A DNA stretch of 41,974 nt from Gemmatimonadaceae bacterium (lineage in GTDB: Bacteria; Gemmatimonadota; Gemmatimonadetes; Gemmatimonadales; Gemmatimonadaceae): assembly GCA_025928185.1 (NCBI GenBank), contig JAICKA010000018.1:1-41974 (forward strand). The letters are read 5' to 3'. Every line of letters begins with the position of its first letter. Position 1 is the stretch's first letter. Below the pieces are notes generated by a model. The model made no database searches and was not told the origin of the DNA. It worked only from the letters and a program-made list of their open reading frames with translations. This document shows, piece by piece, positions 1 to 41,974 of this stretch. The position numbers and the translations under genes were made by a program.

Positions 1-1429
1 CATGGGCGCGCAGATGGTGAAGGAAGTCGCGACGAGAACGTCGGACAATGCCGGCGACGGCACGACGACGGCGACCGTGCTCGCGCAGGCGATCTTCCGC
101 GAAGGTCTCAAGAACGTCACCGCCGGCGCCAACCCGATGGCGATCAAGCGCGGTATCGATCGCGCGGTGCAGGCAGTCGTCGACGAGCTCAAGAAGATCA
201 GCGTCCCGACGACCGGCAAGAAGGAGATCGCCCAGGTCGGCGCCATCTCCGCGAACAACGACGCCGAGATCGGAAATCTGATCGCTGAAGCGTTCGACAA
301 GGTTGGGAAGGACGGCGTGATCACGGTTGAAGAGGCCAAGGGCCTCGAGACGAACCTCGAGACGGTCGAAGGCATGCAGTTCGATCGCGGCTACGTCTCA
401 CCGTACTTCGTCACCGATCCGGAGAAGATGGAAGCGGTTCTCGAGGATGCGTTCATCCTCATTCACGACAAGAAGGTCTCGTCGATGAAGGACCTGCTCC
501 CCGTGCTCGAGAAGGTCGCGCAGCAGGGCAAGCCGTTGCTCATCATCGCCGAAGACGTCGAAGGTGAAGCGCTTGCGACGCTGGTCGTCAACAAGCTCCG
601 CGGCACGCTCAAGGTTTGCGCCGTCAAGGCCCCTGGCTTCGGCGATCGCCGCAAGGCGATGCTGCAGGACATCGCGGTGCTGACGAACGGCCAGGTGATC
701 AGCGAGGAAGTCGGGTTCAAGCTCGAGAACGCCGTCGTCACGGACCTCGGCCGCGCCAAGCGGATCGTGGTCGACAAGGACAACACGACAATCATCGACG
801 GCGCCGGCGCGGACGACAAGATCCAGGGCCGCATCAAGGAGATCCGCGTCGCGATCGACAGCAGCACGTCAGACTACGACAAGGAGAAGCTGCAGGAGCG
901 GCTTGCCAAGTTGTCCGGCGGCGTTGCCGTGATCAACGTCGGCGCGGCGACGGAAGCCGAGATGAAGGAGAAGAAAGCCCGCGTCGAGGACGCCCTGCAC
1001 GCCACGAAGGCGGCGGCGGAGGAAGGCATCGTTCCGGGTGGCGGAGTGGCGCTGCTGCGTGCGCAGCGGGCGCTCAAGAGTCTCAAGCTCGATCCGGAGG
1101 AGCAGATCGGCGTCGAGATCGTCCGTCGCGCCGTCGAGGAGCCGATCCGCATGATCGTGCAGAACGCGGGTGGCGAAGGCTCGATCGTCGTCGAGAAGGT
1201 GCGGGCGTCGAAGGATGACTCGTTCGGCTACAACGCGCTGACCGACACGTACGAGAATCTCGTGCAGGCCGGTGTCATCGACCCGACCAAGGTCACGCGC
1301 ACCGCGTTGCAGAACGCCGCGTCGATCGCCGGGTTGCTGCTGACGACGGAAGCGTTGATCGTCGAGAAGAAGGAGAAGGAAGCGCCCGCGGCCGGTGGCC
1401 CGCCGGGCGGCATGGGCGGCATGTACTGA
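1..1429 (+). CDS. groEL: Chaperonin GroEL (Hsp60), 3' part
   Basis: This is the ATP-dependent folding chaperonin that forms the tetradecameric cytoplasmic cage with GroES. The window opens inside the gene: the first full codon is at base 2, and about 70 N-terminal residues of the family are missing, so the first Met seen is internal. The visible 475 residues hold the nucleotide-binding segment [12 protein letters not shown] near the start, the apical domain, the [13 protein letters not shown] segment of the C-terminal equatorial domain and the typical Gly/Met tail ending GGMGGMY. Nothing in the visible part looks broken. A strong hairpin terminator follows 23 bases after the stop. groES would be expected just upstream, outside the window. 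Confidence 0.98.
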
Positions 1430-1452
1430 GCCGTCCACGAGAGTGAAGAACG

Positions 1453-1485
1453 AACGGGAGCTGCCTCGGCAGCTCCCGTTTTCGT
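1453..1485 (+). terminator. Intrinsic terminator of groEL, possibly bidirectional
   Basis: A perfect 13-bp stem (1453-1465 pairing with 1468-1480) with a two-base loop ends in a T-rich stretch. It sits between the groEL stop and the converging stop of the minus-strand permease at 1487. The stem begins with AA, so read on the other strand it also ends in Ts and may serve both genes. Confidence 0.85.
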
Positions 1486-1486
1486 T

Positions 1487-4192
1487 TCAGTCCGCGCGTA
1501 GCGCGACATTGGGATCCATGCCGGCTGCGCGGGTTGCCGGAACCAGGCTGGCAGCCATCGCGGCCGCGAGCATCGTGGCCGCGACGACGACGTATACCAG
1601 CGGATCGAACGCAGATTCTGCGAACAAGAGCGGCTGCGTCCGGGGCGCCACGACTATGGCAATGAGAGTTCCGATAACCACGGCGAGGGCGGTTGCCCGA
1701 AGTGCGTATCCCGCCACGAGTCGCGCGACGCGCCCCCGCGTCGCGCCGAGCGCCATCCGCACACCGATCTCGTGGCGGCGCTGCTCCACCGAGTAGCTCA
1801 CCACGCCATAAAGTCCGACCATTGCGACGACGAGCGCCAAGCCGCCAAAGGCCGTGAACAACGTCGCGCCAAGCTCCCACGATCGGCGCTGGTCGTCGAC
1901 GATGTCCTCGAGCGGCCGCACGACCACGAAGCCGTTACCTGGCATCACGCGCATGAGCGCACGCCGGAGATGCTCGACTTCGCCCCGCGCATTCGGCGTG
2001 GCCAGACGGACGTAGAGCGTCGAGACGTCGGGGGCGACCTGCTCGGCAGGGAGGTAATACATGAATCGCGGATCGTCCGTAAGGTTCTGCTGCGCCGTGT
2101 TCTCGGCGATACCGATGACTCTTGTACACGGCGTGGTCGCCGCGGATGGAGCGGCTCCGATCCCGACGCGTATGCATTGGCCGAGGGCGTCGCGTCCCAG
2201 CCAGAGTGCTCGCGCCATCGCGTCGCTCACGACGGTAACGCGCGGTGTGCCCTCGCGGTCCGCGTCGGTGAAGCCCCGGCCGCGCAGAATGCGTGTCTGC
2301 ATCACTCTGAAGTAATCCGGCGTCGTTATTTGAAAATTGAAACGTCCAAGGGATTCCACCGAGTCGATGCCGGGCACCTCCAACTGCGCGGTATTCGTGG
2401 CGAACAGGTCGCTGTTGATCCGCGTTGCCGCGACGACGCCGGGGACCGACTGCGCGCTCTCGACGAGCGTGCGGCGCGCTTCCACGGACTGTGTGCTGTC
2501 CATTGGGTAGCCGCGGAAGTCCGGCGTCACCTCGAGCACCGGCTCGGCGTCATAGCCCAGCGGCACCGCCCGAGCATGCGCAAAGCTTCGCACGAAGAGG
2601 CCGGCGCCGATCAGCAGGACGACCGACAGCGCCGCTTGCGCGACGAGGAGCGCGCTGCGCATGCGGTTGCGCTCCAGCATTCCACTTCGCGCGCCAGTCT
2701 TGAGCGACGAGGAGAGGTCGGTGCTCGCGGCCGCGACCACGGGACCGACGGCGGTGAGCAGCGTTGCAGCGAAGGCGCAGGCGGCGGCCACGCCCAGCGT
2801 GCGCCAATCAGTCGCGAGATCGAACGCCGATCCCTCGGGAAGCAGCATCGAGCGGATTGCCAGGCCAGCCCACTGGGCGGCGGCGACGCCCGCGATCGCG
2901 CCCGCGCCCGCGAGCGTCGCCGCCTCGGTGAGAAACTGTCGTGCGAGGCGCCCGCGGCGCACGCCGAGCGCAAGGCGCACCGTGATTTCGCGTCGTCGGC
3001 GGATCACGCGCGCGATCATCATGTTCGCCACGTTCGCGCACGCGATCAGCAACACGATGGCTGCGACCGCGGTCACCCACAGCATCACCTTCGCCTCGCG
3101 ACCGGCATCGGGACCCGCCCAGAGTTTCACCGGCCCGGCGATCGCCAGTGGATGCACGAGCGAGTCCGGGAGCGTGCGGGGCTGGATGGCTCGCTGCGCG
3201 GCCCTGCTTTGCACGTACGCCGCCGTCAGCTCGGCGGAGACGTCACGAAGCGAAGCGCCATGATGCCGCCTCACCAGCACCTGGACCCAATCCCAACTGT
3301 AGTCGTGTCGGTACGACTTCTCGCTCCACGCACCGAGATTCGACGGAATGGTGGACAGCGGGACGAACACGGCTGGAGCGGCGCCGGCGGTGGTGCCGAC
3401 GAAATCGGCCGGCGCGACGCCGATGACTGTGTAATCGACGATGCCGATCTCGAGGTGGCGTCCCAGGACATTCGCGCTTCTGAGCTCAGTCGCCCAGAAG
3501 GCGTGACTCAGAACCGCGACGGGTTGGGCGCTGCTCGAGTCCTCACTCGCGACGAAATACCGCCCGAGCGCGGGCGGAGCATCGAAGAATCCGAAGAACG
3601 ACGGGGTGACGCCGACGACTTTGCGGACGGTCGTCGCGTCGCCGCTGCCGACGGCGAACCGCCACTCGGTCTCTGCCGCGATGTCAGTGATGGTTCTGGT
3701 GGCGCGCCGCAAGTCGACGTAGCGCAGGAACGGGAACGTCGGGTTGGCGTGCGTCGCCCCGCGGTACGTCGTCTGAAGGTAGACGCGATTGACCGAACCG
3801 GGATCATGCAGCAACGGAAACGGCCGGAACATGAGACGATCGATAATGGCGAACATCGCCGTGTTGGCGCCGATGCCCAGGCCAAGCGTAATCACGATCG
3901 TCGCGGTAAACCCCGGTGACCGTCGGAACCCGCGGAGCGTGTAACGGAGATCCTGAAAGAATGCGTCGACGCGTGGGAATCCCCACGTCTCGCGACTGTC
4001 CTCACGTAGACGTCCGACGCTGCCGAGTTGTCGTTTGGCTGCGGTCAGCGCCTCACGGGGCGGCATTCCTTGATGCTCATAGTCGCGCGCGAGGAGCGCG
4101 ATGTGCGCCTCGATTTCGTCGTTCAAATCCTGTGTCAGTTCGTCGCGGCGCCACCATGATGCGAGCCGCCCAATCCATTCGCGAACTGTCAT
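1487..4192 (-). CDS. ADOP-type ABC transporter permease (MacB/FtsX-like)
   Basis: This 901-residue membrane protein belongs to the acidobacterial duplicated orphan permease (ADOP) type: an N-terminal soluble helical segment (about residues 1-80), a linker with DLRYTLRGFRRSPGFT, then a MacB periplasmic core and FtsX domains in duplicate. Hydrophobic segments are seen at FTATIVITLGLGIGAN, VTAVAAIVLLIACANVANMM, a central ALLVAQAALSVVLLIGAGLF and the C-terminal FTAFGGLALVVAMVGLYGVV. There is no ATPase domain and none is encoded beside it, as usual for this group. The ATG at 4192 overlaps the PadR stop (ATGA) and has GGAG seven bases upstream; the longer open frame is in-frame read-through. The substrate is unknown; export of a peptide, lipid or toxic compound is only an inference. 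Confidence 0.88.
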   Translation of the reverse strand: MTVREWIGRLASWWRRDELTQDLNDEIEAHIALLARDYEHQGMPPREALTAAKRQLGSVGRLREDSRETWGFPRVDAFFQDLRYTLRGFRRSPGFTATIVITLGLGIGANTAMFAIIDRLMFRPFPLLHDPGSVNRVYLQTTYRGATHANPTFPFLRYVDLRRATRTITDIAAETEWRFAVGSGDATTVRKVVGVTPSFFGFFDAPPALGRYFVASEDSSSAQPVAVLSHAFWATELRSANVLGRHLEIGIVDYTVIGVAPADFVGTTAGAAPAVFVPLSTIPSNLGAWSEKSYRHDYSWDWVQVLVRRHHGASLRDVSAELTAAYVQSRAAQRAIQPRTLPDSLVHPLAIAGPVKLWAGPDAGREAKVMLWVTAVAAIVLLIACANVANMMIARVIRRRREITVRLALGVRRGRLARQFLTEAATLAGAGAIAGVAAAQWAGLAIRSMLLPEGSAFDLATDWRTLGVAAACAFAATLLTAVGPVVAAASTDLSSSLKTGARSGMLERNRMRSALLVAQAALSVVLLIGAGLFVRSFAHARAVPLGYDAEPVLEVTPDFRGYPMDSTQSVEARRTLVESAQSVPGVVAATRINSDLFATNTAQLEVPGIDSVESLGRFNFQITTPDYFRVMQTRILRGRGFTDADREGTPRVTVVSDAMARALWLGRDALGQCIRVGIGAAPSAATTPCTRVIGIAENTAQQNLTDDPRFMYYLPAEQVAPDVSTLYVRLATPNARGEVEHLRRALMRVMPGNGFVVVRPLEDIVDDQRRSWELGATLFTAFGGLALVVAMVGLYGVVSYSVEQRRHEIGVRMALGATRGRVARLVAGYALRATALAVVIGTLIAIVVAPRTQPLLFAESAFDPLVYVVVAATMLAAAMAASLVPATRAAGMDPNVALRAD

Positions 4193-4527
4193 GAGGTCGC
4201 TCCACGCAACACACGCGTCGTGATCGCGACGGATCGCTTGAACTGCGCCTCCTCGTTCACGAGCTGCCGTGTGCCGGCCGCCGTGATGCGATAGTAGCGG
4301 GCGTCCCGGCCCGTGGGCGTCTTCTTCACCGCCGAGCGAATCCACCCTTTGACCTGCATGCGCCGCAGCGCGGGGTAGAGCGATCCCTCTTCGATCCGCA
4401 GCGCCTCCTGCGAGAGGCGGTGGATGTGCTGCGCGATCCCGTAGCCGTGCATCGGCCCGAGCGACAGTGTCTTGAGGATCAGGAGATCGAGGGTGCCGGC
4501 GAGGAGCAGCGGTGGAGTATCAGCCAT
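4189..4527 (-). CDS. PadR family transcriptional regulator
   Basis: This 112-residue winged-helix protein matches PadR: the N-terminal LLAGTLDLLILKTLSLGPMHGYGIA helix pair, the recognition region EGSLYPALRRMQVKGWI, and the wing with GRDARYYRITAAGTRQL. It has only the short C-terminal helix of the PadR-s2 type that accompanies ADOP permeases. It is the first gene of a two-gene unit; its stop overlaps the permease start by four bases, so the two are translationally coupled. PadR proteins are mostly local repressors, so control of its own promoter and of the permease is likely. A palindrome over the candidate -10 box at 4558-4567 would suit this. The ligand cannot be told. Confidence 0.93.
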   Translation of the reverse strand: MADTPPLLLAGTLDLLILKTLSLGPMHGYGIAQHIHRLSQEALRIEEGSLYPALRRMQVKGWIRSAVKKTPTGRDARYYRITAAGTRQLVNEEAQFKRSVAITTRVLRGATS

Positions 4528-4557
4528 GCGGTCACAGTCGCAAGAGGGTAGTCAGCT

Positions 4558-4590
4558 CTATACATAGATGCGACAGCGACTGGGAGGCAA
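4558..4590 (-). promoter_or_regulatory. Candidate padR-permease promoter with palindrome at the -10
   Basis: On the minus strand a -35-like TTGCCT (4585-4590) and a -10-like TATGTA (4561-4566) are separated by 18 bases, placing transcription start about 25 bases before the PadR ATG. The palindrome CTATACATAG (4558-4567) covers the -10 box; PadR proteins bind AT-rich dyads, so it is a plausible autoregulatory operator. No experiment or comparison supports this. Confidence 0.45.
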
Positions 4591-4611
4591 GCGTTGGCAG
4601 CGTTGCGATCG

Positions 4612-6057
4612 CTATTCGGGGGGGCGGCCGCGTCCTTGACCTGCCGGACGTTGCGGCGTGAAGCCAATCTTCCCAACCGCCTGCGCCAGCAACGCCTTGG
4701 GATCGTAGATGAACCCCGACTTCATCACCATCCGCACGTTGCGAGTGTTCTTGATGTCGGTCAGCGGATTGCCCTGGATCACGAACAGATCCGCCAGCTT
4801 GCCGGTCTCGATCGTGCCGAGCCTGTCGGCGACGCCCATCGCCAGCGCGCCGTTGATCGTCGCGATCTTGATCGCTTCCGCCGGCGGAATGCCGATCAGC
4901 ACCAGCGTCTGCAGCTCGCGGTGCGCCGAAAAGCCGGCGAGGAACTCGCCGCGGCTCGGATTGTCGGTGCCAAGTGTGAGCAGACCACCGGCATCATAGA
5001 ACGCCTTGGTCGTGCGCCGCATGGCCCAGTACAGCGAATCCCATGACGGCACGTCCTTCCGCGGCGGCTGCGATTTCACCCACGCCTGCACCTCGGGCGT
5101 GAAGAACTGCCGTTCGTCGATCCAGTAATCGAACCCCTCTTCGAGTTTCGTGAAGTAGACGGGCGCGGTGATCGTCGGATCGAACATCACGTGATGCGAA
5201 ATGAACAACTGCACGATGTCCTTGAACTGCTTCGAGCTCGTGTCCACCTGCGACCAGGACGGATACGCTGGCTTGTTGGGATCGAGTTGATCGCCGCCGA
5301 GTATGTGTTCGATCCGATCGATGCCCATGAGGATGGCATCGCGCGCGTTGACGGTGCTTCGAAAGCCCGACTCGAGGTGCCCCGTCACGGTCAGACCGTG
5401 CAGGTGGGCACGCTCGACGAGCGCGCGGAGCTGCTGCGGCGCGATGCCTTTCGCCTTGAACGCACGCGCGCCGTGGGCGGCCCAGTAGTCCACGTCGCGG
5501 TAGATGTCGGCCGTCGTCGCGTTTCGATTCCAGCCGGGGCGCGCCGTCCCGAAATACGGCCCCGAGTTGTAGATCCGCGGTCCGATCTGCTCGCCCGCGT
5601 CGATCCGCTCGCGCGTCACGCGCATGCTGTCCGGCTCGTACTCGCCGGCGGGGAACGTCGACGTGACGCCGTTGGCGAGAAAGATCAGCGGATTGTAGTG
5701 CCACTCGTCCGTGCGAATGCCGCGCGGACCCAGCGTCATGTTGTAGTGCGCGTGCACGTCGAAGATGCCGGGCAGGATGTATTCGTCGTCGTCGAGCGTC
5801 ACGACGCGAGCGCCGGCGGTCTCCTGTGCGGTGAGCGGCCGGTTCACGCCGAGCAGCCTGCCGGCCACGACGAGAATGCCCTGGTTGCGCACGACACGAT
5901 CCTCCGTGCCGGTGAACAGCCAGCCTCCGCGAATGACCACCGACTGCTGCCCTTCCGGGGGCGCCGTGCCGGCGGGACTCTGCCCCGACGTCGGTGCGAC
6001 GACCGCGCCGAGGAGCGCCGCGACGATGGCGGCGCGGGATCGAATGAATCGTGTCAT
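4612..6057 (-). CDS. Exported amidohydrolase-family protein
   Basis: This 481-residue metal-dependent hydrolase starts at MTRF with a signal peptide (hydrophobic AAIVAALLGAVVAPTSG). The metal-site pieces of the amidohydrolase superfamily are present: PGIFDVHAHYN (HxH), a lysine in ARAFKAKGI, histidines in VTGHLES and RIEHILG, and the aspartate in LTLGTDNPS. The C-terminal LGTIETGKLADLFVIQGNP is typical of imidazolonepropionase/prolidase-like members. It should act outside the inner membrane on a cyclic amide, peptide or similar compound; the substrate is not predictable. It is the last gene of the six-gene minus-strand run, 13 bases after the metallo-beta-lactamase gene. The frame is open for 76 codons upstream of the chosen ATG, but that stretch lies inside the previous gene and looks like shadow sequence. 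Confidence 0.88.
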   Translation of the reverse strand: MTRFIRSRAAIVAALLGAVVAPTSGQSPAGTAPPEGQQSVVIRGGWLFTGTEDRVVRNQGILVVAGRLLGVNRPLTAQETAGARVVTLDDDEYILPGIFDVHAHYNMTLGPRGIRTDEWHYNPLIFLANGVTSTFPAGEYEPDSMRVTRERIDAGEQIGPRIYNSGPYFGTARPGWNRNATTADIYRDVDYWAAHGARAFKAKGIAPQQLRALVERAHLHGLTVTGHLESGFRSTVNARDAILMGIDRIEHILGGDQLDPNKPAYPSWSQVDTSSKQFKDIVQLFISHHVMFDPTITAPVYFTKLEEGFDYWIDERQFFTPEVQAWVKSQPPRKDVPSWDSLYWAMRRTTKAFYDAGGLLTLGTDNPSRGEFLAGFSAHRELQTLVLIGIPPAEAIKIATINGALAMGVADRLGTIETGKLADLFVIQGNPLTDIKNTRNVRMVMKSGFIYDPKALLAQAVGKIGFTPQRPAGQGRGRPPE

Positions 6058-6070
6058 GTCATGAGAGGGT

Positions 6071-6880
6071 TTATACGCCCAACGTGTATTGGAGCGGCGC
6101 CGGAGCCCGTGATCCACCCGGTACGAAGGGGCCGACGACCGCATCCTGCTGCGCGGCGGTGAGCGTACCGCGAAAGCGGCTGCGCCGCAATCCATTGCGC
6201 ATTTCGCCGAGTGCCACCTCCGGCGTATTGCACTTCTCACTGAGATGCGCGAGCACCAGGTGGCGCACGTCGGCAGTGACGGCATCGCGGGCGAATGCGG
6301 CGGCCGCGCGGTTGCTGAGATGGCCGGTGTCGCAGGCGATGCGGCCTTGCAGCCATCGGGGATAGGGGCCGGTGCGCAGCATGTCGTCGTCGTGGTTCGA
6401 CTCGAGCACGAGCAGGTCGAGCGAAGTGCACGCGTCGGCGATCGCCCGGCTCACGTGGCCGATGTCGTAGAAGACGCCGGCGCGCGCGCCGGTCGATCGA
6501 CTGGTGATCACGAAGCCCACCGATTCCGCCGCGTCGTGCGGCGTGCCGGTGCTCGCCACGGTCATGCGCGGAAGATCGATCGATTCGCCGGGCGTGAAGC
6601 GCGTGAGCGAGTCGCCGAGGTCGGCGTTGGCAGCAGTGCCCGCCGTTGCATACGCGCGCCACGCCCAGCGTTTCGTCGCCGCGGCGACGCCCTTCACGTG
6701 ATCGCTGTGCTCGTGCGTGACGAAGCAGCAGTCGACCGACTCCGGGGCGACGCCGATCGACTTGAGCCGACCGGCGAGCGTGCGCGTGCCGAAGCCGCAA
6801 TCGATGAGAATTCTCGTATCGTCGCATTCGACGAGCACCGCGTTGCCGCGGCTCCCGCTGCCCAGCATCCAGAGCTTCAT
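6071..6880 (-). CDS. MBL-fold metallohydrolase, WalJ/YycJ-like
   Basis: This 269-residue protein begins MKLWMLGSGSRGNAVLVE, the standard start of the WalJ/YycJ group (SGSSGN variants). The metal site is visible as THEHSDHVKG, followed by TPHDA, LLVLESNHDDDML and DTGHLSN, with a C-terminal LVLAHLSEKCN. Family members are cytoplasmic phosphodiesterase-like hydrolases, linked in Firmicutes to the WalRK cell-wall regulon and to DNA repair as a nuclease; the role here is open. The ATG overlaps the stop of the GlmU-like gene by four bases, so the genes are coupled. Confidence 0.9.
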   Translation of the reverse strand: MKLWMLGSGSRGNAVLVECDDTRILIDCGFGTRTLAGRLKSIGVAPESVDCCFVTHEHSDHVKGVAAATKRWAWRAYATAGTAANADLGDSLTRFTPGESIDLPRMTVASTGTPHDAAESVGFVITSRSTGARAGVFYDIGHVSRAIADACTSLDLLVLESNHDDDMLRTGPYPRWLQGRIACDTGHLSNRAAAAFARDAVTADVRHLVLAHLSEKCNTPEVALGEMRNGLRRSRFRGTLTAAQQDAVVGPFVPGGSRAPAPLQYTLGV

Positions 6881-8112
6881 CGGCTCGTCTCCACGCGCCA
6901 GCGCGCCGCGTGCACGACGGCAAGATGGCGGCGGCCGCTCGCCGTCAGCTCCACGTGCCGGCGCGCCATCATGCGGGCTGCCGTGTCGGCGAACTTGCCG
7001 GCATCGTAAAGATCGTAGGGCGGTGCGCCGCCCCACGAGAACGGGGCCACGACCTTGGGCGGCATCTCGCCGAACACGTTCGCGCCGGCGCCGAGCACGC
7101 AGCCCGTGGTGAGCCGGAGACCGATGCCGGTCTTCACGTGGTCGCCGAACATCGTCCCGAGAAACTGCAGGCCCGAGTCGCGCACGCCGGCCGGCGTCCA
7201 CAGCGACACGGATCCGTACGTGTTCTTCAAATTGCTCGTGATCGTGCCGGCGCCGAGGTTCACCCAGCGGCCGAGATACGAGTGCCCGACGAAACCATCG
7301 TGCCCCTTGTTGGAGTGGCCGAGCATGATCGTGCCGCTCATTTCGCCGCGCACTTTGCACATGGCGCCGATCGAGCAGCCGCCGATCTCGCCGCCGAGCA
7401 CGTTCGTCTCCCGCCCGATGTAGCACGGGCCGATGAGCCGCGTGAACGCGTGAATCCGCGCGCCGCTCTCGATGAGAATCGGGCCGCCCGTGGCGTCGAG
7501 CACCACGTGTGGCTCGATCGAGACGCCACTGGCGACGGTGATCGACCGCTCGCCGAGCACGGTCACGTGCGCCGGGAGCGGCGTGCGATGGTCGGTGCTG
7601 GTCGACAGGCGCTCGATGTCGTCAGCAAGCTGCTCGGGCAGCCAGCGGATGAAGTCCCACACGTCCGACATCCAGTGGCCGTGAACGTCGCCGATGCCGC
7701 CGGTGCCGGCGTGCAGCGACTCGAGCGTGATGGTGCCGTCGGCGAACGCCGCCGCGTCGACGGGTTCGCGCAGTCGCACGGCGGCCAGCTCGCTTCCCGA
7801 GCGCCACATGCTGCATGTCGCGGCGCTGCGCCGTGCGTGGGCCATGTCCGACGGGAGCGCCGGGGCGCAGCGCGCGTTGGCGACGATGGAGCCGGCGGGA
7901 ATCAAGCCATGCGCGGAGTGCGCTGCGCCCGCCTCGTCGAAATCGCGGTGACGATCGCCGGCGAGAAAGTGTGACTCCTCCAGCTGCAATGCGGCGCACC
8001 AGCGCTCGCGTATGAGCAGCGCACCGGCGCGCAGCTCCGACACCGGCCGCGTCGAGGCGAACGGCTCCAGGCGGCGCGCCACCGCGTCGTCGTACAGGTA
8101 CAGCGCCGTCAT
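6877..8112 (-). CDS. GlmU-like sugar nucleotidyltransferase with left-handed beta-helix
   Basis: This 411-residue protein starts MTALYLYDD and soon has TRPVSELRAGALLIRERW, which matches the alternative GlmU family seen in Bacteroidetes and Gemmatimonadota (UDP-GlcNAc diphosphorylase/glucosamine-1-P acetyltransferase). The classical LxxGxGTRM pyrophosphorylase loop is absent. The second half is a left-handed parallel beta-helix with hexapeptide repeats, including LIESGARIHAFTRLIGPCYIG and WVNLGAGTITSNLKNTYG. It probably makes UDP-GlcNAc or a related sugar nucleotide for cell wall and LPS. It lies between manC and the MBL gene with ATGA overlaps on both sides. The exact substrate is an inference from family and neighbours. 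Confidence 0.85.
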   Translation of the reverse strand: MTALYLYDDAVARRLEPFASTRPVSELRAGALLIRERWCAALQLEESHFLAGDRHRDFDEAGAAHSAHGLIPAGSIVANARCAPALPSDMAHARRSAATCSMWRSGSELAAVRLREPVDAAAFADGTITLESLHAGTGGIGDVHGHWMSDVWDFIRWLPEQLADDIERLSTSTDHRTPLPAHVTVLGERSITVASGVSIEPHVVLDATGGPILIESGARIHAFTRLIGPCYIGRETNVLGGEIGGCSIGAMCKVRGEMSGTIMLGHSNKGHDGFVGHSYLGRWVNLGAGTITSNLKNTYGSVSLWTPAGVRDSGLQFLGTMFGDHVKTGIGLRLTTGCVLGAGANVFGEMPPKVVAPFSWGGAPPYDLYDAGKFADTAARMMARRHVELTASGRRHLAVVHAARWRVETSR

Positions 8113-9152
8113 TTGCCGTCCCGGTCGCGCACGCCGCGCGGCAGCGATTCCATGAGCGTTTTCAGATCCGACGACTTGTCGACGGTGGTGACGAGCACCA
8201 GCCCGCGCTCGACGACGACCACGAGATCGGCGACGCCGTACGCCACGACGGTCGTGTCGCTGCCCGCGTGGACGACGTTGTCGCGCGCGTCCACGGCATA
8301 GACGCGGCCCTGCGTCGCATTGCCCGCGGCGTCCCGCGCCTGAACGCGCGTGAGCGCGCCCCACGTGCCGACGTCGTCCCAGCCGAAGTCGCCGGCCAGC
8401 ACGGCGACGCGGCTGCTCCGTTCGAGCACGCCGACATCCACCGACACCGGCGTGACGGCGGCGAAGAATGCCTCGAGATCGTCCGCGTGTGCGTGCAGCG
8501 CCGGCGCGATCTCCGGCGCGAGTCGTCGCACGTCGTCGAGAAAGTCGCCGACGCGCCACACGAAAATGCCGGAGTTCCAGAGATAGCCGTCCCGCCACAT
8601 CGACTCGGCGCGCGTTCGATCGGGCTTCTCGACGAATCGCGTGACGCGTCGCGCGCCGTGCTCGATCTCGTCGCCGGGCTGGATGTAGCCAAAGCCCGGA
8701 TCGGGTCGCGTCGGTACGACGCCGACGGTGACGAGCGCATGCTGCGCTGTGGCCACCTCCGATGCGCGAACGAGCGCTCGTTGAAAGCCCGCGGCATCGG
8801 CCACCGCCCAGTCGGCGTGCACGGAGATCATCACAGCGTCGGGTCCATCCCGTCGCGCGATCTCCTGCGCCGCCCACGTGAGCGCGGCACCGGTGCCGCC
8901 GGCCCGCGGCTCGGCGATCAGGTTCTCCCGCGGCAGATCGGGCAGCAGCGAGGAAACCGCGGGCACCAACGTGTCATTGGTGAGTATCAGGATGTGCTCG
9001 GCTGGCACGATAGGGCGCAGTCGCGTCACCGCGTCGACGAGCAATGGATCATCGCTCACCAGCGGCAGGAGCTGTTTTGGACGTGACGGGGTGCTCAGAG
9101 GCCAGAAGCGCGAACCCACGCCGCCGGCGAGCACGACGGCCCACCGGCTCAT
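8109..9152 (-). CDS. manC: Mannose-1-phosphate guanylyltransferase
   Basis: This 347-residue nucleotidyltransferase joins GTP and mannose-1-phosphate to GDP-mannose for polysaccharides. It starts MSRWAVVLAGGVGSRFWPLS, with the signature loop and the following PSRPKQLLPL. Further family marks are FGYIQPGDE, RFVEKPD, YLWNSGIFVWR and the GWDDVGTW segment. The length fits the single-domain GMP type without a fused C-terminal mannose isomerase. Its ATG overlaps the response-regulator stop and its stop overlaps the next ATG, each by four bases. Read-through of the frame upstream of the chosen ATG lies inside the response-regulator gene. Confidence 0.94.
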   Translation of the reverse strand: MSRWAVVLAGGVGSRFWPLSTPSRPKQLLPLVSDDPLLVDAVTRLRPIVPAEHILILTNDTLVPAVSSLLPDLPRENLIAEPRAGGTGAALTWAAQEIARRDGPDAVMISVHADWAVADAAGFQRALVRASEVATAQHALVTVGVVPTRPDPGFGYIQPGDEIEHGARRVTRFVEKPDRTRAESMWRDGYLWNSGIFVWRVGDFLDDVRRLAPEIAPALHAHADDLEAFFAAVTPVSVDVGVLERSSRVAVLAGDFGWDDVGTWGALTRVQARDAAGNATQGRVYAVDARDNVVHAGSDTTVVAYGVADLVVVVERGLVLVTTVDKSSDLKTLMESLPRGVRDRDGK

Positions 9153-9565
9153 GTGCCGGTGGCGCTGGACTCGTCGCCACTTACGCCCACGAGCTCCGCC
9201 GCGCGCGCGTAGAGCTTTTTCGGGCTGAATGGCTTCGTCAGAAAATCGGTCGCGCCGAGCGCCATCGCGCTGGTGTGCTGCTGTTCCTGGCCGGCGGCGG
9301 TGAGAATGATGCACGGCAGGTCGCGCCACCGTGGGTCCGCGCGCATCGCGCTCAGCACGTCGAGACCACTCAGATGCGGCATCATCAAGTCGAGCAGCAC
9401 GAGGCAGATGTCGTCTTCCTGCTCGAGCAATTGCAAGGCTTCGCGTCCGTCGTACGCCAACGTGACGCGAAACGGGCCCTGCTCGAGCTTCATCTTGATG
9501 ATGCGGCCGATGTGCGGTTCGTCGTCGGCGACCAGCACATGACACGCCGGGGTGGAGCTGGGCAC
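9149..9565 (-). CDS. Single-domain response regulator (CheY-like receiver)
   Basis: This 138-residue protein is a receiver domain with no output domain. The acidic pocket is D14-D15, the phosphoacceptor is D59 in LVLLDLMMP, the switch Thr is T89 in ILTAAG, and the conserved Lys is K111 in LTKPFSP. A short tail follows. No histidine kinase is encoded nearby, so its partner is elsewhere. It starts six bases after the Roadblock/LC7 gene and overlaps manC by four bases, hinting that it works with the small GTPase-regulator module or is merely co-expressed with sugar-nucleotide genes. Confidence 0.94.
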   Translation of the reverse strand: MPSSTPACHVLVADDEPHIGRIIKMKLEQGPFRVTLAYDGREALQLLEQEDDICLVLLDLMMPHLSGLDVLSAMRADPRWRDLPCIILTAAGQEQQHTSAMALGATDFLTKPFSPKKLYARAAELVGVSGDESSATGT

Positions 9566-9571
9566 TGTATC

Positions 9572-9925
9572 TCAGACGAGGGCGGCAATGTGTTCGCGAT
9601 TGCGACGGAGCTCGAACAGGAGTTGTCCGATGTTCGCGCGCGGCGTGACGAGCACCAGCAGGATGGCTTCGTGCGACAGCACCGAAACGATCGCCAATCC
9701 ATTGCGATGCTCCAGCACCGCGGTGAGCAGCTCGCCGCGTGCGGTGGCTGCGCCGAACTCGTCGGCCGATCCGATGATCGCAGGAATCCGCGCGGCGATG
9801 TCGTCGGCATCGAGACCCGGCCCGATCTGACTGTCGATCAGCAATCCGTCGCGACCGAGGACGATGGCCGCGTCCACTCCTTCTCGTTGTCGGATGGCGG
9901 CGACGAGGTCGCGAATGCTTGGCAT
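9572..9925 (-). CDS. Roadblock/LC7-domain protein
   Basis: This 117-residue protein, starting MPSIRDLVAAIRQREGVDAAIVLGRDGLLIDS, fits the Roadblock/LC7 fold: one helix, then strand pairs with GLxID and later RGELLTAVLEHRNGLAIVSVL. Such domains regulate small Ras-like GTPases such as MglA; no MglA is in the window. The start was chosen for its GGAG six bases upstream; the frame is open far beyond but without family similarity. It is the first gene of the six-gene minus-strand run, with a good promoter just upstream. Confidence 0.85.
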   Translation of the reverse strand: MPSIRDLVAAIRQREGVDAAIVLGRDGLLIDSQIGPGLDADDIAARIPAIIGSADEFGAATARGELLTAVLEHRNGLAIVSVLSHEAILLVLVTPRANIGQLLFELRRNREHIAALV

Positions 9926-9950
9926 GCCGGCTCCCTGCAAAGTGGAAGCG

Positions 9951-9979
9951 AAGCTAGAGATCAGCATAGGCGAAGTCAA
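9951..9979 (-). promoter_or_regulatory. Promoter of the Roadblock-manC operon
   Basis: Minus-strand TTGACT (9974-9979) and TAGCTT (9951-9956) are separated by 17 bases, about 25 bases ahead of the Roadblock start codon. The boxes are close to the sigma-70 consensus and face away from a second promoter at 9994-10022. Confidence 0.55.
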
Positions 9980-9993
9980 GCTGGGCCAATTGC

Positions 9994-10022
9994 TTGAACA
10001 ATCGCGCGCGCACTCGTATCCT
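9994..10022 (+). promoter_or_regulatory. Promoter of the exported protein-serS unit
   Basis: Plus-strand TTGAAC (9994-9999) and TATCCT (10017-10022) are 17 bases apart, 21 bases before the ATG at 10044. It lies back to back with the minus-strand promoter at 9951-9979, so one 118-bp gap feeds both operons. Confidence 0.5.
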
Positions 10023-10043
10023 TCGCCTTCGAACCCCTCATAC

Positions 10044-10637
10044 ATGACTCTTCGTTCTCCTGGACCGACCTCGCGCCTGCTCGCGTTCGCGGCGATCGTG
10101 CTGACCGGCGCTGGGCTCGCGTGCGGCAACGTCTTCGGCGTGCCCGCCTCACTCCCGACGTTCAGCGACAGCGGCGTCGTGTACGCCATCAATGGCGCGC
10201 CGCCGGGCGCACCGACGGCGCTCAACATTTTCAGCGGAACGCTGCTCGCCGCCAACGCGAATTTCATTTTCGACGTTGCGTTCGACATCGATTCCACCGG
10301 TCAGGTCATCATCCTTCCCGAGCCGGCGGTGGCGAGCGGACTGGCGACGGCATTCACCGTCTCGCTGCAATCGGTAGGCGGCAGCTTCGACGACCTGACG
10401 AGGGCGCCTGGTTCGGGGTACCGCGCCGATACGGCACTCGTTGCGCCGCCGAACACGCTCGTCGTCGTGCAGAGCTCCGATCCGAATGCGTGCGGCACGT
10501 CTCTCACCGGCACGACGATCTACGCCAAGCTGATGGTGACGGCAGTCGATCCGGTGGCGCGCACGATGAGTCTGCGCTACACGGTGGATCCGAACTGCGG
10601 TTTTCGATCGTTTCTCTCCGGAATTCCGAAGGACTGA
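10044..10637 (+). CDS. Exported protein, probable lipoprotein, unknown function
   Basis: This 197-residue protein begins MTLRSPGPTSRLLAFAAIVLTGAGLACGN: a basic start, a hydrophobic run and a cysteine near residue 27. The lipobox (GLAC) lacks the usual Leu at -3, so plain secretion is possible. The mature part is rich in Thr, Ala, Val and Pro, with segments such as SGVVYAINGAPPGAPTALNIF and a late Cys pair (NACGTS, NCGF), suggesting a beta-rich periplasmic domain. No family was recognised. It is three bases upstream of serS and shares its promoter. Confidence 0.75.
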   Translation: MTLRSPGPTSRLLAFAAIVLTGAGLACGNVFGVPASLPTFSDSGVVYAINGAPPGAPTALNIFSGTLLAANANFIFDVAFDIDSTGQVIILPEPAVASGLATAFTVSLQSVGGSFDDLTRAPGSGYRADTALVAPPNTLVVVQSSDPNACGTSLTGTTIYAKLMVTAVDPVARTMSLRYTVDPNCGFRSFLSGIPKD

Positions 10638-10640
10638 CGC

Positions 10641-11912
10641 GTGCACGACGCTCGAATGCTCCGCGAGCAGATCGATGCGCTCCGCGAGGGCATGCGGCGG
10701 CGCGGCTTGCTGGACACGCTCGCCCCGATCATCGATCGCGGCCAGGCGCTCGACCGTGAGCGACGGTCGCTCATCCAGGCGACGGACGAGCGCAAGGCGC
10801 GACGCAACGCCAATGCGCAGGACGTCGCGCGTCGCAAACGCGCCGGAGAGTCGGCCGACGAGCTGATCGCCGAGGGGCGTGCGCTGGGCGACGAGATCGG
10901 GGCGCTCGAGCGCGAGCTCGCCGGCGTCGAGGCCGAGTTGCGCACGATCCTGCTCGAGATTCCGAACGTCACCCTGCCGGACGTGCCGGAAGGGCCGGAG
11001 GAGAACGGCGTCATCGTCCGCACGTGGGGCACGCCGCGCGATTCCGCGGGAGTGTTGCCGCACTGGGAGATCGGCGCGCGGCTCGGCATGATCGATCTCG
11101 AGCGCGCATCCAAGGTCTCCGGCTCGGGCTTCGTGTTCTACCGCGGCCTCGGCGCGCGGCTCGCCCGCAGCCTCATGAACTTCTTCCTCGACACGCACCG
11201 CACCGAGCACGGCTACGAGGAAGTGTGGCCGCCGCTGCTCGTCAACCGCGCGACCATGACCGGCACGGGTCAGCTGCCCAAGTTCGAGGACGACGCGTAC
11301 GCCACGCGCGGCGATGAGTATTTCCTCATCCCGACCGCGGAGGTGCCGGTCACGAACCTCTATCGCGACGAGATCATCGACGCGCCGCTGCCGATGGCGT
11401 TCGCCGCGTACAGCCGCTGCTTCCGGCGCGAGGCCGGTTCGGCCGGCAAGGACACGCGCGGCATTCTGCGCACGCACGAATTCGACAAGGTGGAGCTGGT
11501 GCGCTACGCCGCACCGGAGTCGTCCGGCGAGCAGCTCGAGCTGCTGACGCGCCACGCCGAGACGCTGCTCGAGCGGCTCGGCCTGCCGTACCGCCGCAAG
11601 CTATTGTCGGCGGGCGATACCGGAGCCAATTCGGCGATGACCTATGATCTCGAGGTGTGGGCGCCGGGTGTCGGCACCTGGCTCGAGGTGTCGTCGTGCA
11701 GCAACTTCATCGACTATCAGGCCCGCCGCGCGAACATTCGTTATCGCCCGGCCAAGGGGGAGAAGCCGCGGCTCGTCCACACGCTCAACGGCTCCGGTCT
11801 GGCGTTTCCGCGAACGATCGCCGCGCTCCTCGAGCATTATCAGAATGCTGATGGCAGCGTCGCCGTGCCGGCGGCGCTGCAGCCTTATCTCGGCACCGAT
11901 CGACTCGGCTGA
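10641..11912 (+). CDS. serS: Serine--tRNA ligase
   Basis: This 423-residue class II synthetase charges tRNA-Ser and also tRNA-Sec. The N-terminal two-helix coiled-coil arm spans about residues 1-100. Motif 2 is seen in AYSRCFRREAGSAGKDTRG and motif 3 in NGSGLAFPRTIAALLEHYQ; TAEVPVTN is the serine-binding TxE region. The start is the GTG at 10641, with AAGGA eight bases upstream and an N-terminus aligning well with other SerRS; an ATG at 10656 is the alternative. It is followed after one base by the helicase gene. SerRS is also the first enzyme of the selenocysteine route served by tRNA-Sec at 34833. Confidence 0.97.
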   Translation: MHDARMLREQIDALREGMRRRGLLDTLAPIIDRGQALDRERRSLIQATDERKARRNANAQDVARRKRAGESADELIAEGRALGDEIGALERELAGVEAELRTILLEIPNVTLPDVPEGPEENGVIVRTWGTPRDSAGVLPHWEIGARLGMIDLERASKVSGSGFVFYRGLGARLARSLMNFFLDTHRTEHGYEEVWPPLLVNRATMTGTGQLPKFEDDAYATRGDEYFLIPTAEVPVTNLYRDEIIDAPLPMAFAAYSRCFRREAGSAGKDTRGILRTHEFDKVELVRYAAPESSGEQLELLTRHAETLLERLGLPYRRKLLSAGDTGANSAMTYDLEVWAPGVGTWLEVSSCSNFIDYQARRANIRYRPAKGEKPRLVHTLNGSGLAFPRTIAALLEHYQNADGSVAVPAALQPYLGTDRLG

Positions 11913-11913
11913 G

Positions 11914-14235
11914 ATGGCGGTCGACGAGAAGCTGACCGCCGGCCTCAATCCGGCGCAGCGCGAGGCGGTGTTGCACGTGAACGGACCAATCCTCGTGCTC
12001 GCCGGCGCCGGCTCCGGCAAGACCCGGGTGCTGACCACGCGCATCGCGCGGCTGATCGACGTCGAAGGCGTCGACCCGCGCGACATTCTCGCGGTCACGT
12101 TCACCAACAAGGCGGCGGGCGAGATGCGCGAGCGCATCGCCCGCCTGCTCGGCGCCGAGCCCAAAGGCATGTGGGCCGGAACGTTTCACGCGATCGGCGC
12201 GCGCATGCTGCGCGCCTCGGCGCATCTCGTCGGCCGCACGCCGTCGTTCACGATCTACGATCAGGACGACTCGCTCGGGATCATCAAGCGGCTGATGGAA
12301 CGCCACGGCGTGTCGCCGAAGCAGTTCACGCCACGCGCCGTGCAATCCGCGATCTCGGACGCGAAGAACGCGCTCGTCACGCCCGACGAGTACGCCCGCC
12401 TGGCGATGGATCCGTTCGCCAAGGCTGTGGCGGCCGTCTATCGCTCGCTCGGCGAAGCGCTACAACTGGCCAACGCGGTGGATTTCGACGATCTGCTCGT
12501 CCTGCCCGTGCGCATGCTTCAGCAGCATCCCGAGCGGCTTGCGCACTACCGCGCACGGTTCCGATACCTGCTCGTCGACGAATATCAGGATACGAATCGC
12601 GCACAGTACGAGCTGATCAAGCTGCTCGGCGGCGAGCACGGGAACGTGTGCGTCGTCGGCGACGACGATCAATCGATCTACGGATGGCGCGGCGCCGACA
12701 TCCGGAACATCCTCGACTTCAACAAGGATTTTCCGAATGCGGCCGTCGTTCGACTCGAGGAGAATTACCGATCGACACCGCAGATCCTCGATCTGGCGAA
12801 CGTCGTCATTGCCGTGAACACCGGCCGCATGGGCAAGACGCTGCGCGCGACGCACCACGGCGGCGAGCTGGTGACGATCGTGCGTTCGCTCGACGAACGC
12901 GACGAGGCGGATTTCGTCGTCGGCGAGCTGCTGGCTCGGCGCGGCGGCCCGTCACCCGTTGCGCTGAACGACATCGCGGTGCTGTATCGCACCAACGCGC
13001 AGAGCCGCACCATGGAAGAGGCGCTCCGGCGGCACGCGGTGCCGTATCGGTTGATCGGCGCCGTGCGCTTCTACGATCGGCGCGAGATCCGCGATCTCAT
13101 GGCATACCTCAAGCTCATCGCGAATCCGGCCGACGACGAGGCGTTTCGCCGCGCCGTGAGCGTGCCGCGCCGCGGACTGGGTGAGACGACCACCGAGCAT
13201 CTTGCCGAAGCGTCGCGCCAACAGGGCCTGCCGATCTTCGAGGGCGCTCAGCGCGCCGATATCATCGGCGGCATGCGCGCGGCGGCGCGCACCGCGCTGG
13301 CCGAATTCATCCGACTCATCACGACATTGCGCGAGCGCGCCGCGGATGCCGCGGTCGACGAGTTGCTGCGCGAGTTGGTGGAGGCGATCCGCTACGGCGA
13401 CTATCTGCGTGCCGAGGGGCCGGAATCGGCCGAACGACTCGACAACGTGCGGGAGCTCATCACCGGCGCGGCCGAGCAGGTCGCAGACGAGCTGGGTGAA
13501 GTGGGACTGCGGCCGCTCGACCACTTCCTGCAGCGCGCCTCGCTCGTCGCGCAGGCCGACGCGCTCGGCGGTGACAGCGACGCGGTCACGCTCATGACCC
13601 TGCACAATGCAAAGGGATTGGAATTTCCAGTCGTGTTCGTCACTGGTCTCGAGGACGGCTTGTTTCCCCTGGCGAAGGCGTACGACGATCCGGCACTGCT
13701 GGAGGAAGAACGGCGCCTGCTGTACGTCGGCATCACGCGGGCGGAGCGAAAGCTCTATCTGACGCACGCCGAAGAGCGGCGACGAAACGGCGAGCTGCTC
13801 GGTTCGCGGCCATCGAGCTTTCTGGACGGCATTCCGGACGCGATGGTGGAGCGACGCAGCACGATCAAGGTGCGAAGCTCCGGACGCTCCGTGATGCGAG
13901 CGGGCGGCGACGTTGGTGCATGGGGGCGATCGTACGGGCGTGGGTCGCGCATCAGCGGCGACGCGAGTGATTATTTCACCGGGTCGTCGCCGGCCTCTCG
14001 CCGGCCCGGCTCGCCTGTCATTCACTTTGCGCCGTCGATCGAGGACGAGTCGCAGGATGCCCCGGTGTTCGCGCCGGGCGCGCGAGTGAAGCATCGCAAG
14101 TTCGGTAGCGGTACCATCGCCGAGCTGTCCGGCGCCGGCCGCGACGCGAAAGTGAAAGTCGATTTCGACGACGAGACCGTCGGCCGCAAGACGCTCGTGA
14201 TTGCGCAGGCGAATCTCGAGCGCGGCGAGGAGTAA
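11914..14235 (+). CDS. pcrA: UvrD/PcrA-type superfamily 1 DNA helicase
   Basis: This 773-residue 3'-5' helicase acts in nucleotide-excision and mismatch repair and in clearing RecA or RNA polymerase. Motifs in order: Q-motif LNPAQREAV, Walker A AGAGSGKT (residues 30-37), motif Ia FTNKAAGEM, Walker B LLVDEYQDT (about 220-227), motif III GDDDQSIYGWRGAD, motif IV LEENYRST, motif V TLHNAKGLEFPVVF and motif VI YVGITRAERKLYL. The last 60 residues (APGARVKHRKFGSGTI) form the Tudor-like domain of PcrA that contacts RNA polymerase. Its stop shares one base with the gatC start (TAATG). UvrD and PcrA names are both in use for such proteins. Confidence 0.95.
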   Translation: MAVDEKLTAGLNPAQREAVLHVNGPILVLAGAGSGKTRVLTTRIARLIDVEGVDPRDILAVTFTNKAAGEMRERIARLLGAEPKGMWAGTFHAIGARMLRASAHLVGRTPSFTIYDQDDSLGIIKRLMERHGVSPKQFTPRAVQSAISDAKNALVTPDEYARLAMDPFAKAVAAVYRSLGEALQLANAVDFDDLLVLPVRMLQQHPERLAHYRARFRYLLVDEYQDTNRAQYELIKLLGGEHGNVCVVGDDDQSIYGWRGADIRNILDFNKDFPNAAVVRLEENYRSTPQILDLANVVIAVNTGRMGKTLRATHHGGELVTIVRSLDERDEADFVVGELLARRGGPSPVALNDIAVLYRTNAQSRTMEEALRRHAVPYRLIGAVRFYDRREIRDLMAYLKLIANPADDEAFRRAVSVPRRGLGETTTEHLAEASRQQGLPIFEGAQRADIIGGMRAAARTALAEFIRLITTLRERAADAAVDELLRELVEAIRYGDYLRAEGPESAERLDNVRELITGAAEQVADELGEVGLRPLDHFLQRASLVAQADALGGDSDAVTLMTLHNAKGLEFPVVFVTGLEDGLFPLAKAYDDPALLEEERRLLYVGITRAERKLYLTHAEERRRNGELLGSRPSSFLDGIPDAMVERRSTIKVRSSGRSVMRAGGDVGAWGRSYGRGSRISGDASDYFTGSSPASRRPGSPVIHFAPSIEDESQDAPVFAPGARVKHRKFGSGTIAELSGAGRDAKVKVDFDDETVGRKTLVIAQANLERGEE

Positions 14236-14543
14236 TGCCGGTCACGCTCGCCGACGTTCGGCACATCGCGGCCCTGGCGCGACTCGGAATTTCCGAGGAA
14301 CGCGGCCAGACGTTGGTGGCGGAGCTCAATTCGATCCTCGCTCACATGGATGTGCTGTCGCGCGTCGACACGGACGGCGTCGAGCCGGCGGTCGGGATTG
14401 GCGCCGCCGGCACGCCGCTGCGCTCGGACGAAGGACCGCCGATTCCGCTCGCCCGTCCGATTGCCGAGCTCGCGCCGCGGGTGCAGGACGGCTTCTTCCT
14501 CGTGCCGCGTCTGTCGACGCACGAGAGCGCGGAGGAGTCGTGA
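14235..14543 (+). CDS. gatC: Asp/Glu-tRNA amidotransferase subunit C
   Basis: This 102-residue subunit is the small chain that wraps round GatA and joins it to GatB. It has the standard VRHIAALARLGISEE start and DVLSRVDTDGVEPA segment, ending near DGFFLVPRL. It is coupled to the helicase upstream by a one-base overlap and to gatA by a GTGA overlap. The three subunits together convert Glu-tRNA-Gln and/or Asp-tRNA-Asn to the amidated forms. Confidence 0.95.
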   Translation: MPVTLADVRHIAALARLGISEERGQTLVAELNSILAHMDVLSRVDTDGVEPAVGIGAAGTPLRSDEGPPIPLARPIAELAPRVQDGFFLVPRLSTHESAEES

Positions 14544-15982
14544 CCGCGCCGGACGACGCCTCAGCCGCCGAGCTGCGCGACGCAATCGTGCGCGGCGAGC
14601 TGACGGTCGGCGCCGCGGTGGAGGCGAGCTTCGGGCGCGCCGAGCAGGTCGGGGCGGGGCGCGACGGGTTGAACATTCTCTTATATCAGGATCGAAACAG
14701 CGCGCGCCGGCAGGCGAGCGCGCTGCGCCGTGCGCATCCGGGCGTCTTGTTCGGGGTGCCAGTCGTCATCAAGGACAACATCGCGACGCTCGACATGCCG
14801 ACGTCGTGCGCCTCGCGCATCCTCGAAGGGTACGTCAGTCCGTACGAGGCGAGCGTCGTGCGCCGGCTGCGCGATGCCGGTGCGGTCGTCGTCGCGAAGT
14901 CGAACATGGACGAGTTCGCGATGGGCTCGTCCACCGAGCACAGCGCGTTTGGCCCGGCGCGCAATCCGCTCGCGCCGGATCGGGTGCCCGGTGGTTCCTC
15001 CGGCGGCTCGGCTGCGAGCGTCGCCGCCGGCATCGTGCGCATTGCGCTCGGGTCGGAGACCGGCGGCTCCGTGCGCCAGCCCGCTGCGTTCTGCGGTGTG
15101 GTCGGTGTGAAGCCGACGTACGGCCGTGTGAGTCGATACGGGCTCGTGGCGTTCGCGTCATCGCTCGACCAGATCGGCGTATTCGGGAAATCGGTCGACG
15201 ACGCAGCGCTCGGCCTCGAGACCATCGCGGGCCTCGATCCGCTCGATTCCACGAGCGCCGCCGAGCCGGTGCCGAGCTATCGCGACGCGGCTCGCGGAGG
15301 TTTGACGGGCGTGGTGATTGGCCGGCCGAGGGAGTATTTCCCCGATCATCTCGACGCGCGGATTCGCACCCGCTGCGATGCGGCGCTCGAAGCGCTCCGT
15401 CGACTTGGTGCCGAGGTACGCGACGTTTCGCTGCCGCACAGCGCGCTGGCCATCGAGGTGTACTACATCATCGCGCCGGCGGAGGCCTCGTCGAACCTCG
15501 CGCGGTTCGACGGCGTGCGATACGGATTGCGCATCGACGGCGACGGCCTGAGCGCGATGTACGAGGCCACGCGCTCGCGCGGCTTCGGGCCCGAGGTGAC
15601 GCGGCGCATCCTGCTCGGCACCTACGTGCTGTCCGCCGGCTACTACGACGCATACTATCGCAAGGCGCAGCAGGTGCGAGCGCTGATCGCGCGCGATTTC
15701 GCCCGCGTGTTCGCCGGCGGCGTCCACCTCTTGTTCACGCCCACCACGCCGACGACGGCGTTTCCCCTCGGCGCGAAATCGGATCCTTACGAGATGTATC
15801 TCGCCGATCTGTTCACCTGCTCGGCGAATCTCGCCGGCGTGCCGGCGATGTCGCTGCCGATCGGCCGAGTCGACGGGCTGCCGGTCGGCGGACAGTTCAT
15901 CGCACCGCACTTCGGCGAGCGGCAGATGTTCGTCGCCGCGTACGCGCTGGAACGCGCGCTCGGCGAGGTGGCGCACCGATGA
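14540..15982 (+). CDS. gatA: Asp/Glu-tRNA amidotransferase subunit A
   Basis: This 480-residue amidase-signature enzyme releases ammonia from glutamine for transfer to Glu- or Asp-tRNA. The Ser-cisSer-Lys triad is visible: K78 in VVIKDN, S153 in PGGSSGGSAA and S177 in SETGGSVRQPA; each is one lower than the Staphylococcus aureus numbering (79, 154, 178). The start is the GTG at 14540, with GGAGG just upstream, overlapping the gatC stop; the open frame upstream is a shadow in gatC. The C-terminal MSLPIGRVDGLPVGGQFIAP fits the family. Confidence 0.97.
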   Translation: MTAPDDASAAELRDAIVRGELTVGAAVEASFGRAEQVGAGRDGLNILLYQDRNSARRQASALRRAHPGVLFGVPVVIKDNIATLDMPTSCASRILEGYVSPYEASVVRRLRDAGAVVVAKSNMDEFAMGSSTEHSAFGPARNPLAPDRVPGGSSGGSAASVAAGIVRIALGSETGGSVRQPAAFCGVVGVKPTYGRVSRYGLVAFASSLDQIGVFGKSVDDAALGLETIAGLDPLDSTSAAEPVPSYRDAARGGLTGVVIGRPREYFPDHLDARIRTRCDAALEALRRLGAEVRDVSLPHSALAIEVYYIIAPAEASSNLARFDGVRYGLRIDGDGLSAMYEATRSRGFGPEVTRRILLGTYVLSAGYYDAYYRKAQQVRALIARDFARVFAGGVHLLFTPTTPTTAFPLGAKSDPYEMYLADLFTCSANLAGVPAMSLPIGRVDGLPVGGQFIAPHFGERQMFVAAYALERALGEVAHR

Positions 15983-17442
15983 GCGGCGCCGCGGCCCCAA
16001 GCGAACGATACGAGATGGTCGTCGGCCTCGAAGTGCACGTGCAACTCGCGACCGACACGAAGATCTTCTGCCGCTGCTCCGCCGAAACGGGCGCGGCACC
16101 GAACGCGAACACGTGCCCAGTGTGCCTGGGCCTGCCCGGCGCCTTGCCGGTGCTCAACGATCGCGCGGTGGAGCTCGCGATCCGCGCGGCCGTCGCGCTC
16201 GAGTGCGACGTGCAGAGTACGTCGGTGTTCGCGCGCAAGAACTATTTTTATCCGGATCTGCCGAAGGGTTATCAGATCTCTCAATTCGACGCGCCGCTTG
16301 CGACGGGCGGCCGGCTCGAGATCGGAGTGCGGCGCGATGGTTCGCCAATCGTCATCGGACTCACCCGCGTGCACATGGAGGAGGATGCAGGCAAGTCCGT
16401 GCACGATCGGTTTGCCGGCGCCACCGCGATCGATCTCAATCGGGCCGGCGTGCCGTTGATCGAGATCGTGAGCGAGCCCGAAATGCGCGGCTCGGACGAA
16501 GCCGATGCCTACCTTCGGACGTTGGCGCAGATCCTGGAGTATGCCGGCGTGAGCGACGTCAGCATGGAGCTGGGGAGTCTGCGCGCCGACGCGAACGTCA
16601 GCACCCGACGGCGCGGCGCGACGCAGCTCGGGACCAAGACGGAGATCAAGAACCTGAATTCATTCTCCGCCGTGGTCCGCGCGCTCGACGCGGAATTCGT
16701 CCGACAATGCGGTGTGCTCGACGCGGGCGGAACGATCGCGCAGCAAACGATGTTGTGGGATGCGAACGCCGGCACGGTCCGCCCGGCGCGATCGAAGGAA
16801 GAGAGTCACGACTACCGGTACTTTCCCGATCCCGACCTGCCGCCGCTCGTGCTCCCGCTCGAGCGCATTGATCGAATCCGGCGCGACTTGCCCGAGCTCC
16901 CGAGAGCGCGGCGCGAGCGCTACCATCGCGAATACGCGGCGCTCACCGACTACGACATCGGCGTGCTCACCGCGGATCCGATGCTCGGCGACTTTTTCGA
17001 GCAGGTCGCCCGGCAGAGCGACGACCCCAAGGCCGCCGCCAACTGGACGCTCGGCGAGGTGCTCGCCGCCCTCAAGTCGACTGGCCAGTCGATCGCGCAT
17101 TTCACCGTGCGTCCGGCGGATCTCGCCGAGCTGATCGTCATGGTCCGCAATGGAGCCGTCAGCGGCACGGCGGCCAAACGCATCTTCGGCGCAATGGTCG
17201 ACTCGGGTGGCCGCGCGCGCGACATCGCGAAGCGCGACGGGTTGCTGAAGGTGTCGGATGACGCAACGCTCACGCGATGGATCGACGAAGTGCTCGGTGA
17301 GCATCCCGACGAAGCGGCGCGATTCCTCGGCGGCGAGCGCCGCCTGCTCGGCGTGCTCGTTGGACACGTGATGAAGAAGTCGAAGGGCAGCGCCGATCCG
17401 CAGCGCGTAAATCAGTTGCTCGCCGCCCGGCCGGGCACGTAG
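15979..17442 (+). CDS. gatB: Asp/Glu-tRNA amidotransferase subunit B
   Basis: This 487-residue subunit binds the mischarged tRNA and carries the kinase and amidotransfer site. The start MSGAAAPSERYEMVVGLEVHVQL is typical, followed by the zinc-type cysteines FCRCS and TCPVCLGLPG, then KNYFYPDLPKGYQISQ, EEDAGKSVH and NLNSFSAV. The C-terminal YqeY-like tail domain ends NQLLAARPGT. The ATG overlaps the gatA stop by four bases. Its last 31 bases overlap the converging minus-strand gene at 17412. Confidence 0.97.
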   Translation: MSGAAAPSERYEMVVGLEVHVQLATDTKIFCRCSAETGAAPNANTCPVCLGLPGALPVLNDRAVELAIRAAVALECDVQSTSVFARKNYFYPDLPKGYQISQFDAPLATGGRLEIGVRRDGSPIVIGLTRVHMEEDAGKSVHDRFAGATAIDLNRAGVPLIEIVSEPEMRGSDEADAYLRTLAQILEYAGVSDVSMELGSLRADANVSTRRRGATQLGTKTEIKNLNSFSAVVRALDAEFVRQCGVLDAGGTIAQQTMLWDANAGTVRPARSKEESHDYRYFPDPDLPPLVLPLERIDRIRRDLPELPRARRERYHREYAALTDYDIGVLTADPMLGDFFEQVARQSDDPKAAANWTLGEVLAALKSTGQSIAHFTVRPADLAELIVMVRNGAVSGTAAKRIFGAMVDSGGRARDIAKRDGLLKVSDDATLTRWIDEVLGEHPDEAARFLGGERRLLGVLVGHVMKKSKGSADPQRVNQLLAARPGT

Positions 17443-18368
17443 ATCGGCGATCCGAGCCGCGCTGCGTGCCGCAGCTCGCTCGCCGGCATGCCGAAGCGCT
17501 TGGTCGCTTCCTCGCGAAGGCGCTGTTCGCCCGCTTCGCGGAGCACGCGACGGCGCACGATCTTGGCCATGCGCAGCGCCTCGTCGCCCGATGGGTCGAG
17601 CTGCAGCGGCTCCGCGCCATCCATGCGCTGGAGCAGATCGATGATGAAGTCGTACGACCGAGCCAGGTAGCGGCCGACTTCGGCATCGCCAAGATCCCAG
17701 CGGCTGTTCTCGGTCATGAGCGCAAAGATGCGCTGCCACGATTCATTGTCGGCGACGATGACCATGCCGCGGAAAATCCGCCGATTGGTCGGCGTGCTGA
17801 AGATCGTCGGACTCAACACGCGATCGAGCAGGCCGTCCGAGCGCGAGTGGTCGATCAGAATCAGCTCGCGGGCGCGCCGCGCGCATTCGTTGCCGAGGTG
17901 CGTCTCGAACCGGCTCTCCCAGTACGAATGTCCGAGGGCGGTCGTGCTCGAGGTGAGCGCGAGCTGCATTGGCACGAAGTAGTTGTGCGCCACGGCATCG
18001 GCCGCGAGATGCGCGAGATAGCCAAGCCCGAACGCCCTCAACGGATCGTCGCGAGCGCCGTCGAGAATCTCCATGCCGACGGTCCACGAGTGGCAGTGTC
18101 GGCCAGCCGGCGCGTATTTCTTGGCAATGCTCGTGTCCGCGGCAATCGACCCATAGAGAAAGTCATATGGGAATTCCTGCAGCAGGCTGGCGACGGCCGG
18201 CGGGAGCAGGGCAAGCGAACGAATGACCGCCTCGCCGAGGAACACATGGGTGCCCGGCGTCCAGGCGTGCGCCACAGACGGGGCGATCGCGAGGGCCAGG
18301 CAGGCGATGAGCAGGCAGCGGCCGGCCGCGATCACGGCCGGTCTGCCGCGCCGCGCCTCACACACCAA
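17412..18368 (-). CDS. Exported zinc-dependent phospholipase C-like protein
   Basis: This 318-residue protein has a signal peptide (GRCLLIACLALAIAPSVAHA) followed by WTPGTHVFLGEAV, so the mature N-terminus starts with Trp or close to it, as in zinc-dependent phospholipase C/S1-P1 nuclease-like proteins. Ligand candidates are the early His, RHCHSW and LGYLAHLAADAVAHNYFVP with its HxxxDxxxH pattern. It likely acts in the periplasm or outside on phospholipids, which is inferred from the fold only. The start is TTG at 18368 or GTG at 18365; both overlap the upstream gene. The C-terminus converges with gatB and overlaps it by 31 bases. Confidence 0.8.
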   Translation of the reverse strand: MVCEARRGRPAVIAAGRCLLIACLALAIAPSVAHAWTPGTHVFLGEAVIRSLALLPPAVASLLQEFPYDFLYGSIAADTSIAKKYAPAGRHCHSWTVGMEILDGARDDPLRAFGLGYLAHLAADAVAHNYFVPMQLALTSSTTALGHSYWESRFETHLGNECARRARELILIDHSRSDGLLDRVLSPTIFSTPTNRRIFRGMVIVADNESWQRIFALMTENSRWDLGDAEVGRYLARSYDFIIDLLQRMDGAEPLQLDPSGDEALRMAKIVRRRVLREAGEQRLREEATKRFGMPASELRHAARLGSPIYVPGRAASN

Positions 18369-18804
18369 GGCGCTTCCGTTGCCGGCGGATGGCCCGCCGC
18401 AAATCCGCGAGCTCCGATTCCACCGCGTCGTCGATCGCGTCGCGTGCGCGGCCCATGTAGTCGCTCACATGCGCTCCAATCTCTTCTCGTGGAATGCGCT
18501 TCCACGCTGCCTCGCCGCCGCGTGCCGCCCAGCGGGCGCCGCTGCCACCGAGCTGCAGCGCATGCCGCCCAGCCCAGCTCGCGCCGCGACCGAGGCCGCG
18601 CATAGCCGGGCTCGCCGGCCGCCGGCCCGAGGGCCCGCGACGCAGCATGAATGTCAGTCCGGCGCCGATCGTCATCCCGATCAGCGCGGCGGTAAGCAGG
18701 TCGTACTCGGTGTCACGCTCGTCTACGCTGTCCTGGGCGCGGACGGACACGTGGGGCCGCTGGGAGCGTCGCCGCGGCCGATTCGGGACTGCCGTCGTGG
18801 CCAT
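18358..18804 (-). CDS. Small single-span membrane protein, YtxH-like
   Basis: This 148-residue protein starts MATTAVPNRPRRRSQ with AGGAGG about seven bases upstream. After a basic 40-residue head there is one membrane segment (DLLTAALIGMTIGAGLTFMLRRG), then a Gly/Ala/Arg-rich stretch and a charged helical tail with many Glu and Arg residues. This layout resembles YtxH-like proteins, but identity is too low for a firm call. Its first 92 bases lie inside the end of the upstream DUF948-like gene in another frame. Confidence 0.65.
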   Translation of the reverse strand: MATTAVPNRPRRRSQRPHVSVRAQDSVDERDTEYDLLTAALIGMTIGAGLTFMLRRGPSGRRPASPAMRGLGRGASWAGRHALQLGGSGARWAARGGEAAWKRIPREEIGAHVSDYMGRARDAIDDAVESELADLRRAIRRQRKRLGV

Positions 18805-19390
18805 CGCCTTCCTCCTGAATGTCGAGAGCGTCGGCCACAGCGGCCGCCTCGAGCTCGTCAGACGCAAACTCCGTCCCACCGCGCTCATGGAATGCTGCCG
18901 CGCCACGCCGCATGCCCCGTACCGTCGATGCGGTGGAAACGAACATCCGCTCCGCCTCGTCCTGCACGACGTCGAGCAGCGCGTTGAAGTCGCGCACGCG
19001 CTGCTCCGTGGCATCGATCGCCCCTTGGAGCTTCTGATTCGCCTCGGCAATCGTTTCGTCGACGGCGGCCATGTCCGCCCGAATCGATCTGGTCACGATC
19101 TTGACGTCGTCGCCAATCGAGCGGGCCTGTTGCACGACTGGGGCGAGATCGGACCGGATGGCTTCCAGCAGATGCATCGATCGGTTGTAGGCCGCCCGCA
19201 GCTTCCAGGCGATCGTCGCGATGACGATCGTGAGCGCGAGCAGCGCTAGCGTGTTGATTGCCGCGGCGATCTCCGCGATGTGCTCGAACATGCCGCGATC
19301 GGCGCCGACCGCCTTGGTGTAGATCGTGTCGTGCAGCGCCGTCACGCCTTGCAGCAGGTGCGCTCCGAGCGGAGCGATCAAACCGGTCAT
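18713..19390 (-). CDS. DUF948-like membrane-anchored coiled-coil protein
   Basis: This 225-residue protein has one N-terminal membrane span (AAINTLALLALTIVIATIAWKL) and then a long helix with spaced hydrophobics (IRSDLAPVVQQARSIGDDVKIVTRSIRADMAAVDETIAEANQKL), as in DUF948/YoxC-like proteins. The tail is acidic, then Pro/Arg-rich. The ATG at 19390 has GAGG nine bases upstream. It pairs with the YtxH-like gene, a frequent combination for stress or envelope proteins whose function is unknown. The 92-base overlap with its neighbour suggests that the low-complexity tail is weakly constrained. Confidence 0.7.
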   Translation of the reverse strand: MTGLIAPLGAHLLQGVTALHDTIYTKAVGADRGMFEHIAEIAAAINTLALLALTIVIATIAWKLRAAYNRSMHLLEAIRSDLAPVVQQARSIGDDVKIVTRSIRADMAAVDETIAEANQKLQGAIDATEQRVRDFNALLDVVQDEAERMFVSTASTVRGMRRGAAAFHERGGTEFASDELEAAAVADALDIQEEGDGHDGSPESAAATLPAAPRVRPRPGQRRRA

Positions 19391-19521
19391 GCGTGCGTGC
19401 CTCGGTGGACGAGCGAAACGTCGCGTGCGCGACGATGCGAAACAAATGATGTGCAAGCGCAAGGCCAAGGCGAGGCCAGCCGCACCGGCGCATCGTAGCG
19501 CGCGAGAAGCCCGAAGGCAAA

Positions 19522-19571
19522 TGGTCCGTCATCCGCGCTCCGTTGTCCGCGGTCTAACGGACAACGGACCA
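19522..19571. repeat. GTCCG-rich inverted repeats upstream of murA
   Basis: Two overlapping dyads occur here: an 11-bp perfect inverted repeat (19539-19549 with 19558-19568, 8-base loop) and an 8-bp one (TGGTCCGT at 19522-19529 with ACGGACCA at 19564-19571). The GTCCG words resemble the ends of the long inverted repeats at 21657 and 22428. The rest of the 266-bp gap 19391-19656 shows only a weak promoter-like TTGACC at 19589. Confidence 0.6.
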
Positions 19572-19656
19572 GAATGTGCGCGGTCCCATTGACCTTCATG
19601 CGCCGTTCCGTCCATTCTTCGCCACGCCTGCAACCCGCACCGGCTTCGCTCATATC

Positions 19657-20955
19657 ATGAATGCACTGCAGTACGTCGTCGAAGGCGGACACACGCTGTC
19701 CGGCACCATTCGTCCCTCGGGCAACAAGAACGGAGCGCTGCCGATTGTCTGTGCGGCGCTGCTTACCGAGCATCCCGTCACGCTGGAGAATGTGCCCCGC
19801 ATTCGGGATGTCGAAACACTGGTCGAGCTCATCGCCTCCGCCGGCGTCGACCTGCGCTGGACGTCGCGCAATTCGTTGCACATTCACGCCAAGACCGTGC
19901 GCTCGGCCGATCTGGATCCCGTGTTGTGCAAGCGCATTCGTGCATCGATTCTACTCGCCGCGCCGCTGCTTGCGCGCTGCGGCGAGATCCAGCTGCCGCC
20001 GCCCGGCGGCGATGTGATCGGCCGACGGCGCGTCGATACGCATTTTCTCGCTCTCGAGCGGCTTGGCGCGAGCTTTCGGCTCGACGACAGCTTTCATCTC
20101 TCGACTCCCGGCCTCCGCGGCGCCGACGTCTTTCTCGATGAGCCGAGCGTCACGGCGACGGAGAACGCCGTCACGGCCGCAGTCGCGGCGCGCGGTACGA
20201 CCGTCCTCCGGAACGCCGCCAGCGAGCCGCACGTTCAGGATCTCTGCCACTTTCTGGTCGCGCTGGGCGGCGAGATTGACGGCATCGGCACGAACAAGCT
20301 GACAATCAACGGCGGCCGCACCCTCGGCGGCACCACGCATCGGATCGGTCCCGATCACATCGAGGTCGGCTCGTTCATCGGCCTTGCCGCTGTTACCAAG
20401 TCCGAGATCCGCATCGCCGACGCCGGCGTCGAGCACCTGCGATCGACGCTGATGGGCTTTGCGCGGCTCGGGATCAGCTGCAAGATCGAAGGGCCTGATC
20501 TCGTCGTGCCTGCCGAACAGGAAAAGGTCATTCAGAGCGATCTCGGCGGACACGTGCCGAAGCTCGAGGATCAACCGTGGCCCGCGTTCCCGGCCGACAC
20601 GATGTCGATCGCGCTCGTCACCGCGACGCAGTGTACCGGAATGATCCTGATCCACGAGAAGATGTTCGAGTCGCGGCTCTTCTTCGTCGACAAGCTCGTC
20701 GGCATGGGCGCGCGGATCGTGCTGTGCGATCCGCATCGCGCACTGGTCTCCGGTCCGTCGCAGCTGCGCGCCAGCTCGGTCGACTCTCCGGACATTCGTG
20801 CCGGCATGGCGATGCTCCTCGCCGCGTTGTGCGCGGACGGAGAGAGCACGATCAACAACGTCGGGCAGATCGAACGGGGCTACGAGCGCATCGACGAGCG
20901 GCTGCGTGATCTCGGCGCCAAGATCGAGCGGGTGGAGGATCGGCGCGCTCGATGA
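19657..20955 (+). CDS. murA: UDP-GlcNAc 1-carboxyvinyltransferase (MurA), Cys-to-Asp variant
   Basis: This 432-residue enzyme adds enolpyruvate to UDP-GlcNAc, the first committed step of peptidoglycan synthesis, in the cytoplasm. The family marks are [17 protein letters not shown] (Lys22/Asn23 region), [44 protein letters not shown] (Asp305 region), [13 protein letters not shown] and [17 protein letters not shown]. In the loop that usually reads PGGCxIG the Cys (E. coli C115) is replaced by Asp, D119 (GAT at 20011-20013). This change is known from naturally fosfomycin-resistant MurAs that stay active. The ATG at 19657 fits the family start; no clear Shine-Dalgarno is seen. It overlaps pgeF by four bases. 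Confidence 0.95.
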
Positions 20956-21656
20956 GCGTGATCGCCCAGTCCGAGCCGGTGCCCGAGCTGGACGCGTACG
21001 GTATTCGAGCTTTCACCACTACACGCGCGACGGGCACATTCGGCGTACAGGCCCAGGAGCCCGTGCATGAAGTGATGGGACGCTGGTCCGAGCTGCGACA
21101 CGAGCTGCGCACCGGAGGGCCGCGCCTCGCCACTGCATCGCAGGTGCACGGCGCCCGCGTGCTGATCCACGAGCCGGTGTGGGAAGGCTGGCTTCGCGCG
21201 GATGGCGCCGATGGTCACGTGGCCGCGGAGCGGGGCACCGCAGTCGCCGTTACGGTGGCTGACTGTGTGCCGGTGTTCCTCGCGCATCCGTCCGGCGCGA
21301 TCGCGTTGTTGCACTCGGGCTGGCGCGGCACGGCGGCGCGTATCGTGGAGCGTGGAATCGATGCGCTGGTGCAGCTCGGTTTCCGAGCGGCGGAACTCCG
21401 TCTGCATACCGGTCCCGCGATCTGCGGCAAGTGTTACGAGGTGAGTGCGGACGTGTACGCGCAGCTCACCGGGACCGACCCCGGCGCGCCACGCACCGTC
21501 GATCTTCGCGCGCTCATCGCCGATCACGCGCGCGCCCGTGGCGTTCGCCACATCACGAGCAGCCCGATGTGTACCCGCTGCAACAACGATCGCTTCTTCT
21601 CGCACCGCGCGGGTGATTCCGGCCGACAGCTTGGGGTGATGATCGCGGACATCTAG
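20952..21656 (+). CDS. pgeF: Peptidoglycan editing factor / polyphenol oxidase-fold protein
   Basis: This 234-residue protein belongs to the YfiH/PgeF (DUF152) family, a zinc/copper enzyme whose E. coli member keeps wrong amino acids out of the peptidoglycan stem. The family pattern is clear: [62 protein letters not shown] and the late [19 protein letters not shown], which supply the metal-binding His and Cys residues. The ATGA overlap with murA places it with cell-wall precursor synthesis. A terminator follows 149 bases downstream. Confidence 0.93.
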
Positions 21657-21763
21657 TCCGTGGTCCGCAGTCCGTAGTGTCGCGCGGGGTGAGCCTGGCG
21701 CGCCGAATCGGGTTGGACTGCATTGGGGGACGCGGATTTTGCGAAAACTGGCGAACGAGGCGC
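21657..21763 (+). repeat. Copy A of a 107-nt imperfect inverted repeat
   Basis: Directly after the pgeF stop, this 107-nt stretch matches the reverse complement of 22322-22428 without gaps; by hand 86 of 107 positions agree. Identical blocks are 21657-21668, 21696-21714 (19 nt), 21722-21737 and 21748-21763. No convincing gene lies in 21657-22560, so this pair and the nested arrays are the main content of the gap. Confidence 0.85.
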
Positions 21764-21804
21764 GGATCGGCCGGTGGCGGCGCGTCGGTTCTGTCGCGCC
21801 ACAG

Positions 21805-21827
21805 CCCAAAAGCATTTGGGTTTTTTT
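21805..21827 (+). terminator. Intrinsic terminator of murA-pgeF
   Basis: A 6-bp stem CCCAAA (21805-21810) / TTTGGG (21815-21820) with loop AGCA is followed by seven Ts. It lies 149 bases after the pgeF stop, inside the region flanked by the inverted repeats. Confidence 0.75.
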
Positions 21828-21917
21828 GTCCGTTCGATCCGTCACCGTTCGTGGCATCCGTGTTTCACACCTGTTTGGACTAGGTCGGCATCGTCGCTCG
21901 GTAGAGAATCGCGAAGC

Positions 21918-21959
21918 CGCGGAGAACTGCGGAGAACGGCGGAGCACCGCTGAGAAGAC
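21918..21959 (+). repeat. 10-bp tandem array, inner inverted copy 1
   Basis: Four 10-bp units of the CGGAGAACNG type run from 21920 to 21959; the last two are degenerate. Bases 21918-21944 are an exact 27-bp reverse complement of 22096-22122. Confidence 0.8.
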
Positions 21960-22080
21960 TTGATTTGTGACGACAGAGGGAGCCATCGCCGATCCGAGCT
22001 GCCGCTTCCGAGAACGCCGAAAATCTCGGGCGTGATGTGCGGTGCAGTCGTCGTTCATCATTCATCAACACGCCCGCGAA

Positions 22081-22122
22081 CGCTTCTCCGCGCCTCTCCG
22101 CCGTTCTCCGCAGTTCTCCGCG
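22081..22122 (-). repeat. 10-bp tandem array, inner inverted copy 2
   Basis: Four units of the CNNTTCTCCG type fill 22081-22120 with exact 10-bp spacing. The last 27 bases (22096-22122) are the perfect inverse of 21918-21944. The symmetry axis differs by about 22 bp from that of the outer 107-nt pair. Confidence 0.8.
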
Positions 22123-22321
22123 ACCGCGTTCCTCTCCCTGAGACGCAGCCGGAGCCGCGCGACCGGGTGGCGCGAGAGTCTTTCGCGCCAGAAAGAGTCG
22201 AACGGGACTGCGGAGTTTGCGGATTATCGGATCGGGGAGTTGGCAGGTACGCCACCACCATGAAGTCATCGATGTTCTTGACCGCCGCACGGAGCTCGTT
22301 GCGCTACGCGGACCGCAACCG

Positions 22322-22428
22322 GCGCCTCGTTCGCCAGCTTCCGCCAGATCCGCGTCCCCCAATTCGATCGAACCCGATTCGGCGCGCCACACTCGACCTG
22401 CGCGACAACGACGGACGCGGACCACGGA
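22322..22428 (-). repeat. Copy B of the 107-nt imperfect inverted repeat
   Basis: This is the inverted partner of 21657-21763, at about 80% identity and equal length. The two copies enclose 558 bp. No obvious target-site duplication flanks the pair, and no transposase-like frame is seen between them. Confidence 0.85.
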
Positions 22429-22441
22429 CGAGCCACTCAGC

Positions 22442-22470
22442 TTGACCTTCCCCCACGCCCGGTCTACCTT
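22442..22470 (+). promoter_or_regulatory. Candidate promoter of the rimP-nusA-infB operon
   Basis: TTGACC (22442-22447) and TACCTT (22465-22470) are 17 bases apart. Start of transcription would fall near 22477, giving a leader of about 85 nt that contains the hairpin at 22505-22534. Confidence 0.45.
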
Positions 22471-22504
22471 ACTGATGCTGCGCGGCCCTTGTTGACCGCG
22501 AGCG

Positions 22505-22534
22505 AAATGTGGGGGAGGCTCCCCACATTTTTTT
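22505..22534 (+). terminator. Intrinsic terminator in the rimP leader, possible attenuator
   Basis: A perfect 10-bp stem AAATGTGGGG (22505-22514) / CCCCACATTT (22521-22530) with loop GAGGCT runs into seven Ts (22528-22534). It ends 27 bases before the rimP start and lies after the candidate promoter, so it may attenuate the rimP-nusA-infB operon; otherwise it simply ends upstream transcription. Confidence 0.8.
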
Positions 22535-22560
22535 GTTCTTGACGACTTTCTCGACTCGAT

Positions 22561-23016
22561 GTGAAGGACGCGCTGGAAGCTGTTGTCGTATCGGAGCTTG
22601 ACGGGGTCGGATACGATCTCGTCGAGCTGCGGCGGGGCGGAACGCGGGCCCGTCCGCTGATCGAGGTTCGCATCGATCGGCGCGACGGTGGTGCAGTCAC
22701 GGTGGACGACTGTGCGCGCGCGTCGCGTGCGCTCGAGGCGCGGCTCGACGACAGCGATCTCGTGTCGCCGCAGTATGTGCTGCAGGTGTCGTCGCCGGGC
22801 GAGCGGCCGCTGCGCAGCTCGGCCGATTGGCATCGATTCGTGGGGCAGTGGGCAAACGTGCTGGCGCCGGACGAAGGCGGCCGCATTGAAGGCAGAATTT
22901 TGGGAGTGGAAGGAGCGTCAGGGTCGGAGGTTGCGGTGCTCGAGCCCAAAGCCGGGCAACAGCGTCGCATTCCGCTGACCGCCGTCAAGGAGGCGCGGCT
23001 CGCCTTTCACCTGTAA
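22561..23016 (+). CDS. rimP: Ribosome maturation factor RimP
   Basis: This 151-residue protein helps 30S subunit assembly by binding near S19 and S12. The family marks are GYDLVELRRGG, VRIDRRDGGAVTVDDCARASRALEARLD and YVLQVSSPGERPL; the C-terminal SH3-like part includes GRIEGRILGVEG. It starts with GTG at 22561; no good Shine-Dalgarno precedes it. It is the first gene of the classical rimP-nusA-infB group, whose leader holds a terminator-like hairpin. Confidence 0.93.
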   Translation: MKDALEAVVVSELDGVGYDLVELRRGGTRARPLIEVRIDRRDGGAVTVDDCARASRALEARLDDSDLVSPQYVLQVSSPGERPLRSSADWHRFVGQWANVLAPDEGGRIEGRILGVEGASGSEVAVLEPKAGQQRRIPLTAVKEARLAFHL

Positions 23017-23074
23017 TCGATAATCGCGATCGTCGCGGCAGTGATGCGGCTCGCACACACATGAGGGGTCCTGG

Positions 23075-24415
23075 ATGGTCAGTTCTGCAGAGATTCTCGC
23101 CGCGTTTCGCGAGGTATCCAACACCAAGCAGCTCGATCGCGCGGAACTGTATGCGTTGCTCCAGGACGGCATCCTGGCCGCGCTCGCGAAGAAGTACGGG
23201 CCGACGGTTCAGGCCGAGGTCGACATCGACGACGGCAAGGGCGACATCCGCATCGTCCTGCTGAAGACCGTCGTCGCCGCGATCGAGGATCCCAGCCGGG
23301 AGATCTCGCTCGACGACGCGCGCTCGTACGACGAGAGCTTCGAGGTCGGCGACGTCATGGAAGAGCCGATCGACTTCGCCGTGTTCGGCCGCGCCGCGGT
23401 GCAGGCGGCCAAGCAGCGCATCATTCAGCGAGTCCGCGAGGGCGAGCGCACGCGTATCCGCGACGAGTTCGCGACTCGCGTCGGCGACCTGCTCTCCGGC
23501 GAAGTGCAGCAGATCGAGCGCGGCAAGCTGGTGATCATGCTCAACAAGTTCCGCGAGGCGGAAGCGATCATTCCATATCGCGAGCAGAATCATCGCGAGC
23601 ACTACCACCAGGGCGAGCCGATTCGCGCGGTGCTCAAGCGCGTCGAGGAAACGCCCAAGGGACCGCGTCTGATCCTGAGTCGCGGCGATCCGCTGTTCGT
23701 CCAGGCTCTGTTCAAGCTCGAGGTGCCGGAGATCCAGCAGAGCATCGTGGAAATCCGCGCCGCCGCGCGCGAAGTCGGCAGCCGCACGAAGATCGCCGTG
23801 TTCTCGCGCGACGACTCGATCGACCCAGTCGGCGCATGCGTCGGGCTCAAGGGCTCGCGCGTGCAGGCCGTCGTCAACGAGTTGAATGGCGAACGCATCG
23901 ACATCGTGCCGTGGTCGCCGGACCCGGAGCGATTCGCCAAGCTCGCCCTGGCACCGGCGAAGGTCGCCCGCGTGTTCAGCGATCCGGCCAGCAAGACGAT
24001 CCAGGCGGTCGTGGACGAGGATCAGCTGTCGCTGGCCATCGGCCGCAACGGTCAGAACGTGCGCCTCGCGTCCGAGCTCACCGGTTGGAAGATCGATCTG
24101 TACTCGAGCCGCGAGTGGATGGAGCGGGGCGGCGAGTCGCAGATTTTCGCGCCGCTTCCGGAAGAGACGGAAGAAGTGGCGGATGTTCGCCTCACGGAGA
24201 TCGGCGGCATGCCGCCGGCCACGGTCGCGGTGCTCGAGGACGCCGGCTATCGCACGTTGAACGACATCATCGATCTCGATCGTGAGGATTTTCTCAAGCT
24301 TCCGGGCATCGCACCGGAGGAGGCCGATCGCATCATGGCCATGATCGACGAATTGACGACCGAGGACGCGAGCGCCGAGGAGCGGGCGGGCGGGGAAGGC
24401 AGTACCGCCGCCTGA
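23075..24415 (+). CDS. nusA: Transcription termination/antitermination factor NusA
   Basis: This 446-residue protein binds RNA polymerase and controls pausing, termination and rRNA antitermination. Domains in order: N-terminal polymerase-binding domain (about 1-130), S1 domain (about 135-200, GDLLSGEVQQIERGKLVIML), KH1 and KH2 (about 205-345, with DPVGACVGLKGSRVQAVVNEL and LAIGRNGQNVRLASELTGW), and a helix-hairpin-helix tail (MPPATVAVLEDAGYRTLNDI). The longer acidic repeats of E. coli NusA are absent, as in many phyla. GAGG stands about 10 bases before the ATG. It could act back on the leader hairpin at 22505. Confidence 0.97.
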   Translation: MVSSAEILAAFREVSNTKQLDRAELYALLQDGILAALAKKYGPTVQAEVDIDDGKGDIRIVLLKTVVAAIEDPSREISLDDARSYDESFEVGDVMEEPIDFAVFGRAAVQAAKQRIIQRVREGERTRIRDEFATRVGDLLSGEVQQIERGKLVIMLNKFREAEAIIPYREQNHREHYHQGEPIRAVLKRVEETPKGPRLILSRGDPLFVQALFKLEVPEIQQSIVEIRAAAREVGSRTKIAVFSRDDSIDPVGACVGLKGSRVQAVVNELNGERIDIVPWSPDPERFAKLALAPAKVARVFSDPASKTIQAVVDEDQLSLAIGRNGQNVRLASELTGWKIDLYSSREWMERGGESQIFAPLPEETEEVADVRLTEIGGMPPATVAVLEDAGYRTLNDIIDLDREDFLKLPGIAPEEADRIMAMIDELTTEDASAEERAGGEGSTAA

Positions 24416-24427
24416 TCGCGGCCGCCG

Positions 24428-24772
24428 ATGGAAACCACCGCGGAGCCGCGAGTGCTTCGACTTGTCGGGCTTGGCGTTCGAAGCCGCGGCGCGGTCGTCG
24501 GCGTGCAGCAAGTGCGGGAAGCAGTAAAGCGAAACAAGGTGATGCTCGCCGTCGTCGCGACGGATGCATCACCCAACAGTCTGGACAAGATCGTGCCGCT
24601 GCTCAATGCTCGGCGCGTTAGATTTATAGAAGTACCGTCCGCTTCCCGATTGGGCGCGGCGGTCGGTCGCGATCAGACGGCGGTGGTGGGCATCGTCGAT
24701 CGGCAGCTTGCTGCCGGCCTTCGCGATCTGGCAACGTCGGATCCGGTTCGACCGCGTGAGGAGGGTGTTTGA
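24428..24772 (+). CDS. L7Ae-family ribosomal-type protein, YlxQ-like
   Basis: This 114-residue protein lies between nusA and infB, the usual place of the L7Ae/L30e-like YlxQ. The family core is SRGAVVGVQQVREAVKRNKVMLAVVATDASPNSLDKIVPLL, then VRFIEVPSASRLGAAVGRDQTAVVGI. These proteins bind kink-turn RNA. The usual partner ylxR is missing between nusA and this gene. Its stop overlaps the infB TTG start. Confidence 0.85.
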   Translation: METTAEPRVLRLVGLGVRSRGAVVGVQQVREAVKRNKVMLAVVATDASPNSLDKIVPLLNARRVRFIEVPSASRLGAAVGRDQTAVVGIVDRQLAAGLRDLATSDPVRPREEGV

Positions 24773-27501
24773 GCAAGCTTTCAGTCAGTGAGTTGGCCAA
24801 CGAGTTCGGAACGTCCGCCGATGACGTCGCAAGCGTCCTGCGGCAGATGGACATTCCCGTTCGCAGCCATTCCAGCAAGCTCACCGACGATCAGGTCGCC
24901 CGAATCCGCGCGCGTTGGGAGCGCGAGAAGCGTGCGCGCGCCGAACGCCAAGCCGCGCCGGCCGCTACCACACGCCGCCGCCGCACCAAGGCAGCGCCGG
25001 AGCCCGAGCCGGCCGCCGCACCGGCGGCAGAGGCCGGGGCCGAAGCGCCAGTGCGTCGTCGTCGCAAAGCGGCTGACGTGCAGGCAGCCGCCGAGGAACA
25101 AGCCGCAGTTGCCGCGGCGGCGGAAGCTGCCGCCGCGGAGGCCGCCGCACAGCAGGAAGCGGCAGCCGCGGAGGCTGCGCGCGTCGAGGCGATTCGCATC
25201 GAAGCGCTCCGCGCCGCCGAAGCCGCACAGGCACAGGCCGAAGCCGCTGCTGCGGAGCGTGCCGCGGCACGTACCGAGCCCGAAGCCGATACTGCTCGCC
25301 CCGCCCCGACGATCGAATCGCCGCGCGCTACGGCTGCGCATTCGCATCCGACTGCGCCGGATCGCCAACGCGCGCGGCCGCGTCCGGTCACTCCAGGTGC
25401 ACCGCGTCCGCGTCCGGTCGCGAGCAGCAGCGGCTTTCCGCCGCGGCCCGTCGCGTCTGGCGCGCCTGGTGGCGGGGCCGGTGCTCCGCCGCGCCGTGAC
25501 GACAAGCGCGCACAACCGGCTGGCGGGGCCGCCGATCGCGGCGGACGTCGCAAAAAGGGCAAGCGCGGCGCGGTCGATCAGGAAGCGGTCGACGCGAACA
25601 TCTCGAAGACGATGGCCACGCTGCGTGGTGGTACGACGCGCCGCACGGGCGGCGATCTCCGCCGCGGCACGCGCGACGATCTCGAGGCCGCACGCGCGGC
25701 CGAGGCCGAGCGCGAGCGCAAGACCGTCCACGTCAACGAATTCATCACCGTCAGCGAGCTCGCGCAGATCATCCGCGTAGCCGCCACGGAGATCGTGGCG
25801 TTCGCGTTCAAGAATCTCGGATTGATGGTGACGATCAACCAGCGCCTCGACTTCGACCAGATCGAGTTGATCGCCGGTGAGTTCGGTTTTCAGGCGGTGC
25901 GCGAAGACGCGTACCAGGCGGAGTCCATCGCCGAAGCGCCGGAAGATCGCGCGGAAGATCAGGTCCCCCGTCCGCCGATCGTCACGATCATGGGTCACGT
26001 CGATCACGGCAAGACGTCGCTGCTCGACTACATCCGAAAGGCAAACGTCGTCGCCGGCGAAGCGGGTGGAATCACGCAGCATATCGGCGCGTACCACGTG
26101 AGTCTCCCGGATGGCCGACTGATCACGTTCCTCGACACGCCGGGCCACGAAGCGTTCACGGCCATGCGTGCGCGCGGCGCGCAGGTCACCGACATCGTCG
26201 TGCTCGTCGTGGCCGCGGATGACTCGGTGATGCCGCAGACGGTCGAAGCGATCTCACACGCCAGGAACGCCGGCGTGCCGCTCATCGTCGCGATCAACAA
26301 GATCGATTTGCCGCAGGCAAATCCGAACAAGGTGAAGCAGGAGCTGCTGCAGCACGGTGTCGTGCTCGAGGAGTACGGCGGCACGGTGCTCTCGACCGAG
26401 ATCTCGGCCAAGAAGGGCACGAACGTCAACACGTTGCTCGACCAGATTCTGCTGCAGGCGGAGATTCTCGATCTCAAGGCGAATCCGAATCGCCGTTCGC
26501 AGGGCACGGTGGTCGAAGCACAGCTCGATGCCGGCAAGGGCCCGGTCGCGACGGTGCTGGTGCAGAACGGCACGCTGCACGTCGGCGACGATTTCATCTG
26601 CGGCATGTTCTCCGGACGCGTGCGCGCGCTGCTCGACGAGCGCGGCAATCACGTGAAGCTCGCCGGGCCGGCCATTCCGGTGCAGGTGCTCGGCTACGAA
26701 GGCGTGCCGATGGCGGGCGATCAGATGCTCGTCGTCGAGGATGCGTCTGCCGCTCGCGAAGTGGCACAGCGGCGCCAGCGCCTCGATCGCGAAGCACGCA
26801 GCCGGCGCGGCACGCGCGGTGGCGTAACGCTCGAGGATTTCATGGCGCAGGCCGCGGCCGGTCAGGCGCACGTTCTGCAAATCCTCATCAAGGCCGACCA
26901 GGGCGGACCGGCGGAAGCGCTGGCCGATGCGCTCGGCCGGTTGTCGACGCCCGAAGTCAAAGTCGACATCGTGCATCGGGGCGTCGGTGCCATCACCGAG
27001 AGCGACATTCTGCTCGCCAAGGCGTCCGGCGCGATCATCATCGGCTTCCACGTCCGACCGGACAACAACGCTCGCACGGCGGCCGAACGCGAAGGCGTCG
27101 ACATCAAGCTGTACCGCATCATCTACGAAGCCGTCGCCGACGTACGCGCCGCGATGGAAGGCATGCTTCGTCCCGAGGAGCGCGAGGTGGTGCTCGGCGA
27201 CGCCGAAGTGCGCGAGGTGTTCAAGATCTCTCGTGTCGGGACGATCGCCGGCTGCTCGGTGCGGAACGGCGTCATCAATCGCCAGGGCCGCGTGCGCGTG
27301 ATTCGCGACGGCGTCGAGGTGTTCGACGGCGTGCTCGCTTCGCTCAAGCGGTTCAAGGACGATGCGCGCGAGGTGCGCGAGGGTTTCGAGTGCGGTATTG
27401 GCGTGGAGAATTTCAACGACATCAAGGTCGGCGACGTCATCGAGTGCTACCGCACCGAGGAGTTCGCGCGCACCCTGGAATCCACCATCTCCGCGACGTA
27501 G
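24769..27501 (+). CDS. infB: Translation initiation factor IF-2
   Basis: This 910-residue GTPase places fMet-tRNA on the 30S subunit and joins subunits. It begins MSKLSVSELANEFGTSADDV, the IF2_N helix domain. Residues about 60-175 are Ala/Glu-rich low complexity, 195-265 Pro/Arg/Gly-rich. A second IF2_N domain follows (about 320-375), then the G domain with GHVDHGKT (409-416), DTPGHEAFT (from 456), NKID (510-513) and SAKKG, and C-terminal domains 2-4. The start is TTG at 24769, with a strong GAGGAGGG upstream, overlapping the ylxQ stop; no ATG is nearby in frame. Confidence 0.97.
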   Translation: MSKLSVSELANEFGTSADDVASVLRQMDIPVRSHSSKLTDDQVARIRARWEREKRARAERQAAPAATTRRRRTKAAPEPEPAAAPAAEAGAEAPVRRRRKAADVQAAAEEQAAVAAAAEAAAAEAAAQQEAAAAEAARVEAIRIEALRAAEAAQAQAEAAAAERAAARTEPEADTARPAPTIESPRATAAHSHPTAPDRQRARPRPVTPGAPRPRPVASSSGFPPRPVASGAPGGGAGAPPRRDDKRAQPAGGAADRGGRRKKGKRGAVDQEAVDANISKTMATLRGGTTRRTGGDLRRGTRDDLEAARAAEAERERKTVHVNEFITVSELAQIIRVAATEIVAFAFKNLGLMVTINQRLDFDQIELIAGEFGFQAVREDAYQAESIAEAPEDRAEDQVPRPPIVTIMGHVDHGKTSLLDYIRKANVVAGEAGGITQHIGAYHVSLPDGRLITFLDTPGHEAFTAMRARGAQVTDIVVLVVAADDSVMPQTVEAISHARNAGVPLIVAINKIDLPQANPNKVKQELLQHGVVLEEYGGTVLSTEISAKKGTNVNTLLDQILLQAEILDLKANPNRRSQGTVVEAQLDAGKGPVATVLVQNGTLHVGDDFICGMFSGRVRALLDERGNHVKLAGPAIPVQVLGYEGVPMAGDQMLVVEDASAAREVAQRRQRLDREARSRRGTRGGVTLEDFMAQAAAGQAHVLQILIKADQGGPAEALADALGRLSTPEVKVDIVHRGVGAITESDILLAKASGAIIIGFHVRPDNNARTAAEREGVDIKLYRIIYEAVADVRAAMEGMLRPEEREVVLGDAEVREVFKISRVGTIAGCSVRNGVINRQGRVRVIRDGVEVFDGVLASLKRFKDDAREVREGFECGIGVENFNDIKVGDVIECYRTEEFARTLESTISAT

Positions 27502-27508
27502 GCCCACC

Positions 27509-27889
27509 ATGGCCAGCGAAAATCGCCGCCCCGACCGGGTGGCGGAGGCCATCCGCGAGGAGGTCGCGACATTTCTCGCGACCGACGTCAAGGATCCTCG
27601 CATTGCGGGACTCGTGACCGTCACGGGCGCCGAAGTGACGCGCGACCTTCGGCACGCGACCGTCTTCGTGAGCGTCATGGGCACGGATACGGAGCGCGCG
27701 GCAACGTTCGAAGGATTGGCCAGCGCCGCGGCCCATCTCCGGTCCCGCGTCGGCCGAGCGTTGCGCTTGCGACTCGCGCCGGAGATCTCGTTCCGCCCCG
27801 ACGAGAGCGTTGCCCGTGCATCTCGCATCGAGGATCTCCTCGCGCAGATCCGGGACGGCAAGCCCGCGGATGCCGACGGCGACGACTGA
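27509..27889 (+). CDS. rbfA: 30S ribosome-binding factor RbfA
   Basis: This 126-residue KH-fold protein helps mature the 16S 5' end. The family marks are RRPDRVAEAIREEVATFLATDVKDPRIAGLVTVTGAEVTRDLRHATVFVSVMG and LRLRLAPEISFRPDESVARASRIEDLL. The ATG is seven bases after the infB stop. The last 20 bases overlap truB in another frame. Confidence 0.94.
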   Translation: MASENRRPDRVAEAIREEVATFLATDVKDPRIAGLVTVTGAEVTRDLRHATVFVSVMGTDTERAATFEGLASAAAHLRSRVGRALRLRLAPEISFRPDESVARASRIEDLLAQIRDGKPADADGDD

Positions 27890-28739
27890 GCTCACCGGAC
27901 TGCTGCTCGTCGACAAACCGGCCGGCATCACCTCGCACGACGCCGTCGGCGTCGTGCGTCGCATTACCGGCGAGCGTCGCGTCGGACACACCGGAACGCT
28001 CGATCCATTCGCAACCGGCTTGCTCGTCATGCTGGTTGGCCGCGGTACGCGACTCATGCCGTACGTCGAGGGCGAGCCAAAGGTCTACGACGCGCTCATC
28101 CGCTTCGGCACCGAGACCACGACCGACGACCGGACCGGCGAGCCGACGCGTGCGTCGCCGATGCCGACCGATGCGGCGATCGCCGAAGGCATCGGACGGC
28201 TGACGGGGGCGATCGACCAGACTCCTCCGGCGTTCTCGGCCAAGCAGGTCGGCGGCCGGCGCGCCTACGCCGCCGCACGGCGCGGCGAGCCGCTCGAGCT
28301 GCCGCCGTCGCCGGTCGTCGTGCACGGATGGGAGCTCCGGGCGCGCGATGAGGAAACGCTGAATGTTCGCATCACGTGCAGCGGCGGCACCTACGTGCGA
28401 GCCTTGGCGCGCGATCTCGGCCGCCTCGCCGGCAGCGCCGCGCATCTCGGCGCGCTGCGCCGTCTGGCCAGCGGCCCGTTCTCCGTCGAGGAGGCCGTAC
28501 CGCTCGACGAGCTCGCGGCGGCGGGGGCGCGGCTGCGGCCGTTGCGCGACGCCATCCCCGCGCTCCCGGCGCGGCGCCTCGACACCGCGGAGCTCGGCCG
28601 CGTCGTGCACGGGAATTCGATCGCCGCACGGCCGGGAGACGACCGGGTTGCGCTGGTCGACGATGAGCAAACGCTCATCGCCGTCGCCGTGCGCGCCGGT
28701 GACGAGCTCCGGCCCGCGCTCGTCCTGCGCGATGCCTGA
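27870..28739 (+). CDS. truB: tRNA pseudouridine-55 synthase TruB
   Basis: This 289-residue enzyme makes the pseudouridine of the T loop. It has LLLVDKPAGITSHDAV, the catalytic Asp at D45 in GHTGTLDPFATG, YDALIRFGTETTTDDRTGE, QTPPAFSAKQVGGRRAY and TCSGGTYVRALARDLG. The C-terminal PUA-like part is short. The ATG at 27870 lies inside the end of rbfA (20-nt overlap), and the stop overlaps ribF by eight bases. Confidence 0.96.
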   Translation: MPTATTELTGLLLVDKPAGITSHDAVGVVRRITGERRVGHTGTLDPFATGLLVMLVGRGTRLMPYVEGEPKVYDALIRFGTETTTDDRTGEPTRASPMPTDAAIAEGIGRLTGAIDQTPPAFSAKQVGGRRAYAAARRGEPLELPPSPVVVHGWELRARDEETLNVRITCSGGTYVRALARDLGRLAGSAAHLGALRRLASGPFSVEEAVPLDELAAAGARLRPLRDAIPALPARRLDTAELGRVVHGNSIAARPGDDRVALVDDEQTLIAVAVRAGDELRPALVLRDA

Positions 28740-29658
28740 GCGGAGCGGATTGCCGCAACTGGAGGGAGGCGCCGTCGTCACAGTCGGCACGTTTGACGGC
28801 GTGCACCGCGGCCATCGGGACATCCTGCGCCGGCTGCACGAGCGTGCCGACGCTGCGGGCCTGCCGGCGCTCGTCGTCACCTTTCGCCCGCACCCGCTCG
28901 AAGTGATCCACCCCGACGAGGCGCCGCTGCTTCTCACGCCAGGCAACGAGCAGCTCCGTGCGCTGGTGGACAGCGGGCCGCTGCTCGTGGTCGCGGTTCC
29001 GTTCACGCCGGCGCTCGCCAAGCTCAGCGCCGAGCAGTTCGTGGAGTTGGTACTCGTTCGGCGATACCATGTGCGCGCGCTCGTGGCGGGCTACGATCAT
29101 GGGCTGGGTCGCGGGCGAGCCGGTGACGTCGACGTGCTGGCGAACCTTGGCGATCGGTTGCATTTCGACGTCGATGTCGTGTCACCCACACTCGATGAAG
29201 CAGGCGAGCCGATCTCGTCGAGCGCGATTCGCGCCGCGGTGCTCGCCGGCCGGCTCGAAGTGGCAGAAGCCGACCTCGGTCAGCCGTACTTCTTCGACGG
29301 CACGGTCGTGCCCGGTCAGCAGCGCGGCCGGGATCTCGGCTATCCGACACTGAACGTGGCACTCGCGAGCCCGCGCAAACTTCTCCCGCCCGATGGGGTA
29401 TACGCCGTTCGCATTCGCTCTTCGCGTGGGAGCTTTGGCGGCATGATGAACCTCGGCGGCCGTCCGACGTTCGGCGAAGCGGAGCGGACACTCGAGGTCA
29501 ACGTGTTCGAGGCTGCTGGCGACTGGTATGGCCAACTTGTTTCCGTTGCGTTCGTTCGACGGTTGCGGGACACCATGCGGTTCAGCGGCGCCGAGGCGCT
29601 GGTGGCGCAGCTCGCCCGCGACGCGGACGAGGCGCGCGTTGCGTTGACCCAAGCGTAA
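28732..29658 (+). CDS. ribF: Bifunctional riboflavin kinase/FAD synthetase
   Basis: This 308-residue enzyme makes FMN from riboflavin and then FAD. The N-terminal adenylyltransferase domain has TVGTFDGVHRGHRDIL, VVTFRPHPLEV and SSSAIRAAVLAGRL; the C-terminal flavokinase domain has RGRDLGYPTLNVAL, PPDGVYAVRI and MMNLGGRPTFGEAERTLEVNVFE. It starts at the ATG overlapping the truB stop. It ends the rimP-nusA-infB run; secD follows after 56 bases. Confidence 0.95.
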   Translation: MPERSGLPQLEGGAVVTVGTFDGVHRGHRDILRRLHERADAAGLPALVVTFRPHPLEVIHPDEAPLLLTPGNEQLRALVDSGPLLVVAVPFTPALAKLSAEQFVELVLVRRYHVRALVAGYDHGLGRGRAGDVDVLANLGDRLHFDVDVVSPTLDEAGEPISSSAIRAAVLAGRLEVAEADLGQPYFFDGTVVPGQQRGRDLGYPTLNVALASPRKLLPPDGVYAVRIRSSRGSFGGMMNLGGRPTFGEAERTLEVNVFEAAGDWYGQLVSVAFVRRLRDTMRFSGAEALVAQLARDADEARVALTQA

Positions 29659-29672
29659 GGCGCAGCTAACGT
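29644..29672 (+). promoter_or_regulatory. Weak candidate secD promoter
   Basis: TTGACC (29644-29649) and TAACGT (29667-29672), 17 bases apart, overlap the end of ribF. The -10 match is poor. The 56-bp gap before secD shows no other clear signal. Confidence 0.3.
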
Positions 29673-29714
29673 TATAGGTTCTACGAAAGGCCCCTCCCTC
29701 CTTCCCGCAGTCGC

Positions 29715-31409
29715 ATGTCCCTCCGAGCCCGAATTCTGACGATTCTCGCACTCTGTGCGGTATCGATCTTCTTCCTGTTCCCGCGCAACGTCACGACGCG
29801 GGTGCGTGGCGCCAACGGGGTGTTTCACGAGGACACGGTCCGCAAGGTTCCGCTCCAGGAGGGCCTCGATCTAAAGGGGGGCACCTACCTCGCACTCGAG
29901 GTGAACGACTCCGCGCAAACGATTCCGGCCGACAAGAAGGCGGACGCGATCGATCGAGCGCTGAAGACGGTGCGGACCCGCATCGAGGGCTACGGGGTGT
30001 CCGAGCCTATCGTGCAAAAACAGGGGAACGATCGGATCGTCGTTGAAATTCCGGGCATTCAGGATCCGACTCGCGCGCGCAAGCTCGTTCAGGAGCAGGC
30101 GTTTCTTCAGTTCATGATCACCGACAAGACGCAGGCGCTCGAGCGCGCGCTGCCTCGGCTCGATCAGGTCGTGAAGCAGCGCGGTCTCCTCGCGAAGGTT
30201 CCCGGTGCTGCGGCCGCGACGCCGACGCCAGCGAACAAGGGTCTGCAGGGCCTGTTGACGACCGCCGACACGTCGAAGGCGAACGACTCGACCAAGAAGG
30301 CGGGTGCCGCGGCATCGAAGGATTCGGCCGCGAATGATTCGCTCAAGCTTCAGGCGGGTGGCGCCTTCTCGAGTTTGTTCCAGCAGGGCAGCATGCCGGG
30401 CGAGTTCTACGTGGAGTCCGACAAGGTGGCGCAACTGCAGGATTTCCTCGCCGACTCCGCGGTGCAGGCCGCAATCCCGCCGGGCAAGACGCTGTTGCCG
30501 TCGACCGACTCGGCGTCGATGCAGGGCAAGTGGTATCGCGCCTGGTACCTGGTCGACTCCAAGCCGATCATCACCGGCGAGTATCTGACCAACGCGCGTC
30601 CGGCGCAGAGCCCGACTGGCGAGGGTCCGATCGTCGAATTCGAGATGGACAATGTCGGCGGTCGTCGCTTCCGCACCGAAACGGGACGACATATTCAGGA
30701 CTACATGGCCATCGTGCTCGATGGCCGCGTCATGGGTCGCCCGCCAGTGATTGAAAGTGCGATTGGCACGCGCGGCCAGATCACCATGGGCGGCAAGAGC
30801 CTCGCGGACGCGCAGGACCTGGCGCTCGTGCTTCGCGCGGGTGCGCTGCCGGTGCCGCTCCGCGTCGCCGAGCAGCAGGTGATTGGCCCGAGCCTTGGCG
30901 CAGATTCGGTCAACAAGGGCATGCGTGCGATGATCATTTCGGTGGCGCTCGTCATCATCATCATGATCGGCTACTATCGCTTCTCGGGCATCCTGGCTGT
31001 TGGCGGTCTGGTCCTCTACATGCTGTACACACTCGCCACGCTCGCCGGCTTCAATGCCGTGCTCACGCTTCCGGGTATTGCTGGCTTCGTGTTGTCGATC
31101 GGCATGGCCGTCGATTCGAACGTGCTCATATTCGAGCGAATTCGAGAAGAGCTGGCACGCGGCAAGACCGTACGAACGTCGATCGACGAGGGCTTCCGTC
31201 ACGCGATGCCCGCCATCGTCGACTCGAACGTCTCGACCATCCTGACCGCCGCGGTCCTGTACCAGTTCGGTACCGGCGCCGTGAAGGGTTTTGCCGTCAC
31301 GCTGATCGCCGGTATCGTCGCCTCGCTCGTCACCTCGATCTTCGTGGTGCGGACCTTCTATCTCCTGTGGCTCAACCGCTCGCGCGGCGCCCAGACGCTG
31401 AGCATCTGA
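29715..31409 (+). CDS. secD: Protein translocase subunit SecD
   Basis: This 564-residue inner-membrane protein uses the proton gradient to pull secreted proteins through SecYEG. There is one N-terminal span (RILTILALCAVSIFFLFP), a large periplasmic P1 region beginning LQEGLDLKGGTYLALEV, then five C-terminal spans with GFVLSIGMAVDSNVLIFERIREEL. Residues about 165-220 of P1 are a Thr/Ala/Lys/Ser-rich stretch (TPTPANKGLQ, TTADTSKANDSTKKAG) that looks like a flexible insert. secF follows after seven bases. Confidence 0.96.
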   Translation: MSLRARILTILALCAVSIFFLFPRNVTTRVRGANGVFHEDTVRKVPLQEGLDLKGGTYLALEVNDSAQTIPADKKADAIDRALKTVRTRIEGYGVSEPIVQKQGNDRIVVEIPGIQDPTRARKLVQEQAFLQFMITDKTQALERALPRLDQVVKQRGLLAKVPGAAAATPTPANKGLQGLLTTADTSKANDSTKKAGAAASKDSAANDSLKLQAGGAFSSLFQQGSMPGEFYVESDKVAQLQDFLADSAVQAAIPPGKTLLPSTDSASMQGKWYRAWYLVDSKPIITGEYLTNARPAQSPTGEGPIVEFEMDNVGGRRFRTETGRHIQDYMAIVLDGRVMGRPPVIESAIGTRGQITMGGKSLADAQDLALVLRAGALPVPLRVAEQQVIGPSLGADSVNKGMRAMIISVALVIIIMIGYYRFSGILAVGGLVLYMLYTLATLAGFNAVLTLPGIAGFVLSIGMAVDSNVLIFERIREELARGKTVRTSIDEGFRHAMPAIVDSNVSTILTAAVLYQFGTGAVKGFAVTLIAGIVASLVTSIFVVRTFYLLWLNRSRGAQTLSI

Positions 31410-31416
31410 GACTCCC

Positions 31417-32430
31417 ATGTTTCGCATTCTCCACGACACGAAGTACGACTTCATCAAGTACTGGAAGACGGCCGCGACGGGCACCATCGCGTTCATCATT
31501 CTCGGGATGATCCTGCTCGGCGTGCACGCGGCCCGGCACAACGGCCACGCGCTCAACTACAGCGTCGAGTTCACCGGCGGCAGCACGATGCAGCTCCAGT
31601 TCGCCAAGGCGCCGCCGGCTGATGCAGTCCGCAATGCCGTCGATCAGGCGGGCTACGCGGGCGCCGAGGTCACGACGTTCGGAGATCCGAAGGATTTTCT
31701 CGTCAAGGTGCAGGCGAAGGAAGGCGCGGCAACCGCGGTCAATGCCGACAGCGTCGGCGCGGAGATCGCCCGGATTCTGGCGGTGAGGCTGCCCGACAAC
31801 CCGGCCAAGATCGGTCGCACGGAGAGTGTCGGCGCCAGCGTCGGTAACGAGCTGACGACCAAGGCGATCACCGCCATTCTCATCTCGTTCATCGTCACGC
31901 TGATCTATCTGGCCATTCGGTTCGAATGGCGCTTCGGCCTCGCGGCCACCATCGCGACCATGCACGACATCCTCACGACGATGGCGTTTCTCGCGATGAT
32001 GCGTCTCGAGATCTCGCTCACCGTCGTGGCGGCGTTGCTGACGGTGATCGGTTATTCACTCAACGACACGATCATCATCTTCGATCGCGTGCGCGAGAAT
32101 TTGAAAAAGCAGCGGAAGGAATCGCTGCGCGACGTGCTCAACCGCTCGATCAACGAGACCCTGCCGCGCTCCGTGTTGACGCACGTGACGGTGTTCGCGG
32201 CGACGATGGCGCTGCTGATCTTCGCCGGTGAAGTCATCCGGCCGTTCTCGTGGATCATGGCCTTCGGCGTGTTCACCGGCACGTTCAGCTCGATCTACGT
32301 GGCTGGCGCCATTCTCCTCTGGATCGAACGGAAATGGCCGCGCACGACGACGCCCGAGAACAAGGGTGCGGCGCGCGCGCTGTCCGAGGGACGCAAGCGC
32401 GAGCGCCCGACTCCGGTCGGCACGCCGTAA
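31417..32430 (+). CDS. secF: Protein translocase subunit SecF
   Basis: This 337-residue partner of SecD has the family start MFRILHDTKYDFIKYWK with one span, a short periplasmic part with NYSVEFTGGSTMQLQF, and five further spans including LLTVIGYSLNDTIIIFDRVREN and NETLPRSVLTHVTVF. The C-terminus is basic and cytoplasmic. It ends in a hairpin terminator before tatD. Confidence 0.96.
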   Translation: MFRILHDTKYDFIKYWKTAATGTIAFIILGMILLGVHAARHNGHALNYSVEFTGGSTMQLQFAKAPPADAVRNAVDQAGYAGAEVTTFGDPKDFLVKVQAKEGAATAVNADSVGAEIARILAVRLPDNPAKIGRTESVGASVGNELTTKAITAILISFIVTLIYLAIRFEWRFGLAATIATMHDILTTMAFLAMMRLEISLTVVAALLTVIGYSLNDTIIIFDRVRENLKKQRKESLRDVLNRSINETLPRSVLTHVTVFAATMALLIFAGEVIRPFSWIMAFGVFTGTFSSIYVAGAILLWIERKWPRTTTPENKGAARALSEGRKRERPTPVGTP

Positions 32431-32450
32431 TCGCGGCCGCAAATTCGCAC

Positions 32451-32483
32451 CGAACCGCCGCCCCGTGCGGCGGTTCGCGTTTT
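32451..32483 (+). terminator. Hairpin terminator after secF
   Basis: An 11-bp perfect stem (32451-32461 with 32467-32477) and a five-base loop are followed by CG and four Ts. The tatD ATG begins at 32485, so tatD either has its own promoter inside this segment or depends on read-through. Confidence 0.55.
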
Positions 32484-32484
32484 C

Positions 32485-33261
32485 ATGACGAACTTCATCG
32501 ATAGCCACGCCCATCTCGCCGATCCGGCGTTCGACGTCGACCGCGACGGCGTCATCGCGCGCGCACGGCTCACCGGGGCGCGCGCGATCGTGTGCATCGG
32601 CGAGTCCATCGCTGCCGCCGAGCGCGCCGCCGAGATCGCGGCGGGAAATGCGGGCGTCGTGTTTTTCTCCGCCGGTGTGCATCCACATGATGCAGCCGAG
32701 TTCGATGATGCCCGTGACAGCGCCGCCATCTCGGGCCTCGCCGGTCGCGGCGCCGTGGCGATCGGGGAGTGCGGACTGGATTACCACTATGATCATTCGC
32801 CGCGCGAGGATCAGCGCCGCGCATTCGCCGCCCAGTTGCGTCTCGCGCGCGAGCTCGACCTGCCGGTGGTCGTACACACCCGTCTCGCGGAGGACGACAC
32901 GGCCGCCATGGTCGCCGAAGCGGGAGTCGCCGGCGTGCGAGGGGTGCTGCATTGCTATACTGGCTCCCATGCGCTGGCGGAGGCGGCGCTCGCCGTCGGA
33001 TGGTACGTCTCGTTCAGTGGGATCGTGACATTCAAAAAGTGGGAGGACGATGCCTTGATCCGGCTCGTTCCCGCCGATCGCATCCTCGCCGAATCCGACT
33101 CGCCGTATCTCGCACCCGTTCCGCACCGCGGCAAACGCAACGAGCCTGCCTGGGTGAGCTTCACCGTCGCACGGATTGCCGCCGCCCGCGGGACCGAACC
33201 GCAGGAAGTCGGTGAGCTCGTCGCCGCGAACGCGGCGAAGCTCTTTCGCCTGCCGGTCTGA
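32485..33261 (+). CDS. tatD: TatD-family metal-dependent hydrolase/DNase
   Basis: This 258-residue TIM-barrel protein has the metal-site residues of TatD: FIDSHAHLADPAF (HxH), SAGVHPHDAA, AIGECGLDYHYD (Glu), VVVHTRLAEDD, VLHCYTGS and ILAESDSPYLAP (Asp). The family includes 3'-5' exonucleases and D-aminoacyl-tRNA deacylase-like members. No metG or other usual partner is adjacent. Confidence 0.94.
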   Translation: MTNFIDSHAHLADPAFDVDRDGVIARARLTGARAIVCIGESIAAAERAAEIAAGNAGVVFFSAGVHPHDAAEFDDARDSAAISGLAGRGAVAIGECGLDYHYDHSPREDQRRAFAAQLRLARELDLPVVVHTRLAEDDTAAMVAEAGVAGVRGVLHCYTGSHALAEAALAVGWYVSFSGIVTFKKWEDDALIRLVPADRILAESDSPYLAPVPHRGKRNEPAWVSFTVARIAAARGTEPQEVGELVAANAAKLFRLPV

Positions 33262-33372
33262 CCCGCGGCCTTCATCGGCGAGCCCGGTGGCGGTATCATC
33301 AGCAGTCGCTTCACTCCGAAGCGCGCCACCCACTTTCCAGCCCCGGGAATCCGGGTCTCCGAGGATCGAGCG

Positions 33373-33756
33373 TTGAGCGTCAAGATCGTGCACACCGACA
33401 AGGCACCGGCCGCCATCGGCCCGTACTCGCAGGGCATCGTCGCGAATGGCTTTCTTTTCACCGCGGGACAAATCGCGATCGATCCGGCCACCGGACAGAT
33501 CGTTCAGGGCGATGTCGCCGCGCAAACCGAGCGCGTGATGCAGAATCTCGCGGCGGTACTGTCGAGCGCGGGCGCCTCGTGGAAGGACGTCGTCAAGACG
33601 ACCGTGTTCCTGCACGACATGAGCGACTTTCCGGTCGTGAACGAGACGTACGGCCGCGCGCTCGGCGACGCACGGCCGGCCCGTTCAACGGTGCAGGTCT
33701 CGGCGCTGCCGCGCGGCGTCCTCGTCGAGATCGAGGCGGTCGCCGCCCTGTCATGA
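33373..33756 (+). CDS. ridA: RidA-family reactive enamine/imine deaminase
   Basis: This 127-residue protein clears 2-aminoacrylate and similar intermediates made by PLP enzymes. The family marks are APAAIGPYSQGIVANGFLFTAGQ and ARPARSTVQVSALPRGVLVEIEAVA, with the substrate-binding Arg in PARSTVQV. The start is TTG at 33373, with GAGG nine bases upstream; no ATG fits. The 111-bp gap upstream holds only a weak CCCGGG hairpin near 33342. Confidence 0.94.
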   Translation: MSVKIVHTDKAPAAIGPYSQGIVANGFLFTAGQIAIDPATGQIVQGDVAAQTERVMQNLAAVLSSAGASWKDVVKTTVFLHDMSDFPVVNETYGRALGDARPARSTVQVSALPRGVLVEIEAVAALS

Positions 33757-33766
33757 GCAGTCTCGA

Positions 33767-34825
33767 ATGACGGATCGAGCACGCGGCGCCGCGAACACGC
33801 GTGAGGAGCTCTTTCGCCTCACCGCGTTCGCGCGCTGCGCCGGCTGAGCGGCCAAGCTGGGTCCGGGCGACCTCACGCGCGCGCTCGGTGGTCTTCCCGT
33901 GCAGTCGGATCCGCGCCTGATCGTGGGGCGCGAGACCTTCGACGACGCGGGGATCTTCGTGCTGTCCGACGATCTCGCCCTGGTCCAGACGGTGGATTTC
34001 TTCGCGCCGATCGTCGACGACCCATATCTGTTCGGGCAGATCGCCGCGGCCAACGCGCTCTCCGACGTCTATGCGATGGGCGGCGAGCCGCTGACCGCGA
34101 TGAACATCGTCGGATTTCCCACCGCCGCGCTGCCGATTACCGTGCTCACCGACATCCTGCGCGGCGCGCAGGACAAGGTGCACGAGGCGGGCGCCGTGAT
34201 CGTCGGTGGCCACAGCATCATCGACGAAGAATTGAAGTTTGGGCTTTCCGTGACTGGCCGCGTGCATCCGGCACGAATTCTCAGCAATGCCAATGCATCG
34301 GTCGGCGATCGGCTCGTGCTCACCAAGCCGCTCGGCACCGGGATCCTCGCCACGGTCGGCAAAGCTGGCGAGCTCGGCGTCGCTGAAGCCGAGGCGCTGC
34401 ACGCCTCGATGGGTCAGCTCAACCGCGAAGCCAGCCGTGCGGCCCTCGAGATGAACGCACGCTGCGCCACCGACATCACCGGCTTTGGTCTGCTCGGCCA
34501 CGCGTCGCACATTGCCGCTGCAAGTAGTGTGACGCTTCTCATCGACACGCGACGTGTGCCCGTCCTTCCCGGAGCACTCGAAGCCGCCGTGCGCGGCGTG
34601 CGAACCGGTGGTGCCGAGCGCAACGCGACGTACCTCGAGCCGCTGGTCGACTGGAGCGGAAGCACGGACGCGTTGCGCGCCGTGCTCGTCGATCCGCAGA
34701 CGTCCGGTGGGCTGCTCGTCGCCGTGCCTCGTGATCGTGCGCGCGACTATGTTTCCCTCGTTCAGGGGGCCGTCGAGATCGGCGAGGTAGTATCGCGCCG
34801 ACAGTTCGGGCTCGTGCTTGCGTGA
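33767..34825 (+). CDS. selD: Selenide, water dikinase SelD, a selenoprotein with in-frame TGA
   Basis: SelD makes selenophosphate from selenide and ATP for selenocysteine and selenouridine. The reading frame runs from ATG 33767 (MTDRARGAANTREELFRLTAFARCAG) through TGA at 33845-33847 into AAKLGPGDL and on to LVLA at 34825, giving 352 residues if TGA is read as Sec27. SelD proteins carry Cys or Sec just here (GC/U-x-x-K), and Lys30 follows. Further marks are QTVDFFAPIVDDPYLFGQI, ANALSDVYAMGGEPLTAMN, GGHSI and DPQTSGGLLVAV. Automatic callers would start at the internal GTG 33899 and lose the active site. tRNA-Sec follows seven bases later. Confidence 0.95.
33859..33873 (+). promoter_or_regulatory. 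SECIS-like hairpin after the selD TGA
   Basis: GGGTC (33859-33863) pairs with GACCT (33869-33873) around the loop CGGGC, giving four Watson-Crick pairs and one G-T. The loop starts 17 nt after the TGA and has G at its second place, as in the bacterial SECIS rule. SelB binding is inferred. Confidence 0.55.
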
Positions 34826-34832
34826 CCTCAAT

Positions 34833-34930
34833 GGGAGTGGATGGAGCCTGGTGGCTCTCACGGTCTTCAAAACCGTTCGCGACCTGACCATGTCGGGTTG
34901 GGTGGGTTCGATTCCCATGCACTCCCGCCA
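34833..34930 (+). tRNA. selC: tRNA-Sec (anticodon TCA)
   Basis: This 98-nt tRNA has acceptor GGGAGTG (34833-34839) pairing with CACTCCC (34920-34926), discriminator G and encoded CCA (34928-34930). The anticodon stem ACGGT/ACCGT (34860-34876) holds loop CTTCAAA with TCA at 34867-34869. A long variable arm (CCTGAC/GTCGGG) and an extended D stem are typical of tRNA-Sec. It starts seven bases after selD and has no room for its own promoter, so it is probably co-transcribed with selD. Confidence 0.96.
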
Positions 34931-34981
34931 CGCTGCATCGGCCGGTCGCGTTCCAGTCGAAGTCTTCGCCATTCGTATTTC

Positions 34982-35557
34982 GTGAAGCCATTGTCGCGTG
35001 TCGCAACGCTCCTCGTGCTCGCCGTCGCGGTGTTGCCGCTGGCTGCTCGTGCGCGACCACTCGCGGCGCAGCAGCCCGACAGCGCGCGGCAGTTCAGCCG
35101 GGACACGATCGCGGCGGACTCGGTCAAACCCCCGCTCACGCCCGCGCGCGCCTTTCTGTATTCGTTCATTGCGCCAGGGCTGGGGCAGAGCATCCTCGGA
35201 CGGCACAAGGCGGCGGCAGGCTTTCTCCTCGTCGAGGCGATTTCAGCGATCATGATTCGTGAATCGGCCGCCGACGTGCACGAAGCGCGGCGCATCCAGG
35301 ACGACACGATCGTCAACTCGTACGTCGATGGACTCGGTCAGCCGTCTCTGCAGGTCGCAGCGCCGCAATTCAACGGGGCGTACGTGCACGCGCGCCAGGC
35401 GCACGTCGAAGACTGGATCGCGCTGCTCGTTGCCAACCATCTACTCGCCGGTGTCGACGCATTCGTCGCGGCCAATCTCTGGGACGTCGGCGCGCACCTG
35501 GGACTGCGCCTCGCGCCGGGCAGCGCGACGATGACCGCTTCACTCAAGTTGCGATGA
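34982..35557 (+). CDS. Exported DUF5683-like protein
   Basis: This protein of about 191 residues starts most likely at GTG 34982, giving the signal peptide VKPLSRVATLLVLAVAVLPLAARARPLAA. The mature part has PARAFLYSFIAPGLGQSILGRHKAAAGFLLVEAISAIM, the Pro/Gly-rich membrane hairpin of DUF5683-like proteins, and a later hydrophobic DWIALLVANHLLAGVDAFVAANLW. The open frame upstream runs through tRNA-Sec and is not coding. No ATG fits, so the start is uncertain. Its stop overlaps murI by four bases. Confidence 0.7.
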   Translation: MKPLSRVATLLVLAVAVLPLAARARPLAAQQPDSARQFSRDTIAADSVKPPLTPARAFLYSFIAPGLGQSILGRHKAAAGFLLVEAISAIMIRESAADVHEARRIQDDTIVNSYVDGLGQPSLQVAAPQFNGAYVHARQAHVEDWIALLVANHLLAGVDAFVAANLWDVGAHLGLRLAPGSATMTASLKLR

Positions 35558-36360
35558 CGGACAATTCCGCGCCGGTTGGCGTGTTCGACTCGGGGATCGG
35601 CGGCCTCACCGTCGCGCAGGAAGTGATCCGGCAGCTTCCTCACGAGAGCGTCATCTACTTCGGCGACACGGCGCGTGTTCCGTACGGCCCGAAGAGTCCC
35701 GACACCGTGCGCCGCTACAGTCGCGAGATCGCCGCGTTCCTCGGTGAGCAGGGCGTCAAGAGCATCGTGATCGCCTGCAATACGGCGACGGCCCACGCGC
35801 TCGGCGTGCTTCGCGAGGAGCTCGAGATGCCGGTGATCGGTGTCGTCGAGCCTGGCGCGCGCGCCGCCGTGGCTGCGACGCGTGGCGGACACATTGGCGT
35901 GATTGGAACGGTGGGAACGATCAAGTCTGGCGCATACGAGCGCGCCATTCGCGCCATCGAGCCGGACGTGATGATCACGGCGCGTGCCTGTCCGCTGTTC
36001 GTGCCGCTCGTCGAGGAAGGCTGGACCGACCACGACGCGACGCGCCTCATTGCGCGCGAATATCTCGAGCCGATGCTCGACGCCGAAATCGACACGCTCG
36101 TGCTGGGCTGCACGCACTACCCGCTGCTCAAGCCGTTGCTGCGCGACGTGCTCGGGCCCGACGTCCGGCTGATCGACAGCGCCGAGGAAACGGCGGCGGA
36201 AACGGCGCGCACGCTCAACGAGGCGCAACTCGCGGCCGCCCCGGGTGCCGATCCCGCCTATCGGTTCATCGCCTCTGACGATCCCCTGCAATTCCTACAG
36301 CTGGGGCAGCGCTTCCTTGGCGCGACGATGGAAGGCGTGGAGATCCGAACTCTCGGCTGA
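35554..36360 (+). CDS. murI: Glutamate racemase
   Basis: This 268-residue enzyme makes D-glutamate for peptidoglycan. The two catalytic cysteines are C75 in IACNTATAHAL and C186 in LGCTHYPLLKP; VGVFDSGIGGLTVAQEV and YFGDTARVPYGPKSPDTV are standard. The ATG overlaps the upstream stop (ATGA). The last 66 bases overlap the 3' end of the converging lpxH. Confidence 0.97.
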   Translation: MTDNSAPVGVFDSGIGGLTVAQEVIRQLPHESVIYFGDTARVPYGPKSPDTVRRYSREIAAFLGEQGVKSIVIACNTATAHALGVLREELEMPVIGVVEPGARAAVAATRGGHIGVIGTVGTIKSGAYERAIRAIEPDVMITARACPLFVPLVEEGWTDHDATRLIAREYLEPMLDAEIDTLVLGCTHYPLLKPLLRDVLGPDVRLIDSAEETAAETARTLNEAQLAAAPGADPAYRFIASDDPLQFLQLGQRFLGATMEGVEIRTLG

Positions 36361-37080
36361 CCCATTCCACTGGCGCAGCGCAATGTGATCGTCGCGCACG
36401 CAGAGGAACGTGGGCGCGTCGAGCCACGAGCCCGGATTGCCGTACACGGTTCCACCAGGGAGTCGCTCGAGCGTGGCAACGTGCGAGTGGCCGAAGACGA
36501 TCGCGTCGAGCGTGTGGTCTGCCGATTCCGCCCGAACCGCCGCGTCGCGCAGCCCGCGTCCTTCATCGCGCGCAACGTACGTGCGACTGGCGTGGGAGCT
36601 GTGCGTGGCAAGCGGCGTCGCGAGGTCCGGATGCAGCCATCGAAACGATCGAATCGCCAGCCGATTGCGCAACAGACGGCGGAGCATTCGATAGCGCTTG
36701 TCTTCGCGGGGCCGCAACCCATCGCCATGTTCGATGCGCACGCGCCAACCGGCGATGTCGCCGACCCACGGCCCAAAACGATAGTCGACGCCGGCGTCGT
36801 CGCGCAGGATCTCGCCGCCCCAGCAATCGTGATTGCCGGCGATCATCAGCACGGGCACGCCGGCGTCGTGCAGATCCGCGAGCGCGGCCAGCGCACGAAA
36901 GCCTTGTCGCGGGATCACCGTACGCCACTCGAACCAGAACTCGAACAGATCGCCGTTGACGACCAACGACCCGCCGGTCTCACCGACGTGTCGAAAGAAC
37001 GATACGACGGCTCGCTCGACGTCGTCCGGCGCGAACCCGAGGTGCGCATCCGACATGATGTAGCACGGCGCTCTCAGCAC
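36295..37080 (-). CDS. lpxH: UDP-2,3-diacylglucosamine diphosphatase LpxH-like
   Basis: This 261-residue calcineurin-like phosphoesterase has all five metal motifs: MSDAHLG, NGDLFEFWF, GNHDCWGG, EHGDGL and FGHSHVA. The NGDLFEFW and RxLRN segments fit LpxH, which cuts UDP-2,3-diacyl-GlcN to lipid X in lipid A synthesis. It starts with GTG at 37080, because the motif MSDAHLG needs the residues ahead of it. The gene converges with murI and shares 66 bases with it; it diverges from the thioesterase gene with 63 bp between. Confidence 0.85.
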   Translation of the reverse strand: MLRAPCYIMSDAHLGFAPDDVERAVVSFFRHVGETGGSLVVNGDLFEFWFEWRTVIPRQGFRALAALADLHDAGVPVLMIAGNHDCWGGEILRDDAGVDYRFGPWVGDIAGWRVRIEHGDGLRPREDKRYRMLRRLLRNRLAIRSFRWLHPDLATPLATHSSHASRTYVARDEGRGLRDAAVRAESADHTLDAIVFGHSHVATLERLPGGTVYGNPGSWLDAPTFLCVRDDHIALRQWNGSAESSDLHAFHRRAKEALPQL

Positions 37081-37143
37081 GCCCCAAGTCTATCCGACGT
37101 TGGTTCGCTTTACAAACGCGTCACGGCCGACGATCTTCGCCCT

Positions 37144-37578
37144 GTGACTTCAGCGCCGTCCGCCGGATCGCCGACCACGCCGTATCATGATGTCGACTTT
37201 CGTGTTCGTTATGCGGAAACGGATCAGATGGGCGTCGTGTATCACACGAATTATCTCGTGTGGTGCGAAGTCGGGCGCACGGACTTCATTCGCGCGCGCG
37301 GCATGAGCTACGCAGATATCGAACGCGCCGGCGTCGGACTCGCGGTCTCCGAGCTGTCGGCGCGGTTCCACGGCGCGGCACGGTACGACGATCTCATTCG
37401 GGTCCGCACGACGCTTGCCGACATCCGCTCGCGCGGCATGACCTTCGAGTACGCGATCACGAACGCCGAAACGGGTGCTCGCCTGGTCACGGCGCGCACA
37501 TCCCTGGTGTCGATCGACCGGGAGGGCCGTCCTGTCTCGCTGCCGCCGTCCATTCGCGCGCTGTTCGAGCCGACATGA
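37144..37578 (+). CDS. Acyl-CoA thioesterase, 4HBT/YbgC type
   Basis: This 144-residue hotdog-fold enzyme carries the YbgC signature RVRYAETDQMGVVYHTNYLVWCEVGRTDF, with the active-site Asp. Such enzymes split short or medium acyl-CoA and are often linked to the Tol-Pal or phospholipid machinery. The start is the GTG at 37144; residues ahead of YHDVDFRV are a loose tail. It overlaps the next lipoprotein gene by four bases. Confidence 0.88.
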   Translation: MTSAPSAGSPTTPYHDVDFRVRYAETDQMGVVYHTNYLVWCEVGRTDFIRARGMSYADIERAGVGLAVSELSARFHGAARYDDLIRVRTTLADIRSRGMTFEYAITNAETGARLVTARTSLVSIDREGRPVSLPPSIRALFEPT

Positions 37579-38216
37579 TGCGCCGGATCATTGGTGCCGC
37601 GCTGCTGCCGCTCGCCGCGGCCTGTGCGCCGCGCCTGTCGCCATTGGCCGGCGTGCCCGTTCCGGTCAGCCGAATGCCCGAGGCGACCTTGCCCGCTGGC
37701 CATCACCGGATCGTCTTCGACTGGCAGCTCCAGGACCAGGAGATCTCGGGCAAGGGAGAAGGCGTCGCGCGAATTGCGTCGCCGGACAGCGCTCGTCTCG
37801 ATTTCTTTCTCGGCGGCGGCTTTGGTGGCGGCGGTGCCGCGTTGCTGATCGGCGACACCGTGCAGGTTCCAGGTCCGTCGCTCGTGCGAAAGCTCGTCCC
37901 GCCGCCGGCGTTGCTCTGGGCGGCGCTCGGTCGTGTCGCGTTGCCAAATCTCGCCGATACCGTCCTTCGTATCGACGGATCGACACTGCGCGTCGACATC
38001 GGCAACCCGGTTGCGTGGCGGCTCACCTTTCGGGACGATACGCTGACGCGGGTTGAACGGGTCGACGGCGGCCGGGTACGGGAATGGGTCGAACGCAGCG
38101 ATGCCACGCATCTGCAATACCATGACGTGGGCTCGCGGCGCTCGTTGCGACTCACGATCACTCGAATGGACGAGGTCCCGGAGTTCGATGCGTCGACGTG
38201 GCACCTGGATCGCTAG
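37575..38216 (+). CDS. Lipoprotein, LolA/LolB-like, uncertain
   Basis: This 213-residue protein starts MMRRIIGAALLPLAAACAPRLSP, with a lipobox-like AAAC at residue 17. The mature part (HHRIVFDWQLQDQEISGKGEGVARIASPDSARLDFF) has the beta-strand pattern of outer-membrane lipoprotein sorting or DUF4292-like proteins, including a Gly-rich run GGGFGGGGAAL. The resemblance is weak. It overlaps the thioesterase (ATGA) and lptE (29 nt), and its place ahead of lptE suggests an envelope role. Confidence 0.65.
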   Translation: MMRRIIGAALLPLAAACAPRLSPLAGVPVPVSRMPEATLPAGHHRIVFDWQLQDQEISGKGEGVARIASPDSARLDFFLGGGFGGGGAALLIGDTVQVPGPSLVRKLVPPPALLWAALGRVALPNLADTVLRIDGSTLRVDIGNPVAWRLTFRDDTLTRVERVDGGRVREWVERSDATHLQYHDVGSRRSLRLTITRMDEVPEFDASTWHLDR

Positions 38217-38685
38217 TCTCGCGCTGCTTGGTCTCGCTGGATGCTGGTACAGCTTTGCCGGCGGCGGTCTGCCGCCGCACATCCACACCATGGCTATCAC
38301 GACCTTCGACAATCAAACGGCGTCGCCCGACATCCCGAAGGAGCTGTATGACACCTTGCACGCCGAGCTCGATCGGCGTCTGGGTGTGCGCGATGCGCCG
38401 CAGGAGCGGGCCGATGCGCTCGTGCGCGGCGTCATTCAATCGTACGAGGCCGACGTTCCCGTGGGCTTCAGCGCGAATTCGAAACAGTCCGAAACGGCCC
38501 AGCGGCAGCTCGAGATTACGGTGGAAATCGAGATCGTCGACCAATCGAACGGGCACGTGCTCTATCAGAACAAGGCGCTCCGCGCCGAGGCTTCATATCC
38601 GGAGCGTGCCGAGGAGACCGGTCGCGCCCAGGCCATCAAGAAGATCGTCCAGACGATCGTCGAGGGAGTGCAGAGCAATTGGTGA
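38188..38685 (+). CDS. lptE: LPS-assembly lipoprotein LptE-like
   Basis: This 165-residue protein starts MRRRGTWIASLALLGLAGCWYSFAGGGLPPHI: a signal with lipobox LAGC, then the YSFxGxxLPPHI region seen in LptE. IHTMAITTFDNQTASPDIPKELYDTLHAELDRRL follows. LptE plugs the LptD barrel that inserts LPS in the outer membrane. The ATG has GGAG five bases upstream. LptD is not in the window. It overlaps the gene before by 29 bases. Confidence 0.85.
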   Translation: MRRRGTWIASLALLGLAGCWYSFAGGGLPPHIHTMAITTFDNQTASPDIPKELYDTLHAELDRRLGVRDAPQERADALVRGVIQSYEADVPVGFSANSKQSETAQRQLEITVEIEIVDQSNGHVLYQNKALRAEASYPERAEETGRAQAIKKIVQTIVEGVQSNW

Positions 38686-39032
38686 CACCGCGTGGCGGGG
38701 CCAGCTCGATCGGCTGTCTGTTCAGCCTTCTGATCGTTGCCGTCGTCATCTACTTCGGCGTCAACATCGGCGAGGTGTACTGGCGGTACTACCAGTACGA
38801 GGACGATATGCGCCAGCAGGTGCGCTTCGCGTCGCACAAGACGAACGACGAGATTCTCACGGAGCTGCGAGCGCAGGCGGACTCGCTCTCGCTGCCCGAC
38901 GCGGCTGGCCAAGTCACGATTCGTCGCTCGCAGACCATGATCTCGGTCGAATCGGAGTACTACGAGACGGTCGAGCTGCCACTGTACGCCCGCGAGTTCC
39001 TCTTTCAACCCCACGCCGAAGGCCCGCTTTGA
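38679..39032 (+). CDS. Small membrane protein, DUF4845-like
   Basis: This protein of 116-117 residues has one N-terminal span (GCLFSLLIVAVVIYFGVNIG) and a C-terminal domain with YQYEDDMRQQVRFA and a late beta hairpin (TMISVESEYYETVELPLYAREFLFQP), resembling DUF4845. It may start at TTG 38679 or GTG 38682. It overlaps lptE and, by four bases (TTGA), the adenylyltransferase gene. Confidence 0.65.
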   Translation: MVTPRGGASSIGCLFSLLIVAVVIYFGVNIGEVYWRYYQYEDDMRQQVRFASHKTNDEILTELRAQADSLSLPDAAGQVTIRRSQTMISVESEYYETVELPLYAREFLFQPHAEGPL

Positions 39033-39511
39033 GCCTGGCGGACGATCCCGTTCGCAAAATCATGGGATGGGACGAGGCACGACGGTGGCGCGCGGCCTTG
39101 ACCGGACGAGTCGTCTTGACCAACGGCGTATTCGATCTGCTTCATCCCGGCCACATCGACGTGCTGCTCGGCGCGCGCCGGCACGGAGATGTGCTCGTCG
39201 TCGCCGTCAATAGCGACGACTCGGTGCGGCGCCTCAAGGGACCTGAGCGTCCGGTCCGAACCGCCGCCGAACGCTGTTATGTGCTCGCCGCGCTCGAGAT
39301 GGTCGATGCCGTCGTCGTGTTCGATCAGGACACGCCGCTCGAGCTGATCGTCGCATTGCGTCCCGACGTCCTCGTGAAGGGTGGTGATTATACTGAGGCG
39401 GCGATCGTCGGCGCGCGCGAGGTGCGCGCCTCCGGCGGCGAGGTCATCGTCATCCCGATCACCCCCGGCCATTCCACTACCAGCACCATCGAGCGCCTTC
39501 GTGCCCACTGA
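39029..39511 (+). CDS. D-glycero-beta-D-manno-heptose 1-phosphate adenylyltransferase (RfaE2/HldE C-domain type)
   Basis: This 160-residue cytidylyltransferase-fold protein has [19 protein letters not shown] (HxGH site), [17 protein letters not shown] and [18 protein letters not shown], matching the adenylyltransferase half of HldE. It makes ADP-heptose for the LPS core. It stands alone here without the kinase half. The start is TTG at 39029, as the [11 protein letters not shown] segment matches the family start; ATG 39062 is the alternative. It ends inside the start of rph. Confidence 0.87.
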
Positions 39512-40229
39512 ACCAGCTGCCCCGCGCACCGCGCGCGCCGACGACGAGATGCGTCCCGTGACGCTCGAGCGAGGCGTCGCGCCGTATGCCGAAGGATCCT
39601 GTCTCGTCAGCTTCGGCGCGACGCGCGTGTTGTGCACGGCGTCGGTCGAGGAAGGCGTGCCGGGATGGCGGCGCGGGCGCGGCGAAGGGTGGCTCACCGC
39701 CGAGTACGCGATGCTGCCGCGGGCGACACGCACGCGCACGTCGCGCGAGCGCGCGCAGCTTGGCGGGCGCACGCAGGAGATTCAGCGGCTCATCGGCCGC
39801 AGCATCCGCGCCATGCTCGACGACTTCCGATTCGGCGAGTACACGATCAAGCTCGATTGCGACGTGCTGCTCGCCGACGGGGGCACGCGCACCGCGGCGA
39901 TCACGGGCGCGTGCGTCGCCGCAGTCGACGCATTCGATTGGCTCGTGGGGGGCGGACGGATTGCCAACACGCCCGTGCGCCGCCGCGTGGCGGCGGTGAG
40001 CGTGGGCGTGATCGGCACGACGCCGCGACTCGATCTCGAGTACGAGGAGGACGTTCGCGCCGCGGTCGATATGAATGTCGTGATGAGCAGTGAAGGCGGC
40101 TTCGTGGAAGTGCAGGGCACCGGCGAGCACGGCACGTTCGATCGTCGTGAGCTCGATCAATTGCTCGATCTCGCCGTGCGCGGCATCCGGCAGCTCGATA
40201 CGGCGCAGCAGCGCGTGCTCGCCGGGTGA
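39501..40229 (+). CDS. rph: Ribonuclease PH
   Basis: This 242-residue phosphorolytic 3'-5' exonuclease trims tRNA 3' ends. The family marks are [81 protein letters not shown] and [18 protein letters not shown]. It starts at GTG 39501; ATG 39549 would cut into the conserved start. The following gene starts seven bases after its stop. Confidence 0.95.
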
Positions 40230-40236
40230 CGCACGC

Positions 40237-40923
40237 GTGGCTCTCGATACGCTGCTGATGGCCACGCGCAGCCGTGGCAAGCTGCGCGAGCTGCGTCCGC
40301 TGTTCGCAGCGTTCGGCCTCGACGTCCTGGATCTCGACGAGGCTGGATTGCCCGAGCGCGGCGAGGAGGCCGGGCTCGAGGTGTATGAGACCTTCGAAGC
40401 GAACGCGCTCGCCAAGGCGCGCCACTTTCGTCGCCTTTCCGGATTGCCAACGGTCGCCGACGACTCGGGCCTGGCAGTCGATGCACTGGGCGGCGCACCG
40501 GGCGTGCGCAGCAAACGCTGGAGCGGACGCGAGGATCTGAGCGGGCAAGCATTGGACGACGAGAACAATTGTCTGCTGCTCGAGCGGCTTGCCGGCGCCG
40601 GAGCGACGGCACCCGAAGCGAGGAGCGCTCGATACGTATGCGCCGCGGCGTACGAGGATGGAGCGCGCGAGCTCGTGTGCCGCGGCGAGGTGCGTGGGCG
40701 CATTCTCGACGTGCCGCGCGGAACGGGCGGTTTCGGGTACGATCCGTATTTTTTCTCGGACGAGTTGGAGCACACGTTCGGCGAGGTGAGCGCCGCCGCC
40801 AAGGCGATGGTGAGTCATCGCGCGCGAGCCGTGCGCGCGCTCGTGCGTGCGTTGGCACGCGGGGGCATTGTGCGAGCGTCGGTCGCTGCGTTGCGCGACG
40901 AAACCGAACGCGGCGCCAGTTGA
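40237..40923 (+). CDS. rdgB: Non-canonical purine NTP pyrophosphatase (RdgB/HAM1)
   Basis: This 228-residue enzyme removes dITP, ITP and XTP from the nucleotide pool. It shows LLMATRSRGKLRELRPLF, ETFEANALAKARHF, TVADDSGLAVDALGGAPGVRSKRWSG and TGGFGYDPYFF. It begins at GTG 40237, eight bases after rph; ATG 40258 is too late to keep the first strand. The rph-rdgB pairing is common in bacteria. Confidence 0.94.
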   Translation: MALDTLLMATRSRGKLRELRPLFAAFGLDVLDLDEAGLPERGEEAGLEVYETFEANALAKARHFRRLSGLPTVADDSGLAVDALGGAPGVRSKRWSGREDLSGQALDDENNCLLLERLAGAGATAPEARSARYVCAAAYEDGARELVCRGEVRGRILDVPRGTGGFGYDPYFFSDELEHTFGEVSAAAKAMVSHRARAVRALVRALARGGIVRASVAALRDETERGAS

Positions 40924-40948
40924 TTCCCACTACGTGTTCGGATACATT
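40920..40948 (+). promoter_or_regulatory. Candidate promoter of the tRNA cluster
   Basis: TTGATT (40920-40925) and TACATT (40943-40948) are 17 bases apart, with start near 40955, six bases before tRNA-Pro. It covers the rdgB stop. Confidence 0.5.
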
Positions 40949-40960
40949 GCGAGGCTCACG

Positions 40961-41034
40961 CGGGGCGTAGCGTAGCCTGGTATCGCGCCTGCTTTGGGAG
41001 CAGGAGGTCCCCGGTTCAAATCCGGGCGCCCCGA
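40961..41034 (+). tRNA. tRNA-Pro (anticodon TGG)
   Basis: Acceptor CGGGGCG (40961-40967) pairs with CGCCCCG (41027-41033), discriminator A. The anticodon stem CCTGC/GCAGG holds loop TTTGGGA with TGG. The 3' CCA is not encoded (ACCT follows). Confidence 0.95.
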
Positions 41035-41058
41035 CCTGCGGCACCATCGAGTCTTGAA

Positions 41059-41135
41059 GCGCCAGTAGCTCAGTTGGATAGAGCAACAGCCTTCTAAGCT
41101 GTGGGTCGGGGGTTCGATTCCCTCCTGGCGCGCCA
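41059..41135 (+). tRNA. tRNA-Arg (anticodon TCT)
   Basis: Acceptor GCGCCAG (41059-41065) pairs with CTGGCGC (41125-41131); CCA is encoded at 41133-41135. The anticodon loop CTTCTAA gives TCT, reading AGA/AGG. Confidence 0.95.
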
Positions 41136-41159
41136 TCTTGCTGCTGCGTCTGTTGTGTG

Positions 41160-41232
41160 GGGCCGTTAGCTCAACTGGCAGAGCAAGCGACTCTTAATCG
41201 CTAGGTTGTAGGTTCGATTCCTACACGGCCCA
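41160..41232 (+). tRNA. tRNA-Lys (anticodon CTT)
   Basis: Acceptor GGGCCGT (41160-41166) pairs with ACGGCCC (41225-41231), discriminator A; CCA is not encoded. The anticodon loop CTCTTAA gives CTT, reading AAG. Confidence 0.95.
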
Positions 41233-41431
41233 TGAGTACGGTTGTGCGGAGTATTGTCTTGAGTGTTGTCTGGCGTGTTTCGCGGTGGGAATGCAGTGCG
41301 GATGTGAGGTGAACGGGGGTTGATTGGCGCACTGCAACTCGGTATGATTCAGACCCGCCGCGAACGTTGGAGCGGTGCAGAGTGGTGTGATGTTGCGACG
41401 GGTTTTGGACTGAGTTTTTAGTTGACACCGC

Positions 41432-41460
41432 TTGACGACGCGAGCTGAATTGAGTATGAT
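41432..41460 (+). promoter_or_regulatory. rRNA operon promoter
   Basis: TTGACG (41432-41437) and TATGAT (41455-41460) with a 17-base spacer nearly match the sigma-70 consensus. Transcription would start near 41467, leaving a 16S leader of about 240 nt. No protein gene is seen in 41233-41705. Confidence 0.8.
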
Positions 41461-41507
41461 TAAAGGCTGTCGCTGATGCGACGCCAGAAGTGATTGCAGG
41501 TGAGTAA

Positions 41508-41525
41508 CGCTGTTTGATAATTGAA
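41508..41525 (+). promoter_or_regulatory. boxA-like antitermination site in the 16S leader
   Basis: CGCTGTTTGATAATTGAA resembles the boxA stretch of other rRNA leaders (GCTCTTTAACAATT in E. coli). It lies 41 bases after the expected transcription start. NusB/S10 and NusA would act here. Confidence 0.55.
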
Positions 41526-41705
41526 TTTGGGAATCTGGATGTGCGAGGCGAACTCGTCGATCCGCGGTCCGTTCGGGGCAGCGGGGAGAGTTCAACCGAA
41601 CATTCTGTGATTCGGACACGCTGTCTTATGCGATGCGTCTGCGGCTTGCCGTGGGCGGATCAATAACAGCGTGAGACAGCGGGGTCTGACGAGCTTTTTC
41701 GAATT

Positions 41706-41974
41706 CTCTTGGAGAGTTTGATCCTGGCTCAGGACGAACGCTGGCGGCGTGCTTAACACATGCAAGTCACGGGGGCTCGCAAGAGCAACCGGCGAACGGG
41801 TGCGTAACACGTGAGCAACCTGCCGATCCGCGGGGGATAGCCGGCCCAACGGCCGGGTAATACCGCATACGCTTGTCTGGGGGAGTCCCCGGACACGGAA
41901 ACCTCCGGGGCGGATCGAGGGGCTCGCGGCCTATCAGCTAGTTGGCGAGGTCACGGCTCACCAAGGCGACGACG
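41706..41974 (+). rRNA. 16S ribosomal RNA, 5' part
   Basis: The universal 5' segment AGAGTTTGATCCTGGCTCAG begins at 41713, so the mature end is about 41706. The conserved GACGAACGCTGGCGGCGTGC, ACACATGCAAGTC and GGCGAACGGGTGCGTAACAC follow, then GGATAGCCGGCCCAACGGCC and GGGTAATACCGCATACG. The gene runs off the window. The sequence looks like Gemmatimonadota; the 5' end is set by comparison with E. coli and may be off by a few bases. Confidence 0.95.

Follow-up and report, generated by a model that had tools for sequence, protein, structure and literature searches.

Selenocysteine codon of selD

The window, which is the whole stretch of 41,974 nucleotides analysed here from a Gemmatimonadaceae bacterium, carries a selD gene whose codon-27 UGA is almost certainly read as selenocysteine (Sec) and not as a stop. 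On comparative sequence evidence, we are highly confident that selD is a genuine selenoprotein gene in which Sec would be inserted at UGA27 by way of SelB and a hairpin, tRNA-Sec and SelA. Sec-SelD is well known in other bacteria, and the finding is correct but ordinary, of low surprise. In the sections consulted, PMC1794560 and PMC13188914 place Sec-SelD among the commonest bacterial selenoproteins in print, and these two papers together with PMC4561486 bear out a statement of the earlier sequence-only reading of this DNA, that Sec-SelD is known elsewhere. The features of the locus are as follows:

33767..34825, plus strand: selD, selenide, water dikinase (selenophosphate synthetase), 352 residues with the codon-27 UGA taken as Sec
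33845..33847, plus strand: in-frame TGA at the Sec/Cys position, residue 27, placed by translation, the codons of relatives and the 3u0o alignment
33373..33758, plus strand: RidA/L-PSP family gene (PF01042), the upstream neighbour, ending 8 nt before the selD ATG

The sequence-only reading had proposed that the frame from ATG 33767 runs open through the TGA at 33845-33847 and that nothing else interrupts it. Translation with TGA taken as Sec confirmed both points, giving exactly one internal stop (U27) and a terminal TGA in 33767-34825. No ATG, GTG or TTG was found in the selD frame from the stop TGA 33638 to ATG 33767, nor in the selD codons between ATG 33767 and the in-frame TGA. The product matched the selD model TIGR00476 at 376 bits against a curated cut-off of 125 (hmmscan), and a phmmer alignment placed residue 27 on Cys17 and K30 on Lys20 of 3u0o within one ungapped stretch. 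We take U27 and K30 (C17 and K20 of 3u0o) to be catalytic in the N-terminal loop of SelD.

Sec and Cys at codon 27 among relatives

A total of 148 genomes, the window's included, were searched with the SelD protein, and 113 of them gave a selD match above 100 bits. The number of selD loci extracted was 111, G135 and G142 being left out as C-terminal pieces only. G133 and G124 did not contain residue 27, leaving 109 selD genes with the residue covered, the window's included. Codon 27 was TGA in 81 of these genes and TGC or TGT in the other 28. Together with the alignment to Cys17 of 3u0o, this agrees with the earlier claim that the TGA stands at the Cys/Sec residue of SelD. The window's family, f1 (Gemmatimonadaceae-like), contributed 61 selD genes, 42 with TGA and 19 with Cys codons, and the sister families f2 and f3 together had 39 and 9, respectively. 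The codon was mixed within one genus, with Sec in the window's own genome (G000), G001, G003 and G005 and Cys in G002 and G004; tRNA-Sec adjoined selD in all six.

The Cys codon found here in 28 of 109 genes, the same-genus G002 and G004 among them, would fit a sequencing or assembly error in the window, with TGC or TGT as the true codon. However, TGA was present in the same-genus G001, G003 and G005 and in 42 of the 61 f1 genes, the window's included, and the window copy bears a Sec-type hairpin that was found in none of 19 Cys genes (see below). Because TGA recurs in relatives and the Sec-type hairpin is absent from the Cys versions, a base error is very unlikely. Alternatively, selD could be a pseudogene, or be translated only from an internal start past the TGA, and a mechanical open reading frame of 308 aa does begin at GTG 33899. 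The product of this frame, however, would be without the catalytic residue and its loop. Moreover, relatives conserve both sides of the TGA, and no further stop was found in the aligned part of any of the 81 Sec selD genes. We regard a pseudogene or an internal start as hardly credible, and prefer a full-length SelD with Sec at residue 27.

A scan of named genomes, from which the best 80 of 544 selD loci were kept and which thus covers near relatives only, gave TGA at codon 27 in 59 loci, Cys in 20 and a missing residue in 1. The best 12 of the 80 listed loci came from Gemmatimonadetes or Gemmatimonadaceae MAGs and were 63 to 75% identical, so that by its SelD the window belongs to Gemmatimonadaceae or close by. 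A quick SelD tree was also made with 106 proteins; 3 of the 109 were too short and were left out, and residues up to about position 44 were excluded. The fewest Sec/Cys changes on this tree were 15, a rough and undirected figure since the tree was weakly resolved, with 34 of 103 inner branches left open. In the sections consulted, PMC1794560 reports Sec-to-Cys changes in SelD and no Cys-to-Sec change, and PMC4561486 reports one Cys-to-Sec case, in Pasteurellales. Repeated Sec/Cys switching may be a less familiar aspect of SelD, and because the codon differs within one genus, the window's family offers a handy natural series for studying this exchange.

Putative SECIS hairpin after the UGA

33860..33872, plus strand: putative bacterial SECIS hairpin core, GGUC-CGGGC-GACC, with 16 nt from UGA to loop, proposed from pairing across the family

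Conservation of this hairpin was compared between Sec and Cys genes. In f1, every one of the 42 Sec genes forms all four GGUC/GACC pairs and none of the 19 Cys genes does so, a contrast uncorrected for shared descent. The Gly codon in the hairpin was GGT in 42 of 42 Sec genes versus 2 of the 17 Cys genes with Gly (Fisher p 3.4e-12, again uncorrected for shared descent), and 38 of the 42 Sec genes have a G at loop position 1 or 2. The bacterial SECIS (bSECIS) model given in the Figure 2A legend of PMC13188914, a source consulted in part, has a loop of 3-9 nt, a stem of 4-16 bp, a G at loop position 1 or 2, a distance of 16-37 nt from the UGA and an MFE of at most -7.5. The window hairpin, with a loop of 5, a stem of 4 bp plus a G-U pair, a G at loop position 2 and a spacing of 16, lies within this model in these respects. 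Its local fold of -6.8 kcal/mol over 25 nt is short of the model's -7.5, although the length basis may differ, and its 13-nt core gave -3.3 kcal/mol. The 61-nt segment after the window's UGA folded no better than shuffles (z 0.38), and a free 60-nt fold preferred another structure, the named hairpin having a pair probability of about 0.003. Thus, no support for a SECIS was gained from free folding of the window segment alone.

In f2 and f3, a hairpin GCGCAG-GUN-CUGCGY was found 33 nt past the UGA; 37 of 39 Sec genes, and none of the 9 Cys genes, form all six of its pairs. Its loop begins with G, U and matches the published bSECIS model. This second type was found in 0 of the 42 Sec genes of f1; conversely, only one of the 39 f2/f3 Sec genes has the window-type hairpin. 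Since each type is nearly absent from the other group, f1 and f2/f3 appear to use different hairpins.

An extra hairpin, CUCGGC-NNN-GCCGAG with a variable loop, was also seen at codons 4-9 past the UGA in most Sec genes of f2/f3 selD (L160-L209). It has a C-rich loop and lies upstream of the SECIS-fitting hairpin; 0.927 of its cells were paired versus 0.897 in column shuffles, a slight excess, though none of 500 shuffles reached it. A non-canonical SECIS in f2/f3, considered on account of this C-rich first hairpin, was dropped because the second hairpin at 33 nt fits the published model.

Sec machinery in the genome

34833..34930, plus strand: tRNA-Sec gene (selC) with UCA anticodon, matched by Rfam RF01852 at 74.2 bits (34833-34926) and by ARAGORN

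Both Rfam and ARAGORN start this tRNA-Sec 7 nt past the selD stop, a gene that the sequence-only reading had not mentioned. That reading had held that the genome reads UGA as Sec and had named selA and selB as the genes to look for. The source genome is a draft of 3.71 Mb in 288 contigs, 90.1% complete and with 5.3% contamination. One selA match was found in it (contig C278, 542.7 bits, cut-off 267.9), together with one over-cut-off selB match among 8 (contig C78, 356.7 bits versus 242.25). Both genes are therefore present above curated cut-offs, on contigs other than selD's, to be read with the draft state and contamination in mind. The presence of selA, selB and tRNA-Sec supports the view that this genome reads UGA as Sec. 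For TIGR03167, the tRNA 2-selenouridine synthase, no match was found in the own draft genome, and a further role of SelD in making selenouridine was set aside, the absence being unproven in a draft. Across the 148 genomes, 97 combined selD with an over-cut-off selA and a tRNA-Sec scoring 60 bits or more, 30 had none of the three and 21 had a partial set, the partial sets being no doubt due in part to draft genomes; selB exceeded its cut-off in 104 of the 148.

A genome-wide reassignment of UGA to another amino acid, e.g. Trp, would also leave the selD frame open, and a sense UGA fitting this frame was all the support found for it. However, selD itself terminates with TGA, the 28 non-TGA genes all have Cys and no other residue at codon 27, and tRNA-Sec with a UCA anticodon, selA and selB are present. 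Reassignment is thus extremely improbable, and Sec is retained as the reading of UGA27.

Other candidate selenoproteins

Further candidates were sought in TIGR01591 and PF00578 only, giving three selenoprotein candidates in the genome, SelD included:

G000:C134:51682-53601, minus strand: formate dehydrogenase alpha subunit (FdhA; L120, L210), one in-frame TGA, second selenoprotein gene
G000:C146:119379-119762, minus strand: peroxiredoxin-like AhpC/TSA gene (L274), one TGA, third candidate selenoprotein

FdhA scored 660.5 bits, just under the family cut-off of 666.25 (TIGR01591). Its single TGA lies in DSCNRTUHAPSVVG, presumably at the Sec site of formate dehydrogenases. A six-pair hairpin with the loop GGUCU followed the TGA in 35 of 35 extracted FdhA genes (30 + 5), which were all the listed matches with one TGA, and the four most distant of these genes showed changed pairs in the hairpin. 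In the AhpC/TSA gene, the TGA lies in PKARTKGUTIQ; downstream, at 21 nt from the TGA, is a hairpin of 7 bp with the 8-nt loop CGUGAUCA. Its TKGU fits the TxxU motif tabulated for Sec-peroxiredoxin in the consulted part of PMC13188914.

Gene callers that take UGA as a stop will shorten selD, and probably also the FdhA and peroxiredoxin-like genes of this genome. Among the titles listed by searches of a PMC library, none was on selenoproteins of Gemmatimonadota, a result that carries no claim of priority. Likewise, "Gemmatimonad" is absent from the main text of PMC4561486, PMC13188914, PMC5029168 and PMC5330540.

Proposed route of Sec insertion

The route proposed here draws on what was observed, namely the frame with its conserved TGA, the machinery genes, the two other single-TGA genes and the conserved hairpin. 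SelB on the hairpin just past the UGA would direct the ribosome to insert Sec at codon 27. The tRNA-Sec, from the gene 7 nt behind selD, would first receive serine from SerRS, and SelA would use selenophosphate to convert the charged tRNA. In full-length SelD, Sec27 and Lys30 of the N-terminal loop would make selenophosphate from selenide and ATP, and since SelD makes selenophosphate, its own product would be needed for its translation. The steps of the Sec pathway are established, according to the Introductions of PMC1794560 and PMC13188914; for the window organism, we infer Sec insertion, the contact between SelB and the hairpin, and SelD catalysis.

Gene order of selD and tRNA-Sec

Of the 61 f1 loci, 53 have tRNA-Sec following selD on the same strand. 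Six of the eight misses have fewer than 200 bases of sequence past the selD match, and in three of these (G007, G061 and G085) tRNA-Sec adjoins, by coordinates, a separate C-terminal selD piece. In the other two (G020 and G035), SelD is a divergent Cys form placed on a long branch; tRNA-Sec lies upstream of it on the same strand, and selA and selB are no more than about 4 kb away. The median gap between selD and tRNA-Sec was about 7 nt, as estimated from 41 f1 loci aligned to residue 351 or 352 with the stop codon assumed directly after. In f2/f3, tRNA-Sec was found behind selD in 0 of 50 loci, within 410-512 nt after the gene, and many of these genomes carry tRNA-Sec elsewhere. The tight selD-tRNA-Sec order in f1 may be another less familiar aspect of this system.

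After tRNA-Sec, the window encodes a protein of 191 aa (34982-35557) whose match to DUF5683 stays below threshold (24.6 bits, cut-off 26.7).

The f1 order could mean that selD and tRNA-Sec are one transcription unit, forming a selenium-gated positive loop over two machinery parts. At low selenium, UGA27 would stay unread, and early termination would cause polarity in selD and less tRNA-Sec too. A sigma-70-type consensus scan of 33300-35050, which would detect other kinds of promoter only poorly, found no promoter-like site. Such a gate would not be the sole reason for the gene order, because 15 Cys-SelD loci of f1 keep it. We consider the selenium-gated loop rather improbable.

Comparison with known systems

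The Cys-SelD 3u0o (named Selenide, water dikinase) belongs to the same family as the window SelD (217 bits, phmmer), but has Cys at residue 17, where the window SelD has a Sec codon. Compared with Sec-SelD of other bacteria, no difference was seen in the window protein: TGA was present at the same codon in 52 of the 67 listed loci outside the phylum, and Cys in 15, these loci being the nearest relatives. The gene order, on the other hand, sets the window apart from them. While the window locus has tRNA-Sec behind selD, this was the case in 0 of the 67 listed out-of-phylum named loci, scanned up to 600 nt (63 of 67 with at least 600 nt). The clusters of tRNA-Sec with selA and selB described in PMC5330540, in the sections consulted, resemble the window in that tRNA-Sec is linked to genes of the Sec machinery. 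Unlike in those clusters, the tRNA-Sec of the window follows selD, and selA and selB are located on different contigs.
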